From: Geitlerinema sp. PCC 7407
GTDB lineage: Bacteria; Cyanobacteriota; Cyanobacteriia; PCC-7407
Assembly: GCF_000317045.1 (NCBI RefSeq)
Contig: NC_019703.1
Span: forward strand, 4,100,934 to 4,164,933
Length of the DNA stretch: 64,000 nucleotides
Reading direction: 5' to 3'
The first letter of the stretch is position 1, and each line of letters starts with the position of its first letter. Of the stretch, positions 1-64,000 are shown in pieces. The notes under the pieces were generated by a model. The model made no database searches and was not told where the DNA came from. It saw only the letters and a list, made by a program, of their open reading frames with translations. A program made the translations under genes and the position numbers.

Positions 1-909
1 CTGGGGACACCGATCCTAGACAGCGTTGACTCTGTTTGCTTCACGGGCAGCTCCGAGACCGGGCGGGCGATCGCGCAGCAGGCAGGCGATCGCCTGCTGC
101 CGTGCTCCCTGGAGCTCGGCGGCAAAAATCCCATGATTGTCCTGGCCGATGCCGACCTCGATCGCGCCGTCGAGGGAGCGGCCCGCGCCTGCTTTGGCAA
201 CGCTGGCCAGCTCTGCATGTCCATCGAGCGCATCTACATTCAGCGTCCCCTCTACGATCGCTTTGTCGAGGCCCTGGTGGCCCACACCCAGCAGCTCACT
301 TTGGGCGCGGCTCTGGACTACGGCCCCGCCATCGGCTCGCTGATTTCCCCAGCCCACCAGGCCAAGGTCCATCGCCTAGTCGAAGCGGCGATCGCCCAAG
401 GTGCCCAGTGTCTGAGCGGCGGTCGCCCCCGACCCGATCTCGGGCCTTGTTTCTACGAGCCCACCCTGCTGAGCCAGGTCACCCCTGCCATGGCCCTCAG
501 CGACACCGAAGTCTTTGGTCCCGTGGTCGCCCTCTATCCCTTCGACGATCCGGCAGAGGCGATTCGGGCCGCCAACGCCTCGCCCTACGGCCTCAACGCC
601 AGCCTGTGGACTCGCAACCTCCGCCTGGGTCGCCAGCTAGCCAGCCAGATTCAGTGCGGCTCCGTCAATCTCAACGAGGGCTACATCGCGACCTGGGGCT
701 CCGTTGCGGCCCCCCTGGGCGGCCACAAAGCGTCGGGGCTGGGGGTCCGCCACGGCCAAACGGGCCTGCTGCGCTACACCCGCAGCCAGACCGTCGCCAC
801 TCAGCGCGGCGTCGCGATCGCCCCTAGCTTCGGCCTCTCGCCCCAGCAGTACGCCCACCTGATGACCCTGGCTCTGCGCCTGCTGCGCCATCTCCCCGGC
901 CTGCGCTAG
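1..909 (+). CDS. Aldehyde dehydrogenase family protein, 5' end outside window
   Basis: This is the C-terminal 302 residues of an NAD(P)-dependent aldehyde dehydrogenase, which oxidises an aldehyde to its acid through a cysteine thiohemiacetal. The reading frame is open from the first base. The general-base glutamate lies in LELGGKN (visible residue 38) and the nucleophilic cysteine in GQLCMS (visible residue 72); the 34-residue spacing is that of the family. The FTGSSETG cofactor-loop motif precedes them and the EVFGPV motif follows. Overall it resembles the succinate-semialdehyde dehydrogenase group often found in cyanobacteria, but substrate cannot be fixed from sequence. A HIP1-centred hairpin follows the stop. 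Confidence 0.9.
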   Translation: MGTPILDSVDSVCFTGSSETGRAIAQQAGDRLLPCSLELGGKNPMIVLADADLDRAVEGAARACFGNAGQLCMSIERIYIQRPLYDRFVEALVAHTQQLTLGAALDYGPAIGSLISPAHQAKVHRLVEAAIAQGAQCLSGGRPRPDLGPCFYEPTLLSQVTPAMALSDTEVFGPVVALYPFDDPAEAIRAANASPYGLNASLWTRNLRLGRQLASQIQCGSVNLNEGYIATWGSVAAPLGGHKASGLGVRHGQTGLLRYTRSQTVATQRGVAIAPSFGLSPQQYAHLMTLALRLLRHLPGLR

Positions 910-951
910 TCGGGGCGATCGAATCGCAACTCGGACTTCTACACTGGAGAC

Positions 952-981
952 AGGGTGGGCGATCGCTCACCCTTGTTGTTT
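952..981 (+). terminator. HIP1-centred terminator-like hairpin after the aldehyde dehydrogenase gene
   Basis: An 11-pair inverted repeat with one G-T pair has its centre in GCGATCGC and is followed by a T-rich tract (TTGTTGTTTT). It lies 42 bases after the stop codon and before the DUF4346 gene. Confidence 0.55.
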
Positions 982-1006
982 TCCAAGGCAAACGCTCTAA
1001 ACCGCT

Positions 1007-1390
1007 ATGAATCCAGTCGCCGAGGCGGCCGCCGCGCTCGATAACGAACTCTCCAAACGCTTCATTGCCCTCGATCCCGGTGGCTACCTCCTCATCTACC
1101 TCGATCGCGAGGCCGGCCAGATTTGCGCCAAGCACTTCACCAACGTCATCGACGACAAAGGCCTCGCCCTCGACCCCGAAACCGGCAAGCCCATCCCGGT
1201 GCGCGGCAAAGTCGAGCGCACCCACACCACCATCTATCGCGGCAGGACCGCCAAAGAGCTCTGCATCGAGCTGTTTGAAAAAAACTCAGACTGCCCCATC
1301 ACGCGTCTTGATCACGCCGCCTACCTCGGGCGCGAATTTCTCCGGGCCGAAATTGCCCTGCTCAGCGGCGCTGAATATATTCAAGATTGA
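1007..1390 (+). CDS. DUF4346 domain-containing protein
   Basis: A 127-residue soluble protein without signal peptide or membrane segment. It matches from memory the cyanobacterial DUF4346 family: an opening LDPGGYLLIYLDREAGQI segment, a central HFTN element and a closing LDHAAYLGREFLRAE motif, the family's most conserved part. The function of DUF4346 is not established; elsewhere the domain is also found attached to larger enzymes, whereas here it stands alone. The ATG follows a 97-base gap after the aldehyde dehydrogenase gene, with a hairpin between, so it is probably transcribed separately. The polyphosphate kinase gene follows after 145 bases. Confidence 0.75.
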   Translation: MNPVAEAAAALDNELSKRFIALDPGGYLLIYLDREAGQICAKHFTNVIDDKGLALDPETGKPIPVRGKVERTHTTIYRGRTAKELCIELFEKNSDCPITRLDHAAYLGREFLRAEIALLSGAEYIQD

Positions 1391-1535
1391 GCACTCATTG
1401 GGCATCATCTGCCTTAACCAGCCCTTTGCCTGACGCTGCTAGGGTCTGAAAACGGCGATCGCCCCTTGCCCCCGCCGCTCCAGCCCCCGGAGCGCGATCG
1501 CCCCTAGGACGCTTTTCCCCGGTACTCTCCCTGCT

Positions 1536-3695
1536 ATGGCCTCCAAAAAAACCTCGACTCCCCCCGCCAAAAACCCAGATCTCGACCTGCGCAGCCCCGA
1601 ATACTACTTCAATCGCGAGCTGAGCTGGCTCCAATTCAACAACCGCGTCTTGCACGAGGCCATCGATCCCCGGACTCCCCTGCTGGAGCGGCTCAAGTTC
1701 ATGGCCATCTTCAGCTCCAACCTCGACGAAGTCTTCATGGTGCGGGTCGCCGGCCTCAAGCAGCAGGTCGAGGCCAAGGTCGAAAAGCGTACCCCCGACG
1801 GCCGCAGTCCCCAGCAGCAGCTCAACGACATCTGCGCCACCTTGAGGCCCATGGTCACCCAGCAGCACCGCCATTTTGAGCAGGCGCTGCGCCTCCAGCT
1901 CGCCTCCAAAGGCATTCACCTGCTCGAGTACGTCGACCTCAACCAAGAGCAGCGAGTCTACCTGCAAAAGTACTTCGAAGAGCAAATCTTCCCAGTCCTC
2001 ACGCCCCTGGCCGTCGACCCGAGCCACCCCTTCCCCTACATCTCCAACCTCAGCCTCAACCTCGCCGTCGTCATCAAAGACGCCCAAACCGAAGAAGAGC
2101 ACTTCGCCCGGGTCAAAGTCCCCAGCGTCCTGCCCCGCTTTGTGGAGCTGCCCGAAGATCTGCGGCTGCGGCGGCGCGGCAAGCCCAGCATCTGGACCGG
2201 CGTCGCCCTCGAGCAGGTGATCGCCCACAACCTGGAGTTTTTGTTTCCAGGCATGAATATTCAGGAGTACTATCCCTTCCGGATCACGCGCAACGCCGAT
2301 CTGGACGTCGAAGAAGACGAGGCAGACGACCTGCTGCTGGCGATCGAGCAAGAGCTGCGCAAGCGCCGGATCGGCGGCTCCGTGGTGCGGATGGAGCTCC
2401 AGTCCAGCATGCCGGAAGCCGTGCGCGAGGTGCTGATGCGCGAAATGACCCTCGAGGACCGCGACGTCTATGAAGTTGAGGGACTCCTGGGCTTGGGCGA
2501 TCTGATGCAGTTTATGGCCCTGCCGCTCCCGGAGCTCAAGGATTCCCATTGGTCTCCCGTGGTGCCAGCCCGCCTGCGTCGCCTGAGCGATCGCCCCTCC
2601 GAAACCTCAGATCTCGACGACACCGAAGACTTCTTCAGCATCATCCGCAGACAAGACGTTCTGCTGCACCACCCCTACCACTCCTTTTCGGCTACGGTGC
2701 AGCGCTTCATCACCCACGCGGCCCACGATCCCGACGTGCTGGCCATCAAGATGACCCTGTACCGCACCTCCGGGGACTCGCCCATCGTCAACTCCCTGAT
2801 TGCCGCTGCCGAGAACGGCAAACAGGTCGCTGTCCTAGTCGAGCTTAAGGCCCGCTTTGACGAAGAAAACAACATCAACTGGGCGCGAGCGCTCGAGCGG
2901 GCCGGCGTGCACGTGGTTTATGGCCTGGTAGGACTCAAGACCCATACCAAAACCACCATGGTCGTCCGCCGCGAAGAAGGCCGGATTCGCCGCTATGTCC
3001 ACATCGGCACCGGCAACTACAACCCCAAAACCGCTCGTCTCTACACCGATCTCGGCCTGCTGAGCTGCCGGGAGGACCTAGGGGCCGATTTGACGGACCT
3101 CTTTAATTACCTGACGGGCTATTCGCGGCAGCAGTCCTATCGCGAGCTCCTAGTCGCCCCCGTGAACCTGCGCGACAAGATGCTGGAGCTGATCCGGCGC
3201 GAAACGGAGCACGCGAAACAGGGCCGCCAAGGCCGAATTGTGGCCAAGATGAATGCCTTGGTCGATCCGGCCATTATTGCGGCGCTCTACGAAGCGTCTC
3301 AGGCGGGCGTGCGCATCGACCTGATTATTCGCGGCATCTGCTGCCTGCGCCCCGGCATCAAGGACGTCAGCGAAAATATCCGGGTGATCAGCATTATTGG
3401 CCGCTTTCTAGAGCACTCGCGGGTCTACTACTTCCACAATGGCGGCGAGGAAGAAATCTACATCGGCAGCGCAGACTGGATGCCGCGCAATCTCGATCGG
3501 CGGGTGGAGGCCGTGGTCCCCATTCGCGACCCAGACATCCAAAAAGACCTTCAGGAGATTTTGGGGGTGATGCTGGCGGACAATCGCCAAGCCTGGGAAC
3601 TCCGCCCGGACGGCTCCTACAGCCAGCGCCACCCGGGGGCAAACTGCCCAGAGCAAGCCTCCCAGGTCATGCTGATGGAGATGGCCCTCTCCTAA
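1536..3695 (+). CDS. ppk1: Polyphosphate kinase 1
   Basis: Reversibly transfers the gamma phosphate of ATP to inorganic polyphosphate. At 719 residues it is of normal length. The N domain begins with YFNRELSWLQFNNRVL, followed by the head domain (SSNLDEVFMVR) and two phospholipase D-like catalytic domains. The autophosphorylated histidine is His489 in HIGTGNYNPKTARLYTD, and the second active-site histidine is about residue 627 in LEHSRVYYFHNGG. ATP- and Mg-binding arginine regions (KMTLYRT, IGSADWMPRNLDRR) are present. It is monocistronic: a strong bidirectional hairpin follows, separating it from a convergent small gene. Confidence 0.98.
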   Translation: MASKKTSTPPAKNPDLDLRSPEYYFNRELSWLQFNNRVLHEAIDPRTPLLERLKFMAIFSSNLDEVFMVRVAGLKQQVEAKVEKRTPDGRSPQQQLNDICATLRPMVTQQHRHFEQALRLQLASKGIHLLEYVDLNQEQRVYLQKYFEEQIFPVLTPLAVDPSHPFPYISNLSLNLAVVIKDAQTEEEHFARVKVPSVLPRFVELPEDLRLRRRGKPSIWTGVALEQVIAHNLEFLFPGMNIQEYYPFRITRNADLDVEEDEADDLLLAIEQELRKRRIGGSVVRMELQSSMPEAVREVLMREMTLEDRDVYEVEGLLGLGDLMQFMALPLPELKDSHWSPVVPARLRRLSDRPSETSDLDDTEDFFSIIRRQDVLLHHPYHSFSATVQRFITHAAHDPDVLAIKMTLYRTSGDSPIVNSLIAAAENGKQVAVLVELKARFDEENNINWARALERAGVHVVYGLVGLKTHTKTTMVVRREEGRIRRYVHIGTGNYNPKTARLYTDLGLLSCREDLGADLTDLFNYLTGYSRQQSYRELLVAPVNLRDKMLELIRRETEHAKQGRQGRIVAKMNALVDPAIIAALYEASQAGVRIDLIIRGICCLRPGIKDVSENIRVISIIGRFLEHSRVYYFHNGGEEEIYIGSADWMPRNLDRRVEAVVPIRDPDIQKDLQEILGVMLADNRQAWELRPDGSYSQRHPGANCPEQASQVMLMEMALS

Positions 3696-3746
3696 GGAAC
3701 TAGGGAATCGAGCGATCGCTCCGACAAGGGCGAAAGCCAACCAAAA

Positions 3747-3795
3747 CAAAATCCTCCGATTTTCAGAGCTGCACGCTCGAGATCGGAGGATTTTG
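3747..3795. terminator. Bidirectional terminator between ppk1 and a convergent small gene
   Basis: A perfect 14-bp inverted repeat (CAAAATCCTCCGAT at 3747-3760, its complement at 3782-3795) with a 21-base loop. The arm ends give TTTTG on the + strand and TTTTG on the minus strand, consistent with use from both sides. Confidence 0.7.
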
Positions 3796-3840
3796 GCATG
3801 ATCAATTGGGCGATCGCCCGAAAGCTGGAGCCAGCGCGCT

Positions 3841-4026
3841 TTAGCTTGCGTTTTTTAGGTCGGGAAAGGTCCGCTCAAACTCTTCCATCAGGTCGTCGAT
3901 TTCTTCGAGGGCCTGGTTGACGTCGATGCGCAGGGTGCCAAGATTGGGCTGCTCTAGCAGTCTCAACAAAGCTTCCCGCTTGGACTGGATGAGGGTAATG
4001 CGTTCGCGCAGGGTCTGGGTGTCCAT
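3841..4026 (-). CDS. Small conserved helical protein, function unknown
   Basis: A 61-residue acidic, fully helical-looking protein beginning MDTQTLRERITLIQSKREAL, with leucine heptad spacing that suggests a short coiled coil or helical hairpin. It has no signal peptide, cysteines or membrane segment. No clear Shine-Dalgarno sequence precedes the ATG. It converges on ppk1 across a strong bidirectional terminator. I do not recognise a named family; the codon use and HIP1-rich flank are like the neighbours, so it is probably a real cyanobacterial hypothetical. Confidence 0.6.
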   Translation of the reverse strand: MDTQTLRERITLIQSKREALLRLLEQPNLGTLRIDVNQALEEIDDLMEEFERTFPDLKNAS

Positions 4027-4132
4027 AGATTGATTTCTTTAAAAAGCGCCTGAAATGGTCCTTGTTCCAGGATAGACAATCTGGGCGATCGCCCTTCGAT
4101 TTCTCCCTGGTTCTCAGGCCGCCTCCCTATCG

Positions 4133-4390
4133 CTAGCGCAGAAACGGCGGGCGCTTGAGATCAGTTGGCTTATTCTTCATCACCTCAGTGATGAACCGCT
4201 TCAGGGCTTTTTCGCGGTTTTTCATAAAGGCCGTCCAGAAGCCGGGCTGAAACTCGTCCATGGTCTTCGCCAATGCCCAAACATCAACCGCCAAGATGTT
4301 GTAGAGCATTTCATCTTCTCGTTTGAGAGAATTAATTTGCTCTAGCAAAACATTTTTGGCCACAGCGCTCTGTTTCTCGTCCTTGATCAT
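4133..4390 (-). CDS. Hypothetical protein, 85 residues
   Basis: An 85-residue, mostly helical, slightly basic protein. The central stretch carries aromatic residues in MDEFQPGFWTAFMKNREKAL and the tail is basic and proline-containing (KNKPTDLKRPPFLR). There is no signal sequence, membrane segment or cysteine. It lies upstream of, and in the same direction as, the 61-residue gene with a 106-base gap. I do not recognise the family. The reading frame is free of rare-codon signatures and a non-chance amino-acid composition supports a genuine gene, but this is the evidence available. Confidence 0.55.
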   Translation of the reverse strand: MIKDEKQSAVAKNVLLEQINSLKREDEMLYNILAVDVWALAKTMDEFQPGFWTAFMKNREKALKRFITEVMKNKPTDLKRPPFLR

Positions 4391-4800
4391 ATGTTGCAGA
4401 TCCTATGAGCGTTGGAATCGTTGGCTAGGCAGCCATTACCGTCAATGGAGGCCCGGAGGCGATCGCTGGGACAGCGCTCCTCAGAGGGATGTTCCCGGGG
4501 CAATGGAGCTGGCGCTAAGTCGATAAATCCCGCTGGCGGGGGCAGTCAAACTGGGTCAGAACAGTCCAGAAGTCAGAGCGTGAAGGGAAATTGATGCCTC
4601 GAATCCTAGCGACAAAGCTGGGGGAACAGCGCGATCGCAAGGCATCCGTCGACCATCCGTGGAGCTGCATCCCTCAAATCATCAGCTGCAATGCAACCTG
4701 AGACAATACACAAGCCTGGCAACGTTGCCTTATCCACCGTCCTCTTCACAAAAGACGATAATGGATATTTGCTGACAAACAGCCACCATACCTAATAAAC
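4391..4800. other. Intergenic region between divergent genes, no gene seen
   Basis: A 410-base divergent region between the 85-residue gene and the DUF2854 gene. It holds one HIP1 octamer near 4460 and an A/T-rich stretch just before 4801 that is probably the DUF2854 promoter and leader. I see no convincing RNA gene or ORF. Confidence 0.5.
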
Positions 4801-5364
4801 ATGTTACGCCAAACTTCTCTAGGTACCCTAGGCCTCAGTGTCGGGGGTGTTCTAACCATTACCGGTTTTGTTGCTTATTTCACGGGCAACGCCACCTTAA
4901 ATCTGGCTGGTTTTTTCTACGGAATCCCTCTGCTGCTGGGGGGTCTAGCGCTCAAAGCTGCCGAAATCAAGCCGGTTCCCTACTCCCAAGAGCCCTCCGC
5001 CGAAGCCCTCAAGCTCCGAGAGCAGCAGGCCACAAAAATTCAAAATCAGCTTCGTAAAGATGTAATGCGCTACCGGTTTGGCCAGCCGGTGCACCTCGAC
5101 AGCTCTCTGGAAAATCTGGGCCTCAGTCCCTCAGACGAGGAGTGCCCGGTGCTGAAGGGACTACGGGAAGAGGTGGTGGACGGAGCCTATGCGCTGGTTT
5201 TGGAATTCGACTCTGAGCACATCCCCCTGAGCACCTGGCAGGAGAAGGAGGAGCGGATTGGCAAGTTTTTTGGGCCTGGGATCCGAGCAGAGGTCGTCTC
5301 AGCCGGTCCCGACGAGGTCCATGTGTCGCTCATTACGCTACCCGAGGCGATCGCCGTCTCGTAG
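4801..5364 (+). CDS. DUF2854 domain-containing membrane protein
   Basis: A 187-residue protein of the DUF2854 family, conserved in cyanobacteria and chloroplasts and of unknown molecular function. The N-terminus has two hydrophobic segments (about residues 10-30 and 37-55, LNLAGFFYGIPLLLGGLALK), followed by a soluble domain of about 130 residues with the motif RYRFGQPVHLDSSLENLGL. This is the expected family architecture: a membrane anchor with a cytosolic or stromal domain. The start was taken at the first ATG because the hydrophobic region begins directly after it. The Crr7-domain gene converges 33 bases downstream. Confidence 0.8.
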   Translation: MLRQTSLGTLGLSVGGVLTITGFVAYFTGNATLNLAGFFYGIPLLLGGLALKAAEIKPVPYSQEPSAEALKLREQQATKIQNQLRKDVMRYRFGQPVHLDSSLENLGLSPSDEECPVLKGLREEVVDGAYALVLEFDSEHIPLSTWQEKEERIGKFFGPGIRAEVVSAGPDEVHVSLITLPEAIAVS

Positions 5365-5397
5365 CGATCGCCACATCGTAGGCGTCTCCCAGGCCCG

Positions 5398-5661
5398 CTA
5401 GGCCTTCTCGAGCCGCACCACATACCATTGCAGAAATTGGCCCGGTCCCAAGTCGAAGTCGCACGCGGTTTCGAGGAGGTGCCGGGCTTGTTCGTCGAGG
5501 GTTGAGTACTTGCGCAGCTCGCGGGGCAGGTCATCCCCCTGGGCCGCCAGCACCGATCGCAGCTTTTCGAGCAGCTCAGCCTCCGTCAGGATGACCTCTG
5601 GCTGGTTGGTCTCCAGGACAACATAGGCATCGTCATTTTGAAACATGATCGAGTCGGGCAT
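5398..5661 (-). CDS. Chlororespiratory reduction 7 (Crr7) domain protein
   Basis: An 87-residue protein beginning MPDSIMFQNDDAYVVLETNQP and ending GQFLQWYVVRLEK, the pattern of the Crr7/PF12095 family. In plant chloroplasts CRR7 is needed for assembly of the NDH complex; the cyanobacterial role is less clear. The start at 5661 was chosen over an upstream in-frame start at 5724 because GGGAGG lies about 10 bases ahead of it and the family begins at this methionine. No membrane segment. NdhO, another NDH-1 protein, lies elsewhere in the window but not in the same operon. Confidence 0.75.
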   Translation of the reverse strand: MPDSIMFQNDDAYVVLETNQPEVILTEAELLEKLRSVLAAQGDDLPRELRKYSTLDEQARHLLETACDFDLGPGQFLQWYVVRLEKA

Positions 5662-5724
5662 TAGGCATTGCCTCCCAAGGGCGCTGATACCACTGTGAAC
5701 CAAGGGGCGATCGCCTGACAACAC

Positions 5725-6400
5725 CCTAGATCCTCAAGTCCGGGCGATCGCCCTCCCGCCGCGGAACCTGGCCTGACCCCCCACAGTCCTAACCCCAGAC
5801 CTCGAATTCATTTCTTTTGGCTCACGCGCCAGACTTTGCCATCCCCTTTTCGGGTGACCTCGGCCCTATTTTTAGCTGGATTTCTATTACAAAACGGGAC
5901 AGTTTCAAAACTGGCAACCTAGTAAATCAAAGCCTTATTTCTAATCGCTACTGTAGATTCATCGAACGCCCAACACTCAATACGTTTTCCGTCTTCCTTG
6001 TAGTTCATGACTCTATCAACAAATGTGTGACAGTCTGGAAAGAGACCACTTTCAAACCCAATTCTCCATCACCTTCTACACAATAGAGTCATGAAGCAGA
6101 CGAGGAGCAGAAAGACCAAAGATTCCCGAACAGACCCCTTGCCTCCTTCCTAGTCCAAAGTCCCAAATCTACGGCCCAGAACTTTCAACAGCCAAAGACC
6201 GCAGACCCATCTCCAAAAGGCTTTTGACTTCTCAGAACTCTTCGGAGAACCGGACAAATTCCTCTCAAAGTTCCTCACACTTTCTCATCTTGGACTTCGC
6301 TAATCCTCCAACAAAAATCGGGAACTTTCTCTCTCTCCTTACGGTCTTAAATCTCACGAACGCGCAGAAGCAAACCTCTCATTTTCGGTGTGAATTAGCC
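5725..6400. other. Long G-poor intergenic region and leader of the barrel gene
   Basis: About 680 bases with no supported gene. From about 6000 to 6400 the + strand is strikingly poor in G and rich in C, T and A, with CT-rich runs such as CTTTCTCTCTCTCC near 6328. HIP1 is absent there. This is probably a long, weakly structured 5' leader and promoter of the outer-membrane gene at 6401. Confidence 0.45.
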
Positions 6401-6925
6401 ATGAAACTCTCTCTGAAATCCGTCGCAGCCCTTTCTCTTCTTTCCGCTCTGATCGCTCCCGCATTCTTGGCTGGCAGCGCCTCCGCAAAGCCCGCAGGCA
6501 TGGATAGAAATTATGTTGGTGCTGGTCTTGCAGCCGGTGTCACCAACGGCGGTCAAGACGGAGATGCAGCCAACCTCGGCGGCAACATCCAAGGTCGTTT
6601 CGAAGTTCCTAATGCTCCTGTTTCCGTCCGCGGCGCTATTCTCTTCAGCGATGACACCAGCGCCATCATGCCCATCATTTCCTACGACGTCCCGGTGACC
6701 AACAACGCCAACGTTTACGCCGGTGTCGGCTACTCCTTCGTGGAAGCCAATGGTGAACCGAGCCCCCTCGGCAACGATGATTCTGTGGTCCTGACCACGG
6801 GTGTAGAGGCGGGTGTTACCAAGGACATCGTGGTGTACGGCGACGCGAAGTGGGGCATCAACGCCTACGAAGATAGCGAAGCAGATGCTCTGAGCTTCCA
6901 GCTAGGTGCTGGCTATCGCTTCTAA
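6401..6925 (+). CDS. Secreted outer-membrane beta-barrel-like protein
   Basis: A 174-residue protein with a classic signal peptide (MKLSLKSVAALSLLSALIAP, cleavage likely after SASA). The mature part is Gly/Asn/Asp-rich with alternating hydrophobic residues in short strands (YVGAGLAAGV, VYAGVGYSFV, VVYGDAKWGI) and ends in aromatic phenylalanine (LGAGYRF), the usual outer-membrane barrel terminus. It looks like a small eight-stranded OmpA/OmpW-type barrel; the exact family is not recognised. The ATG at 6401 was chosen because the signal peptide starts there, although the frame is open upstream to 6224. A strong terminator follows. Confidence 0.8.
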   Translation: MKLSLKSVAALSLLSALIAPAFLAGSASAKPAGMDRNYVGAGLAAGVTNGGQDGDAANLGGNIQGRFEVPNAPVSVRGAILFSDDTSAIMPIISYDVPVTNNANVYAGVGYSFVEANGEPSPLGNDDSVVLTTGVEAGVTKDIVVYGDAKWGINAYEDSEADALSFQLGAGYRF

Positions 6926-7014
6926 GAGTCGTCTTTCCTCTGATTCACACCCTTGGGAGGTGAGTCAGGACACCTGAGTTCCACAAGCCCTCTCTAACTG
7001 AACGGTCTACACAG

Positions 7015-7046
7015 CGCCTCCAGACATGGTCTGGGGGCGTTTTTTT
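7015..7046 (+). terminator. Rho-independent terminator of the outer-membrane barrel gene
   Basis: An 11-bp stem (CGCCTCCAGAC with GTCTGGGGGCG, one G-T pair) with loop ATG, directly followed by seven T residues. It lies 90 bases after the stop codon. Confidence 0.9.
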
Positions 7047-7379
7047 GCTCCTTGGGGGGCGATCGCCGTCAATTCCAGCTAGGCCCTAGAGAACCCCCGG
7101 CAGGGATGATAGAATAGACACATACTCCATAATTCCGATTGGATTACCGGGAATGCATGACCTGTTGAGGCTCTGGGATGCCATGCCTCATCGGGTTTTC
7201 TCTGTCTCAAACCGCTTTGACCGGATCGACAGCAGTTTTCGCGGCGTCACCCTGCTCATTTTTGGGATCTCTCGCTCGGAGAGCCCAAAAATTGAGGCTT
7301 CCAAGGGAGAGTCAAGCGCCCAAGAAAATTGCTGTGAACGTGCGTTAGCAGTCTCTGTTCCTATTGCGCAGCAGCAACA
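7047..7379. other. Promoter and structured leader region of sir
   Basis: This 333-base stretch contains no supported gene. Its main feature is the hairpin at 7255-7296, described separately. Confidence 0.5.
7255..7296 (+). promoter_or_regulatory. Long hairpin in the sir leader
   Basis: Outer helix CTCATTTTTGGG (7255-7266) pairs with CCCAAAAATTGAG (7284-7296) with one bulged T; an inner helix CTCTC/GAGAG closes a five-base loop. There is no T tract on either side, so it does not look like a terminator. It ends 83 bases before the sir start codon and could be a leader regulatory element or operator; function is inferred only from structure. Confidence 0.45.
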
Positions 7380-9308
7380 ATGGCCAAGTCTTCAACCCAA
7401 ACTCCCCCTGCCCAAAAACTGTCGAAGGTAGAAGGCATCAAAGAGCGCAGTCACTTCCTGCGGGAACCTGTCGCTTCAGAGCTTCTCCTAGACACCACCC
7501 ATTTTTCTGAAGATGGGGTGCAGATTCTCAAGTTTCACGGGTCTTACCAGCAGGACAACCGGGACAACCGGGTCAAGGGCCAGGAGAAGGACTACCAGTT
7601 CATGCTGCGAACTCGGAGTCCGGGCGGTTTTATTCCAGCCCAGCTCTATCTTACGCTCGATAAGCTGTCCGATGAATACGGAAATGGTACCCTCCGGGCC
7701 ACAACTCGTCAGGGATTCCAGATTCACGGGATTCTCAAAAAGAACCTCAAGACGGTGATGGCAGCCATCGTGCGAAACATGGGTTCTACGCTGGGAGCGT
7801 GCGGCGATCTCAACCGCAACGTGATGGCGCCCCCCGCTCCCTTCAAAAATCAGGTGGCCTACGACTACGCTCGCACCTACGCGAACAATGTTGCCGATCT
7901 GCTGACGCCCCAAACGGGTGCGTACTACGAGATCTGGCTCGACGGTGAGAAGGTCTTGTCTGGGGAAGAGGCGCCGGAGGTCAAGGCCGCTCGTCAGCGC
8001 AACGGCAACGGCACGCTGATCGCGTCCAATGAGGAGCCGATCTACGGCACTCACTACATGCCCCGGAAGTTTAAGTGTGCGGTGACGGTGCCCGGGGACA
8101 ACTCGGTGGACCTGTTCTCCCAGGATGTCAGCTTGGTGGTGATTACCAACAAGAAGGGCAAGCTGGAGGGCTTTAATGTCTACGCGGGTGGCGGCTTGGG
8201 ACGCACCCACAACAAGGAAGAGACGTTCGCTCGGATTGCTGATCCCATCGGCTATGTGGATCAAGCAGATGTCTACGACCTGATCAAGGCGATCGTGGCG
8301 ACTCAGCGGGACTATGGCGATCGCGCCAATCGTCGCCACTCCCGGATGAAGTACCTGCTCCACGACTGGGGCGTTGAGAAATTCCGCCAGCAGGTTGAGG
8401 GCTACTTCGGCAAGAAAATCAAGCCGCTGAAAGCGCTGCCGCCCTTCGAGTACCAAGACTACTTGGGCTGGCACGATCAGGGCGACGGCAAGCTGTTCTT
8501 TGGGCTGTCTATCGAGAATGGCCGGGTGAAGGACGAAGGATCCTTCAAGCTGAAGACGGCGCTGCGGAAGATTGTCGAGACCTATCAGCTCCCGATTTAC
8601 CTGACGCCCAACCAGAATCTACTGCTGTGCGACATTGAGCCCCAGCAGCAGCGGGAAATCCAGGCGATTCTCGATCGCTCGGGCATTCTCAAGGAGACGG
8701 AGATCGATCCGCTGGTGCGCTACTCGATGGCGTGCCCCGCTCTTCCCACCTGCGGTCTGGCGATCACAGAGTCGGAGCGCATTCTGCCCAGCATTCTGGA
8801 GCGCATTCGGGCCGTGTTGGCGAAGGTGGGCCTGGAGCAGGAGCACTTTGTGGTGCGGATGACGGGCTGCCCCAATGGCTGCGCCCGACCTTATCTGGCG
8901 GAGCTGGGTCTGGTGGGCAGCGCGCCCAACAGCTACCAGGTTTGGCTGGGGGCTGATCCCCACCAGACTCGCCTGTCGGCCCCCTACATTGAGCGGATGG
9001 CCGAGGACGATCTGGAGGCAACGCTGGAGCCGCTGTTTGTCTACTTCAAGCAAGAACAGCAGCAGCGACCCCAGCCCGAGAGCTTCGGTGATTTTTGCCA
9101 CCGGGTGGGCTTCGATGCGCTGCGGCAGTTCGCGGCGACCTACCAGAGCGCGCCGGCGGCACCCGCGGCGACCAATGGCAAGTCTCGGCCCCGGGTGAGC
9201 CTGGCGCCTAGCACGTACGAGCGTCTCAAGGAAGCGGCGACGACCCAGGGTAAGCCGATGACTGAGCTGGTGAATGAGGCGATCGAAGCGTATCTGCGCG
9301 ATCGCTAG
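7380..9308 (+). CDS. sir: Ferredoxin-dependent sulfite reductase with ribbon-helix-helix-like C-terminal tail
   Basis: Reduces sulfite to sulfide with six electrons from ferredoxin, using siroheme and a 4Fe-4S cluster. The four cluster/siroheme cysteines are at residues 452, 458 (CPALPTC) and 497, 501 (GCPNGC), in the normal C-x5-C...C-x3-C arrangement. Substrate-binding basic residues are in TRQGFQ and RNVMAPPAP. The catalytic part ends near residue 590. It is followed by an Ala/Pro linker and about 38 residues (605-642, [16 protein letters not shown] then [13 protein letters not shown]) with the hydrophobic pattern of a ribbon-helix-helix DNA-binding unit. A terminator follows. The enzyme call is secure; the tail is a pattern-based inference. 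Confidence 0.97.
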
Positions 9309-9360
9309 GGTCATAGGCCAGTTTTCTGGCGATTGAGGCCTAATCAAGCTTGACTGATAC

Positions 9361-9392
9361 AGGGACACTGCCAAGGCGGTGTCCCTTTTTTT
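9361..9392 (+). terminator. Rho-independent terminator of sir
   Basis: AGGGACACTGCC pairs with GGCGGTGTCCCT (one T-G pair) around AA, followed by seven T. It lies 52 bases after the sir stop. An in-frame ATG at 9379 for the next gene falls inside this hairpin, which argues against that start. Confidence 0.9.
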
Positions 9393-9477
9393 CGATATGC
9401 TGACGGTGGCTTTGGCGATCGCCCCGAGAGAGCGAAAACGCGCCACAGCGGGCACCGGTGCAAAGGATAGGAACGAG

Positions 9478-10275
9478 GTGAGTCAGCTTCAGCGTATTGT
9501 TTTGGCCGCAGACCAGCTGCCAGGCCCCCAGGTCCAGCTCACGGCAGACCAGCAGCACTATTTGACGCGCGTCTTGCGGCTGAAGGCGGGCGATCGCTTT
9601 GTGGCGCTGGACGGCCAGGGCCAGGGGTGGAACGCCCAGATGGTGGGCACAGCGGAGGCCCTGCTCCTAGAGTCCGTGGGGCGATCGCGGGAAGTCCCGA
9701 TCCCCATTATGCTCGTGGCGGCCCTCCCCAAGGGCAGCGGCTTTGATGAGGTGGTGCGGCAAGCCACCGAGCTGGGGGTCAGCCATATTCAGCCGGTCCT
9801 GAGCCAGCGCACCCTGCTCAATCCCAGCCCCCAAAAGCTCGATCGCTGGCGGAAGATCGCCCAAGAAGCCGCGGAGCAGTCGGAGCGGATGCAGGTGCCC
9901 ACGATTGGCGCGCCCGTCCCCTTTGTGGAGGCGATCGCATCCATTTCGGCGTCCCACCGCTATCTGTGCGCGGCTCGGGGCGAGGCTCCCAGCTTGCTGA
10001 CTCAGCTCGTAGGCGATCGCCCCCAGGCAACGAGTCTGTGCGTGGCGGTGGGGCCGGAGGGCGGCTGGACCGAGGCAGAGATCGAGGCGGCGATCGCCGC
10101 TGGCTACCAGCCCGTGTCCCTGGGCGCACGAATCTTGCGGGCGGTGACAGCTCCCCTAGCGGCGATCGCCCTGATGGCAGCGCTGTGGGAAACCAGTGCT
10201 TTTCCGGAGACCCCTGTCGCCGAGGGCGACGCCAGCGACGGCACATTTCCCATTTCTTCCGCTTCCCACCCCTGA
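9478..10275 (+). CDS. rsmE: 16S rRNA (uracil(1498)-N(3))-methyltransferase
   Basis: Methylates N3 of U1498 of 16S rRNA using S-adenosylmethionine. It has the N-terminal PUA-like domain (QLQRIVLAADQL, HYLTRVLRLKAGD) and the SPOUT knot with GPEGGWTEAEIE and LGARILRAVTAPLAAIA, both diagnostic of RsmE. The frame is open from an ATG at 9379, but that codon lies in the sir terminator and the extra residues do not look like RsmE. I chose the GTG at 9478, preceded by AGGAACGAG, giving 265 residues. A short tail past the knot is Ser/Pro-rich. A TPR-protein gene follows 35 bases later. Confidence 0.93.
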   Translation: MSQLQRIVLAADQLPGPQVQLTADQQHYLTRVLRLKAGDRFVALDGQGQGWNAQMVGTAEALLLESVGRSREVPIPIMLVAALPKGSGFDEVVRQATELGVSHIQPVLSQRTLLNPSPQKLDRWRKIAQEAAEQSERMQVPTIGAPVPFVEAIASISASHRYLCAARGEAPSLLTQLVGDRPQATSLCVAVGPEGGWTEAEIEAAIAAGYQPVSLGARILRAVTAPLAAIALMAALWETSAFPETPVAEGDASDGTFPISSASHP

Positions 10276-10310
10276 GACAATGGCCCTAGAGCACCCCAGG
10301 AGTCCAAGCG

Positions 10311-11390
10311 ATGACCCCCCTTGAGCAGGTGGCCGCAGCCCTCGAGCGCCAAGACTACCGCACGGCGGCCCAGCACCTCAAATCTCTGTATGCCCAGTCC
10401 CCCGACGATCCCTGGGTCCAGCTCTACGTCGGGCGGGTCCAAGAGGGCACGGGGAAGGCGATCGCGGCGGAAAAAATCTATCGCACCCTGCTCAAAAGCA
10501 CTACCCTGCCCAAGGTCATCACCCAGGCGCGCCAAGGCCTCCAGCGCCTAGAAGCCCAGGAAAAAGCGCGTCGCCAAGCGGCGATCGCCCAGGCCACTGC
10601 CACCCCCACCGACACGAGCATCGGCTGTCTCTTTTTAGGACCCATCAGCAACGAGCAGCGCCAGGCCGCCGCTCAGCAGTTCGCTCGGATCTTCCAGATA
10701 GACCCCTACAGCGCTCGCCTGATGCTGTCGAGCCGAAACTGGCGTCTCTACCGCAGCGGCCCCATCGGCGAACTCGGGTTCTATGGCCAGGAGCTGCAAG
10801 CGGCGGGGATTCCGGCCCGCTGGATTGCTTTAGAGAGCCTGCAATCTTTGCGGGTTTTTCGGGTCGTCGCCTTCACGGGCATCGGCCCCCAGGCGACCGT
10901 CAAGTGCCAAAACGAAGCCGGTCAGCTGGGGCTGATGGCCTTTCAGTGGGCAGAAGTCACCCAGCGCGTTGAGGGCCAGCTGCCCATCTTTGAGTCAGTG
11001 GTCGACATTGGGGCCTGGGGCAAGCTCCAGCGCAAAGAACAGACCCAAGATTATGCTCAAATTTGTGATTTACACTTGCCGGGGCGCGGCTGCGTTCTGC
11101 GTTTTGGGGACTACAGCTATCAGTTTCAAGAAGACGGCCTCTTTTCCCAGACAGCTTCTCAGCAAGACTTCAGCACCAATCGCCAACGCTGGAATTATTT
11201 GCTAAAAGTGCTCGAGCCCTACCTGGCCCACGCGCCCGTGGCCGCTGATTTCCGTGCCTTTGCCGAGAGCTGCTTTGAGCATGCCGAAATTTTGGAAGCG
11301 CTGCCGTCTCACATTGATTTGTTTCGCAAACAAGAGACGCTTTGGGACCCAGCGTTTCAGCTGTACAGCGGCTTTTTATTCCAACAATAA
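10311..11390 (+). CDS. Tetratricopeptide-like conserved cyanobacterial protein
   Basis: A 359-residue soluble protein. The first 90 residues form two TPR-like helical hairpins (LERQDYRTAAQHLKSLYAQS, WVQLYVGRVQEGTGKAIAAE), after which a globular domain of about 240 residues begins (CLFLGPISNEQRQAAAQQFA). This contains many aromatic residues and no recognised catalytic motif. I believe the architecture is conserved among cyanobacteria but I cannot name a function. It lies 35 bases after rsmE in the same direction and is probably cotranscribed. An inverted repeat lies between it and the convergent gene. Confidence 0.7.
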   Translation: MTPLEQVAAALERQDYRTAAQHLKSLYAQSPDDPWVQLYVGRVQEGTGKAIAAEKIYRTLLKSTTLPKVITQARQGLQRLEAQEKARRQAAIAQATATPTDTSIGCLFLGPISNEQRQAAAQQFARIFQIDPYSARLMLSSRNWRLYRSGPIGELGFYGQELQAAGIPARWIALESLQSLRVFRVVAFTGIGPQATVKCQNEAGQLGLMAFQWAEVTQRVEGQLPIFESVVDIGAWGKLQRKEQTQDYAQICDLHLPGRGCVLRFGDYSYQFQEDGLFSQTASQQDFSTNRQRWNYLLKVLEPYLAHAPVAADFRAFAESCFEHAEILEALPSHIDLFRKQETLWDPAFQLYSGFLFQQ

Positions 11391-11448
11391 AAGCGCGACC
11401 CAAAGGCCGCGCCAGAACCCAATTCACCCACACAAGGGACTCACGATA

Positions 11449-11491
11449 ATGCGCTGCTGAAAGCTTGGAGAGTCTCGGAGCAGCAGCGCAT
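11449..11491. terminator. Inverted repeat between convergent genes, possible terminator
   Basis: Perfect 10-bp inverted repeat ATGCGCTGCT (11449-11458) and its complement (11482-11491) with a 23-base spacer. It sits between the stop codons of two convergent genes. There is no T tract, so function as a terminator is uncertain. Confidence 0.4.
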
Positions 11492-11505
11492 CAAGGCTGG
11501 AAAGT

Positions 11506-11976
11506 TTAGCGCTTGCCCATCTGGCGAGCCATGCCCATGAAGGGGCTCATGCTGGGGCCGGGGCGACGGCGATCGCCCAAGGAGCGAGTCGACGCCAAGA
11601 ACTCAGGAGCAAAGGTCTTGAGGGTCTCTGCGCCCACCGTAACCGGCTGCTTGGCGACTTTGGCTTCTCGTCCATCGGCCTTGAGATCGCCTTTGGAGAC
11701 CGGTTCTGCGACCACGCCCGAAGCGGTCTGGACCAGCTCGACGGGCTTGGGAGGGTTGGTTTCCGGGATCGGCTGGCTAGTGGCAGCAGGCGCAGCTTCG
11801 GCCTTCGCGGGCGCTGCTTTTTCGGCTTCGACTTTAGCGGGCGCGGCTTTTTCAGCCAGAGCAGGCGCGCTATCAGATCCTTCTGCTTCTAAGTAATATT
11901 CAGATTTCTTAAAAATACCGAAGATGCCCTTGATAAAACCTAGGATGCCGCCGAGCAGCTTCTTGATAAAGTCCAT
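11506..11976 (-). CDS. Hypothetical protein with amphipathic N-terminus and Ala/Lys/Pro-rich linker
   Basis: A 156-residue protein. It opens with a Gly/Ile/Phe-rich amphipathic helix (MDFIKKLLGGILGFIKGIFG) that could lie on or insert into a membrane. Residues 40-70 hold near repeats of EKAAPAKVEA, then a Pro-rich linker, and the C-terminus is basic with Met-rich PFMGMARQMGKR. Start at 11976 was preferred to the upstream in-frame codon at 12090 because GAGGTAG precedes it and the conserved-looking helix begins there. I do not recognise the family; membrane association is an inference. Confidence 0.65.
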   Translation of the reverse strand: MDFIKKLLGGILGFIKGIFGIFKKSEYYLEAEGSDSAPALAEKAAPAKVEAEKAAPAKAEAAPAATSQPIPETNPPKPVELVQTASGVVAEPVSKGDLKADGREAKVAKQPVTVGAETLKTFAPEFLASTRSLGDRRRPGPSMSPFMGMARQMGKR

Positions 11977-12090
11977 CGCTATGACTACCTCTAAAAATGC
12001 TGAGAATACTGTGGTTTTTGGCCCACCTGACGCACGAGTTTGGGGCTGACCGCTAGACATCATCATGAAGTTTTGCGGGGGCGATCGCAA

Positions 12091-12460
12091 GATTAGTTAA
12101 TACTTATTCACAAATTTTATAAGCTCGCGATCAAAGCCTGAAAAGCCCATTTTTCAAGCTTTTTGAGTTCTTTGTAGGCTCCGCAACTTTCGTAAAAAAT
12201 TCGTGACTTTCAATTTTGTTTAAGAATTGAGATATTCCTCTCAGTATTTATTCCTATTCACAAATTAGGTCAGCCAGTCGGAATACTGTCTGACGAGATT
12301 TCTCAGAGAGATCAATGCCCTTTAGGCTGAAATGAGGACTTCCTAGAGATCAGCTCACGATTTTGGGCCGTTGCCTGGGGGATCGCGCCAAAGCCCAGCG
12401 CTCTTTCATGTCGAGGGGCTGGCCTGGGGTGCGCTTTTCACTCTCAATTCAGTTTTTATT
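12091..12460. other. AT-rich divergent intergenic region with a 12-bp direct repeat
   Basis: Unlike its surroundings this stretch is A/T-rich. TATTCACAAATT occurs at 12105-12116 and again at 12255-12266, exactly 150 bases apart. No gene is seen. It should contain the promoters of the genes on either side. Confidence 0.45.
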
Positions 12461-13105
12461 ATGAACTCCATCAGCGATCGCAATCCAGTGGTTTTGGTGC
12501 ACGGCCTCAATGACACGGCGCGGGTCTTTGATCGGCTCTCGGGCCACCTGTCGCGCCAGGGGTGGAGCGTGTACAGCCTCGATCTGTCTCCGAGCAACGG
12601 CGATCGCCCCCTCGAAGACCTCAGTCAGCAGCTCGCCACCTTTGTACACAGCATTTTCACAGCCCGCCAGTGCTTTGATTTGGTGGGTTTCAGCATGGGC
12701 GGGATCGTCAGCCGCTACTATCTCCAGCGCCTGGGCGGCCTCGAGCGGGTGCAGCGCTTTGTCTCTATTTCGTCGCCCCACTGGGGCACCCAGGTGGCCT
12801 ACCTGAGCCAGCGCCCCGGCTGTATGCAGATGCGCCCCACCAGCCCCCTGCTGATGGAGCTAAACCGCGAGCTTCACCACCTCGACCGGATTAATGTGAC
12901 CACGCTGTGGACGCCCATGGACCTGATGATCGTGCCGGCCCGCAGTTCCTGCCTCGGGATCGGCCAAGACTATCAAGTTCCCGTGGGGCTACACCCGTGG
13001 ATGCTGTACGACCGGCGCAGCCTCGAGCGGATCACGGCAGCGCTGACGGAGCCTCTGCGGCGATCGCCCGCTCAGGCCTCCACCGCGTCCCCGATCTCGG
13101 AGTAG
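12461..13105 (+). CDS. Alpha/beta hydrolase, triacylglycerol lipase-like
   Basis: A 214-residue serine hydrolase of the bacterial lipase group. Residues 10-17 carry the oxyanion-loop motif VVLVHGLN, and the nucleophile serine is in GFSMGG (about residue 74). SISSPHWGT follows, typical of lipases of the LipA/PGAP1-like type. The catalytic Asp is probably in WTPMDLMI and the His in VGLHPWML. No signal peptide is visible with the chosen ATG at 12461, so it is probably cytoplasmic; an upstream in-frame start at 12371 would add 30 residues without making a signal peptide. The gene overlaps the convergent VOC gene by 34 bases. Confidence 0.85.
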   Translation: MNSISDRNPVVLVHGLNDTARVFDRLSGHLSRQGWSVYSLDLSPSNGDRPLEDLSQQLATFVHSIFTARQCFDLVGFSMGGIVSRYYLQRLGGLERVQRFVSISSPHWGTQVAYLSQRPGCMQMRPTSPLLMELNRELHHLDRINVTTLWTPMDLMIVPARSSCLGIGQDYQVPVGLHPWMLYDRRSLERITAALTEPLRRSPAQASTASPISE

Positions 13106-13509
13106 GCGCGATCGCCAAAGATCGCCGAGGCGTGGGCGTAAAACTTAAATTCCAGCAGGTTGTGGAACGGGTCTTCTAGGAAAAAGGTGCGGTGCTCTAG
13201 GGGCAAGCCCGGAAACCGGCGCTTGGGCTCTTGATAAAATTCCAGGTTCTTTTGCTGAGCCCGCGCCAGCAGCGCTTCCCAGTCCGCCTCTGCTGTGAAA
13301 ATCAAGCCAAAGTGCCGCGGATAAATGCTCGGCTGCGGCGGCAAAGGCTCCCGGGTCACGTGGGCCACCAGCTGATGGCCGTAGAGATTGAGAATCACGG
13401 CGCTGGGCGACTCCCGGCCCAGTTCACAGCCCAGACCTTCTACATAAAACGCCTTGGTCCGGGGAATATCGGCCACGGGAAAAGCCAGGTGAAACAGAGC
13501 AGCACTCAT
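13072..13509 (-). CDS. VOC family (glyoxalase/bleomycin resistance) protein
   Basis: A 145-residue vicinal-oxygen-chelate protein with two beta-alpha-beta-beta-beta modules. It starts FHLAFPVADIPRTKAFYVEGLGC, the standard N-terminal VOC strand-helix with a metal-ligand histidine, and ends EHRTFFLEDPFHNLLEFKFY with the family's Glu ligand. The chemistry cannot be told from sequence; members include glyoxalases, dioxygenases and resistance proteins. The 3' end overlaps the convergent lipase gene by 34 bases. Confidence 0.9.
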   Translation of the reverse strand: MSAALFHLAFPVADIPRTKAFYVEGLGCELGRESPSAVILNLYGHQLVAHVTREPLPPQPSIYPRHFGLIFTAEADWEALLARAQQKNLEFYQEPKRRFPGLPLEHRTFFLEDPFHNLLEFKFYAHASAIFGDRAYSEIGDAVEA

Positions 13510-13611
13510 CGTGTTTGGCCTCGGGATTAGATTGTTTCCTTCGTACTACACCCCCAGGCAATCTGAGAAAAATTGCTGTAGGATTTGGCCGTGGACTCCG
13601 GTGAAGTGACC

Positions 13612-14388
13612 ATGATCAGTTTCCTTAGCAGCCTCAATCCCTGGCTCGTGGGGGCCTTGCTCAATGGCGTCCTGGCGGCGATCGCCCTCGTCGCTCCCAA
13701 GAAACTTTTGACCCCCGCCGGTCTCCTGCACGGCTACATCCTGGGCGTCTTGATCTGGGGCACCCTGGGCTGGGCGGGCTATGCCGTGGTCATGTTCTAC
13801 TTTTTGGTAGGGTCTGGGGTCACCCGCATCGGCATGGCCGAAAAAGAGGCCGCCGGCATCGCCGAAAAGCGCTCGGGCGCGCGCGGCCCCGAGAATGTCT
13901 GGGGATCAGCTCTGGTGGGAACGCTGTGTGCTCTGGGGGTTTGGCTGAGCCAGGGCTGGGGCGCAGGTGATCCGCAACTCGCCGCGCTGTTGCTGCTGGG
14001 CTACGTGGCCAGCTTCAGCACCAAGCTGTCGGACACCTGCGCCAGCGAGGTGGGCAAGGCCTACGGCAAGCGCACTTTTTTGATCACGACTTTGCAGCCG
14101 GTGGCCCGCGGCACCGAGGGCGCCGTGAGCCTAGAGGGCACGCTGGCGGGCGTGGTCGCTTCGGTGGCGATCGCCCTGGTGGGCTGGGGCGTCGGCCTGA
14201 TCTCGGCTTGGGGGCTCCTGGGATGCGCGATCGCCGCCTTCATCGCCACCAACCTCGAGAGCGTCATCGGGGCCACCCTGCAAACGCGCATCCTTTGGCT
14301 GACCAACGAGCTGGTGAACATCCTCAACACGCTGATTGGCGCCGTCGCAGCGATCGCCCTGGGCTTCGTATTTCGCAATCTGGGCTAA
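13612..14388 (+). CDS. DUF92 family integral membrane protein, candidate phytyl-phosphate kinase (VTE6-like)
   Basis: A 258-residue polytopic membrane protein of the DUF92/TIGR00297 family with about six hydrophobic segments. The conserved loop STKLSDTCASEVGKAYGKRTFL followed by LQPVARGTEGAVSLEGTLAG is the family signature. Plant VTE6 and its cyanobacterial homologue belong to this family and phosphorylate phytyl phosphate to phytyl diphosphate, salvaging chlorophyll-derived phytol for tocopherol and phylloquinone. That role is inferred here from family membership. The ATG at 13612 is where the first membrane helix begins; an in-frame TTG lies at 13585. Confidence 0.85.
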   Translation: MISFLSSLNPWLVGALLNGVLAAIALVAPKKLLTPAGLLHGYILGVLIWGTLGWAGYAVVMFYFLVGSGVTRIGMAEKEAAGIAEKRSGARGPENVWGSALVGTLCALGVWLSQGWGAGDPQLAALLLLGYVASFSTKLSDTCASEVGKAYGKRTFLITTLQPVARGTEGAVSLEGTLAGVVASVAIALVGWGVGLISAWGLLGCAIAAFIATNLESVIGATLQTRILWLTNELVNILNTLIGAVAAIALGFVFRNLG

Positions 14389-14394
14389 GCCGCC

Positions 14395-15270
14395 TCAGAT
14401 GCTCATATAGCGGCGCAGAAACTGCTCCAGGGACTCCGGCTCAAAGCCAAAAATCGCCTCTTGGCGGGCCCGCTCCTCCGGCGTACAGAAAAACTCATTG
14501 GTCACCAAGGTTCGCAAAGTGCCCAGATTGCGCTGCTGACTGGGATTCACCAGACCCAGCACGCCCCGCAAACCATCAAAGAGGGGCATCGGCGGATTAA
14601 TCACGATGGGATCTCGACCAAAGACGCGCCCGAAGATCTTGGGAATCTCCGAACGCAGCAGAATTTCGGGACCGCCAACGGCGATCGCCTGGTTGTAGGC
14701 CTGCTCCTGGATCACCGACTCCACCGCCATCCGCGCCAAATCGTCGGTGCTGATGATGGACGTGCGGCTACTGGGATCCCCCAGCAGCAGATAGATCCCG
14801 CTCTGGCGAAAGCGCTCAGCCAGGGGCAGCAAATTGGACGCAAACCCCGACGGGCGCAGGATCGTGTAGCGCAAGCCGCTGTTTTGCAGATACCGCTCCA
14901 CCTCGCGCTTGGCCTTGAAGGTGGGCGCGTCTTCGTAGCCGCGATCGGCCCCCAGGACCGAAATAAACACAAAGTGCTCTGCTCCCGCCGCCTTGGCCTG
15001 ATCGATCAGGTCAATGTTGGCCCGGTAGTCGAGCTTTTGGGGATCGCTGCCGGAGCCGTGGGCGCTGATCACGTAGCGCACGCCCTGACAGGCTTTGTGA
15101 ATGTCGCGCTCCTCGCGCAAATCCCCGATGAAAATGGACGCCCCCCGGTGCTCCAGCTCCCCATAGCGTGAGGTGAGGCGCACGAAGGCTCGCACAGACT
15201 GATCGCGCTCCCTAAGCAGACGCACAATTCTGCGTCCCAGACCGCCGGTTGCTCCCGTCACGAGAAACAT
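14395..15270 (-). CDS. Atypical SDR, NAD(P)-binding (NmrA/Ycf39-like)
   Basis: A 291-residue atypical short-chain dehydrogenase. It begins MFLVTGATGGLGRRIVRLL, the dinucleotide motif GATGGLG at the extreme N-terminus. The middle has VRYVISAHGSG and HFVFISVLGA, and the region of LRYTILRPSGF where NmrA-like proteins bind substrate. No canonical YxxxK catalytic pair is evident, so it may bind nucleotide for regulation or assembly rather than catalysis, as Ycf39 does in photosystem II assembly. Start 15270 is preceded by AGAGGG at good spacing. Exonuclease III lies 71 bases upstream in the same direction. Confidence 0.8.
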   Translation of the reverse strand: MFLVTGATGGLGRRIVRLLRERDQSVRAFVRLTSRYGELEHRGASIFIGDLREERDIHKACQGVRYVISAHGSGSDPQKLDYRANIDLIDQAKAAGAEHFVFISVLGADRGYEDAPTFKAKREVERYLQNSGLRYTILRPSGFASNLLPLAERFRQSGIYLLLGDPSSRTSIISTDDLARMAVESVIQEQAYNQAIAVGGPEILLRSEIPKIFGRVFGRDPIVINPPMPLFDGLRGVLGLVNPSQQRNLGTLRTLVTNEFFCTPEERARQEAIFGFEPESLEQFLRRYMSI

Positions 15271-15341
15271 AGTTTTCCCTCTGGGTAAGGTCGACATCTC
15301 AGCGGCTCCAGCAGTCCTAGTGAACCACTGGACGCCTGCCT

Positions 15342-16136
15342 TCACCCTAGCGAAAACTCCACAATAACGGGGGCATGATCGCTGGGCTGGGTCAGCTTGC
15401 GAGGCTCGATGTCAATGGTGCAGACGATCGCCCGCTCGTAGAGATCGGGGGTGAGGTAGTGGTGGTCAATGCGCCATCCCAGATTGCGCCGAAAAGCCGC
15501 CGCCCGGTAGTCCCACCAGCTATAGTGGCCCTCGTCGGGCGTGAACTTGCGGAACGCGTCCGCCAGCCCCAGGCTCAAAATGTCTCGCAGCGCGGCCCGC
15601 TCCGGATCTGAGGCCATGATGTGGGTGGCTTTGCCCACCGGGTCATAGATGTCTTTGTCTTCTAAGGCAATGTTGAAGTCGCCGCAGAGGCTGAGATTGG
15701 GGTTCTCCTGGAGCAGCGCTTGGAGATATTGGCCCAGCACCTTGAACCAGCGCAGCTTATATTCGTACTTTTCGCTGCCGACCGAGGAGCCATTGGGGAC
15801 GTAGAGGTTGACCACGCGCACGCCCTGACACACGCCGGTAATCACCCGCTTTTGGTCATCGAGGTCGCCCACGGTGTCTGAGCCCAGGACCGGCGTGAAG
15901 CCGAGCTGCACGGACTCTAAGGGTTCTCGGCTGATCAGGGCGACGCCGTTGTAGGACTTTTGGCCAAAGGTGTAGAGGTGGTAGCCCAAGTCGGTGAAGG
16001 GCGATCGCGGAAATTGTTCATCGACGACTTTGGTTTCCTGCAAGCACAGCACATCCACCGGGTTCGCCTGCAGCCACTGCACTACGTGCTCGAGGCGGGT
16101 GCGGATCGAGTTGACATTCCAGGTGGCGACTTTCAT
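15342..16136 (-). CDS. xth: Exodeoxyribonuclease III
   Basis: A 264-residue AP endonuclease/3' exonuclease used in base-excision repair. Motifs run in family order: MKVATWNVNSIRTRLEHV, LCLQETKV (metal-binding Glu), VVNLYVPNGSSVGSEKY, LCGDFNIALEDKDI (catalytic Asp/Asn), WWDYRAAAFRRNLGWRIDH and the terminal SDHAPVIVEF histidine. The start at 16136 was chosen because the beta strand KVATWNVN always begins this family; the frame is open further upstream without homology. It is probably transcribed with the SDR gene downstream. Confidence 0.97.
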   Translation of the reverse strand: MKVATWNVNSIRTRLEHVVQWLQANPVDVLCLQETKVVDEQFPRSPFTDLGYHLYTFGQKSYNGVALISREPLESVQLGFTPVLGSDTVGDLDDQKRVITGVCQGVRVVNLYVPNGSSVGSEKYEYKLRWFKVLGQYLQALLQENPNLSLCGDFNIALEDKDIYDPVGKATHIMASDPERAALRDILSLGLADAFRKFTPDEGHYSWWDYRAAAFRRNLGWRIDHHYLTPDLYERAIVCTIDIEPRKLTQPSDHAPVIVEFSLG

Positions 16137-16297
16137 AGACCTGCGCAAGACACGACAAGAAAAGGCCCCAGACAGGGACAGAGTGCCTATTGTACGGCGA
16201 TCGCCTGTCTGCAAGCGATCGCCCCTTCCCCCCAAAGCGCCCGCTCCCGTGCGATAACGTAGAGTACCGTCCCTTTTCTGGCCCCTCGCTCCAGCCC

Positions 16298-16483
16298 ATG
16301 AAGAGCCACGCAAGCACCATTTTCAAGATTTTGCTGCTGTCCGCCGCGATCTCCGTGGCGATCAAGTATGGTGGCCCGCTCCTGCCCGTTTCGGCCAGCA
16401 CGCCTGTTGCTCTAGGAGCCGTTTTGGTGCCGCCGCTGGGCCTGGCGATCGCCCTCGGTTGGCGCGCCCGCCAGACGTCCTAA
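16298..16483 (+). CDS. Small membrane protein, 61 residues
   Basis: A 61-residue protein with two hydrophobic segments (about residues 8-24, IFKILLLSAAISVAIKY, and 36-54, PVALGAVLVPPLGLAIALGW) and a short basic tail WRARQTS. It is a likely integral membrane miniprotein. It lies 37 bases before the DUF39 gene in the same direction, so the two may be cotranscribed. The function is unknown. The ATG directly precedes the hydrophobic region. Confidence 0.6.
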   Translation: MKSHASTIFKILLLSAAISVAIKYGGPLLPVSASTPVALGAVLVPPLGLAIALGWRARQTS

Positions 16484-16520
16484 GCTTTTGCTCCCCATCC
16501 CACGCAGCCCTGGAGATCCC

Positions 16521-17690
16521 ATGCGGACGATCGCCGAAATCAACGACAAAATTCGCCATCAGCAAGCCGTCGTTTGGACGGTCGAAGAGCTCAAGGCCCG
16601 CGTGGCCGAGGTCGGCGTCACCCAGGCCGCGCAGCAGGTCGACGTGATCACCACAGGCACCTTCGAGCCGATGGAGTCCTCCGGCGCCATTCTCAATCTG
16701 GGCCACACCGACCCCCCGATCAAGATTCGGCAGTGCTGGCTGGACGGCGTCCCGGCCTACAGCGGCTTTGGGGCGGTGGATCTGTACCTGGGCGCTACGC
16801 AGCCCACGGAGGACGGCGAAGAGGAGCGGGGCGGCGGCCACGTGATCGAGGCGCTGATCGGCGGGCGATCGGTGGCGCTGCGGGCGATCGGCCAAGTGAC
16901 CGACTGCTATCCGCGGGCGTCCTTTGAGACCACCATCACCCGCGACAGCATCAACCAGTTTTATCTGTTCAATCCGCGCAACCTCTACCAAAACTTCATC
17001 GTGGGGGTCAATGGCGGCGATCGCCCCCTTTACACCTATCTAGGACCGCTCCAGCCGCGCCTCGGCAACGCTGTCTACTCCAACCCCGGCAGTCTGTCGC
17101 CCCTCTCCAATGACCCAGAGCTCGATCTCGTCGGCATTGGGACGCGCATTTTCCTCGGGGGCGGGGTCGGCTACGTCGCCTGGGAGGGCACCCAGCACTT
17201 CCCCCTGCAAAAGCGCCTGCCCAACCAGACCCCCATCGGCCCAGCGGCCACCCTGGCCCTGATCGGCGACGCCAAGCAGATGAGCGCCCAGTGGGTGCGG
17301 GGCTGCTATTTCAAAAGCTATGGACCCTCGCTCATGATCGGGGTCGGTGTCCCCCTGCCGGTGCTCAATGAAACGGTGGTGGCCCGGTGCGCCGTCCAGG
17401 ACAAGGACTTGGTTGCGCCCATTGTGGACTTCTCGATTCCGCGGCGGGTCCGGCCCACCTTTGGCCTGGTGAGCTACGCCCAGCTGAAGTCAGGCCGCCT
17501 CACCATCGAGGGCAAGACGGTGCGGGTGGCGCCCCTGGCGAGCCTGGCCTTTTCGCGGCAGGTGGCCCAGGAACTCAAGGCCTGGATCGAGGCCGGGACC
17601 TTTGAGCTGACGAAGGCCGTGGCCCCGCTCCCCCGCGATCGCACCTTTGTTCCCCAGGACCTGCTCGGCTCCAAAATCGGCATCGAGTGA
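16521..17690 (+). CDS. DUF39 family protein, candidate homocysteine biosynthesis (aspartate-semialdehyde sulfurtransferase) enzyme
   Basis: A 389-residue DUF39-family protein. The signature block IKIRQCWLDGVPAYSGFGAVDLYLGAT (read as a whole from residue 70 on) and the later GTRIFLGGGVGYVAWEGTQH match this family. In methanogens and some anaerobes DUF39 proteins, with a NIL/ferredoxin partner, convert aspartate semialdehyde plus sulfide-derived sulfur to homocysteine. No such partner lies nearby, so the cyanobacterial role is inferred. Cysteines in RQCWLDG and TDCYPRA are candidates for sulfur relay. Start 16521 has GGAG upstream. A strong hairpin terminator follows. Confidence 0.8.
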   Translation: MRTIAEINDKIRHQQAVVWTVEELKARVAEVGVTQAAQQVDVITTGTFEPMESSGAILNLGHTDPPIKIRQCWLDGVPAYSGFGAVDLYLGATQPTEDGEEERGGGHVIEALIGGRSVALRAIGQVTDCYPRASFETTITRDSINQFYLFNPRNLYQNFIVGVNGGDRPLYTYLGPLQPRLGNAVYSNPGSLSPLSNDPELDLVGIGTRIFLGGGVGYVAWEGTQHFPLQKRLPNQTPIGPAATLALIGDAKQMSAQWVRGCYFKSYGPSLMIGVGVPLPVLNETVVARCAVQDKDLVAPIVDFSIPRRVRPTFGLVSYAQLKSGRLTIEGKTVRVAPLASLAFSRQVAQELKAWIEAGTFELTKAVAPLPRDRTFVPQDLLGSKIGIE

Positions 17691-17722
17691 TCGCTCGGCC
17701 TTCGCGCGCATCCCCCATAGCG

Positions 17723-17757
17723 AACACCCCGGCAGTGCAGGACTGGCCGGGGTGTTT
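17723..17757. terminator. Terminator between the DUF39 gene and a convergent gene
   Basis: AACACCCCGGC (17723-17733) pairs perfectly with GCCGGGGTGTT (17746-17756), 11 bp, with a short T run after it and short A run before it. It lies between convergent genes. Confidence 0.75.
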
Positions 17758-17803
17758 ACGTGATGCCTTCAGTTGGAGCCCCGAAGTGTCTAGGGCGATC
17801 GCC

Positions 17804-18934
17804 CTAGGACTCCTCAGAAGAAGAAGGGTTGTCCTCGGAGCGGTTGCGGCGAATGGGCTTGGCCGGGGGCGGGGTGCGGCGCTGGGGACGCTCGGACCCT
17901 TCGCCCGCTCGCGCGGGAGCTCCGTAGCCCATGCGGGGATTGCGGCCCCGGGGCATCTGGGAGCGTGGGCGATCGCCCCCCCGTCCGGGAGGCCGACGGC
18001 GATCGCGGCTTTCGCCAGGAGCGCGCTTGCGCGGCGGCACCACCCCGATCAGCTTGCCCGCCGTCACCACCAGGTTCTGATCTTGGCGGCTGACTTGCAG
18101 GTCCCAAAACTGGCCGATCGCTTTCGCATCCAGGGTACCGCACAGGTTCAGCTTGAAAGCCTTTGCCTTGTCCGCTTCCTTACGGGCAGCCTGCTGGATT
18201 TTGATAATCAGCGACTCGCGCTCCGGAGACTGGAAGACAATTTCGCCCCGGATCGAGAAGTAGTCTGCTTCCACATCGCTAGAAGCTACAGGCGCAGGCG
18301 TCTCTGCGATCGCCTCCGCATCGGCTTCAGAGCCTTCTTCTGACTCGTCTTGATTGAGGGTTTCCGGCTCCCAGACGCCGACGATCTGGATGTGCAGCAG
18401 ATCGTCTTTGGGGCGAGTCCGGGGGTAGACCACCCACAGATGCTCCTCTTCCAGGTTGATGTGCTTGCGCACCAGGCTCATCACTCGACCCAGCAGCACC
18501 GCATCGATTTTCGTACCGTCGCTGGTGATCATCTCACCCCGCGTGAACTGCTCCTCCGCCGGGATGTAGCGCCCGCGGATCAGGCCGATCGCCCGATACT
18601 GCATGGGTTCACTGGGCGGCGGAATCGGTCCATGACGGCCCGTTTCATCGGCTGCTTCGGTGTCCGGAGCCTGGGGCTCCGGAGCGGGGGCAGCCGATGA
18701 TGTCGGTGTTTGGGCGGCTGCGGGGGTCGCCGCAGGGGGCGCTGGCGCGGGCCGGGGCGGCTTGGGCGGCACAGCAATGGGGGAGGGGGTCGGCGGCGTC
18801 AAGTCAGGAGTCATGGTTGATTCACGATCGCTAGATCCATCCGTCGGTGCAGGCGCAGGCGGCTGATCCGGCGAATTCTGGGAATGACTGGGTGGCTTCG
18901 GGGGCTTGGGAGCGGGATCGGGCGAGGGAGTCAT
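17804..18934 (-). CDS. Conserved cyanobacterial hypothetical protein with Pro-rich head and Arg/Gly-rich tail
   Basis: A 376-residue protein in three parts. Residues 1-105 are Pro/Ala-rich and disordered-looking. Residues 110-310 form a globular core (YRAIGLIRGRYIPAEEQFTRGE, HLWVVYPRTRPKDDLLHIQI, FKLNLCGTLDAKAIGQFWDL). The last 70 residues are Arg/Pro/Gly-rich and strongly basic (RDRRRPPGRGGDRPRSQMPR), like RNA-binding tails. I recognise the core as a cyanobacterial conserved hypothetical but know no function. A basic RGG-like tail suggests nucleic-acid binding, which is an inference. Divergent from the large intergenic region upstream. Confidence 0.7.
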   Translation of the reverse strand: MTPSPDPAPKPPKPPSHSQNSPDQPPAPAPTDGSSDRESTMTPDLTPPTPSPIAVPPKPPRPAPAPPAATPAAAQTPTSSAAPAPEPQAPDTEAADETGRHGPIPPPSEPMQYRAIGLIRGRYIPAEEQFTRGEMITSDGTKIDAVLLGRVMSLVRKHINLEEEHLWVVYPRTRPKDDLLHIQIVGVWEPETLNQDESEEGSEADAEAIAETPAPVASSDVEADYFSIRGEIVFQSPERESLIIKIQQAARKEADKAKAFKLNLCGTLDAKAIGQFWDLQVSRQDQNLVVTAGKLIGVVPPRKRAPGESRDRRRPPGRGGDRPRSQMPRGRNPRMGYGAPARAGEGSERPQRRTPPPAKPIRRNRSEDNPSSSEES

Positions 18935-19704
18935 AGAACCTCCTTGCAGCAGAGACTCACTCCCTTACCAAGGACAGGGAGCGTCGCGTGATTGGCCAAA
19001 ATTGTTTGTTGGGAGGACACGCTATAGCAAAACTTCGCGTTCGACACGGGAGACAGATTGATCGTACTCTACACACTTCCATACCCTTTGGAAAAAAGCT
19101 GAATCTTTTCCCAAAAAGCTTTGGATTTACTCACGTATGCCCTGTTTCCCAGTGTTTGGAGGTTGGGCAGAGGCGTCCTCGCTGCCAACCGTCACACGTC
19201 CGATTAAGACTTGCGGCTAGGTTGGGCATTAAGACTCTATATACAGTTCGCCTATTTTACTGAATGCAATGACTTCGCGGGCTAATCCGCAAGATTTCTG
19301 CAATTTTTATTTGATAGATAGTTTCTCAAGAGAAGAGTCAATTGTTGAGATAGCTTCTAAGCAATTGTTAAAAATCATGAACATATTTCAGGGAAATTGG
19401 TGAGGGTTTCAGGGCACGCAGCAGGCTGGATATTGAGGCCTAGATTCCTGACAGGAACTCCAATTCACCATAACGGTCTCTCTGGGGCTTGGGCGCAAGT
19501 GTGACAAATGTTTAAGTTCAGGGTTCCCTGGGCCTAGAGGAGGCCAGCGGCGATCGCCCCGCGCTATCGGCACCGCAAACTAGGTGCCTCAAATGCCAAT
19601 CCTTGTGAGAATGGGTCTAGGCAAGGGGAGCTTCGATCGCTCCCTCGGGAGCTGAGGCCCCAAATTGCTGGCCAAGCGGACATCGTTGAGTTTGAGGCAG
19701 TCGT
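18935..19704. other. 770-base intergenic region with a strong hairpin
   Basis: No ORF is supported. A hairpin at 19161-19190 (GGTTGGGCAG pairing with CTGCCAACC with one bulge, inner GAGG/CCTC-type pairing) is the strongest structure. GGTTGGGCA recurs near 19213. Two TTAAGACT copies flank that second copy. HIP1 is almost absent. It should include the divergent promoters for the genes at 18934 and 19705. Confidence 0.45.
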
Positions 19705-20580
19705 GTGACCGAGAAACAGAGCAATCGCTGGATGATCAATGTTGTGGTGTTTTTTGTGGTGGTGGTCCTCGTGGGCTTCTCCATCGCGCCCATCGTGGAG
19801 AGCGCCCTGGAAAGCCAGCGATCGCCTGACGCGGCCCAGTCGCCCCAAGCGCTGCCGTCGGGTCAGCAGCGAGCCGATCTAGAAAACACGGCCCGGGGCT
19901 ACGAGCTCGTGCTCCAGCGAGAGCCCGAGAACCAGACCGCCCTGCGAGGCCTCGTAGACGCTCGCATTGCGCTGGGCGACATCAAAGGCACCGTTGAGCC
20001 TCTAGAGACCCTCGCCGAGCTGAACCCAGGACAGCCCAGCTACACCATTTTGCTGGCCCAAACGAAGCAGTATCTGGGCGATCGCGAGGGAGCGGCCCAG
20101 GCCTATCGGAACCTGCTCGAAGAAAACCCGGGCGACATGAACGCCCTGAAAGGACTCTCGGATCTGCTGACCCAGCAGGAGCGCCCCGAGGCCGCCGTGA
20201 ACCTACTCACCGACGTGATCGACTCCGCTCCCCAGGTCAACCAAGTCAAGCCCGGCAGCGTGAATGTGCCCGCCGTCCAGCTGCTCCTGGGAGAGGTCTA
20301 CGCTCAGCAGAGCCGCTTTGAGGAAGCCATCACGACCCTCGACGCCTCGATCAAGGGCAGCCCCCAGGATTTCCGGCCGGTGCTCGCCAAGGCTATCGTG
20401 CTCCAGCGCCAGGGCAAGGCCGATGAGGCGAAGCCCCTGTTTAGCCAGGCCGAGTCTCTAGCGCCCGCTCAGTACAAGGACCAAGTGAAAAAGATCGCGA
20501 CGGCGAACGCCGCTAGTCCTTCTCCCAGCGCACCTGCCTCTCCGGCTGGCGCGAGTGACGCGGAGGCCCCCGCAGAATAA
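19705..20580 (+). CDS. Membrane-anchored tetratricopeptide repeat protein
   Basis: A 291-residue protein with one N-terminal transmembrane segment (about residues 10-32, INVVVFFVVVVLVGFSIAPI) followed by about four to five TPR motifs (ENTARGYELVLQREPENQTALRGL, GDREGAAQAYRNLLEENPGDMNAL, QSRFEEAITTLDASIKGSPQD). The C-terminus is Ala/Pro/Ser-rich. It starts at a GTG directly before the basic-then-hydrophobic anchor. It is probably a scaffold exposed on one face of the cytoplasmic or thylakoid membrane. TPR proteins of this type often help assemble photosynthetic complexes, but this one has no assigned role. Confidence 0.8.
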   Translation: MTEKQSNRWMINVVVFFVVVVLVGFSIAPIVESALESQRSPDAAQSPQALPSGQQRADLENTARGYELVLQREPENQTALRGLVDARIALGDIKGTVEPLETLAELNPGQPSYTILLAQTKQYLGDREGAAQAYRNLLEENPGDMNALKGLSDLLTQQERPEAAVNLLTDVIDSAPQVNQVKPGSVNVPAVQLLLGEVYAQQSRFEEAITTLDASIKGSPQDFRPVLAKAIVLQRQGKADEAKPLFSQAESLAPAQYKDQVKKIATANAASPSPSAPASPAGASDAEAPAE

Positions 20581-20684
20581 GCGATCCCTTTAGAACAGGG
20601 GCACTGGGATGGCATTTTCTGCCCAAAGTGGGACATGGGATCTGGGGCAGCATCGGCCAGCAGCGCCCCCGCTGGCCAGCTGTG

Positions 20685-21302
20685 TCACGGCAGCTTGACC
20701 GTGGCGATCGCCCCAAATAGCAAGAACAGCCCGCCGCCAATGAAGGTCAGCAGGCGCTCTGAAATTCGGCCCGCGATCGCCCGTCCGCACAGAACGGCGA
20801 TCGCGGCGCAGATCCCGTGGCCCAGCACAGCCCCCAGGGTCACCCCCACAGGATTATTCGACGCGGCCAGCGCAATAGTGGCAAACTGCGTGCGATCGCC
20901 CCACTCCGCCACAAACGTCAGGGAAAACGCCTCCAGGCACACTGCCAGAGGATTGATCGCCACGCCATGCTTTGCTTCCTGGGCCTTGACTGTCTCAGCC
21001 GCCTCCTCCATCTCCTCCGGGTTCGGTACCGAAGACATCCGGCTGGCGTCGTAGAGCAGCTTCAGGCCAAACAGCGTAAACAGAGCAATTTCGGCGTACA
21101 CCACATACACCTTGGGCAGCAAAGACGCCGCCTGCCCAAAGAGCACCGAAATCACGGTCATGGCCGCTAGCGCTGCCAGCACTCCCACAAAGGTCAGCCG
21201 CCGGGAATGACGCATCGCCAGCAGCGCCGCAATAAAAAAGGTTTTGTCTCCTAATTCGGAAACCGTAATCAGCAATAGACCAGCCGTGAAAGCGGTCAGC
21301 AT
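20685..21302 (-). CDS. TMEM165/GDT1 (UPF0016) family Mn(2+)/Ca(2+) exporter, Mnx-like
   Basis: A 205-residue membrane protein with six predicted helices in two inverted repeats. Each repeat carries the cation-binding motif E-x-G-D-[KR]-[TS]: ELGDKTFF near residue 16 and EWGDRTQF near residue 126. Family members move manganese out of the cytoplasm; the Synechocystis homologue Mnx protects cells from Mn toxicity and supplies the thylakoid lumen. An in-frame start at 21425 would add 41 residues, but that codon lies inside a yybP-ykoY manganese riboswitch, so the ATG at 21302, preceded by GAGGAG, is chosen. The riboswitch itself supports manganese as substrate. Confidence 0.92.
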   Translation of the reverse strand: MLTAFTAGLLLITVSELGDKTFFIAALLAMRHSRRLTFVGVLAALAAMTVISVLFGQAASLLPKVYVVYAEIALFTLFGLKLLYDASRMSSVPNPEEMEEAAETVKAQEAKHGVAINPLAVCLEAFSLTFVAEWGDRTQFATIALAASNNPVGVTLGAVLGHGICAAIAVLCGRAIAGRISERLLTFIGGGLFLLFGAIATVKLP

Positions 21303-21397
21303 CTCGTCAAGCTCCTCTGCAAAGAAACGGAATGCAGATCTGCGAGCTTGACGAAAGCACAAACGCTTCACCAAGCTCACAGATCCCGTGAACTCAG
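21303..21397 (-). promoter_or_regulatory. Expression platform of the manganese riboswitch (SD-sequestering hairpin and alternatives)
   Basis: Read on the minus strand, CGTCAAGCTC (21353-21344) pairs perfectly with GAGCTTGACG (21314-21305), enclosing an inner TGCAGA/TCTGCA-type helix; the ribosome-binding GAGGAG lies in this hairpin just before the ATG. A third heptamer copy, GAGCTTG at 21378-21372, can pair instead with the same CAAGCTC. GTGAAG at 21371-21366 can pair with the 3' arm of the aptamer P1 helix. These options are mutually exclusive, as expected of a translational switch. Confidence 0.65.
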
Positions 21398-21542
21398 TGA
21401 AGGTCTCGCTTTCAAGTTCTCTCATGGGGGCAAAGCATTACTTTGCCCAGGTCAAAAACTTGCCATCTAAGCCAGGTTCATCACCAGTATGTTGACTTAG
21501 ATGCGCTGGTTGGGGTGGCAAACCAGCAGCTACTCCCCTTCA
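21398..21542 (-). promoter_or_regulatory. yybP-ykoY family manganese riboswitch aptamer
   Basis: On the minus strand the conserved elements come in order: P1 TGAAGG (21542-21537), the hallmark GGGGAGTAGC (21538-21529), P2 GCTGGTT/AACCAGC, P3 CATCTAAG/CTTAGATG (21503-21496 with 21471-21464) enclosing GTCAACATACTGG and AACCTGG, a P4 hairpin GGGCAAAG/CTTTGCCC (21448-21441 with 21435-21428), then AGCGAGACCTTCA closing P1 (21403-21398). This family binds Mn(2+) and is known upstream of Mn exporters including UPF0016 proteins, which is exactly the downstream gene here. Confidence 0.9.
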
Positions 21543-21729
21543 TAACCACGAAACATTCTACAGACCAAGCTCCCCAAGCTCAACGGTGTTTCTGCATAGA
21601 TACTCAGCATTGTGAAATTCTTTCCGCAGCGGCAGAGACCGCTCAGCCTCGAGGATTTCTCTAGTGAGCACAAGAATTTGGGATAAACTGAGTCTCAGTG
21701 CGCCGTCCTGCACACTCCACGAGGAAACC

Positions 21730-22578
21730 ATGACCCCAGTTCAGATTGCACCGTCATCCTCCCGCTATCGAGGAATTGCTTCTGTTCTTTTGGGGCGTTG
21801 CTTTCGCTACCAATCGTCGGCCTGGATTGCGGCTTTGGCACTGCTGGTCACCCCGATTCCCCACGCCTTCGCTCAGTCGATTTTGCGGTTAGGCAGCACT
21901 GGGTTCGAAGTCGAAGCCTTGCAGCGCCAGTTGCAGGAGCTGAATTTTTTTAGTGGTCCGGCGAACGGTTTCTACGGTGAGGATACGGTCGCGGCTGTCC
22001 AGTCTTTGCAGCAAGCCTACAACCTCCCTGATGATGGGGTGGTGGGGCCTGACACGCGGGAATTACTCGATAGTTTTACTTACGAAAGCGGCGGCAGCAG
22101 CCCACCACCCCCAGTTTCTTACAGCAGCTCCTTTAGCAGCGCGGCTGCTCCCGCTAGTCAGGCCAGTGATGTGGTGCTCCGGGTGCAGCGATCGCTGCGA
22201 GACCGGGGATACTACCAGGGGCCGATTGATGGCATCTCTGGACCGCTAACTCGAGGGGCTGTAGAGCGCTTTCAGCGCGATCGCGGTTTGCGAGTAGATG
22301 GCGTGATCGGCCAAGAAACGCTGTCTGCCCTGGGTTTGCAGGGCGATCGCGATCCGGCCTACGTGGTGGTGGTGCCTGATACCAACACCGGCACGCTCAG
22401 CCGCGTGCGCACCAGCCTGCGAGAGTTGCGGGGCAACCTGACGACGAGTGTCTTCAGCGAACCCTCAGGGAAAGGGCGCTTTGTCAACGCGGGGTCCTTC
22501 GCCAATCGCGAAGAAGCTGAAAGCATTTCTCAGTGGCTGCGATCGCGCGGTTTGGATGCCCGAGTGGTTTACCGCTAG
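21730..22578 (+). CDS. Peptidoglycan-binding protein with two PG_binding_1 domains and a SPOR-like C-terminus
   Basis: A 282-residue exported protein. A signal sequence or membrane anchor spans about residues 30-50 (WIAALALLVTPIPHAFAQ). Two peptidoglycan-binding domains follow: LRLGSTGFEVEALQRQL...DGVVGPDTRELL and VLRVQRSLRDRGYYQGPIDG...DGVIGQETLSAL. The C-terminal 40 residues (RFVNAGSFANREEAESISQW...GLDARVVY) look like a half or complete SPOR domain, which binds denuded glycan. No catalytic domain is seen, so it is probably structural or targeting. Start 21730 is preceded by GAGGAAA; an in-frame GTG at 21664 was rejected. Confidence 0.85.
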   Translation: MTPVQIAPSSSRYRGIASVLLGRCFRYQSSAWIAALALLVTPIPHAFAQSILRLGSTGFEVEALQRQLQELNFFSGPANGFYGEDTVAAVQSLQQAYNLPDDGVVGPDTRELLDSFTYESGGSSPPPPVSYSSSFSSAAAPASQASDVVLRVQRSLRDRGYYQGPIDGISGPLTRGAVERFQRDRGLRVDGVIGQETLSALGLQGDRDPAYVVVVPDTNTGTLSRVRTSLRELRGNLTTSVFSEPSGKGRFVNAGSFANREEAESISQWLRSRGLDARVVYR

Positions 22579-22592
22579 CCGCTCTCCCGGCC

Positions 22593-24320
22593 TCAGTACT
22601 TGCGCTCCTGAGGCTCGAAGCGAGTCAGCGTGACGGGCCGATCATCCAGATCTACGCCCGCCGGTGAATAGTAGGCCAGCGTGTGCCGGAGATAGTTTTG
22701 GTCATCGCGATCGGGGTAGTCCTCGCGACAGTGAGCGCCCCGGCTTTCTCGCCGCCGCAGCGCCGACGCCAAAATCACCTCGCCTACCACCATCAAGCTG
22801 CGCAACTCCAGCGCCTCTACCAGTTCGCTGTTCCAGATGCGGCCGCGATCGTCAAGGCGCACGCGCTGGTAAGTCTGCTGCAACGCTTTGAGTCGATCGA
22901 ATCCTTCCTGCATCAGGTCTTCGCTACGAAAGACGCCGCAGTGATCGGTCATGCAGTCCTGAAATTGCTGACGCAGCTGGGCAATACGCAGATCGCCAGG
23001 CTGATCGAGCAGTGCCCGAATCTGATTCTGGGCCTCGGTGAGATAGCGCTGCTCATCGAGGTCTGGCTGCTTGCGCGTCTCCACATAGCGGGCGATCGCC
23101 GCGCCCGTCCGGCGACCATAGACCACACACTCCAGCAGGGAGTTGCTGCCCAGGCGGTTGGCCCCATGGACCGACACGCAGGCCGTCTCCCCCGCCGCAA
23201 AGAAGCCCTCTACCAGATCGTCTGCGCCTCGGCGGACCTGGCCATCGGTATTCACCGGAATGCCGCCCATCGAATAGTGAACCGTGGGGCGCACAGGGAT
23301 CGGCTGAGACACCGCGTCAATTCCCAGCAGCCGATGGGCTTCTTCCCAGCAAAAGGGTACCCGGCTCATGATCTTCTCGCGGCCCATGTGGCGCAAATCC
23401 AGGTACACAAACGGGCCTCCCGCCGTGCCATCGGGATGAATGCCTCGCCCGGCCCGGATCTCCCGCGTGATCGCCCGAGAGGTGATATCTCGCGGCGCCA
23501 GCTCCATCTTGCTAGCAGCGTAGCTGGCCATGAAGCGATCGCCTTCACTGTTGATCAGGTAGGCCCCTTCCCCGCGCACCGCCTCCGAAATCAGCACCCC
23601 CACCGGGTAGAGCCCCGTCGGGTGAAACTGCACAAATTCCATGTCCTGGAGCGGCAAACCGGCGATCGCCGTCAGCGCCAGACCATCCCCCGTCGATGCA
23701 AAATCATTCGATGTGGTGTTGTAAACGCGGCCATACCCCCCCGTCGCAAACATCACCGCCTTGGCCCGCACCACCTGCAACTGGCTATCGCGCAGGTCAA
23801 ACATGATCACCCCCTTCGCCTGACCCTCCTCGTAGATCAAGCGCAGGACATACCACTCGTCATAGATGCGCACACCGTGGCGGCCCAGGTTATTCACCAG
23901 CTCGTGGAGAATTGCGTGCCCCGTCTTATCGGCGGCGTAGCAGGTGCGCCGGAAAGCGTGCCCCCCAAAGGCCCGCTGGGCAATCCGGCCGCTGGGCAGC
24001 CGCGAAAACAGCACCCCCATATGCTCAAGATCGATCACCACCTGAGGCGCTTCGCGCGTCAGGATTTCGACAGCGTCCTGATCCGCCAGGTAGTCCGACC
24101 CCTTGACTGTGTCAAAGGCATGGGCCTCCCAGCTATCGTCTGTGTCGACGTTTTGCAGCGTCGCGGCAATGCCTCCCTGGGCCGCCACCGAGTGGGATCG
24201 AATGGGGTGGGTTTTGGCGACCACCGCTACATCCAGGCTGGGATTGAGGCGGGCAATTTCGACGGCGGCTCGGGTTCCCGCCAGACCGCCGCCGACTATC
24301 AGGACGTCGTGCTCAAGCAT
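22593..24320 (-). CDS. sdhA: Succinate dehydrogenase/fumarate reductase flavoprotein subunit
   Basis: A 575-residue FAD enzyme oxidising succinate to fumarate and passing electrons to the iron-sulfur subunit and plastoquinone. The FAD-binding motif VLIVGGGLAGTRAAVEIA is at the N-terminus. SHSVAAQGGIAA is the histidyl-FAD attachment region. FHPTGLYPVGVLISEAVRGEGAYLIN contains active-site His and Arg, and SMGGIPVNTDGQV and HGANRLGSNSLLECVVYGR are family signatures. The C-terminal domain ends in a normal Arg-rich tail. No sdhB or sdhC is adjacent, as is common in cyanobacteria. L-aspartate oxidase is the main alternative, but length and C-terminus favour SdhA. Confidence 0.93.
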   Translation of the reverse strand: MLEHDVLIVGGGLAGTRAAVEIARLNPSLDVAVVAKTHPIRSHSVAAQGGIAATLQNVDTDDSWEAHAFDTVKGSDYLADQDAVEILTREAPQVVIDLEHMGVLFSRLPSGRIAQRAFGGHAFRRTCYAADKTGHAILHELVNNLGRHGVRIYDEWYVLRLIYEEGQAKGVIMFDLRDSQLQVVRAKAVMFATGGYGRVYNTTSNDFASTGDGLALTAIAGLPLQDMEFVQFHPTGLYPVGVLISEAVRGEGAYLINSEGDRFMASYAASKMELAPRDITSRAITREIRAGRGIHPDGTAGGPFVYLDLRHMGREKIMSRVPFCWEEAHRLLGIDAVSQPIPVRPTVHYSMGGIPVNTDGQVRRGADDLVEGFFAAGETACVSVHGANRLGSNSLLECVVYGRRTGAAIARYVETRKQPDLDEQRYLTEAQNQIRALLDQPGDLRIAQLRQQFQDCMTDHCGVFRSEDLMQEGFDRLKALQQTYQRVRLDDRGRIWNSELVEALELRSLMVVGEVILASALRRRESRGAHCREDYPDRDDQNYLRHTLAYYSPAGVDLDDRPVTLTRFEPQERKY

Positions 24321-24444
24321 CTACTTTCCCCTCGACTCGTTGAGAACTGCGGCTCGATCAAAAATTCCCCGCCAATTTGACAGGGAATTTTCGGGCCGCC
24401 ATCTTTGGCAGCAGCTTACCAGGGGGCAAACTTGGTGGGTGGCG

Positions 24445-24756
24445 TCAGCTAGCAGCCTGGGCCGGACGTCCTGGCGCCATGGTGCCGGCATTGGTCGCGG
24501 TGTCTTCACCCGGTGCCATTGCTTTCACTTCGATATGGTTGAGCAGCGTTGTCACAAAGGCAAACAGCAAAAAAGGCAGGGATAGCACTAGAACCAACCC
24601 AACGGTCGCTAGAGCGTAGACCGGTTTACTTGCGCCCATGAGAGCCATAGCCGAAGCAAGGCTAATAAAAATCACGATGAGCCAAGCGACGATTTGGCCG
24701 TAGATATCCCCGAAGGACAGGGTACAAACAATCCGATAGCGACTGATTTGATCCAT
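24445..24756 (-). CDS. Small membrane protein with two transmembrane segments
   Basis: A 103-residue protein. After a short cytoplasmic head (MDQISRYRIVCTLSFGDIYG) come two hydrophobic helices, about residues 21-43 and 49-71 (YALATVGLVLVLSLPFLLFAF). The last 30 residues are Ala/Pro/Gly-rich and soluble. It lies 124 bases upstream of sdhA in the same orientation. One might guess a link to respiratory or photosynthetic complexes, but I do not recognise the family and none of the succinate dehydrogenase anchor hallmarks (heme histidines) are seen. Confidence 0.6.
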   Translation of the reverse strand: MDQISRYRIVCTLSFGDIYGQIVAWLIVIFISLASAMALMGASKPVYALATVGLVLVLSLPFLLFAFVTTLLNHIEVKAMAPGEDTATNAGTMAPGRPAQAAS

Positions 24757-24985
24757 GGGAGTTCTCGCAACATTCCTTCAGATTTCTAGCTTAGGGGGTT
24801 GTCTTAGTTGTGGACGATTTCTAAAGCTTTTTGCAAGGTTCGCAACAGGTCTTCACAGTTAGGTGCGATCGCTGCGGAAGCTGGCCTCTAGATCGTTCGT
24901 CTTAGGCTAAATGGGCGATCGCCGCCAAACTTTCCCAGCCAAGGTCAGACGATTGATCCTCTCGCTTCGAAGAAAGGGGTAAAAA

Positions 24986-25001
24986 TCAAAGTCGACTTTG
25001 A
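24986..25001. promoter_or_regulatory. Perfect 16-bp palindrome, candidate operator
   Basis: TCAAAGTCGACTTTGA is a perfect palindrome inside a divergent promoter region. A dimeric repressor or activator site is a reasonable inference; the cognate factor is unknown. Confidence 0.4.
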
Positions 25002-25307
25002 CTTTTACTCGAAAATCCTAACCATCAGAAAGCTTGATGCTTCTTGTTTTCTCCGTACAGTATGTTTTTAAAGAATCTCGCTTTCAGCAAATTCTCTGAG
25101 ATTTTGAAGATTGTCCGAGAAATTATTTTATTTAGTTCCGAATAAATATCTACTTATTTGTCAGGCAAAAATCGCTAAACTTTTGCTTAGGCATTTTTTG
25201 GATTTTTGAACGATTGGTTCAGCTATTTTTATCCTTTGCAAAGGTATAGGGAATCACAGATCATTTTAAAATAAGGATTGGAATTTCCAATTTAGGCTTT
25301 TTCAGCC

Positions 25308-25335
25308 CTCCTGCATGATTTTGTCAGGAGTTTTT
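25308..25335 (+). terminator. Terminator-like hairpin without an upstream gene
   Basis: CTCCTG (25308-25313) pairs with CAGGAG (25325-25330), loop of 11 bases, followed by TTTTT. No + strand gene lies upstream within 745 bases, so it may end a small RNA or act as an attenuator in the leader of the kinase gene. Confidence 0.45.
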
Positions 25336-25501
25336 AAGCTTATTAATCTTTTAACGGCTTTGGAATGGACAGCCTGAAGAGCCTCGTCTAGGGGCGATCG
25401 CTCCCGGTTGTGATCCACTCGTTCTTTAGACTCTTTCATTTTATTCAGCTGCATCTATAGAACCACTGTCGGCCCATCACTGCCTCGATGCCTAGGACAC
25501 C

Positions 25502-27700
25502 ATGCCAAACTTTTTGAGCCCTTTGCTAGATTATCGAAACTTTATTCCCCATGGACATTGCTATCTTTGGCAATCAGGGCTCGTAGGTTTGCATGTCGGC
25601 GCTGATTTACTGATCGCGCTGGCGTACTATTCCATCCCGTTGATGCTGATTTATTTTGTCCGAAAGCGTCAAGATGTTCCCTTTCACGGGATTTTTCTGT
25701 TGTTCGGGGCTTTTATTGTGGCCTGCGGTACCAATCATCTGATGGAGATTGTGACCCTGTGGTACCCCGTCTACTGGCTGTCTGGTGCTTTGAAGGCCGC
25801 AACGGCATTTATTTCTGTCTATACGGGTCTGATGCTTTTTCCGCTGATCCCGCAGGCCTTGGCGCTGCCCAGTCCGGCCCAGCTTGAGCAGGCTAATGCA
25901 CAACTTGCCCAAGAAGTTCGCGATCGCAAGCAGGCAGAAATTGCGTTGCAGCAGGCCCTGCGACGCCTCGATTTTCATGTCGACAATTCTCCGCTGGCAG
26001 TGGTGGAGTGGAACAGCGAGACTCGGGTCCAGCGCTGGTCTAAGCGAGCAGAAGAGGTGTTTGGCTGGAAAGCGGATGAAGTGCTAGAGCGCCATCCCAG
26101 TGAGTGGATGTTTATTCCACCGGATGAGAGCGATCGCGTGGCAGAGGTCATCAATCATATGACCGATCGCACGATGGTTTCTAGCACCGTCAAAAACCGA
26201 AACTATACGAAAACAGAAGACATTATTACCTGCGAGTGGTACAACTCTTGCCTAGTTGATGACGATGGAAATTTAATCTCGATTCTTTCGCTCATTCAGG
26301 ACATCACAGAGGCCGAAGGATTCAAGTCAAATCTGCAAGAGAGCGAGGAGCGTTTCCGCTCAATTTTTGAATACGCCCCCATTGGAATTTCCCTTTTTGA
26401 TTTAGAGACTCAACGGTTTATCAAGGTCAATCCCAAGTTTTGCCAGCTTTTGGGATACAGCGAAGAAGCGCTCAAAACCATGGGCCTAGAAGACATCTGC
26501 CATCCGGAAGATCACCCTAAAGATTTGGCGGCTTTGAAACAGGCGATCGCCCAGGGCCAGTGTAACTACCAGCTCGAAAAACGCTATCTTCGCCGCAATC
26601 AAATGCCCATTTGGGTGAATCTTAATGTCGCCCTCATTCACGATGGCCAAGGAAAGTTTCGCTATCGCCTTGGCATGCTCAACGACATCAGCGATCGCAA
26701 AGAGGCCGAGGCAATTCGGGCAAAGTGGGAATTGGAGCTGCGAACTAAAAATCAGGCGTTAGAGGCAGCTCTGCAAGATCTGCAAACGACTCAGATGCAG
26801 CTTATCCAAAGCGAGAAAATGTCTAGCCTGGGTCAATTAGTGGCAGGAATTGCCCATGAAATCAATAACCCTGTGAGTTTTATTCATGGCAATTTGACCT
26901 ATAGCTGGAGCTATATTCAAGACTTGTTAAAGTGTCTTGAACTGTATCAGACCCACTATCCCAGTCCCAAGCCTGAGATTCGCGAACAAACTGAGCGTTT
27001 GGATCTAGATTTTCTGACGCAAGATCTGCCCAAGCTGGTTGGCTCGATGCACAGAGGGGCTGAAAGAATTCGCCAAATTGTGCTTTCTTTGAGGCATTTT
27101 TCTCGCCTAGATGAAGCAGAGAAAAAGCCGGTGGACATTCACGAAGGTCTAGACAGTACGCTGATGCTTTTGCAGCATCGCCTTGTGGAGTTTCAAGGCG
27201 ATCGCGAAATTCACATTGTCAAAGACTACGGAAGCTTACCTCAGGTTGATTGCTATGCAGGCCAACTCAATCAGGTTTTCATGAATTTGTTGAGCAATGC
27301 CATCGACGCGATCGCTTTCAGCGCCAAATTCACGAACCCCAACAGCAGCTATACGCCCACCATTTCGCTGCGAACTCGCCAAGGAGCAGACGCTGTCATT
27401 ATTCACGTCATCGACAACGGAGATGGTATTTGCTCCAAGGTTCGTCCCAACTTGTTTAACCCCTTTTTCACCACCAAGCCCGTTGGGCAAGGCACGGGTT
27501 TGGGTCTGGCCATCAGTTATCAAATCGTGGTTGAGCATCACGGCGGCAGTATTGACGTGCGCTCCAACCCTGGCGAAGGGTGTGAGTTTATCGTGACAAT
27601 CCCCTTGAGCGCCCCGCTCTCGGCACCCAGCCGTCCGCAGCGCAGCCTGTCCCGGCCAGCTCTGCGGACGGCGATCGCCAAAAATAGCCCAGCACACTGA
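25502..27700 (+). CDS. Ethylene-receptor-like sensor histidine kinase with two PAS domains
   Basis: A 732-residue membrane histidine kinase. The N-terminal three-helix domain matches the ETR1 ethylene-binding domain: Asp35, Tyr42, Cys75 and His79 (FIVACGTNHL) correspond to ETR1 Asp25, Tyr32, Cys65 and His69, the last two being copper ligands, with identical spacing. Then a coiled coil (130-155), PAS 1 (about 160-280), PAS 2 (about 285-400), a second coiled coil, the HisKA box with His452 (GIAHEINNP) and an ATPase domain (NLLSNAIDAI, DNGDGI, FFTTKPVGQGTGLGLAISYQ). There is no receiver domain and no response regulator alongside. Synechocystis has a comparable receptor; ethylene sensing here is inferred. 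Confidence 0.9.
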   Translation: MPNFLSPLLDYRNFIPHGHCYLWQSGLVGLHVGADLLIALAYYSIPLMLIYFVRKRQDVPFHGIFLLFGAFIVACGTNHLMEIVTLWYPVYWLSGALKAATAFISVYTGLMLFPLIPQALALPSPAQLEQANAQLAQEVRDRKQAEIALQQALRRLDFHVDNSPLAVVEWNSETRVQRWSKRAEEVFGWKADEVLERHPSEWMFIPPDESDRVAEVINHMTDRTMVSSTVKNRNYTKTEDIITCEWYNSCLVDDDGNLISILSLIQDITEAEGFKSNLQESEERFRSIFEYAPIGISLFDLETQRFIKVNPKFCQLLGYSEEALKTMGLEDICHPEDHPKDLAALKQAIAQGQCNYQLEKRYLRRNQMPIWVNLNVALIHDGQGKFRYRLGMLNDISDRKEAEAIRAKWELELRTKNQALEAALQDLQTTQMQLIQSEKMSSLGQLVAGIAHEINNPVSFIHGNLTYSWSYIQDLLKCLELYQTHYPSPKPEIREQTERLDLDFLTQDLPKLVGSMHRGAERIRQIVLSLRHFSRLDEAEKKPVDIHEGLDSTLMLLQHRLVEFQGDREIHIVKDYGSLPQVDCYAGQLNQVFMNLLSNAIDAIAFSAKFTNPNSSYTPTISLRTRQGADAVIIHVIDNGDGICSKVRPNLFNPFFTTKPVGQGTGLGLAISYQIVVEHHGGSIDVRSNPGEGCEFIVTIPLSAPLSAPSRPQRSLSRPALRTAIAKNSPAH

Positions 27701-27859
27701 TTTTGTACCCAAAATGACAGAAATTAGAGGTCTAACTGTGTTGCCAGACACATGAATTTCCTTGGTTTTAGATGGTAGGGTGATATGAGCCTATTTTCAG
27801 AGCGATCGCCTGAGTCGGCTTGCTCTGAAGGGGTATGGTGTGAGGAAGAGTGAGTGATT

Positions 27860-29512
27860 ATGTCTCAAGTTTTTTGGAAATCTTTGCTAGCAGCTCCGGC
27901 AGTTCTGGGTTACGCCCTGGTTGCCTCTAACGCTGCGATCGCCAACGAAGTTTCGGCGCAAACCAGCCTGACGGAAGTCCAGTCCGTCGCCGAGCTCGCC
28001 CAAGCGACCCCCGCGACCTCCCTGGATCAAGTTACCTCGGTTTCTCAGCTCTCCGACGTTCAGCCGACCGACTGGGCCTTCCAAGCGCTTCAGTCCCTCG
28101 TCGAGCGCTACGGCTGTATCGCTGGTTATCCCGACGGTACCTACCGCGGCAACCGGGCCATGACCCGCTACGAGTTCGCCGCTGGTCTCAACGCCTGCTT
28201 GGACCGCGTGAACGAGCTGATCGCCGCTGGCACCGCTGACCTGGCTACCCGCGAAGACCTCGCCACCCTGCAGCGTCTGCAAGAAGAGTTCGCTGCTGAG
28301 CTCGCCACCCTGCGCGGCCGCGTGGACTCCCTCGAAGCTCGCACCGCTGAGCTCGAAGCCAACCAGTTCTCCACCACCACCAAGCTCGCGGGTGAAGCCA
28401 TCTTCAGCTTGGCCGCTCCCTTCGGCGATGACAAAGCCGTTCAGCGCGGTGAAGCAGCAGGTGCAGATGGCGACCTCGACGACAACATCGTCTTCGAAGA
28501 TCGCGTCCGCCTCACCCTCAACACCAGCTTCAACGGCCGGGACCTGCTGAGAACCCGTCTCGAAGCCGGCAACGCCTCTGACTTCTCTGACGCCACCGGC
28601 ACCGAGAGCGCTCGTCGCGGCTACGAAGCAGACAACGGCAACGACATCGAGCTCGATCGCCTCTGGTACCGCTTCCCCCTCGGCGACAAGACTCGCGTCT
28701 TCGTTGCCCCCGTTGGTGAAATCGACGACTTCGTCAGCGTCAACAACCCCACCTTCGAAAGCAGCGGCACCGGCGCTCTAAACCGCTTCTTCCGCCGCAA
28801 CCCCGCCGTCTATCGCCTTGGTGAAGAGCAGATCGTTGGCGCCAACATCAACTTCAGCGACAACATCGGCATCGACGTGGCCTACATGACCGGCGACGGC
28901 GAGTCCCCCGCCCAAGAGCAAGGCTTCATCGGCGACGGCAACTACAGCGCCCTGGCTCAGCTGAACTTCGGCCTGGGTCAAAACCTCGACCTCGCTCTGA
29001 CCTACGCCCACTCTTACTATGCGGGCGGCGACGGGGATGATCCTGAAACCTTTGCCAACCTGTCGGGCAGCACCGGCAGCGACATTGCTAAGCGTCCCTT
29101 TGGCCAAGTTGCAACTACTGCCGATCGCTTCGGCGCTAGCGTCAACTACAAGCTCGGCAACAAAGTGAGCATCGGCGGCTGGGGCGGTCTCGTTCTGGCA
29201 GAAGCGCAGTCGGGTCCCCAAGAAGGTGATAGCGCTGACGTCTGGAACTGGGCTGTCAACCTGGGCCTGCTGGACTTGGGCAAAGAAGGCAGCGTGCTGG
29301 GCTTCATGTTTGGTATGCCTCCCAAAGCCTACGTGGACGGCAACAACAACGATGATCCCGACACCTCCTACGTTGCAGAGCTTCAGTACCGCTTCCCCGT
29401 CGGCGAGAACGTCGTGATCACGCCGGGTGCCTATGTGGTCTTCAACCCCAACCACGTCAACGACAATGACGATGTGTGGGTTGGCGTCCTGCGGACCACC
29501 TTCAAGTTCTAA
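27860..29512 (+). CDS. SLH-domain outer-membrane porin (cyanobacterial iron-uptake porin type)
   Basis: A 550-residue outer-membrane channel. A signal peptide (LLAAPAVLGYALVASNAAIA) is followed by an SLH domain (DVQPTDWAFQALQSLVERYGCIAGYPDGTYRGNRAMTRYEFAAGL, about residues 68-112) that binds pyruvylated cell-wall polymer, a coiled coil (LEARTAELEANQ) and a 16-strand OprB-type barrel ending in phenylalanine (LRTTFKF). Annotation pipelines name this family iron uptake porin. The gene has strongly biased codon use and almost no HIP1 sites, suggesting high expression. ATG at 27860 was chosen; a GTG at 27854, better spaced from GAGGAAG, is possible. A terminator follows. Confidence 0.92.
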   Translation: MSQVFWKSLLAAPAVLGYALVASNAAIANEVSAQTSLTEVQSVAELAQATPATSLDQVTSVSQLSDVQPTDWAFQALQSLVERYGCIAGYPDGTYRGNRAMTRYEFAAGLNACLDRVNELIAAGTADLATREDLATLQRLQEEFAAELATLRGRVDSLEARTAELEANQFSTTTKLAGEAIFSLAAPFGDDKAVQRGEAAGADGDLDDNIVFEDRVRLTLNTSFNGRDLLRTRLEAGNASDFSDATGTESARRGYEADNGNDIELDRLWYRFPLGDKTRVFVAPVGEIDDFVSVNNPTFESSGTGALNRFFRRNPAVYRLGEEQIVGANINFSDNIGIDVAYMTGDGESPAQEQGFIGDGNYSALAQLNFGLGQNLDLALTYAHSYYAGGDGDDPETFANLSGSTGSDIAKRPFGQVATTADRFGASVNYKLGNKVSIGGWGGLVLAEAQSGPQEGDSADVWNWAVNLGLLDLGKEGSVLGFMFGMPPKAYVDGNNNDDPDTSYVAELQYRFPVGENVVITPGAYVVFNPNHVNDNDDVWVGVLRTTFKF

Positions 29513-29542
29513 GTTTCGTTACCTCACAGTTTGAGATCCCTA

Positions 29543-29573
29543 CAGCCCCTTTCAACAAGGGGCTGTTTCTTTT
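29543..29573 (+). terminator. Rho-independent terminator of the porin gene
   Basis: CAGCCCCTT and AAGGGGCTG form a perfect 9-bp stem with a five-base loop, followed by TTTCTTTT. It lies 30 bases after the stop codon. Confidence 0.92.
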
Positions 29574-29673
29574 GGGGGATCAATGGGAACAACGGGAGGG
29601 CGTGATCCCAGCCTTTCGTGGCGGACCCAACAGCAATCCTTGGGAAAACCAGCAAACCCCAGTGGAGAACCGG

Positions 29674-29680
29674 GGTATAC
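29674..29680 (+). promoter_or_regulatory. Candidate -10 element of the Rrf2-cysK pair
   Basis: GTATACT fits a sigma-70 -10 box about 50 bases before the chosen start. A short inverted repeat ACCCC/GGGGT lies immediately upstream of it. No convincing -35 is seen. Confidence 0.35.
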
Positions 29681-29726
29681 TAGGAAAAGACCCCAGACGA
29701 TTGTTCGTTGCATTCCTCGATTGCCC

Positions 29727-30164
29727 GTGGAACTTTCCTGTAAGAGTGAATACGCTATTTTGGCCCTGCTTGAGCTAGCTGCTCATTACAGCAGTGGCGA
29801 GCCTCTCCAAATCCGCCAAATTGCTGCCCAACAAAACATTCCCGATCGCTATCTAGAGCAGCTGCTAGCGACGCTCCGCCGCAGCGGTCTCGTGCGCAGT
29901 CAGCGCGGTGCCAAGGGGGGATATTTGCTGGCTCGCGAGCCGTGGCAAATCACGCTCATGGAGATTGTGAGCTGTATTGAAGGGCTGGATGCCAAGGCTT
30001 CTGACAAAGATCCCCATACGAAAACAACGGAAGGAATGGTTGTTCAGGAGGTCTGGCAAGAGGTTTGCCGAGCGGCTGATGCGGTGCTTCAGGGCTACAC
30101 GCTACAGGACCTGGCGGAGAAGCGGGACACTCGGCAACAGCTCGATATTATGTACTACATTTAG
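29727..30164 (+). CDS. Rrf2 family transcriptional regulator, CymR-like by context
   Basis: A 145-residue winged-helix regulator of the Rrf2 family: [48 protein letters not shown] and [15 protein letters not shown] are the helix-turn-helix and wing. The cluster of three cysteines used by IscR/NsrR for Fe-S binding is missing; only CIEGLD and EVCRA remain, so it is probably not a classical Fe-S sensor. It sits 17 bases before cysK. In Bacillus the Rrf2 protein CymR forms a complex with CysK to sense sulfur supply; the same is an inference here. A GTG start at 29727 fits the family N-terminus; TTG at 29721 is possible. Confidence 0.88.
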
Positions 30165-30181
30165 CCATTGAGAAGAACGCC

Positions 30182-31144
30182 ATGCGGATTGCTGAAAACA
30201 TCACTGAGTTGATTGGTCGGACGCCGCTTGTAAAGCTCAATCGCATTCCCCAGGCTGAGGGCTGTGGGGCGACGATTGTCGTCAAGCTAGAAGGGATGAA
30301 TCCGTCCGCGTCGGTGAAGGATCGGATTGGCATCAATATGATTTTGGCGGCGGAGCGGGAAGGGCTGATCCAGCCGGGGAAGACGGTGCTGGTGGAGCCG
30401 ACGTCGGGCAATACGGGCATTGCGCTGGCGATGGCGGCGGCAGCTAAGGGCTACCGCCTGATCTTGACGATGCCGGAAACAATGAGCGCTGAGCGGCGGG
30501 CAATGCTGCGGGCCTATGGGGCGGAGCTGGAGCTGACGCCGGGAATCGAGGGGATGAGCGGCTGTATCCAGCGGGCCCAGCAGATCGTGGATACGACGCC
30601 CTATGCCTATATGCTGCAGCAGTTCCGCAATCCAGCCAATCCTCAGATTCACCGGGAGACGACGGCGGAGGAGATTTGGGCGGATACAGATGGCCAAGTG
30701 GACATCGTTGTTGCGGGCGTTGGGACCGGAGGCACGATTACTGGCGTTGCAGAGGCGCTGAAGCAGCGCAAGCCGGAGTTTCGGGCGATCGCCGTGGAGC
30801 CGACCAGCAGCCCGGTATTGTCTGGCGGGCGGCCGGGTCCCCACAAGATCCAGGGAATCGGAGCGGGTTTTGTGCCGCAGGTCCTGAAGGTGGATCTGAT
30901 TGATGAGGTGATCTGCGTGAGCGACGATGAGGCGATCGCCTACGGACGCCGCCTTGCCCGCGAAGAAGGGTTGCTGTCTGGCATCTCCAGCGGGGCAGCG
31001 CTTTACGCCGCGATTCAGGTGGGTAAGCGCCCCGAAAATGCTGGCAAGCTAATTGTGATGATCCAGCCCAGCTTTGGCGAGCGCTATCTGAGCACGCCGC
31101 TTTTCCAGGATCCTGAGCTCACGCTCTCTGGCAGCGCTAGCTAG
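30182..31144 (+). CDS. cysK: Cysteine synthase A (O-acetylserine sulfhydrylase)
   Basis: A 320-residue pyridoxal-phosphate enzyme converting O-acetylserine and sulfide to cysteine. The PLP lysine is in [10 protein letters not shown] (about residue 44). The substrate loop [12 protein letters not shown], the phosphate loop [11 protein letters not shown] and the catalytic-region motif [11 protein letters not shown] are all present. It is translationally close to the Rrf2 regulator upstream (17-base gap), so the two are probably one operon. An imperfect hairpin after the gene may terminate transcription. Confidence 0.97.
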
Positions 31145-31180
31145 AAACCAGGTTCACCGCGCCACCGAAGGGCGATCGCA

Positions 31181-31208
31181 GGGGGATTTTCGTCTCGCGG
31201 AATCCCCC
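31181..31208 (+). terminator. Hairpin after cysK, possible terminator
   Basis: GGGGGATT and AATCCCCC pair perfectly across a 12-base loop. No T tract follows, so termination is uncertain. Confidence 0.4.
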
Positions 31209-31242
31209 CAAATTCCCTAGGCTCTGGGGCTAAAATGAGCCT

Positions 31243-31929
31243 ATGTCAGAGCCAAACTACTACGAAATCCTGGACATTCACGCCTCTGCCAGCCCGACAG
31301 AGGTCAAGCAGGCCTATCGTCGCCTTGCCAAGCTGTTCCATCCGGACAGCAATCCTGACATCGACAATCACGAGCGGATCACGCAGATCAACGCAGCCTA
31401 CGAGACCCTCAGCGATCCGCATCGCCGCCAGACCTACGACCAGACGCTCCAAGCCAAGGTCGAGAGCCGGTGGCACACCCGCTCCAAGGCGGCCAGCAAT
31501 ATTTATCAAAAGCGCCAAAGCGGCCAGGATGCTGATGCCGAACTTTATACCTGGCTCCGGCGCGTTTATGGGCCGGTCAATCGCCTTTTGGGGCGGATTA
31601 TCGAAGCGCTCAGCGACCAGATTGATGAGCTGTCGGCGGATCCCTTTGATGACGAGCTGATGGAAGCGTTTCAGGAGTATCTGGAGGACTGTCGCCAACT
31701 CCTCAAGCAGGCCCATTTGTCTTTTCGCTGTATGCCGAATCCCACCAGCGTCGCAGGCACAGCAGCGAATTTGTATTATTGCCTCAATCAGGTGGGTGAC
31801 GGGCTCGATGAGCTAGAGCGCTACACCTATAACTACGATGAGCACTATCTCCATGCGGGGCAGGAGATGTTTCGGATTGCGAACCGCTTGCGGCACGAGG
31901 CGCAGTACGCGGTGAGACATCTCGTTTAG
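31243..31929 (+). CDS. J-domain (DnaJ-like) protein
   Basis: A 228-residue co-chaperone. The J domain occupies residues 1-68 ([31 protein letters not shown]...[14 protein letters not shown]) with the HPD tripeptide that stimulates Hsp70 ATPase. No Gly/Phe region, zinc finger or DnaJ C-terminal domain follows; instead there is a helical C-terminal domain of about 150 residues, unique in my view to cyanobacterial J proteins. It is therefore a type III J protein with a probable dedicated client. The 3' end overlaps the convergent mdh gene by four bases. Confidence 0.9.
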
Positions 31930-32918
31930 GAGGGCAGCAGGTCGGAGGATGCCTGGAGAAGGGCGATCGCCTGCTGAATGCTGTCGCGCACCCGCTGGGC
32001 CGACTCATGCAGTCCCTGGAGCTCGCGATCGCTCAAATGCAGCTCCAGAATGCTCTCCACGCCTCGACACCCCAGTCGACAAGGAACGCCCAAAAAGAGA
32101 TCTTGTAGCTGGTATTCCCCCTGGAGGTGGGCCGCCGCTGGCAAAAGCCGCATTTGGTTTTGCAAAATGGCCTCGACCATACGCGCTGCCGCCGAGGCAG
32201 GGGCGTAGTAGGCACCCCCGGTTTGCATCAGCTTGACGATTTCTGTGCCGCCGTTGCGCGTGCGCTCCACCAGGCGATCGATGGTGGCACTGTCCATGAG
32301 TTCGGTAATCGGAATGCCGTTCACGGTGGAGAAGCGAGGCAGAGGCACCATGGAGTCCCCGTGACTGCCTAGGACCATGGCGTTGACATCGGCGATGGAA
32401 ACGTTCAGTTCCAGGGCAATAAAGGTTTGGAAGCGCGCGGCATCCAGAACTCCCGCCATGCCGATGACGCGCCGCGCTGGCAGACCGCTCACCTGCCAGG
32501 CCACGTAGGTCATGACGTCCAGCGGATTGGTAATCACCATTAGCACCGCGTCGGGCGAATGGGCGATCGCCTGCCGAGCCGCTTGGGCCACGATGTTGGC
32601 GTTTACCTTGAGCAGGTCATCGCGGCTCATCCCCGGCTGGCGAGGACGTCCCGCCGTGATCACCACGATCTGCGAGCCGGCGGTGTCGGCGTAGCTGTTG
32701 GTGCCGACAATGTGGCGATCGTGGCGCTCGACGCCCCGCGCCTCCATGAGATCCAGCGCGATGCCCTGGGGCAAGCCCTCCACCACATCCAGCAGGACCA
32801 CATGGGCTAGATTTTTTTCGGCAATCCGCTGGGCGAGCGTGCTGCCGACTTTTCCAGCACCAATCACCGTGACCTGGGTGGGCTGACAAACCAAAGACGC
32901 GGTCACATCAGCAAACAT
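31926..32918 (-). CDS. mdh: Malate dehydrogenase
   Basis: A 330-residue NAD-dependent lactate/malate dehydrogenase. The nucleotide-binding motif [17 protein letters not shown] is at residues 17-33. Substrate specificity for the dicarboxylate malate is indicated by the arginine in [11 protein letters not shown]. The catalytic His is in GSHGDSMVP and Asp in [12 protein letters not shown] with upstream VITNPLD. The C-terminus [13 protein letters not shown] is slightly long. Its stop overlaps that of the J-domain gene. With phosphoenolpyruvate carboxylase and SdhA, also encoded in this window, it handles oxaloacetate, malate and succinate. Confidence 0.95.
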
Positions 32919-32969
32919 GGTGAGGGCTCCTAGGGCGAAAAAACAAGGAGAGGGGCGATCGCAGCGGCT

Positions 32970-33191
32970 CTACTCGAAGGACTCCAGCTGATCGACCCGC
33001 AGCCAAATATTGGGCGTGGGCACCTGACCGAACTTGACCAAGGCGTAGTCCCCGTCAAGCTCCAGGATTTCGCCCTTGGTCTCAAACAGGTAGGAAGGCA
33101 GCCGAGAATCGCTGGCCTTTGCTTCAACGCTGTTTTCGAGGGTTTCGCGCACTGCCCGCACGAAAGACCCTTTTTTCACTTTGCTTGCCAT
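32970..33191 (-). CDS. ndhO: NAD(P)H-quinone oxidoreductase subunit O
   Basis: A 73-residue peripheral subunit specific to cyanobacterial and chloroplast NDH-1. The pattern [43 protein letters not shown] and [14 protein letters not shown] is diagnostic. It lacks membrane segments and sits on the cytoplasmic/stromal side of the complex used in cyclic electron flow and CO2 uptake. It lies upstream of mdh with a 51-base gap in the same direction; cotranscription is possible. Confidence 0.95.
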
Positions 33192-33302
33192 GTTGCCTGG
33201 AGTGATAAGTCATTTTCTCCCTCCAGTGTACGGCGGCGATCGCCCGCCCGCAGCGGATTTGCGGAATTCCTTTGCAGATCTACTGTGGGGTTGCCGGCAG
33301 AC

Positions 33303-34169
33303 TCAACGGGGCGATCGCTCCGGCTGGCACGCTGGGCAAAAGTGCGTCGAGCGTCCCCCCAGCTTGAGCCGCTCAATCAAAGCGCCGCAGTGACGACAGG
33401 GAGCTGCTGTCCGCCCATACACCCAGGCCTCGCCTTTGTAGTTGCCGTTCACGCCCTGCACATTGAGAAACGTGCTGAATGTCGTGCCACCCACCGCGAT
33501 GCTGGCCTGGAGAACGCCAATTAGCGCCTCCCGCAGCCGCTCAACCTGCGATCGCGTCAAAGCCGCACAGGGCGTTTGGGGATGGATCTGGCTGAGAAAC
33601 AGCGACTCATCGGCATAGATATTGCCGACCCCCGCCACCAGCCCTTGATCGAGGAGGGCGCTCTTGATCGGCCCGCGCCGCAGCCTCAGCTGGGTCATCA
33701 GGTAGTCCACCGAAAACGCCGCGTCAAAGGGCTCCGGCCCCAGCCCCTGCAATCCGGTGATGATCTGCTCGGGCGCACAGTCCGGCGGGACCCACCACAT
33801 GCGGCCAAAGGTCCGCTGATCGACAAAGCGCAGCTCGCGATCGCCCCCCAGCCACAGCCGCACCCGCGCGTGCTTTTGCAGCGGCGCCTCGCGATCGAGC
33901 CACAGCAGCTGCCCCGTCATCCGCAAGTGCACTCCCAGCCAGCCCGCTGGACGATCCGATCCAGCCTTCACCAAGCTAGCTAGCAAATACTTTCCGCGCC
34001 GAGACCACGCCTGAATCTGCGTGCCTTCCAGCGCCGTCAAAAATTCCCATGAAGAAACAGGGTGGGCGACTGTGCGCGGAAGCAACACATCTCCACCCTG
34101 TATTGGCTGAAGCAGGGTCAATTGATTGAGACCCGTTCGAACGGTTTCGACTTCAGGCAGTTCTGGCAC
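33303..34169 (-). CDS. mutM: Formamidopyrimidine-DNA glycosylase
   Basis: A 288-residue bifunctional base-excision enzyme removing 8-oxoguanine and formamidopyrimidines. Pro2 and Glu3 of PELPEVETV form the active site. VHLRMTGQL and FVDQRTFGRM are family motifs, and the intercalating/helix-two-turn-helix part contains GVGNIYADESLFLSQIHP. The zinc finger CRHCGALIERLKLGG...HFCPACQ closes the protein. The start codon lies only three bases after the psaE stop codon, so the gene is very probably translated from a psaE transcript. Confidence 0.97.
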   Translation of the reverse strand: MPELPEVETVRTGLNQLTLLQPIQGGDVLLPRTVAHPVSSWEFLTALEGTQIQAWSRRGKYLLASLVKAGSDRPAGWLGVHLRMTGQLLWLDREAPLQKHARVRLWLGGDRELRFVDQRTFGRMWWVPPDCAPEQIITGLQGLGPEPFDAAFSVDYLMTQLRLRRGPIKSALLDQGLVAGVGNIYADESLFLSQIHPQTPCAALTRSQVERLREALIGVLQASIAVGGTTFSTFLNVQGVNGNYKGEAWVYGRTAAPCRHCGALIERLKLGGRSTHFCPACQPERSPR

Positions 34170-34172
34170 TGT

Positions 34173-34535
34173 CTACCGTGCTTCGGTTCCCTGGTTGGGG
34201 TCACCCTCTACGCCCTTGTTACCACCGGGGGTTTCAGCCTGAGCGCCAGGACGAGTCTGGCTGGGCACGCCCGTACCGGTCTTGCGAGCAGCGGGTGCGA
34301 CGGGCGTTTGCTTGCCGCTAGCACCCGTCTTGGGCTTAGCCTTCGGTGCTTCAACTTCGACCACCTCGTTGGGGGCAAAGTTGTTGGTATTCACCCCTGC
34401 GTAGTTGACCTTATCAAAACGCACGATAACCGAGTACTTGATGCCGCTGGTATCTACCGAGGCAACCGTACCCACATCTTGAAACCAATAGGATTCTTTG
34501 CGGAGAATTCGAACTTTTGAACCGCGTTGAACCAT
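34173..34535 (-). CDS. psaE: Photosystem I subunit IV (PsaE) with a C-terminal extension
   Basis: A 120-residue PsaE. The first 68 residues are the SH3-like fold on the stromal side of photosystem I that helps ferredoxin docking and cyclic electron flow: [53 protein letters not shown]. Cyanobacterial PsaE usually ends near there (about 70-75 residues). Here 50 further residues follow, rich in Ala, Pro, Lys, Gly and Thr ([20 protein letters not shown]...), with no predicted fold. AAGGA precedes the ATG. An HLR1-like RpaB site lies about 105 bases upstream, and mutM follows with a three-base gap. Confidence 0.95.
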
Positions 34536-34639
34536 GAGTCCTTTTCCTTAAAGTTATTAAGCTTTAACTCACGCAGCTAGCTGCTTTTCAGCGTACTACT
34601 CTCCACGGACTCTCAGGGAGTTTACGGCTTTAAGTTTTA

Positions 34640-34657
34640 TTTCTAACAAAATGTTAA
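34640..34657 (-). promoter_or_regulatory. HLR1-like (RpaB-binding) motif upstream of psaE
   Basis: Read on the minus strand, TTAACATTTTGTTAGAAA fits two octamers of the HLR1 pattern ([GT]TTACA[AT][AT]) separated by two bases with one mismatch in each. RpaB binding to HLR1 is known to control photosystem I genes under high light. Location 105 bases upstream of the ATG suits an activator or repressor site; no experiment supports it here. Confidence 0.5.
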
Positions 34658-34697
34658 TTTTTATGACGCGACTATGACGCGATCGCCCTGCTCAAGC

Positions 34698-35330
34698 TCA
34701 ATTCACCCATCGCACTCGCACAAAATGCGTCGGCCGGCCAGACTGCGCGGGCAAAGGCGTGATGCTTTCGACCACCAAGTTAAACGGGATCGCCGTCGTG
34801 ATGTAGCGCTGGGCCAGAGCCCCCACGTCTGGCGCTAGCTGGGCCGCCGCCGTTGTCGCTAGGCCCAGGCCCAGCAGCTGCGTGATCGGCCCTCGCGGCA
34901 GCAGCAGATGAAATCCCATGGTTAACCCAGCCGTCAGCAGCATCCCCACCGATAGATTGGTGCCGCAGCGGGGGTGGACCGCCAAACTCCAAGCGCCCGT
35001 CGTGATGCGCTGGAGCGCTGTCTGCACGGCCCGCTGAAGCTGCAAGGTTTTGACCTGGCCATAGAGATAGAAGCCCTGCTCTGTTGACATGCCGCTGAGC
35101 AAATCTGCTTCGGTCCCCTCTTCCGAGGTTCCCCGGACGGCTTCACTGAGGACCCACACCGTCGCGTGCTCGAGGGCGTGGACCTGACGCAGGGTGAGCA
35201 GCTCTTTGAGGCCGGGCAGATATCCGAATTGCGCCAAGAAATCGCTGTCTCCGCCGGGTTGGGGGGACAGATCGAGACCCCAGTCTTCCCAAAAAGATGG
35301 AGCGTTGGAGGAAGTCGGTGAAGTCGTCAT
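34698..35330 (-). CDS. DUF6391 domain-containing membrane protein
   Basis: A 210-residue protein recognised as the cyanobacterial DUF6391 family: LKELLTLRQVHALEHATVWVLSEA with conserved His residues, then the metal-binding-like HPRCGTNLSVGMLL and two hydrophobic segments (SVGMLLTAGLTMGFHLLLPRG, ITQLLGLGLATTAAAQLAP). The His/Cys-rich core may bind a metal, but function is unknown. The ATG at 35330 is preferred to an in-frame GTG at 35339. psaE lies downstream on the same strand, separated by 162 bases that contain its own promoter motif. Confidence 0.75.
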   Translation of the reverse strand: MTTSPTSSNAPSFWEDWGLDLSPQPGGDSDFLAQFGYLPGLKELLTLRQVHALEHATVWVLSEAVRGTSEEGTEADLLSGMSTEQGFYLYGQVKTLQLQRAVQTALQRITTGAWSLAVHPRCGTNLSVGMLLTAGLTMGFHLLLPRGPITQLLGLGLATTAAAQLAPDVGALAQRYITTAIPFNLVVESITPLPAQSGRPTHFVRVRWVN

Positions 35331-35584
35331 AGCAACCACGCAGTCACAGAGGTGTTGAGAGCGTTGGGCGATCGCAGATCCTGCTTCCCAGATATTAACG
35401 AAATCCCAGCAAATCCCAGGGCAGCCTGGGGAGAAGCGAGAAACGGGTGACCCAAGCCCTACCTCCCACTCTAGCGCTGGCCTCCCCTGGCCGGACAGTC
35501 TCTCAGCGATCCTTTAAGGAATCCGAAAACATTCCCAAGCCCCAGCGCTTGGGCGCTCTCTGGTGGCGCTTTGGGGCGATCGCC

Positions 35585-36442
35585 CTAGCCAGCAATGCGT
35601 CCGGGAGCGGCTGCCTGCTGGGTGCTCGGGGTGGCGCTTTCGCCCACCCGTTTGGCTACCTCTACGCCATCTTGCTCCAGGACAACGACGGGCTCAGAGC
35701 CTCGCATTTCGATGCGCTTGACGAGCACTTGACCATCCATCAGGCGCTGACCAACGCTGACATAGCGGCCAGACGGAGCGTCGGGGGTGCGCACGATCGC
35801 CTGAGAAGCGCCCGCGGCTTCTAGCACACCGGTGATTTCAACTGCTTGGGCGAGGGTCGGCTGGGGCAAGGGCGGCAAAGCAGCGATCGCCGGTGGCTGG
35901 GGCTTGGCCGGCGTCGCAGGGCGCGCGCCAGCGGCGCCACCGGCGGCAGTACCCCCTGCCCCGCCGGGGCGAGCTGACCCACCGGGCTTGGTGCCGCCCG
36001 CAGCTCCAGGCCGGGACGCCGTTCCTCCCGCAGCAGCACCCGCCGGGCGGCCTGCCGTACCACCAGCACCCGCCGTACCGCTACCACCGGCTGAGGCATT
36101 GGCGGGCCGGCTAGCTACCTGGCCTCCGGCCCCGGCGGCGGGCTGCGGCCGCTCAATCACCGGCGAAACCTGGACAACCGCAAAGGGATCTTGGCGACCA
36201 GAAGAAACTTGGCGGACCCGCTCCGAAACGTTTGTGGACTGGATGAGGGCGGCGCTGCCGGGAGCGCTTTGGGGAACCGTGGGCTGATTAAAGGGCTGAG
36301 CCGCTGGTGCGGGCGCAGGCGCTGGAGCTTGAGCCTGGGGGGCCGGAGCAGCGGGTTCTTCGGCAACTTCTTCACCACCACCACAGCCCGTCAAAGTCAA
36401 GGCAACTGCACTTACAAATGCCCAGGTTGTGAACTTTTTCAT
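35585..36442 (-). CDS. PilP/GspC-like lipoprotein with a Gly/Ala-rich linker
   Basis: A 285-residue lipoprotein: signal peptide MKKFTTWAFVSAVALTLTGC with lipobox LTGC, then acidic and Pro/Ala/Gln repeats. The folded parts are SGRQDPFAVVQVSPV (about residues 80-95) and the C-terminal ITGVLEAAGASQAIVRTPDAPSGRYVSVGQRLMDGQVLVKRIEMRG...VVVLEQDGVEVAKRVGE, which has the DPF-plus-small beta-barrel layout of PilP and GspC HR domains that link inner- and outer-membrane parts of pilus and secretion machines. Between them about 100 residues are Gly/Ala/Pro/Thr-rich low complexity. No pilus gene is adjacent, so the family is tentative. Start 36442 was chosen because the signal peptide begins there. Confidence 0.7.
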   Translation of the reverse strand: MKKFTTWAFVSAVALTLTGCGGGEEVAEEPAAPAPQAQAPAPAPAPAAQPFNQPTVPQSAPGSAALIQSTNVSERVRQVSSGRQDPFAVVQVSPVIERPQPAAGAGGQVASRPANASAGGSGTAGAGGTAGRPAGAAAGGTASRPGAAGGTKPGGSARPGGAGGTAAGGAAGARPATPAKPQPPAIAALPPLPQPTLAQAVEITGVLEAAGASQAIVRTPDAPSGRYVSVGQRLMDGQVLVKRIEMRGSEPVVVLEQDGVEVAKRVGESATPSTQQAAAPGRIAG

Positions 36443-36902
36443 CTTGATTCTCCCAAATCTCCCCAACGCGGCCCAATATTCTTCTCAGGATAGCCTTGAG
36501 CGCTGCCAATGTCACAGGCGATCGCGTTTTTAGGGGGGTCATGAAGTCACGGCGATCGCGCGGGCAAGACAGCCGCGGGGAGCTCTACGGATGAACTTTT
36601 CAAAGTAACGGTAAAACCGGATACCAAACCCCTGCTGAGGCGAGAAATGAAATGAGAGCTAGGGTCGGTAGAGTGGGCGATCGATCGCCGGGATCAGGTC
36701 AGTTTTTGTCAAGGATTTTAAGCAGAGATACAGAACATTTCGGAACGCATCAAACCCCAGGGTTTAGACACACTGATCTCAATCAAGTTATGGATCACTT
36801 CATTACGGTTTTTGTAACTCTTGTGTCTTCTTGTATGGTCTGCCAGTGAGGGGAATGAGATCAGCTATGTTGAAAGTGAAAAGTCGCTAGATAAGAGGTC
36901 TT
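36443..36902. other. 460-base divergent intergenic region, no gene seen
   Basis: Contains two or three HIP1 octamers near 36520-36690 and a pyrimidine/T-rich part before 36903. I see no convincing RNA or ORF. Confidence 0.45.
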
Positions 36903-37127
36903 ATGACACCCTCTTTGCTGCGCCAGTTTTGGTCTTTGGTCGAGACAACCCAAGCCAATGTGCTAATAAAGCTGGATGACCCCAGCTTGGTGCAGTGGTT
37001 GTTGAGGCAAATTCGTAACGAGCAGCCGCTCGACTACGCCGAGACCGATGTGCTGACGGCTTATATCCGCTCACACCTGACGCTCATTCGAGATATTGCC
37101 CACGAACGCCTCGTTGTATACCGCTAA
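36903..37127 (+). CDS. Small conserved hypothetical protein, 74 residues
   Basis: A 74-residue soluble helical protein (LLRQFWSLVETTQANVLIKLDDPSLVQWLLRQI then TAYIRSHLTLIRDIAHERLVVY). No cysteine, signal or membrane segment. Its composition and closing arginine-tyrosine motif look like a conserved cyanobacterial small protein rather than chance, but the family is not recognised. It is followed by a 207-base gap and a bidirectional terminator. Confidence 0.65.
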   Translation: MTPSLLRQFWSLVETTQANVLIKLDDPSLVQWLLRQIRNEQPLDYAETDVLTAYIRSHLTLIRDIAHERLVVYR

Positions 37128-37561
37128 GCGTTGGTCCAGCAGGCCACTGCTGGCAACCTTTGGCAAGAATGCGCTGCACGCCTCACAAAGCAAAACCGCG
37201 CCGCCAATCCATAACAAAGCTTTTGTCTAGACGTTTCTGGTTATCCTCTGTCCTGGGTCCGGTCGATCGAGCCACCAACGGTTTTGGGTTTCGTCAAGGC
37301 ATTGAACTTTAGTAGCTTCACCCGAAGCTGAACCAAAAAGCGAATTTCCAGGCTTCTGGAAGTTCGCTTTTTAGCGTGGGGCCAAGAAGGCCTTGCGCGG
37401 CCTTGCGCAGTCCAGAAGACAGGAGACCTGGAAGAAGCAGATATGATGAGACACAGCTACCACGCTGGCCCCAGCTTTGGCCACAGGGTCGAGGGGCGAT
37501 CGCGCTTTGCAAGAGCCGCGGTTGGGGCGCTGGAGTCTTGGGCGTTCAGGATGCAAGGGCT
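37128..37561. other. 434-base intergenic region containing a bidirectional terminator
   Basis: Between the 74-residue gene and the amino acid transporter. The only clear element is the terminator at 37335-37372. The transporter promoter should lie in 37373-37561. The frame of the transporter gene is open back to 37376, but those residues do not resemble a signal peptide. Confidence 0.45.
37335..37372. terminator. Bidirectional Rho-independent terminator
   Basis: AAAAAGCGAA (37335-37344) pairs with TTCGCTTTTT (37363-37372), continuing inward as TTCCAG/CTGGAA, 16 pairs with one mismatch around a four-base loop. T runs occur on both strands. Confidence 0.85.
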
Positions 37562-38638
37562 ATGCGGCACTGGGGTTCTCTGATTTTGGCGGTGATGTGC
37601 TTGGCGCTGCCGCTTTCGGCCTGTGGGCTGCGAGCCGGCAGACCGGCCCCCACGGGGAGTAACCGGCCGATGAATCTGGTGGGCGGCGTGAGTCGCCTGT
37701 CGACGGTGCTGGACCGGGGACAACTGGTGTGCGGGGTGAGCGGCGAGCTACCGGGCTTTAGTTTTGTCAATCGCGAGGGCGAGTATACGGGGCTGGATGT
37801 GGACATCTGCCGGGCGATCGCCGCTGCGCTCTTTGACGATCCCAACGCGGTCGAATTTCGCAATCTCAACGCCAAGGAACGCTTTACGGCCCTGCAAACC
37901 GGCGAAATTGATATTCTCAGCCGCAACACAACCTGGACTCTGAGCCGGGATGCCTCGGTGGGCCTGGATTTTGCGCCGACGGTTTTCTATGACGGTCAGG
38001 GGATCATGGTGCGGGCCGCTTCGGGCATCAAAACGCTGGAGGCGCTGCGGGGTAAGGCGGTTTGCACCCAGACGGGCACGACCAATGAGCAAAATCTGGC
38101 AGACCAAATGCGCAAGCGGGGCATTGACTACCAGCTCATTGTGTTTGAGGACATTAATGCGGCCTACGCGGCCTATGTTGAGGGGCGATGTGCGGGGGTG
38201 TCCTCCGATCGCTCTCAGCTAATCTCGCGGAAATCAGCTCTGCCGGACCCAGACAGCCACTACGTGTTGCCGGAGGTCCTGTCCAAGGAGCCGCTGGCCC
38301 CAGCGGTGGCGGGCGGAGATTCCCAGTGGGCAGACGTGGTGCGCTGGAGCATCTTTGCCCTGATCGAAGCGGAGGAGCTGGGCATCACGTCCCAAAACTG
38401 GGAACAGTTCAAAACGGGCGATGATCCGGAAATTAAGCGATTTTTGGGCGTGGAGGGGGATTTGGGTCAGGGCTTGGGCCTCTCCAATGATTTTGCGGCC
38501 CGGATCGTCAAACACGTGGGCAACTACGGCGAAATGTACGATCGCAATCTCGGCCCCAAAACGCCGCTGAATCTCGATCGGGGGCTCAATCAACTGTGGG
38601 AGCAGGGGGGGCTGATGTATGCGCCGCCTCTACGCTAG
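37562..38638 (+). CDS. Polar amino acid ABC transporter, substrate-binding lipoprotein (NatF/BztA-like)
   Basis: A 358-residue periplasmic binding protein. Signal peptide and lipobox: MRHWGSLILAVMCLALPLSAC. The mature SBP_bac_3 domain opens RGQLVCGVSGELPGFSFVNREGEYTGLDVDICRAIA and contains GEIDILSRNTTWTLSRD, the conserved ligand-binding block, and CTQTGTTNEQNLAD. This group (BztA, AapJ, Anabaena NatF) takes up acidic and neutral polar amino acids. Start 37562 was chosen because the lipoprotein signal begins there. First gene of a four-gene operon with two permeases and an ATPase. Confidence 0.92.
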   Translation: MRHWGSLILAVMCLALPLSACGLRAGRPAPTGSNRPMNLVGGVSRLSTVLDRGQLVCGVSGELPGFSFVNREGEYTGLDVDICRAIAAALFDDPNAVEFRNLNAKERFTALQTGEIDILSRNTTWTLSRDASVGLDFAPTVFYDGQGIMVRAASGIKTLEALRGKAVCTQTGTTNEQNLADQMRKRGIDYQLIVFEDINAAYAAYVEGRCAGVSSDRSQLISRKSALPDPDSHYVLPEVLSKEPLAPAVAGGDSQWADVVRWSIFALIEAEELGITSQNWEQFKTGDDPEIKRFLGVEGDLGQGLGLSNDFAARIVKHVGNYGEMYDRNLGPKTPLNLDRGLNQLWEQGGLMYAPPLR

Positions 38639-38663
38639 GGCCTGTCGGGAGGAAGACTAAACG

Positions 38664-39848
38664 ATGTCACCGAACCATCAGGCTTCTTCGGGGTCAGGGG
38701 CGATCGCCCGCTGGTTGCGCGACGTGCGGTTTTGGCGAGTGGCGGGACAGGCGATCGCCGTGGTTGCCGTGGTGTCCCTGGGAGCAACGCTCTGGAGCAA
38801 CCTGATTTTCAATCTTCAGCAGCTCCGAATCCAGCTGGGGTTTGAGTTTTTGCGCTATCAGGCGTCCTTTGGCATTGGGGAAACCCTGATTCCCTATACG
38901 CCTTCGGATTCCTACATTTGGGCGCTGCTGGTGGGGCTGCTCAACTCCCTGCGCGTGATGGCCTTGGGCATCGTCCTGACGACGGTGGTGGGCGGGGTGG
39001 CGGGGATTGCACGCCTCTCCGACAACTGGTTGATCCGCAAGCTAGCGCTGGTATATGTGGAGATTTTTCGCAATACGCCGCTGCTGCTACAGCTATTTTT
39101 TTGGTACTTTGCGGTGTTTCTCAGCGCGCCGGTGGCGGAGGAGCGCTGGCGGTTTTGGGGCGGGATCTCGGTGAGCAAGCAGGGTCTGACGCTGCCCTGG
39201 CTGGAGCCGGTGGCGGGGACGCCGATCTGGCTGGGCCTGGGGGCGATCGCCCTTTTGCTGGCGGTGGGCGTGGGCTATGGGCGATCGCGCCTCGGGCCAG
39301 CGGGCCACCCCAGACGCTGGGGCCTGGGGGTGGCGATCGCCGGGGGGCTGCTGATCTGGGCGATCGCCCAAGGCCCGCCGTTTGCTGTTAGCTTGACGAC
39401 TTTCGACGCGGCTACGGGCCGCAGCGGGGGGCTGTACCTATCTGCGGAGCTCTCGGCGCTGCTTTTGGGGCTGGTGTTCTATACGGGGTCTTTCATCGCG
39501 GAGATCGTGCGGGCGGGCGTCCAGGCAGTGCCGCGGGGCCAGTGGGAAGCCGCCCAGGCTCTGGGGCTGTCGCCCGCACTGACGATGCGGCGGGTGATCT
39601 TGCCCCAGGCGCTGCGGGTGATGATCCCGCCGATGACCAGCCAATACCTAAACTTGGCCAAAAACACGAGTCTGGCGATCGCCATCGGCTATCCAGACGT
39701 GTATTTCGTGGCTTCGGCCACCTTTAACCAGACGGGGCGGGCCGTAGAGGTGATGGCGCTGATCATGGTGACCTATCTATCGATCAGCTTGGTCATCGCT
39801 TTGGTCATGAACGGCCTCAACCGCTGGGTGCAGATCAAGGAGCGCTGA
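38664..39848 (+). CDS. Polar amino acid ABC transporter permease (NatG/BztB-like)
   Basis: A 394-residue membrane permease. An N-terminal helix (residues 25-45) and a large loop are followed by the HisM-type permease domain LLVGLLNSLRVMALGIVLTTVVGGVAGIARLSDNW and the coupling motif RAGVQAVPRGQWEAAQALGLSPALTMRRVILPQALRVMIP, the EAA loop that contacts the ATPase. An extra hydrophobic region between (about 190-245) is normal for the BztB group. It overlaps the second permease by one base (TGATG), indicating translational coupling. Confidence 0.92.
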   Translation: MSPNHQASSGSGAIARWLRDVRFWRVAGQAIAVVAVVSLGATLWSNLIFNLQQLRIQLGFEFLRYQASFGIGETLIPYTPSDSYIWALLVGLLNSLRVMALGIVLTTVVGGVAGIARLSDNWLIRKLALVYVEIFRNTPLLLQLFFWYFAVFLSAPVAEERWRFWGGISVSKQGLTLPWLEPVAGTPIWLGLGAIALLLAVGVGYGRSRLGPAGHPRRWGLGVAIAGGLLIWAIAQGPPFAVSLTTFDAATGRSGGLYLSAELSALLLGLVFYTGSFIAEIVRAGVQAVPRGQWEAAQALGLSPALTMRRVILPQALRVMIPPMTSQYLNLAKNTSLAIAIGYPDVYFVASATFNQTGRAVEVMALIMVTYLSISLVIALVMNGLNRWVQIKER

Positions 39849-41053
39849 TGCCAATGACGCCACAGGACTTGCCACCGCCAACCGTCCGTCTCACGCCCTG
39901 GGCCTGGGCCCGCAAAAACCTGTTTAGCAATGGTTACAACGTCGCCCTGACCCTGCTCAGCGGCTGGCTGCTGGGCTATGGGGCCTACCGGCTGCTGGGC
40001 TGGGCCTGGGGCGAAGCGCAGTGGGACGTGATCGGCGCCAACCTAAAGCTGTTTGCGGTGGGGCGCTATCCTGCGGGTCAGGTGTGGCGGCTGTGGCTGG
40101 TCTTGGATCTGGTGCTGGGGCTGCTGGGTCTGACCCTAGGCAGCGTCAAGATCAAACTGGACAAGCGAGCGCTCCCGCCAAGCGCGATCGCCCTCGGCAG
40201 TGCGCTGATCGGCCTAGCCGCCGCGCCTTGGGACTGGCTGGCCAAAGCAGGTCTGGGAAGCGCGATCGCCCTGGGAGTCGCGGGCTGGCGAATCGGCCTC
40301 AGCCACTGGGGCGATCGCCTGAGACCCTGGCTGGGGGGACTCTGGGGGCTGTCGTTCCCGGTGGTGCTGTGGCTGATCGGCGGCGGGCTGGGCCTGCGAG
40401 AGGTCAACAGCAACCTGTGGAATGGTCTGCTGCTGACCGTCTTTACCGCCGTCGTCAGCATCGTGGTGTCGTTTCCGCTGGGAGTGCTGCTGGCCTTGGG
40501 GCGCCAGAGCGATCTTCCCGTGGTCCGCTGGATGTGCATCCTTTATATCGAGATCGTGCGCGGGCTGCCCTTGGTTGGCATTTTGTTCATCGCCCAGCTG
40601 ATGCTGCTGCTGGTGCTGCCGTCGGGGATTCGCCTCGATCGCGTGCTGCGGGCGATCGCCGGTCTCACCTTCTTTAGCGCCGCCTACCTGGCCGAAAATG
40701 TCCGCGGCGGTCTCCAGTCAATTCCGCGCGGCCAGGTCGAAGCGGCCCGCGCCCTAGGCCTCAACTCCGTCTGGGTGACCCTCTTGATCGTGCTGCCCCA
40801 GGCCCTGCGCGCCGTGATTCCTGCCATCGTCGGTCAGTTCATTGGCCTGTTCAAGGACACGTCTTTGCTGGTGATTGTGGGACTATTGGAACTGACCGGC
40901 ACCGCCCGCTCGATTTTGGCCCAGCCCGATTTCCTGGGACGATATGCCGAGGTGTATCTCTTTATTGGCCTGATTTACTGGCTGTTTTGCTACGCCCTGT
41001 CCCTGGCGAGCCGCCGCCTTGAGCAGCACCTCTCGACCGGACATCAGCCCTGA
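39848..41053 (+). CDS. Polar amino acid ABC transporter permease (NatH/BztC-like)
   Basis: A 401-residue permease paralogous to the preceding gene. Three to four helices occupy the N-terminal half ([37 protein letters not shown] and others), then [33 protein letters not shown] starts the permease domain. The EAA loop is [43 protein letters not shown]. With the upstream permease it should form a heterodimer. The ATPase gene starts 14 bases later. Confidence 0.92.
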
Positions 41054-41067
41054 TCTTCTCCCCTGCC

Positions 41068-41817
41068 ATGACCTCTCAACCCGCTGAGCCGATCATCCTC
41101 GCCCAAGACGTCCACAAGTGGTACAACAACCGCTTTCACGTGCTCAAGGGCGTCAGCCTCCAGATCCAGCGAGGCGAAGTCGTGGTGATCATGGGGCCAT
41201 CGGGCTCTGGCAAGTCAACCTTTATCCGCACCTTCAATGGTCTCGAAGCTTACCAGCGGGGCCGCATTGTCATCGACGGCATCGAGCTGTCCCACGACAT
41301 GGGCAGCCTTGAGGCCATCCGGCGCGAGGTGGGGATGGTGTTTCAGCAATTCAACCTGTTTCCCCACCTGAGCGTGCTCCAGAATGTCACCCTGGCTCCG
41401 CGCCGGGTGCGGCGCTGGCCCCAGGCCCAGGCGGAGTCCGTCGCCATGCAGCTTTTGGAGCGGGTGGGCATCCTGGAGCAGGCCCACAAGTATCCGGGGC
41501 AGCTCTCCGGCGGCCAGCAGCAGCGAGTGGCGATCGCCCGCGCCCTGGCCATGCAGCCCAAGATCATGCTGTTTGACGAGCCGACCTCGGCCCTAGACCC
41601 GGAGATGGTACGAGAGGTCCTAGATGTCATGCGATCGCTGGCGGATTCGGGCATGACCATGGTGGTGGTCACCCACGAGGTCGGCTTTGCGCGGGAAGTG
41701 GCCGATCGCATCGTGCTGATGGACCAGGGCCTCTTGGTGGAAGAGGGGACGCCCACCACCTTTTTTCAGGCCCCCCGCGAGGAGCGCACGCGCCAGTTTC
41801 TCTCCCAGATTCTTTAA
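41068..41817 (+). CDS. Polar amino acid ABC transporter ATP-binding protein (GlnQ/BgtA-like)
   Basis: A 249-residue ABC ATPase. Walker A is GPSGSGKST, the Q-loop [10 protein letters not shown], the signature LSGGQQQR, Walker [15 protein letters not shown] and the H-loop VVTHEVGF, all intact. It matches the GlnQ/HisP group that energises polar amino acid importers; in Anabaena the N-II system uses NatFGH with BgtA. As the last gene it completes a self-contained importer. Confidence 0.95.
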
Positions 41818-41872
41818 CGAGAGTCTTTAAGATGCTGCTCAGCCAGTCCTGACAGGGTTGGCGTCGCTGGCC

Positions 41873-42553
41873 CTAGGGCTGCTCTGGGGGTGAGGCAGGC
41901 GCAGACTCTGCGGCTTGAGGAAGCACCGGAGTCGGCGACACCGCCGGAGCAACGGGCCTTTTGAGGGTGGTGGAAACGAGGGTGTAGCCCAAATAGGCGG
42001 GCAGCAAAATGGCGGTCAAAGCGGCGATCGCCCCTAGCCAGGCCCAAGAGCTACCCGACGGTCCGTAGGTGCTGCGATAGGGGTCAAAGGAGAGATAATC
42101 CGAGCGGATAATGTCGCGCAGAGCGATAGGCCGCTTGAAGCGAACCCGGCGATCGTCCAGCTTTTCGAGCAAGATCCAGCCCGCTTCGGCCTCTTCTTTG
42201 CAAAGCTGGCGGAAGGCAGCACTGTCTCGAAACAGGTCGCGGTTCGCCCGCACAATCTTGAATTCCCAGCCGACCAAACGCGGATCTCGCTGACCTTTGG
42301 CGCCGTTGACCATTCCTGCGCTGGCCGGGGCGCTTTTGGCTGGGGCCGAGTTTACCCCTGCTTCTGCTGGGTTTTCGAGCTTTTGATCTTCATTAACGGG
42401 CACTTCTCCATAGTCGTAGCGGGTCAAGTTCTCTTCCTCCTCCCGTTCCTGTCTCCCCGTCACCAGCTGTCGCCAGTACAGCCATCCCCCCGCGATCGCT
42501 GACTGGAGACCCAGGCTACCCACGAGCAAACTCAGTGCAAGGGTCTCTCCCAT
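41873..42553 (-). CDS. Conserved cyanobacterial hypothetical protein with two membrane segments
   Basis: A 226-residue protein with an N-terminal membrane helix (LALSLLVGSLGLQSAIAGGWLYW), an acidic linker, a compact domain with WEFKIVRANRDLFRDSAAFRQLCKEEAEAGWILLEKLDDRRVRFKRP, and a second helix near residue 185 (WAWLGAIAALTAILLPAYLGY). The middle block is conserved among cyanobacterial hypotheticals as I recall, with no known function. Start is either ATG 42553 or GTG 42568; neither has a good ribosome-binding site. The gene converges on the transporter operon. Confidence 0.65.
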   Translation of the reverse strand: MGETLALSLLVGSLGLQSAIAGGWLYWRQLVTGRQEREEEENLTRYDYGEVPVNEDQKLENPAEAGVNSAPAKSAPASAGMVNGAKGQRDPRLVGWEFKIVRANRDLFRDSAAFRQLCKEEAEAGWILLEKLDDRRVRFKRPIALRDIIRSDYLSFDPYRSTYGPSGSSWAWLGAIAALTAILLPAYLGYTLVSTTLKRPVAPAVSPTPVLPQAAESAPASPPEQP

Positions 42554-42607
42554 CGCTGCGCTTTTCACCAGATTGATAGCGCAACTGTATCAGTTGTGGA
42601 GAGCACG

Positions 42608-43771
42608 TCAACGGGGTGCTGCCGGAAGATAGCCTTCCACCAATAAATCAGGCCCAACAGAGCGCACGCGCACGGGATCTAGGGCGATCGCGTCGGTCAT
42701 CTGGGTCAGGCCCAGTTCTCCCACGGGGGTCGGCGCGGCGGGTCCCCCAATCAGCTTGGGAGCGACGAAGGCCCAGACTTTCTGGACAGCGCCCTGGGCG
42801 ATCGCCTGGGCAGCCAGAGTGCCGCCGCACTCCCACAGCACCGACAGCAGCCCCCGACGGTAGAGATCCGCCATCACCGCCTCCGGCGTGCAGGTCTCCA
42901 GGAGGACCACTTCGACCCCTTGCTTCGCCAAGGCTTGGTGCACCACCTCGTTGGCCCCGACTTCCCCAAAAACCACCGTTGGGGCGACCTGCGATCGCCA
43001 CAGGTTCGCCTCCGTGGGCAGATCCAGACGGCGGCTCATCACCACGCGCAGGGGATGGCGATCGCTCACGTCATGGCTGGTCAGGTGGGGATTGTCGCGC
43101 CGCACCGTGTTGCCCCCGACGATGACCGCGTCGCAGGTGGCCCGCAGGTGATGCACCTCCCGCCGAGCCCCCGGGGACGTCACCCAGGCGCTGTGTCCTC
43201 CCGTCGCGGCGATCTTGCCATCGAGGGTCATGGCGTATTTCAAGATGCCGAAGGGCCGGCGGTGGGTGATGCGATGAAAAAAGGCTTCATTGAGGATCTG
43301 GCAGGCCGCCGCTTCGACGCCCACCACGACCTCGAGGCCCGCCGCCCGCAGCCGCGCGATGCCCTGCCCCGCCACCTGGGGATTGGGGTCTAGGCTGCCG
43401 ACGACCACTTTGGCGATGCCCGCCGCCAGGATGGCGTCCGCGCAGGGCGGGGTGCGTCCGTGGTGGCTACAGGGCTCTAGGTTCACGTAGAGGGTTGCGC
43501 CCAAGGCGCGATCGCCCGCCGCGCGCAGCGCAAACACCTCCGCATGGGGCTGCCCTGCCTGGGGGTGGAAGCCTTCCCCCACGATCTCCCCGTCTTTGAC
43601 AATCACCGATCCTACGAGGGGATTGGGGGCCGTTTGGCCGAGGGCGCGGCAGGCCAGGGCAATGCAGCGCCGCATCAAGGCGCGATCGCTCTCCAGCTTC
43701 GCCCCATCGGCTGGAGTGAGCTCGGGCAAAGAGGACCAGAGAACCTGCAAAAACCAATCGTCTAGGGACAT
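42608..43771 (-). CDS. ribD: Bifunctional riboflavin deaminase/reductase
   Basis: A 387-residue enzyme carrying out the second and third steps of riboflavin synthesis: deamination of the diaminopyrimidine ribosyl phosphate, then reduction of the sugar. The N-terminal zinc deaminase has the ligands HAEV and PCSHHGRTPPC. The C-terminal RibD reductase has FGILKYAMTLDGKIAATGGHSAWVT and WECGGTLAAQAI. Both domains are complete. Start 43771 was chosen because MSLDDWFL fits the family beginning; an upstream in-frame codon lies at 43798. No FMN riboswitch is recognisable upstream. Confidence 0.95.
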   Translation of the reverse strand: MSLDDWFLQVLWSSLPELTPADGAKLESDRALMRRCIALACRALGQTAPNPLVGSVIVKDGEIVGEGFHPQAGQPHAEVFALRAAGDRALGATLYVNLEPCSHHGRTPPCADAILAAGIAKVVVGSLDPNPQVAGQGIARLRAAGLEVVVGVEAAACQILNEAFFHRITHRRPFGILKYAMTLDGKIAATGGHSAWVTSPGARREVHHLRATCDAVIVGGNTVRRDNPHLTSHDVSDRHPLRVVMSRRLDLPTEANLWRSQVAPTVVFGEVGANEVVHQALAKQGVEVVLLETCTPEAVMADLYRRGLLSVLWECGGTLAAQAIAQGAVQKVWAFVAPKLIGGPAAPTPVGELGLTQMTDAIALDPVRVRSVGPDLLVEGYLPAAPR

Positions 43772-43955
43772 ACCGCTGTTTTGAGGGAAGAAACCCAATA
43801 AATACCTATTACCTGCGAGAGATTCGAGGAGTTACGAGTCCCTCCTATAGTTTGCTGGATAGTGATCCTGAAAACAAAACTTCATAAATCTTCGGCTCAC
43901 TAAACATTCCAGGGTCCGATCAGAGCCGACCTTTGCTGTTTTTCAGGGGTTTCCT

Positions 43956-45785
43956 ATGCCACCTGCAACCCACCGCTCACCCAAGGGCGATCGCCGCTCC
44001 AAAGTGTGGTCCATTGTCCTTGCGGTCTTGGTAGGCTTTACACTTTTTGGATTTGCTCCGCGGCTGACATCACCCGCCGCTGCCCAAATTCCCAGTATTC
44101 CAGGCATTAATCTTCAAGATATTGAGAATATATTGCCGCCGAGTACACCGGCCGAGCGAATTGATACTGGGCGGATTCGACTCGACGGCCGTACGCTCTT
44201 TTGGGTCGCAGCGAGCGCCAGCGATCGCCCAGGAGAAGCCAGTCCCATTCAGTGGCGCACCAACATCATCGAGGGACGCCTGCGAGACATCGTGCAGCGC
44301 CTGAGCCGCGCCGAAAATCCGCCCCCCATCGCCATCGACGTGATCGAGAGCCCCGACAACGGTCTACCAGTTCTTCAGTTTGGTGACCAGGAGATCATGA
44401 CCGTGACGGAGCAGGACGCAGAGCTCCAGGGCGCTAATACCCTCCAGGGCACAGCAGAAGAATTTGCTAAACGCATTGAGTTTGGGCTGAGACGGGCGAT
44501 CGCCGAGCGACAGCCCGCAGCCTTCCAGCGACGCCTGGCGATCGCAGCGATCGGCAGCGTCCTCCTAGTGCTGATCAGCGCAGGCTTTGCCTATCGTCAG
44601 CGTCACCTCCGAGCCAAGCTCCATCGGCTCGAAGCCCAGACCCCAGACGTGCCGCCGCCCGTGGTTACCCAGCCCACCACCGGCACCCCCGAAGCATCCG
44701 CCGCTCGCGAAGCCGCCATGCTGGCCGCCGCCCAGCATCAGGCCTCCCACCTTCAGCAGCGCAATCTGATCGAGATTCAGCGGCGCTTGCTCCAGGCAGG
44801 CCAGATCGTTTTATGGGGAGGCGGTCTCTTTTTGGGGCTTGGGCTGTTTCCCCAGGTCCGCTGGCTCCAGCCGCAGATCGTCTCTGGCCTCAAGATCCCG
44901 GTCACAATTATCCTGACCCTGTTGGGAACCTACGTGGCTATCCGCATCAGCGCCGTCGCTATCGATCGCTTCTTTTGGGCCGTGGGCAATGGTCGCTTTT
45001 TTAGCCCCACCAATCCCCAGCGAATCGCCCTGCGCATCACCACCTTCTCACGGGTGCTCAAAAGCATTGCTGGCCTTGTGCTGCTGGTCATCGGCGCCCT
45101 GATTGGACTCTCAAGCCTCGGACTCAACGTCGCGCCGCTGCTCGCTGGTGCCGGGATCATCGGTCTTGCCGTTTCCTTCGCCGCCCAAAGCCTGATCAAG
45201 GACACCATTAACGGGTTCTTGATTTTGCTTGAGGACCAGTACGCCGTGGGAGATGTGATCAGCGTCAAGAGCGAAGCGGGTCTGGTGGAAAACATGAATC
45301 TGCGCATCACCCAGTTGCGCAACTCTGAGGGCCAGCTCATCACGATTCCCAACGGCACCATCGATGTGGTGCGCAACCTCTCGAAGGACTGGTCCCGCGC
45401 CGATCTGGTGATCAACGTAGCCTACGGGGTCGACACCGATCAGGCCCTGAAGATCATTCGCGAAGTGTCTCTGCGCTTGAGCCGCGATCCGGATTGGCGC
45501 GATCGCATTCTGGATCCCTTGCAAGTCCTGGGGGTCGAAAACCTGAGCCATGAAGGCATCTCCATTCGGCTCTGGATTCAAACCAAGCCCCTCGAACAAT
45601 GGAATGTGGCCCGAGAATATCGCCGCCGCCTCAAGCAAGCTCTAGATCAAGCGGGAATCTCCATCGGGGTTCCCCAACAGTCGCTGTGGCTCTGGAGCTT
45701 GGATCGCCGCAAGTCAATGGTCGATCCCGACCATGCCAATGGCAGCAGTGCTGCTTCTAGCAAATCCCAAGATTCATTCAACTAG
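43956..45785 (+). CDS. Mechanosensitive ion channel family protein (MscS-type)
   Basis: A 609-residue inner-membrane channel. A signal-like helix (residues 15-45) precedes a periplasmic domain of about 140 residues, then transmembrane helices near 195, 285, 315 and 370. The pore helix region is GLSSLGLNVAPLLAGAGIIGLAVSFAAQSLIKDTINGFLILLEDQYAVGD, characteristic of MscS TM3 and its Gly/Ala packing. The beta domain and C-terminal cytoplasmic cage follow (RNSEGQLITIPNGTI, SIRLWIQTKPLEQWNVAREYRRRLKQALDQAGI). It probably releases solutes on osmotic downshock. A HIP1-stem terminator lies 50 bases after the stop. Confidence 0.93.
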   Translation: MPPATHRSPKGDRRSKVWSIVLAVLVGFTLFGFAPRLTSPAAAQIPSIPGINLQDIENILPPSTPAERIDTGRIRLDGRTLFWVAASASDRPGEASPIQWRTNIIEGRLRDIVQRLSRAENPPPIAIDVIESPDNGLPVLQFGDQEIMTVTEQDAELQGANTLQGTAEEFAKRIEFGLRRAIAERQPAAFQRRLAIAAIGSVLLVLISAGFAYRQRHLRAKLHRLEAQTPDVPPPVVTQPTTGTPEASAAREAAMLAAAQHQASHLQQRNLIEIQRRLLQAGQIVLWGGGLFLGLGLFPQVRWLQPQIVSGLKIPVTIILTLLGTYVAIRISAVAIDRFFWAVGNGRFFSPTNPQRIALRITTFSRVLKSIAGLVLLVIGALIGLSSLGLNVAPLLAGAGIIGLAVSFAAQSLIKDTINGFLILLEDQYAVGDVISVKSEAGLVENMNLRITQLRNSEGQLITIPNGTIDVVRNLSKDWSRADLVINVAYGVDTDQALKIIREVSLRLSRDPDWRDRILDPLQVLGVENLSHEGISIRLWIQTKPLEQWNVAREYRRRLKQALDQAGISIGVPQQSLWLWSLDRRKSMVDPDHANGSSAASSKSQDSFN

Positions 45786-45833
45786 CATGAATCACTCGGC
45801 TCAAGGGCCGAGCGTCAATGGATTTGCATGCTG

Positions 45834-45869
45834 AAGGGCGATCGCAATTTGAAGCGCGATCGCCCTTTA
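45834..45869 (+). terminator. Terminator-like hairpin built from two HIP1 octamers
   Basis: AAGGGCGATCGC (45834-45845) pairs perfectly with GCGATCGCCCTT (45856-45867). Each arm is a HIP1 octamer plus flanking bases. Only a short T run (TTT) follows. A second small hairpin CTCGGC/GCCGAG lies just upstream at 45795-45812. Confidence 0.6.
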
Positions 45870-46487
45870 CCCGCTCTTAATCAAAATTCTTTACAATTCA
45901 GCCCAAATTGCCCCTTCAAAACCTTAAGACATCTTTAATTTTTTAATTTTGAACTGTCTTCAAATAATCCCTAGAAAGCCGCAGCGCATCAGGGCTTTCA
46001 GCCTTGCTTCAGGACCTGCGCTTTCTCAAACTTGAAAATCGCTCACCAAAATTTTTAAAACTTTTATAGAAAAATCAACGCTTTGCTGGGAAAGTGATCA
46101 GGAACCCGCGTCAGGCGTGATGTAGATTAACTTACCCTCTGACAACGGTCACTCAAGCTACCGTGGCCGCTCCGTATAGTAATCGCAGTCTAGCAATACC
46201 TACGGCGCGATCGCCACCTCAGTATTCACCAGGGTGCTCGTTTCAGTTCATACAAACCCCGAGGTTTCAATCACTGAAACGGTCTCACAAAATTCCGTTC
46301 AGATACTGATTGCCAGAGGCTCTGTGCTCATCCAGGAGTCATCTGTAAAGCCCTCTTGACACCTCATCAAATCACTCTGTAAAGGAACCCAACAAAGTGT
46401 TTGCTTGTCTTTTGTCAAGGGAATCCTAGCAGTAGGAAACAGCCAGATTGAGCCTCACTACCACCTGGAGCAACCGAAAAGGATACT
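45868..46487. other. 620-base upstream region of sigC, no gene seen
   Basis: A/T-rich, one HIP1 octamer near 46208. It must hold the sigC promoter(s) and leader. I see no ORF with support; an ORF beginning at 46405 is just another frame over the sigC start. Confidence 0.45.
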
Positions 46488-47732
46488 ATGCAAGCAAGCA
46501 GCTTTAGCCCCAACGCAGCATATGATGATCCGGTTGGTTCGGAAGGCTTTTCGCCAGACGAGCCTGACTTCGATGAAGCCGCTGGGACTTCTCTTAATGA
46601 GCTAGAAGAGCTCGTTCATCCCGATGGCTTGCAGAAGCGTCCCGGTCGTCGCACCACCGATTTGGTGCGGATGTATCTCCAGGAGATTGGTCGCGTCCGA
46701 TTGCTCGGGCGGGATGAGGAAGTCTCCGAAGCTCAGCAAGTACAGCGCTACATGCGTCTGCTGGAGCTGCGAGATGAGGCCGCCCAGGCAGAAGGCGGCA
46801 CGATCCAGCGCTACGTCCAGATCATCGAAGCTCGAGACACGCTGACGTCTCACTTGGGGCACCGTCCCTCTCTGGAGCGGTGGGCCGAAGCCGCTGGCGT
46901 TGACGTCACTGAGCTCAAACCCATCCTCGCCAGCGGCAAACAGCGCTGGGCTGAGCTGACTGGGCTGACAATCCAAGAATTAGAGCAGATTCAGCGAGAA
47001 GGGATCCGCGCCAAAGAGCACATGATCAAGGCGAATCTTCGCCTCGTCGTGTCTGTGGCCAAGAAGTACCAAAATCGCGGCCTTGAGCTGCTGGATCTGA
47101 TTCAAGAAGGCACCCTCGGCTTGGAGCGGGCCGTAGAGAAATTTGATCCCACCAAGGGTTATCGCTTCAGCACCTACGCCTACTGGTGGATTCGCCAGGG
47201 CATCACGCGGGCGATCGCCACCCAGAGCCGCACCATTCGCCTGCCGGTCCACATCACCGAAAAGCTCAACAAAATCAAGAAAGCCCAGCGCAAGATCTCT
47301 CAAGAAAAAGGCCGCACGCCCACCATTGAGGACATTGCTCGGGAACTGGAAATGACCTCGCCCCAGGTGCGTGAAGTCCTGCTGCGCGTCCCGCGCTCCG
47401 TTTCCCTCGAAACCAAAGTCGGCAAAGAGAAAGACACCGAGCTGGGCGAGCTGCTGGAAACCGACGACGTCACGCCCGAAGAAACCCTCATGCGGGAGTC
47501 TCTGCGTCGCGACCTCCAGCAGCTTCTGGCAGACCTGACTAGCCGCGAGCGGGACGTCATTCAGATGCGCTTTGGCTTGGGCGACGGCCATCCCTATTCC
47601 CTCGCCGAGATTGGTCGGGCTCTGGATCTGTCGCGAGAGCGCGTCCGCCAAATCGAAGCAAAAGCCCTGCAAAAGCTCCGGCAGCCCAAGCGTCGCAACC
47701 GCATTCGCGACTATTTGGAGTCTCTAAGCTAG
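46488..47732 (+). CDS. sigC: RNA polymerase sigma factor, group 2 (SigC type)
   Basis: A 414-residue sigma-70 family factor. Region 1.2 is [39 protein letters not shown], regions 2.1-2.4 are [31 protein letters not shown]...[20 protein letters not shown], region 3 is [20 protein letters not shown] and region 4.2 is [25 protein letters not shown]. The residues separating region 1.2 from 2.1 ([20 protein letters not shown]) and the short N-terminus are those of cyanobacterial SigC, not of principal SigA. SigC acts in stationary phase, nitrogen and carbon acclimation in other cyanobacteria. A 12-bp inverted repeat follows. Confidence 0.9.
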
Positions 47733-47772
47733 CAGACTACTTTTGCCTCGCGACATCTCCCAAATACCTATC

Positions 47773-47823
47773 AAGGCCTAGTTGGTGATCATTCTCAACT
47801 AGGCCTTAAAACATATTTTTTTA
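47773..47823 (+). terminator. Inverted repeat after sigC, probable terminator
   Basis: AAGGCCTAGTTG (47773-47784) pairs perfectly with CAACTAGGCCTT (47796-47807). AAAACATATTTTTTT follows, so the T tract is displaced by about eight bases. Confidence 0.7.
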
Positions 47824-48034
47824 CACTTGGCTTGTTAATTAAAGGCGATCGCCTCTAATTCACGATGACACTCAAGCTGACCCTAAAAACATCCAAAACC
47901 AGATTTTCAGCTCCTTACAAAAAACGTTCTTTTCTGCGATCGTCTGCAAATTCACAGGCGATTTCAGCCATTTAAACTGCTAATTAGTCTCAATAAGAAT
48001 ACCTTCTTGAAAAAAGCTAGATTTATTGTGTATC

Positions 48035-48063
48035 ATTCTCAAGTAAGAGGTTTTGCTGAGAAT
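48035..48063 (+). promoter_or_regulatory. Candidate Fur autoregulatory site
   Basis: ATTCTCA (48035-48041) and TGAGAAT (48057-48063) form an inverted repeat ending five bases before the fur start codon. Fur-type boxes are A/T-rich inverted repeats with GATAATGATAATC-like cores; TGTATCATTCTCAAG just upstream is similar. Fur genes are commonly autoregulated. The assignment is by pattern only. Confidence 0.45.
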
Positions 48064-48068
48064 GCTAT

Positions 48069-48524
48069 ATGTCACCCTACACTACCAGTGCTCTTAAAGC
48101 AGAGCTGAACGAGCGAGGCTGGCGCTTAACTCCTCAGCGAGAAACCATCCTTCATGTGTTTCAAAATTTGCCCAAAGGTAAGCACTTAAGCGCAGAAGAT
48201 CTTTACAATCTTTTGCAAAGTGAAGGGGAGAGTATTAGCCTCTCAACCATTTACCGCACCCTGAAACTCATGGCGCGGCTCGGTATTCTCAGGGAACTGG
48301 AGTTAGCTGAGGGGCACAAGCACTACGAGCTCAATCAGCCCTATCCCTATCACCACCATCACCTAATCTGCGTTCGCTGCAACAAAACCATTGAGTTCAA
48401 AAGTGACTCAGTGCTGAAAATTGGCAACAAAACGACTCGCAAAGAAGGCTATCACCTACTGGACTGCCAGTTGACCATTCACGCGATTTGTCCGGCTTGC
48501 CAGCGAGCGCTGCTGCCGATGTAA
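48069..48524 (+). CDS. fur: Ferric uptake regulator, FurA type
   Basis: A 151-residue metal-responsive repressor. The winged helix is LKAELNERGWRLTPQRETILHVF...SISLSTIYRTLKLMARLGILREL. The metal-sensing domain has HKHYELNQPYPYHHHHLICVRCNKTIEF and the second zinc pair ICPACQRALL. The N-terminus and HHHH run are nearly those of Anabaena FurA, which also senses redox and heme, so FurA is preferred over Zur or PerR. Expressed from its own promoter; an inverted repeat near the start suggests autoregulation. Confidence 0.93.
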   Translation: MSPYTTSALKAELNERGWRLTPQRETILHVFQNLPKGKHLSAEDLYNLLQSEGESISLSTIYRTLKLMARLGILRELELAEGHKHYELNQPYPYHHHHLICVRCNKTIEFKSDSVLKIGNKTTRKEGYHLLDCQLTIHAICPACQRALLPM

Positions 48525-48750
48525 TTTGTCAGAAGTCAGCAAAAACTGGGGTTTTTCGCCTCATTTTTTGCAAACCCCAGTTGCTTTTGGCCAGAAGAAA
48601 TATTCCGACGGAGCATCCCAGCGAGGGCCTGTAGAGTCGCCTAAGCAATGAGACTTTCTCACGCTCTGAATGGAGCTGACGCGCTTTCGCAGTGCAATGA
48701 CTTCATGAGCGATCGCGCTATCGAAGCGGTTAGTTTTTCGGAAGTCCTTG

Positions 48751-48921
48751 CTATAGCAAGCTATCAATAACCAAAGCTATTACTGTGGCAAATCCAGTAA
48801 TACCAAGGGCAACAAAAGGGTTTTGTCCTTGGCTAACAGCGAAGGAAGTAACCACTCCTGCACCGATCGCTGCCGTAATTGCAGCACCAACCCAATCTTT
48901 ACCTGAATTTTTCCCGTACAT
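48751..48921 (-). CDS. Small hydrophobic protein, 56 residues
   Basis: A complete ORF translating as MYGKNSGKDWVGAAITAAIG... and ending VIALVIDSLL. It has two hydrophobic stretches, about residues 11-29 (VGAAITAAIGAGVVTSFAV) and 36-56 (PFVALGITGFATVIALVIDS), joined by SQGQN. Gly/Ala-rich with no cysteine. The start has no strong Shine-Dalgarno. It lies convergent with fur (226 bases between stops). Its composition is that of a two-helix membrane miniprotein; I do not recognise a family. Its clean amphipathic and hydrophobic pattern argues for a true gene. Confidence 0.55.
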   Translation of the reverse strand: MYGKNSGKDWVGAAITAAIGAGVVTSFAVSQGQNPFVALGITGFATVIALVIDSLL

Positions 48922-49101
48922 GGCTCAGATGATTGATATTGCTTGATAAAGCATTTTTGCTTCTTATCAAGCTATCACCCACATTTACCCGAACGCGGTC
49001 AGGGCAAGCTTTTCGATACTAAGCTTTAAAGATGGCGATGTTTCTTAACAAGAAATCGGACCGTTTACTGCGGCGCGATTGGCTTTTGTGGCGACAGAGC
49101 G

Positions 49102-49569
49102 TCAGTTTGCGCGAGACAGGTTGCCAGCTTTGACCCAGCCTTCGCGATCGCTGCCTTCAATGCGAATTCGCTGCCACTGCTTATCTGCACTGTCTTCGAT
49201 CACCACGACTTGCTCGTTGTAGTCCACGCCGCCGATGGGCTCTCCATCAATACCAGGAGCGCCGCGCAGCACCAGCCCTTCAGACCAAGTGACCCGAGCG
49301 GTGTAGGCTCCAGGCTCCAGAGGCTTGGGCGAGGGAGAAGGCGAGGCGGCTGCGGGAGAAGGAGAAGCTGCGGGCGCACTGGCCGCCGTTGCCTTCGCTG
49401 GCTTGGAGCTCTCTTTGGGCTGTTCTTCGCTAAAGATCGGCCGCTCTGGCAAAGAAGCGTTGAACTTTAGCATCAGATACTGAGCAGCCGCATACCCTCC
49501 AAGCCCTAGCAAGACTAGCGCCAGCAGGAATCCGAGCAAAAACTTGAATAGATTGACGATTAGACGCAT
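49102..49569 (-). CDS. Membrane-anchored SH3 domain-containing protein
   Basis: A 155-residue protein. Residues 1-28 form a transmembrane anchor (LFKFLLGFLLALVLLGLGGYAAAQYL), followed by a Ser/Pro/Ala-rich linker with SPSPAAASPSPSPKP. The C-terminal 65 residues are a bacterial SH3 domain: YTARVTWSEGLVLRGAPGID...NEQVVVIEDSADKQWQRIRIEGSDREGWVKAGNLS. Such domains usually sit in the periplasm and bind cell wall or proteins. Start 49569 was chosen because the anchor begins there. It follows ycf46 by 14 bases and is the last gene of the long minus-strand run. Confidence 0.8.
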   Translation of the reverse strand: MRLIVNLFKFLLGFLLALVLLGLGGYAAAQYLMLKFNASLPERPIFSEEQPKESSKPAKATAASAPAASPSPAAASPSPSPKPLEPGAYTARVTWSEGLVLRGAPGIDGEPIGGVDYNEQVVVIEDSADKQWQRIRIEGSDREGWVKAGNLSRAN

Positions 49570-49583
49570 GGGCTCGCACTCTT

Positions 49584-51107
49584 TTATTCTGGCCCCTGAA
49601 GCTGTCGCTGGATGCGATCGCTGAGGCTGCTGTGCTTGGAGGCCAATCGGGCTTTTCCGGCCGCTGCCCATTCTTGCAAGAACTGGATTTGCTCCTTGGC
49701 GGTCTGAGCAAGGGGCACAATCTGACTGGCCGCTTCTAAAATATCATCTGTGGTAAAGTCTCGGTCTTGGCTAAAGCCGATGTGCATGGCTTCGATGATG
49801 GCCTGCTCAATTTCGGCGCCTGAGAAGTCAGGCGTTTCATAGGCAAGGCGATCGACTTCGTAGGTCTTGAGATTGTGGGGCCGCAGACGAGACAGATGAA
49901 CGTTGAAGATAGCGCGGCGCTCTTCTTGACTGGGTAGACCAACAAAGAAAATTTCGTCAAAGCGCCCTTTGCGCAGCATCTCTGGGGGCAGGGACTGAAT
50001 ATTATTCGCGGTGGCGACGACGAAGACCGGAGAAGTTTTTTCAGCAAGCCAAGTGATGAAGGTGCCGAAAACGCGGCTGGCAGTTCCAGAGTCGCCTTTT
50101 CCTTCGAGACCGGCGAAGGCCTTGTCAATTTCATCGATCCAGAGAATGCAGGGCGAGAGCGCCTCAGCCACCTGAATCATTTGCCGAGTGCGGGCCTCAG
50201 ATTCACCAACCAGGCCGCCGAACAAGCGTCCGACATCGAGGCGTAGGAGGGGCAGGTGCCAGTGGTGGGCGATCGCCTTGGCAGTGAGAGACTTGCCAGT
50301 GCCCTGAATGCCGATCAGCAGCAGGCCTCGGGGATAGGGCAAACCATACTGGCGGGCTCGCTCCGAGAAGGCGCCACCTCGCCGCAGCAGCCAGTCTTTG
50401 AGATTGTCTAAGCCGCCAATGTCGGAAATTTGCTCTGTGGCTGGATAAAAGTCCAGAATCTGGGTTTGGCGGATGGTTTGACGCTTTTCTTGGAGAATCA
50501 GCTCCACGTCTTCGGGGCGAATCTCGCTGTGGGTGGCGATCGCCCGCGCCAAAACTCGCCGGATGCGCTCTAGGGACAGCCCCTGACACGATCGCACCAG
50601 CTCATCGAGGGTGCGGCTGGGGAGCGTCTGCCCCAAACTCCCCAAGAGGCGCTCAATTTCGGTGCGAATTTCGATCGCCTGGGGCAGCGGAAATTCTTGA
50701 ACCGTAATGGTCTCAGTCAGCTCGTCTGGAATCGTGAGCTGGGGCGAGAGGAGGACCAAGTTTTTGGGCTGGGACTTGAGCAGGCGCGCAAGGTTGCGCA
50801 GCTTGCGGGCGATCGCCACATCTTCGAGGAAGCGATGAAAGTCTCGCAAAATAAAGATTGCGGGGGCGGTGGCAGGCAGCTTCTCAACGAGCTCCAGCGC
50901 CTGCAGCGGATTGCGACGCCCAAATCCCGCATCGTTGAGATTTCCCTGGTAGCCTTCGACGAAATCCCAGATATAAACGGCCCGTCCGCCCAGCTGCTTA
51001 GCAGATTGGGCGATCGCCGCTTCTACCCGCTCCTCTTCCTGCGTCGGCACATAGATCACCGGGTAGCAGGCTCTCAGCAGCAGTTCAAATTCGTCCCGAA
51101 AACTCAT
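49584..51107 (-). CDS. ycf46: AAA+ ATPase Ycf46
   Basis: A 507-residue single-module AAA+ protein, the cyanobacterial/plastid Ycf46. The N-terminal 230 residues have a degenerate nucleotide-binding fold ([45 protein letters not shown]). The C-terminal AAA domain has Walker A GIQGTGKS, Walker B ILWIDEID and the second region of homology [27 protein letters not shown]. The Synechocystis homologue is reported to affect photosynthetic and carbon-uptake responses. It follows yceD by 47 bases. Confidence 0.9.
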
Positions 51108-51154
51108 AGATCTTGCTGGTATCGAAGCAACTGCACCGCTGGATCAAAACAGCC

Positions 51155-51658
51155 CTAGGACGACATCTGGCGCTTGAGCCGCTCCAGCGCAGACCAGCGG
51201 CTGTCGACCGCCTCCGTCAAGCTAGCATCTTGCAGCGCAATGCCCTGACACTGCTCGTCACACAGCTGATGAGGTGGAATCATTAAGCACAGCTGCTCAT
51301 AAAGCCACTGATCGGGGCGAAAATATCCCTGCGACGACAGCGTCTCCACGAGATCCTCAAATTCGATTTCTTCTTCGAGGGGCGCTGTGCCTGCGACATC
51401 CGACTGCGATCGCAGCCAGATCATTTCATTCGCATCCACCTGCAAGCGGTGGTTGTACTGGTTCAGGCAGCGATGGCAAGTCAGGGTAATGATTGCCTGT
51501 GCCTGACCCGAAACCTCCAAATAGGTGCCTCGGTGGGAGACCTTGACCGAGCCCTGGACCGGCGTCAGCGTCTCCAGACCTGGAAGATGCTCGGCGATCT
51601 CAAACGATGCCGTCTGGTCTGGCAGACGATTGAGCTGAGGAATATGCACTGCGTCCAT
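51155..51658 (-). CDS. YceD family (DUF177) protein
   Basis: A 167-residue DUF177 protein. Conserved features are TLTCHRCLNQYNHRL with the CxxC pair and the second pair near LCDEQCQGI, plausibly a zinc-binding site. In bacteria yceD usually precedes rpmF and influences 23S rRNA or L32 accumulation; in plants the DUF177 protein is needed for chloroplast 23S rRNA. Here it follows jag by 15 bases, in a ribosome and membrane-biogenesis string but away from rpmF. Confidence 0.88.
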   Translation of the reverse strand: MDAVHIPQLNRLPDQTASFEIAEHLPGLETLTPVQGSVKVSHRGTYLEVSGQAQAIITLTCHRCLNQYNHRLQVDANEMIWLRSQSDVAGTAPLEEEIEFEDLVETLSSQGYFRPDQWLYEQLCLMIPPHQLCDEQCQGIALQDASLTEAVDSRWSALERLKRQMSS

Positions 51659-51673
51659 GCCCCGAAGACCTCA

Positions 51674-52174
51674 TCACTGAACAACGGATCGCGGGCGAAT
51701 CACCAAACGGCGGTCCGGCTCTCGCCCCCGGCTGTAGGTTTCCAAGTCCTCACAGTCCTTCAAAAAGGTGTGGACTTGGCGTCTTTCGGCCGAAGAGAGC
51801 GACTTCAGCTCGACTTCCTCCCCCGTTTCGCGAGCTTGGCTTGCAGCCTGATCGGCGATCGCCTTCAGGGCAGCCTGGCGCTCCGCCCGGTAGCCATTCA
51901 GCTCTACGGTATAGGGCATTTGATCGTCAGAAGCGCGGCCCAAGTTCAGCAGCGTATTGGCCAAATACTGGACCGCATCCAGGACCGTCCCGTCAGACCC
52001 AATCAGCAGCTGCGCTTGGTCTTCGGTCAACGACGCTCCATCAATCGTCAGCCAGCAGCCTTCTTCCTCCGACTCCTCCGGAGCAGACGACACCGTCACC
52101 GGCGCTGGAACCCCCATCAAGCTCAGGAGTTCCTCTAGCCACTGCTGCCCGCGATCCTTCTGACTTTCATTCAT
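51674..52174 (-). CDS. Jag/KhpB-like RNA-binding protein (KH and R3H domains)
   Basis: A 166-residue RNA-binding protein. A KH domain occupies about residues 60-115 (LLIGSDGTVLDAVQYLANTLLN, with the GxDG-type loop GSDG). An R3H domain follows at 120-166 (LSSAERRQVHTFLKDCEDLETYSRGREPDRRLVIRP). The N-terminal Jag-N domain of Firmicutes proteins is absent, as usual in cyanobacteria. Starts nine bases after the yidC stop, the standard yidC-jag coupling. Confidence 0.9.
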   Translation of the reverse strand: MNESQKDRGQQWLEELLSLMGVPAPVTVSSAPEESEEEGCWLTIDGASLTEDQAQLLIGSDGTVLDAVQYLANTLLNLGRASDDQMPYTVELNGYRAERQAALKAIADQAASQARETGEEVELKSLSSAERRQVHTFLKDCEDLETYSRGREPDRRLVIRPRSVVQ

Positions 52175-52183
52175 GGCGATTTC

Positions 52184-53338
52184 CTAAGCCTTCTTCTTCG
52201 AGCGACCCGGCTCGAAAGGCAGCGAATCGCGGCCTCCATCCTCTGACTTCGCAGCTGCCGGGGCCGTCTTGGCCTCCATATCCACCAGCTTTTGTAGATT
52301 CTCTGGCAGAGGCTCACGAGACAAAATAAAGGTCTGGAGGGTCTGGAAAATGTTGGCAATCACCATGTACATCAAGACCCCGGCCGGCAGCGGGAAGAAC
52401 AAAAACATCCCTGAGAAAATCACCGGCGTAATCTTGTTGACCGTATCCTGCTGGGGATTATTGGATTGGCCCTGACCCGAGAGCAGCTGGTTCACGTAGA
52501 GGCTGATGCCGAAGAACAGCACCATGCCAATGATGTCCCAGTGAATCTTGCCATCCTCATCAAACGCCCCCACGCGACCCAAAGCGTCAATGAAAAGGAA
52601 GCCTTTGTTGGCCGCCAAACCTGGAACCGATCCCTGAAGGGTCACCTCACCCGGTTGCAGCGCCTCTAGGGTGCCATTTTCGCGAATAGCGACTCGCTCT
52701 TCCCCGCGAGTCACTGTCCACCGGGGATTGAGGTTGTATTCAGGATATTCCTGAAGAAGCTGGGGCAGAGGCTTGCCTTCTGAGGTCTGAAACTCCAGAG
52801 TAGTGGTCTCTCCGACCACCAAACGGTTGCCGCTGGGCAGCAGCGCCACGACAGGCGCGTGCACCCCGTCCGTCACGTAGATGTTTTGGGGAGAAGTAGC
52901 GTAAACCTGAGGGACAACTTGCTCAATCTGCTCTCGAGGCAGAATCTGCAAGTTCACCGTGTAGTTAATATCAGAGAACGGCGATCCCCGCAGCGTCGCA
53001 AAGAGCGCGAAGAGGACCGGCATTTGCAGCAAAATCGGGAAGCAGCCCGCCAAGGGGTTGCCAAACTCTTTGTAGATTTTGCTCATTTCCTCTTGCTGCT
53101 TGGCGGGGTCGCTCTTGTAGCGCTCCTGAATTTCCTTAACCCGCTTTTGCATGACTGGCTGAGCCACACGCATTCGACGCATGCTCCGAATCGAACCGGC
53201 GCTCAGGGGATAGAGCGCAAATCGGATCACCAGCGTCAGAGCCACAATGGCCAAACCATAGCTAGGCACGATCCCATAGAAAAAATCTAGGATCGGCAGC
53301 ATGACGTTGTTGGAGAGAAACCCAATACCGAAATCCAT
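52184..53338 (-). CDS. yidC: Membrane protein insertase YidC with a lumenal/periplasmic insertion
   Basis: A 384-residue Oxa1/Alb3/YidC family insertase that places proteins in the cytoplasmic and thylakoid membranes. TM1 is [20 protein letters not shown] with the essential positive residue, followed by the cytoplasmic coiled coil ([29 protein letters not shown]) and TM2 [16 protein letters not shown]. Between TM2 and TM3 about 150 residues intervene, including [18 protein letters not shown]...[14 protein letters not shown], which looks like a BIG2 Ig-like strand pattern. The last helices are at about 275-345. The tail is basic (EPGRSKKKA). Confidence 0.95.
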
Positions 53339-53526
53339 TCGCTCTCTGCAGTTTTAGGTCTAGTCTACTTTAGCCAACGGTGGGCAAGAGTGGGCGGCGA
53401 AAAAAGAGGCAAATTTTGCGATCGCCCGCTAGCCTCGGGCACCCAGAGCTCTAGGAAATTAGCCCGAGCTGCTCACCGTTTCCAAATTAAAAAGTTGTGA
53501 GAGAAGTACCGGCAGCCCCAATTAAT

Positions 53527-53925
53527 CTAGGGTTGTTGACCCAGACCGCCGCTCACAGCCTTGGCGCTGGGCGAAAGCCGCTCTTGCATGTAGGCGTACA
53601 TATCCCGAAAGCGGGGAATCGATCGCAGCTCTAGGCGGCTGCCATCGCGGAGGGTAATGACCATATCTCCCCAAGCGCCCAAGCCTCGTGGCACGGTTAC
53701 AATCTTGGCGATTTCTGAGTATACGATGTCCGTGCGATCGCGCCCTTTCCAGCCACCCGTCACAGAAATGCGGCGATCGGTGATGCGGTAGCGCAGCCAC
53801 AAGGCCCGAACGATCGAACCAATGGTTAGCGGAATGCAAATAACCGTAAATCCCAGCAGGATACTAACAATTAAATCCCCAATGTGAGGACCGCCTTCGT
53901 AATAAACCTCTTCGTTAAGGGCCAT
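53527..53925 (-). CDS. PH domain-containing membrane protein
   Basis: A 132-residue protein with two helices near residues 15-45 (GDLIVSILLGFTVICIPLTIG and following) and a bacterial PH domain (YRITDRRISVTGGWKGRDRTDIVYSEIAKIVTVPRGLGAWGDMVITLRDGSRLELRSIPRF). Its ATG lies inside the end of rnpA (11-base overlap), indicating translational coupling. It sits between rnpA and yidC where other bacteria have the YidD membrane gene; YidD itself is not seen. Confidence 0.85.
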   Translation of the reverse strand: MALNEEVYYEGGPHIGDLIVSILLGFTVICIPLTIGSIVRALWLRYRITDRRISVTGGWKGRDRTDIVYSEIAKIVTVPRGLGAWGDMVITLRDGSRLELRSIPRFRDMYAYMQERLSPSAKAVSGGLGQQP

Positions 53926-54325
53926 CGAGTACCTCAGCGTCTGCCAACAACTGCTCTAATTCTCGCAGAAATTGACCATAATCGCACTGAACCGCCTCGG
54001 GTCTTACAACAACAACCAGCCACCACCCGCATTGAATCCTAGGCAGCAGCTGGCGGAAAGCAGCTCGAATTTGGCGCTTAATTCGATTGCGAATAACGGC
54101 CCGTTTACTGACTTTCTGGCTAATGGAAATACCGATGCGGGTTGGCGATTTTGCCACCCAGATCTCAGGGCCTTTTGACAGAGATTCTGCTTTTTTTGTC
54201 CCCGACGTAGTCTGAAACGGCAGTGCTCTGAGGGTGAGATGAAGAGTTGATTTGCGACTTCCAGCTTTGTAGACCGTTTGAAAGTCTCGACGGCGTTTGA
54301 GCCGATTGGCACTGGGCAAAGCCAT
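53915..54325 (-). CDS. rnpA: Ribonuclease P protein component
   Basis: A 136-residue basic protein subunit that helps the RNA component process tRNA 5' ends. The family start LPSANRLKRRRDFQTVYKAG and the RNR motif RAVIRNRIKRQIRAAFRQL are intact. It has a Lys/Ser-rich insertion in the middle and an acidic C-terminus. It lies 183 bases after rpmH, as in nearly all bacteria, and overlaps the PH-domain gene. Confidence 0.95.
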   Translation of the reverse strand: MALPSANRLKRRRDFQTVYKAGSRKSTLHLTLRALPFQTTSGTKKAESLSKGPEIWVAKSPTRIGISISQKVSKRAVIRNRIKRQIRAAFRQLLPRIQCGWWLVVVVRPEAVQCDYGQFLRELEQLLADAEVLDGP

Positions 54326-54508
54326 CTGCTGCTGAAAGCAAAAACGAAACAGCTTGGTTTTCTTGGATAGCTGGGCGTAGCCTACAAGCCTTGCTCAGCG
54401 CTTAAAAAATGGCGCAATCGTAAAATTTTGGGAAATCGGGTTCACCTGCTTCTCCAGAGATTTGGAGCTTTGCATTGAGTGAACCCAACTCACCCCACAC
54501 ACTCGCCT

Positions 54509-54646
54509 TTAGACAGCGAGGCGAGCGCGGCCTTTGTTACGCCGCGCTTTGATCACGTTCTGACCGTTTTTGGTGCGCATCCGAGCGCGGAAACCAGAAG
54601 TTCTCTTGCGCTTGCGGCAAGTGCCGCCAAGGGTCCGCTGAGTCAT
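54509..54646 (-). CDS. rpmH: 50S ribosomal protein L34
   Basis: A 45-residue strongly basic ribosomal protein, beginning [19 protein letters not shown] and ending [13 protein letters not shown], read directly from the sequence. This is complete and of normal length for cyanobacterial L34. It is first in the rpmH-rnpA-PH-yidC-jag-yceD-ycf46 string. Confidence 0.97.
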
Positions 54647-54721
54647 AGTAAATACTCCAGTCTCGCCAAACTGTGTTGAAAAATTTTCACAGTCTACAAT
54701 TTTAGCACTATCAGGATGGGT

Positions 54722-55255
54722 TTAGCCGACATCCACGATCCAGGTGCCCTTGTAGCGGCGCAGGGGTACATCTCCCGGCGACAGCACTTCGCAGTTGAAA
54801 TAGAAGGTGCCACCGAACGAGGGATTTTTGACGTTGGAGAGCACCAGCTCTACGCGGCTGCCAGCGGGCACGGGCTCTGCCATGTAGATAGAAATAAAGT
54901 GGTTTTCTTTGTCCCAGCTGACTTCATCGAGGGGCAGGGACTTGCCTTTGACCCGAACTTCGATTTTGTCGGGGTCAAATTTGCCATCGAAGTAGTCGGG
55001 ATAGTCAATGACAAATTGCGAGACAGCCAAGTCCATTTTTTTGCTGGGGATTCTGAGGCGATAGCGATCCCATCCGCCTGCGTTTCCGCCAAAGTCTTGC
55101 CGCCAGGGAAGCTGGTTTTCTGAGCGAACACCACTAAAGATGGTGAGACCAGGCATTCCGCTGGCGGTGCTTACTTCGGTGATTCCCACGAGCACGCAGC
55201 TTGCGGCAGCGGCGGCTGCAAAAAACCGTCGTGTTGAGATTCGGGTCGGAAACAT
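54722..55255 (-). CDS. DUF2808 domain-containing exported protein
   Basis: A 177-residue cyanobacterial DUF2808 protein. A twin-Arg-like N-terminus (TRRFFAAAAAASCVLVG) forms a signal peptide, followed by the family core: GWDRYRLRIPSKKMDLAVSQFVIDYPDYFDGKFDPDKIEVRVKGKSLPLDEVSWDKENHFISIYM and VELVLSNVKNPSFGGTFYFNCEVLSPGD. Beta-rich, periplasmic or lumenal. Function unknown. Start 55255 preferred over GTG 55267. It is 75 bases upstream-facing of rpmH on the same strand but probably separate. Confidence 0.85.
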   Translation of the reverse strand: MFPTRISTRRFFAAAAAASCVLVGITEVSTASGMPGLTIFSGVRSENQLPWRQDFGGNAGGWDRYRLRIPSKKMDLAVSQFVIDYPDYFDGKFDPDKIEVRVKGKSLPLDEVSWDKENHFISIYMAEPVPAGSRVELVLSNVKNPSFGGTFYFNCEVLSPGDVPLRRYKGTWIVDVG

Positions 55256-55474
55256 AGGCGAAGTCACTAGAAAAAGGGACGGGCGAAGGCTTGCGTTAGC
55301 AAACTTTACTTATTGATGACTCTAGCAGGAATGAATGAGCTTGCTCAGGGGAGCTGAGGCGCGTCAGTCACTCTTGCCGCGAGAAAAACGCGTTTCATCA
55401 GGCCTTTCGACCGAAGAACGCGCAAGAAGGTTCCGCTGGGCTCAAACTAGGAGCGATCGCGCCTGGGGGAGTGT

Positions 55475-56254
55475 CTATTCGGGGGCTTTGAAGCGCTGCT
55501 CTACCGCGGTGAGCAGGAAGTCTCGCGGCAAAAAGCGCGGTACGTTCACAATAAACTGGTTGGAAGCGCCGGGAACCACGTTGGAGACGCCGTCCTCGAG
55601 GCCTTTGAGAGCGGCTTGGACCACGTCTTCGGGGGTGGCCAGTTTGGAGTTAGCGGCCTGGAAGGAGTCAGGAAATTTGGCTGCGTCGAAAAATTGCGTC
55701 TCGGTCGGGCCGGGGCACAGGGCGAGCACGCGCACACCGTAGGGCTTGTTTTCAGCCCAGAGAGCGCCGCTGAAGCTGAGAACGAAGGATTTGGTGGCGG
55801 CGTAGACGGACAGGTAGGGGAGGGGCTGGAAGCCAGCGATCGAAGAGACGTTGATGATGGTGCCGGAGCGGCGATCGCGCATCGCGGGCAAGAACTGATG
55901 GGTCAAGTCCACAAGAGACAGAACGTTGAGCTGCACCATATCCAGCTGCCGCTGGCGATCGCGTTCGGCAAAAGGCCCGTAGTCCCCAAAACCAGCATTG
56001 TTGATCAGCCAGTCGACCTGCATTCCTTGGGCGTCGATGGCTTGGGCGAGGCTGCTGGCGGCGTTGGGCTCAGCAAGATCTTGGGAAATGGCGATCGCCT
56101 GAATTCCGGCGGTTTGCTCGAGGCGGCGGGCCAGGGTCTGGAGGCGATCGCCCGAGCGGGCCACCAAAATCAGGTTCATGCCTCGGGCAGCCAGCGCCTC
56201 TGCGAAGGTCGCCCCGATCCCCGAGGATGCACCTGTGATTAAAGCCGTTTCCAT
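55475..56254 (-). CDS. SDR family NAD(P)-dependent oxidoreductase
   Basis: A 259-residue classical short-chain dehydrogenase. The nucleotide motif is TALITGASSGIGATFAEALA, NNAGFGDYGPF is the structural NNAG, the catalytic triad is Ser in SSIAGFQPLPY, Tyr and Lys in YAATKSFVLSF. Adenine-binding region and RSGDR suggest NADP(H) preference. Substrate unknown; resembles the DltE-like group. It lies 30 bases after the alpha/beta hydrolase and is likely in its operon. Confidence 0.93.
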   Translation of the reverse strand: METALITGASSGIGATFAEALAARGMNLILVARSGDRLQTLARRLEQTAGIQAIAISQDLAEPNAASSLAQAIDAQGMQVDWLINNAGFGDYGPFAERDRQRQLDMVQLNVLSLVDLTHQFLPAMRDRRSGTIINVSSIAGFQPLPYLSVYAATKSFVLSFSGALWAENKPYGVRVLALCPGPTETQFFDAAKFPDSFQAANSKLATPEDVVQAALKGLEDGVSNVVPGASNQFIVNVPRFLPRDFLLTAVEQRFKAPE

Positions 56255-56284
56255 GGGAAATAATCCTTTGACACCATGCCCATC

Positions 56285-57181
56285 CTAGCGAGGGTCCGCC
56301 AGCAGCTGACGGAGCGATCGCTCTAGCAGGCCGATCATCACGGCGGGCAGCTCGAGATGGGGCCAGACGCCGGTTTCAGCGATCGCCTCAAAAGACTTCA
56401 CCGCCTGGGGATTGAGCGTGGCCAGCCGTCGGCCCGTTTCGCAGGGCGTAAAGCGCGCCTCTTCTCCCCAAAAGACGGCCGTCGGCACCGTCAGCTGCCC
56501 CACATAGCGGGCCAGATCGAAGCACAGATCGCCCCGCAAAGACGCCAAGGCCGCATATTCCGCGTTGGGCTGGAGCGCCGAAGCCAGGTAGGCCTGGACC
56601 ATTTCTTCAGAAATGCGATCGCGGCGGGCAAACAGAAACTGCGCCATGAAATTTCGCACCGCCTCTGCATTGGCGGCCCCTACGGCGTACAGCAGGCGAT
56701 CGAGCCCTGGCACCCGCGCCAACTGCGCTGCCAAGCCTCGCTGGTAGTCCAGACCAAAGTCGCCAAAGCCCGTTGGGCAGACCAGCAGCAGCGCCCGGAA
56801 CCAAGTCGGCTGCTCGATGGCCAGACGAATGACCATCCCCGCTGTCAGCGACGACGCCACGACCACCGCTGGCGTCGCGGTCGCCGCCGCCAAAAGCTCG
56901 CCCAGCATCTGGTGATAATCTGCCACCTGATAGTCCCGCACCGGGTGCGCCGACTGGCCCCATCCCACCAAGTCCGGTGCCAGGACTCGGTAGCGTCCCG
57001 CAAAGGCTGGATACACTTTGGACCACTCGTACGCCGAAGAGCCGCCCCCCACGCTGTGGAGAAACACCAGCGGCGGCGCTGCATCGCTCTCCCCTCCAGA
57101 TGCGGTGTAGTACACCATCGTCCCGAGGGAAGTGTTGACGGAGCGAGATTCAAAGCCCGGTGGCTGGAACCGGTCGACCAT
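56285..57181 (-). CDS. Alpha/beta hydrolase
   Basis: A 298-residue alpha/beta hydrolase. The oxyanion region is PPLVFLHSVGGGSSAYEW, the lid follows, and the nucleophile serine is in VVVASSLTAGMVIRLA (VASS in place of the usual GxSxG, with Ser near residue 111). The acid residue is probably near PTAVFWGEEARF, and the C-terminal His is in GVWPHLELP. The altered nucleophile elbow means the substrate and even activity are uncertain. Similar cyanobacterial proteins exist. It starts nine bases after the preceding gene's stop. Confidence 0.85.
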   Translation of the reverse strand: MVDRFQPPGFESRSVNTSLGTMVYYTASGGESDAAPPLVFLHSVGGGSSAYEWSKVYPAFAGRYRVLAPDLVGWGQSAHPVRDYQVADYHQMLGELLAAATATPAVVVASSLTAGMVIRLAIEQPTWFRALLLVCPTGFGDFGLDYQRGLAAQLARVPGLDRLLYAVGAANAEAVRNFMAQFLFARRDRISEEMVQAYLASALQPNAEYAALASLRGDLCFDLARYVGQLTVPTAVFWGEEARFTPCETGRRLATLNPQAVKSFEAIAETGVWPHLELPAVMIGLLERSLRQLLADPR

Positions 57182-57190
57182 CTCGATCGC

Positions 57191-57946
57191 CTACAAAATG
57201 GATGAAATGGGGCGGCGCTTGCGAATGTCCATCGCTTCGGCCAAGCTGGTCTCGCCCCAGTCAAGGGGATGACTCTCTTCGGGAGCGAGCACAGTCACCA
57301 TGGGCTGCGATGCAGGGGCCATGTTTTGGGGAGCGGGCGATCGCAGAGGCGCCCGACGGCGGCCTTTCGGTCCCGACGCCTGGGTAGGACGCACCTTACG
57401 CTTGGGGGAGCGAGCCGCTTGCGTCTTGAGCACCGGCTTGGTCTTCCGGGCGGGGCCGCGCCGACGAGCGGCCGACGGACTCGACACCAGCAGCCGCGAG
57501 ACGATCAGCGAGCCGCCAGCACAGCCTAGGGCGATCGCGCCAAACACCCACAGCGGAATCCCAGACTCCGACTCTGGCGCCGGCGGCGCAGCTTTCGGAT
57601 CGGGTTTCGCCGCCTGCGACGGCTTGGCCGCTGGAGCCGGGGAAGGCTTCGACGCGGCGGGCGAGGAGTTCACCAAGGCCACTCCCGGCTTGGGAGACTC
57701 CGCCACAGGTTGCGGCTTAAATTCGGGGAGCTGAGGCCCAGGGCTAATCAGCGCATTCATAGCAGCCCCGCCCATGACAAGGGCCACAGAGAGGGCCGCC
57801 GCCCAGGTCAGCAGCGGTCGTTGCTGAATTAGCTTGAGGGACCAGTCCCACAAGGCAAAAGCTGGATTGTCTTGACTGGATGATGGAACCATAGAGCTTG
57901 CTCTTGGTGGCAGAGTAATGGGCTCCGTCTTCGCTAAGTCACTCAT
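57191..57946 (-). CDS. Membrane-spanning hypothetical protein with Ala/Pro linker and basic tail
   Basis: A 251-residue protein with two transmembrane segments (about residues 45-65, LLTWAAALSVALVMGGAAMN, and 130-155, PLWVFGAIALGCAGGSLIVSRLL) separated by a Pro/Ala/Lys-rich segment of about 60 residues. The C-terminal 85 residues are highly basic (KPVLKTQAARSPKRKVRPTQ) and end PISSIL. This composition could bind acidic partners or nucleic acid at the membrane, but that is only a guess. I do not recognise the family. It is probably in one operon with the hydrolase and SDR genes. Confidence 0.65.
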   Translation of the reverse strand: MSDLAKTEPITLPPRASSMVPSSSQDNPAFALWDWSLKLIQQRPLLTWAAALSVALVMGGAAMNALISPGPQLPEFKPQPVAESPKPGVALVNSSPAASKPSPAPAAKPSQAAKPDPKAAPPAPESESGIPLWVFGAIALGCAGGSLIVSRLLVSSPSAARRRGPARKTKPVLKTQAARSPKRKVRPTQASGPKGRRRAPLRSPAPQNMAPASQPMVTVLAPEESHPLDWGETSLAEAMDIRKRRPISSIL

Positions 57947-58126
57947 CCGAAAAATCGCCAGCTTTCGAGAGAGCACCCTCAAAATCTGATTTCCGGCCTA
58001 GGGCCATGACCAGAAACAGAGCATTTTCATATGACGAACGACTTAACTGCGGGTTTTGCCCTCGATTGTACGTGTTTCCGCCAGAACTCACCACCACTCC
58101 CAAGGAGAGTTTCGTGAGGTCTGACA

Positions 58127-59197
58127 TTAGGTCGATTCTCGTTCGAGGGCCAATTGCACCAGCTGGTGCAGCAGCTCTTCAAAGGGAACGCCGCTGGCCT
58201 CCCAGAGTTTGGGATACATACTGGTGGCGGTGAAGCCCGGCAGCGTGTTGACTTCGTTGAGGAAAATTTCGCCGGTCGCTTCGACGTAGAAGAAGTCTAG
58301 GCGAGCAAGGCCAGCGGCGTCGATGGCTCGGAAAGCCTGAATTGCCCGCTCTTGGATTTCGCGGGCGATCGCCTCTGGCAGCTGCGCCGGAATGAAGAGA
58401 TCGGCTTGGCCGTCGGTGTATTTGGTTTCGTAGTCGTAGAAGTCGCTTTGATAGGTGATTTCACCCACTACCGAGGCTTTGGGGTTGTCGTTCCCCAAGA
58501 CCGCGCACTCGACTTCGCGCGCCGTGACGCCCGCTTCGACGATCAGGCGGCGATCGTAGCTGGCGGCGCTGTCTAGGGCGGCTTCTAGCTGGGCGCGATC
58601 GCGCACCTTCGAAATTCCCACCGACGATCCCAGGTTGGCAGGCTTGACGAAGCAGGGGTAGCCCAGGGCCACCTCGATGTCGTCGCAAAGTTTCGGAAAG
58701 ATGCAGGGATTGGACCAAACTTGGGCGCGATCGACCCCTAGGTATTTCACCTGGGGCAGTCCGGCTTGGGCAAAGGCGGATTTCATGGCTAGCTTGTCCA
58801 TGCCGACGCTGGAGGCCAAAACGCTAGAGCCCACGCAGGGCGCCTGCATCAGCCGCAGGAGGCCCTGCACAGCGCCGTCTTCCCCATTGGGGCCGTGCAG
58901 AATCGGGAACCACACCTGGATTTCGGCCGCTTCGGGCGGAAACTGCCAGAGGTGCGATCGCGCCTCTGGGGTGAGGTCGTCGTTGACCGGCAGGGGCTTG
59001 CCCGCCGCCAAAACCTGCTCGGCGATCGCTGGCCCTTGCCAAACACCATCCTTTTGGATGTAAAAGGGCTGGAGGTCGTAGCGATCGAGGTTGCCCGCGC
59101 TGCGAAATCCCTGGGCGATCGCCCGTGCCGAAGCAATGGAGACCTCGTGCTCCCCAGAGCGTCCACCAAACAGTAGACCGACCCGCAGCTTTGCCAT
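58127..59197 (-). CDS. ddl: D-alanine--D-alanine ligase
   Basis: A 356-residue ATP-grasp ligase forming the dipeptide end of peptidoglycan precursors. [18 protein letters not shown] holds the N-terminal D-Ala-binding Glu. [38 protein letters not shown] (ATP grasp), EVECAVLGN and [26 protein letters not shown] (Mg-binding Glu and Asn) are all present. Start at 59197 or three bases upstream; GAGAAGAG precedes. Complete and of usual length. Confidence 0.96.
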
Positions 59198-59277
59198 CAT
59201 TCTCTTCTCAGGACAACAGATTGGGGAATAGCGTAGCACAACCGCTGTCCCAGCCTATCTGTGGCCCGCAGCAGCCT

Positions 59278-59580
59278 CTAGTCCTGGGAAGCGTCCGGGC
59301 GATCGCCCTTCTGGGACACCGGCGATCGCCGATGAGGACTAGTCGCTAGCCCCGCCAAAAATGCCCCAAAAATTCCGCCGCTCCAGAGCCCTGTCGTCGA
59401 GCCCTGCCACACAGCGCCGGGCATTACCCAGGCTTGGCACGCTGAACGTGCCGCCGCGCCCCAGCGTTCGCAAGCGCGCGATCGCCACGCCCAGCTGGTC
59501 TGGCTGCCCAGATAGGCACCCGCTGCCGCCATGACCCAGGCCGCCATAGTGCACACCAGCGTTCGCTGTAGGTTCGACAC
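59278..59580 (-). CDS. Small membrane protein, possibly conserved in cyanobacteria
   Basis: A 100-residue protein with two Gly/Ala-rich hydrophobic segments (TMAAWVMAAAGAYLGSQTSWAW, and WQGSTTGLWSGGIFGAFLAGLA) and two cysteines between them. The QTSWAW and PGAVWQGSTTGLW motifs give me the impression of a conserved family, with unknown function. Start is uncertain: GTG at 59580 is preferred, with TTG at 59604 as the other option. It lies between ppc and ddl on the same strand. Confidence 0.5.
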   Translation of the reverse strand: MSNLQRTLVCTMAAWVMAAAGAYLGSQTSWAWRSRACERWGAAARSACQAWVMPGAVWQGSTTGLWSGGIFGAFLAGLATSPHRRSPVSQKGDRPDASQD

Positions 59581-59639
59581 TCTCAGAGCCCCCGAGCGAT
59601 GCAAGTAAGTTTTCTCTGGGGCGATCGCCGCCCCCTGCC

Positions 59640-62600
59640 TCAGCCCGTATTGCGCATCCCCGCCGCAATACCATTGATCGTCAGCAGCGCCCCCCGCAGC
59701 AGCTCGCCGCGGCTATAGCGCGATCGGATGAAGCCCGACGCCGACTGGGCCTTGTGCTGGCGCAGACGCTTTAGCAAAGACACCTGCAAAAAGCCCAGCG
59801 GCACGATCGTGCCATTGCGCAACTGCACCGATCGCTGCAAATCCGGATCGCCATCGAGCAAGCGCTGATTGCCCGTAATCGTCAGCACCATCTCGCGCGT
59901 CAAATGATACTCCGACGAGATCTGGCTAAACACCTTCTCAAAGCGCTCTATGTCTTCAGACTGAGAGAGCTCCTGCACGTAGTGGTTGGCAATCTGCAAG
60001 TCCACCTTGGACAGCGTCATCTCCACCTTCGAGACCGCCATTCGGAAGAACGGCCACTTGTAATAGAAGTAGCGCAGCAGCTTGAGGTTTTCCTCCGGCT
60101 CCTCCTGCAAGAAATCTCGCAGGGCCGTGCCGACCCCATACCAGGAAGGCAGCAAGAAGCGGCTCTGGGTCCAGCTAAAGACCCAGGGAATGGCCCGCAG
60201 ACTGCTAAAGTCACGCTTGCCGCCCCGACGCGACGGTCGAGAGCTGATCTGAAGCTGACTGATTTCCTCGATGGGCGTCACCTGATGGAAGAAATCCAGG
60301 AAATCCGGCTGCTCGTGAATGAGCGCACGGTAGTGCCGGCGCGATCGCTGGGCCAGCTCCTCCATGATTTCGTTCCACGGCTGAATGTCATCAAAGCCAT
60401 TGCGCAGCAGGCTCGCCTGAATCACTGCCGTCGCCACCGTCTCCAGGTTGTAGAGCGCCAGCTCCGGCAGCGAATACTTCGACGCCAGCACCTCGCCCTG
60501 CTCGGTGATCTTGATGCGGCCATTGATGCTGTGGCCCGGTTGCGCCAAAATCGCCTCGTAGGCCGGACCGCCGCCTCGGCCCACCGAGCCGCCTCGACCG
60601 TGGAAGATCCGCAGCCGAACGCTGAACTCCTCCGCCAGCTGCTGCAGCGCCTTTTGCGCCTTGTGGATTTCCCAGTTGCTGCTGAGGAAGCCCGAGTCCT
60701 TGTTGCTGTCCGAATAGCCCAGCATCACTTCTTGGGGCGAGGGGCTGCCTTCTTGGGCTTGGTAGCCGCCCGCCAAGTAGGACCGGTACAGCGACAGCTC
60801 AAACAGCTCCCGCATCACCGACGGGGCGCGCTGCAAGTCTTCCACCGTCTCAAACAGGGGCACTACCTGGAGCGTCCCCGACCCCGTCGCCGGATCGTAC
60901 AGACCCGCTTCTTTGGCCAGGAGCAGCACCTCCAGCAGGTCGCTCACCTCGTGGCTCATGCTGATGACGTAGGTCTGGCAAATCGCCGGCCCAAACTCCT
61001 GCTGCAATCGCCGCACCATCCGAAAAGTCTCGATGATTTCGCAGGTCTTTTCCGAGAAGGGCAGCTCTGCCGGAATCAGGGGACGCCGGGTTTGCAGCTC
61101 GCTGGCGAGCCACGCCGTGCGCTCTGCCTCCGAGAGATCGTTGTAGGGCTGAGGCAGGATCTGCAAGTAGCCGACGATTTCGTTGATGGTGTCAGAGTGG
61201 CGAGAGCTCTCTTGACGGATGTCCAGGTAGGCCAGGTTGAAGCCGTAGATCTCTACCTGACACAGCAGATCTTCCAGGTCGCGGCAGCTCAGGCCTGTTT
61301 CTTGCAGGTTGTGGTGGATCAGGCGCAGCTCATTCTGAAATTCTTCGCCCGAGCGATAAAACGTCGCTGGGTTGAGCTCTTCGCGGACTGCCTGATCTTT
61401 TTCGTCAAAGTTGTATAGCCGCCAGTTGCGATCGCGCGTGTTCTCTAGGCGCTTGAGGATATAGGACAGCTTGAGGCGATAGGGCTCCTGTCGGTAGCGG
61501 ATCGCCAGCTGATCGTAGACCTCGGGCATCTGGACCTGGTCTTGCTCCAGAGACTCCAGCAGATCCGGCAGCACATCGCTCCAGTGCAGCGACAGGCTCA
61601 GCAGGTTGATCAGGCGTCGCACCGACTGGATGTACTTCTCGAGGACCAAGTTGCGCTGGTAGCAGGCCGTTTGCCAGGTAATCTTGGGGGTGACCGAGGG
61701 GTTGCCGTCGCGGTCAGAGCCCACCCAGGAGCCGAACTTGCAGAAGTCGTAGCTGGGGGGATTTAGGCTGGGGAACGCTGTCTCGACCGCGCGCTTACAG
61801 CGGTGATACAGCTGGGGAATCACGTCAAACAGGACTTCTTGGAAGTAGTGAAGGGTGTAGTCTACTTCGTCTAGAACGGTGGGCTTGAACTGGTGCAGCT
61901 CGTCGGTGCGCCACCACAGGCGGATTTCTTCGGTCAGCTGGTCCCGCAGAGATTCGACTTCCCAGGAGGACGTGACGCCTAGGGCCTGATTGCTTTCTTC
62001 GGCTTGGTCGAGCTGGCGCAGGATGTGGGCGATGCGGCGCTGCTTGTCGCGGATGGTGTGGCGCACGATTTCGGTGGGGTGCGCCGTGAAGACCAGCCGC
62101 ACATCGAGCTGATCGAGGAGATTTTGGATGTGCTGGGGCGGGACGTTGAGCTTGCGCAGCTTGGGAAACAGGCCGTGGAAGGTGGTCAGTTCCCGGCGAG
62201 CTGCGGTGCTCTCTTCGAGGCTTTTGGCCAGGAAATCAGCTTTGAGATGGCCCAGATCGTCGGCGGTTTCTTCGATGACGGGAGGTTTGCGATCGCTGGC
62301 CTCGGCTTGGGGAGAGTCGTAGGCCGCGCGATACTGCTGCTGCTGACCGCGCTGCTCGTAGTGCTGCTCGACGATGTTGATGAGCTGGAAGTAAAGCGCG
62401 AAGGCCCGCGCTGCTCGAATCGCGTCGTTGAGGTCCAGCTTTTCGACGAGCTTGAGGACTTCGGTTTCTTGGAAGTTGGGGGCCTGACCCTCGGGTGAAC
62501 AGAGGTCCCGCAGTTGCTGGAGCAGATCCACCAGCTCTTGACCGCATTCCTGCTGGAGTACGAACTCCCACAGATCCTCGACAACCTTGAGCCGATGGCG

Positions 62601-62741
62601 CAAAAACAAGTTGGAACTGAGCGGAACCGCCGCGTTTTCTGAAGCAAGCATAGAATCTGCGACTGGAGAAGTGGAAGGTTGAGCGTGGTCGACGGAGGCC
62701 GAAGGAGGAACTCCGTTGGATGAGTGGAGGGTCGAACTCAT
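59640..62741 (-). CDS. ppc: Phosphoenolpyruvate carboxylase
   Basis: A 1033-residue enzyme fixing bicarbonate onto phosphoenolpyruvate to make oxaloacetate. The catalytic His is in [14 protein letters not shown], and the second active-site block is [35 protein letters not shown] and [18 protein letters not shown] are conserved, and the C-terminus ends NTG as in all PEP carboxylases. An N-terminal extension of 40-50 Ser/Pro-rich residues is normal for cyanobacterial forms. Start 62741 was preferred to 62825 because [10 protein letters not shown] matches that extension. Oxaloacetate produced here feeds mdh. Confidence 0.97.
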
Positions 62742-62880
62742 GGGAACTTGGTCCAGTCCAGCAAGATTAATCAACCATTGTATGGGGTGAGGCTTCTTGC
62801 GGATGGCAACATTGACTACCGGCAAGACAGGCCAATGACTCAGCGCTTTTGTCTGTCTCTGACGCCAAGGCTTGGCAACC

Positions 62881-62933
62881 CAGGCACTCAGTCTACGAGC
62901 GCCTGCGAGGCCTGAAGTGCCTGAGAGCGCTCG
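62881..62933 (-). promoter_or_regulatory. Interleaved inverted repeats in the ppc upstream region
   Basis: CAGGCACT (62881-62888) pairs with AGTGCCTG (62916-62923), and CGAGCGC (62896-62902) pairs with GCGCTCG (62927-62933). The two helices interlock, so they are either alternatives or a pseudoknot. They lie between the small membrane-protein gene and ppc. Function unknown. Confidence 0.35.
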
Positions 62934-62938
62934 ATCTT

Positions 62939-63148
62939 CTACGAGGGAGGGTGATCGGCTGCTTCGGAGACAGAAGTCGGAGGAACGTTGAGGATGGGGA
63001 GGCGATCGCCCCGAAAAATCTCTTCACTTGCCTGGCCGATTTCCTGCATCAGGCTGGCGAGGGTCCGACTGGTCAGGACAGCCAACAGGAGGGGGCCGGT
63101 GGTGAGACTCAGGAAGAGAGCTTGTGCAACTTTTGGTTGAGCCATCAT
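62939..63148 (-). CDS. Small membrane protein, 69 residues, conserved-looking
   Basis: A 69-residue protein with one transmembrane helix ([25 protein letters not shown]) and a hydrophilic tail containing [25 protein letters not shown] recall this last pattern as a cyanobacterial conserved hypothetical. Start is at 63148 or 63145 (two adjacent ATG). It is upstream of ppc on the same strand with 197 bases to the ppc ATG. Function unknown. Confidence 0.6.
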
Positions 63149-63815
63149 TAAATGTACCAGCGACTGGTCAGTTTCGTAGGAGCAAAATGGACGCGGTCTC
63201 TCTAAAGCGGGCTAAGAATGGGCGAAAAAGGGACCGTTGAGCAGGGCGTCAAGGGATTTGGGGATCTAGCGTAAACGCTTTTTTGGGCGGTGCTGGAGTC
63301 GATCGCCGCTGATGCGGGTCAAGTCTCCGGATTGCTCTAGTGGAGGTCGTTTAAATTGTGACATTCTCCCCTCGACTGGAGCGCGATCGCGAGGGCAGTT
63401 TCACCGCTAGCGGGCCTGCTGCCTAGTCTAGATCGCAGGGGTCAGAAAGGAGGGAAATCGGCTCCTGGCTCAGAGCTCAGCCCTAGCGCTAGAGGCAGTA
63501 TGAACCTTTGCAAGTGTTTTTCGGATGTCTCTGGCAGCGGCTGGGGAGCGGGTGAGGATGCTTGGGCGCGGGGGCTCAGGGCTGTGAAGCCGTTCAAGGC
63601 GATCGCCGACTGGGGTGCGATCGCCGCAATCTCCCGGAATACAAGGGTTTGCGAGGGTCCCCTAGATTTGACGGGCTTCCCAGCAAACTTCTTGCTATTC
63701 TCTAGTCTGAAGTTCCCCCGATTTTGAAGCCGGCGATCGCAGATTCAGCAAGATTGATAGCGTCGAGGGGACCGAGACTGCTCCCATTCGTCGTCATCGT
63801 TAGCGGCTAGTGCCC
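63149..63815. other. 667-base intergenic region, no gene seen
   Basis: Contains three or four HIP1 octamers (near 63386, 63600, 63616 and 63734) and a palindrome CCGCTAGCGG at 63404-63413. An ORF at 63500-63727 exists but has no supporting signal. No RNA gene recognised. Confidence 0.45.
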
Positions 63816-64000
63816 GTGAAAACCGATTCTCGTCCCCTCTTGGATAGCAAATCCCCCTTGGCCCGGTGGGTCTACCATGCGGTTGGCCATCAGGCCGACG
63901 AAGTCCGGGTCAGCTTTCGACTGCGCGGCAATCAACTGCACATCCTGTGTGAGGCGCTGCGCTGTCCGAGCGCTGCGGTGATGCTGGCGCGATTGGTGCA
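63816..64000 (+). CDS. Unfinished gene at window end, possibly DUF1574-type protein
   Basis: The frame opens with GTG at 63816 and remains open to the window end (61 codons): VKTDSRPLLDSKSPLARWVY then VRVSFRLRGNQLHILCEAL and CPSAAVMLARLV. The LRGNQLHILCEA pattern reminds me of the N-terminal domain found in cyanobacterial DUF1574-family proteins, which are long and of unknown function. The identification is weak because most of the gene is missing. Confidence 0.4.
   Translation, partial: MKTDSRPLLDSKSPLARWVYHAVGHQADEVRVSFRLRGNQLHILCEALRCPSAAVMLARLV

Follow-up and report, generated by a model that had tools for sequence, protein, structure and literature searches.

The water-splitting centre has manganese as its metal, and cells that lose the exporter Mnx are harmed by an excess of Mn. 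The locus described here raises the question of how synthesis of this exporter is controlled in cyanobacteria. Two papers on cyanobacteria name ManSR as the only established Mn regulation and leave control of the exporter open (PMC7020235, 2019; PMC11649195, 2024). A 2020 review citing Dambach et al. 2015 counts UPF0016 genes under yybP-ykoY in 328/333 strains (PMC7380456); these share the gene family and riboswitch class of the system below, but no expression platform is described in the relevant passages of that review, and Anabaena, the sole cyanobacterial example named there, is placed under ManSR.

The window is the whole 64,000-nucleotide stretch of Geitlerinema sp. PCC 7407 DNA that was analysed. 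On its minus strand, a UPF0016/GDT1 gene with a 205 amino acid product has an untranslated leader extending from about 21548 to 21302. We consider it likely, at a probability of roughly 0.8, that this leader senses Mn2+ as a yybP-ykoY riboswitch and thereby switches on translation of the UPF0016 manganese exporter.

Aptamer and expression platform of the exporter leader

The gene, its promoter and the aptamer comprise the following features.

20685 to 21302, minus strand: mnx-type UPF0016/GDT1 manganese exporter, 205 aa (PF01169 GDT1 (UPF0016), E 1.6e-44)
21302, minus strand: exporter start codon, ATG
21316-21312, minus strand: Shine-Dalgarno (SD) sequence AGGAG
21555 to 21583, minus strand: sigma-70-type promoter TTGAGC-17-TAGAAT, 9/12 consensus positions
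21402 to 21542, minus strand: yybP-ykoY (Mn2+) aptamer (RF00080 match 21539-21428, 32.5 bits)
21538-21529, minus strand: aptamer L1, GGGGAGUAGC, equal to the RF00080 consensus letter for letter
21496-21486, minus strand: aptamer L3, GUCAACAUACU, equal to the RF00080 consensus letter for letter
21409-21402, minus strand: aptamer closing segment, GCGAGACC
21537 to 21542, minus strand: P1 5' arm UGAAGG, pairing with 21403-21398 in the P1-constrained fold
21397 to 21403, minus strand: P1 3' arm CCUUCAC, common to P1 and anti-P1

Transcription would be expected to start at about 21548, a few bases 5' of P1. A TAnnnT -10 element lies 8-35 bases 5' of the aptamer in 84/86 leaders (57% in the shuffled control), and a full -35/-10 pair is present in 41/86 (10% in the shuffled control).

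The original prediction had assigned the leader to the yybP-ykoY family and the gene behind it to the UPF0016 exporters. Both assignments held: the PF01169 match identifies the gene, and the conserved L1 and L3, which face each other in the leader, agree with the consensus. The RF00080 covariance search that the prediction had proposed did return a match, with E 2.3e-7 over a 371-base stretch and 2.0e-6 over the whole 4.68-Mb genome, where the second-best match had E 2.6, leaving the leader match as the sole credible one; its 32.5 bits, however, fall short of the Rfam gathering score of 45. An Rfam scan of the leader at default cut-offs thus gave no match because of the threshold and not because the aptamer is absent. 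When 59 class relatives were searched with RF00080, 28 had a match and none reached the gathering score, the best being 42.8; a sub-cut-off score is a property of the whole cyanobacterial group. Default annotation can miss the element, as the RF00080 score lay below the cut-off in every relative searched.

The aptamer sits upstream of a Mn homeostasis gene (GDT1/UPF0016 here, mntP in one relative), and by analogy with the riboswitch family, the ligand of the Geitlerinema copy would be Mn2+. The Bacillus subtilis yybP and ykoY leaders, which are the type members of RF00080, have L1 GGGGAGUAGC and L3 CAACAUACU and form a Mn2+ ON switch. In Escherichia coli, Mn2+ raises translation of the genes behind the mntP and alx riboswitches (PMC9603457, PMC7838592); the mntP switch acts on translation (PMC9603457), and a different paper has it act on transcription as well (PMC7838592). 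The E. coli and Geitlerinema leaders share the aptamer family, but the former belong to a different phylum and precede genes for a Mn exporter or TerC, whereas the gene family here is UPF0016.

The expression platform occupies the interval from the aptamer to the start codon.

21353 to 21413, minus strand: hairpin I (anti-P1), -36.7 kcal/mol, 97.6% of alignment cells paired
21402-21388 with 21380-21366, minus strand: conserved core of hairpin I, the inner half being the trap hairpin I'
21366 to 21386, minus strand: segment A, holding heptamer copy 1, GAGCUUG (21378-21372)
21337 to 21357, minus strand: segment B, holding copy 2, CAAGCUC (21350-21344)
21386-21366 with 21336-21357, minus strand: helix II (A:B anti-sequestor), about 20 pairs, -32.1 kcal/mol
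21304 to 21320, minus strand: segment C, holding copy 3, GAGCUUG (21314-21308), and the SD AGGAG
21354-21344 with 21314-21304, minus strand: helix III (B:C sequestor), 11 uninterrupted pairs and an inner stem, covering the SD, -21.8 kcal/mol

Helices I, II, and III are mutually exclusive pairwise, except that I and III can coexist, and the folding energy of the leader lies 7.3 standard deviations below dinucleotide shuffles. The three heptamers, GAGCTTG twice and CAAGCTC once, are exactly where the original prediction had placed them, as are its anti-P1 motifs CTTCAC (21402-21397) and GTGAAG (21371-21366). Its trap, AGTTCAC (21394-21388) with GTGAGCT (21380-21374), is real and corresponds to the inner half of hairpin I. 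Two of the predicted helices needed adjustment: the copy 2:copy 3 hairpin is perfect but has 11 contiguous pairs rather than 10, and the copy 1:copy 2 anti-sequestor exists but is much longer than the heptamer. Two extra copies of GAGCTTG (21581-21575 and 21572-21566) sit in the promoter spacer, 5' of the likely transcription start; they were set aside as untranscribed and were not seen among the relatives' promoters that were listed.

Conservation and coupled evolution of the segments

Leaders were collected from 80 named cyanobacterial loci and about 110 class genomes, yielding 177 platforms of usable length, of which 87 were non-redundant (<88% identity). All 80 of the named mnx loci fetched have the platform. 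A further 60 mnx leaders from the class genomes divided into 44 with the platform, two spurious matches, and 14 without the motif, and no aptamer was found near these 14. The platform consensus reads GCGAGACCUUCACURAGUUCAC - loop - GUGAGCUUGGUGARGUC in its 5' part, followed by spacer - CUCAUCAAGCUCACUCAG - spacer - CUGAGGAGCUUGA - start. The CTTCAC of the P1 3' arm is invariant or nearly so and pairs with GUGARG in 84-87 of the 87 leaders; core pairs are standard in about 79-87 leaders for helix I and about 68-85 for helix II.

In principle, the coding sequence could begin within the leader, making the repeats a coding coincidence, as the mnx frame is open from an in-frame ATG at 21425, inside the aptamer, which would give 246 aa. 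This is extremely improbable: in-frame stops occur in 69/86 orthologous platforms, the upstream extension is not conserved, platform length varies freely among relatives, and the alignment of orthologous proteins begins at the 21302 start.

A partner-swap test compared the pairing energy of each leader's own segments with that of swapped segments over the 87 leaders, using as null tree simulations in which columns evolved independently. The own-minus-swapped difference was -2.29 (I), -2.37 (II), and -4.27 kcal/mol (III), own partners being the better ones, against null values of -0.02 ± 0.26, -0.34 ± 0.33, and 0.02 ± 0.32 kcal/mol, respectively; none of 80 simulations reached the observed value for any of the three helices. 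The conserved helix over the SD is an alternative to the presumably ligand-controlled helix, the arrangement expected of a translational riboswitch with a ribosome-site sequestor. When all 4950 column pairs were ranked by an average-corrected G statistic, pairs of helix I took ranks 1, 7, and 19, those of II ranks 6 and 30, and those of III ranks 3 and 22. The top-ranked pair, 21391:21377, belongs to the trap in hairpin I; it is U-A in 50 leaders and C-G in 27, with at least nine changes on the tree. In a 45-leader alignment, the paired cells, 97.6% for helix I and 89.4% for II, fell to 35-48% when the partners were slid by 1-3 columns, and nine of the 14 core pairs of helix II had changes on both sides. 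One leader (L145) provides a coordinated triple change, with A GAUUUGG, B CAAAUUC, and C GAAUUUG.

A per-pair tree test that kept column composition did not find single pairs significant individually, except for one, since there is little variation in most columns; it is therefore whole helices, and not single pairs, that carry the claim of coupled evolution. The MAFFT columns for helix III were shifted in leaders of the B = UCAUGCC clade, in which the start codon appears to be inside C, and were replaced by the partner-swap tests, which do not depend on them. Comparison of orthologous leaders had been suggested as a check on the heptamers, and the four segments of the scheme, those containing the heptamers among them, are both conserved and co-varying across cyanobacteria (87 leaders).

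Leaders in which B is UCAUGCC or UCAUGCUC (L154, L008, L009, L015, and L185) have an AUG within segment C (GCAUGAC or similar). This AUG appears to be the start codon in several of them, which would place the start codon itself under the sequestor.

The platform of the Bacillus subtilis yybP and ykoY leaders is a transcription terminator. Hairpin I could likewise be both the anti-P1 and an intrinsic terminator that Mn2+ binding prevents, and a terminator scan does mark hairpin I and its CGTTTGTGCT tail as resembling a terminator; moreover, 12/87 leaders have at least six T within an 8-base window behind it. Nevertheless, we regard control of transcription as quite improbable. A run of five or more T is missing behind hairpin I in 84/87 leaders, the run in the Geitlerinema leader being three, and a stem followed by a conserved U-tract, as an intrinsic terminator would have, was not found; the cyanobacterial platform differs from that of Bacillus in this respect and in its conserved ribosome-site sequestor. 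Termination would also leave unexplained why A evolves in step with B, and B with the ribosome site. In Synechocystis, the level of mnx mRNA stays the same under Mn excess (PMC11649195), which, if the element is present in Synechocystis, bears against a terminator and is as expected for translational control. We infer that the exporter is controlled at translation, and given such control, transcript profiling can miss the element.

Folding of the leader during and after transcription

In the energy models, the leader left to fold freely adopted I + III, with the ribosome site hidden. Forcing P1 broke only the outer six-pair half of hairpin I; I' survived, and in the finished Geitlerinema RNA helix III still formed and the SD stayed hidden. 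With P1 forced in finished RNAs, the SD was mostly paired in most leaders and clearly open in 7/170, as P1 leaves room for both I' and III. The original switching scheme is supported with one caveat: the competition of P1 with anti-P1 and of A:B with B:C is borne out comparatively (87 leaders), but energy models prefer OFF to ON in the completed leader, here and in most relatives, even when P1 is imposed. Either the switch is set during transcription, ahead of synthesis of the ribosome site, therefore, or Mn2+ or ribosomes stabilise the ON fold.

Translational control at equilibrium would require Mn2+ to stabilise P1 until P1 + II outcompetes every fold containing III. On simplified helices of the Geitlerinema leader, the ON fold (P1 + II, -89.1) is nearly equal to the trapped P1 + I' + III (-90.0), but equilibrium control is unlikely. 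P1 is compatible with I' + III, so a more stable P1 would not by itself expose the ribosome site, and the P1-constrained minimum is still sequestered. In addition, with P1 forced (176 leaders), A was paired with B at a median share of 0.09 in finished RNA versus 0.79 before C. According to the models, an equilibrium translational switch needs more than P1 stabilisation.

Switching in the course of transcription is the reading we prefer. In transcripts ending before C with P1 forced, A:B was ahead of A:I in 172/176 leaders, and A truly switched from I to B in 140/176, a test whose outcome follows in part from that complementarity itself. For the pre-C Geitlerinema transcript, the path from P1 + I' to P1 + II had a barrier of 2.7 kcal/mol and a gain of about 20, whereas the route to ON from hairpin I without P1 cost about 11.5 kcal/mol; in the finished RNA, the barrier from ON to OFF was about 16 kcal/mol. 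These direct-path barriers are upper estimates from a model without Mn2+ or tertiary contacts. In the energy models, then, the fold taken as ligand-bound exposes the SD when the segments appear in transcriptional order, and not at equilibrium of the finished RNA, which makes co-transcriptional switching more probable than switching at equilibrium.

At low Mn2+, segment A would capture the P1 3' arm to form hairpin I, and B, left free, would pair with C in helix III, hiding the SD. With Mn2+ bound, P1 would keep its own 3' arm, so that the outer half of hairpin I no longer holds A; the emerging B would displace the inner half I' to give the long A:B helix II. B would then already be occupied when C emerges, and C would be open to the ribosome; the decision would thus fall co-transcriptionally, after synthesis of A and before that of C. 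Extended to the group as a whole, this would be an ancient and portable relay of four segments, able to turn Mn2+ binding into translation only while the RNA is being transcribed, with a metastable ON state that outlives the mRNA, while the finished RNA is OFF at equilibrium even with a folded aptamer. We offer that extension tentatively, at slightly less than even odds. More than 80 diverged versions of one relay constitute a naturally replicated test of co-transcriptional switching.

Distribution of the platform

A covariance model built from the platform alone was run on 291 Cyanobacteriia and 38 sister-class genomes. It matched 143 of the former, the exporter itself being found in 191; the platform is common, but not universal, in Cyanobacteriia. 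With about half of the examined cyanobacterial genomes carrying it, such a riboswitch would directly answer how the exporter is controlled. There were no matches in the 38 sister-class genomes, and the A/B/C relay was thus not found outside the class in that search. The aptamer family is known, whereas the conserved expression platform has apparently not been described before: no published description of a cyanobacterial mnx riboswitch platform was found in the open-licence literature, and an earlier description elsewhere is possible.

Second platform copies lie mostly 5' of UPF0016 paralogs. Once, however, the platform was found before mntP, a Mn exporter unrelated to UPF0016: genome G126 has a full aptamer and A/B/C platform (L205, G126:C268, minus strand 1971-1660) in front of this gene (PF02659, E 3e-50). 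The module is therefore tied to Mn export and not to one gene, being attached to two unrelated Mn exporters.

Two further copies have other neighbours. A degenerate second platform (L212, G259:C107:514-585) precedes a cytochrome b561-type gene, 5' of an mnx copy on the same contig. A complete aptamer and platform (L204, G065:C84) stands before a short interrupted frame beginning MRRWILKAGS, which is apparently a broken gene.
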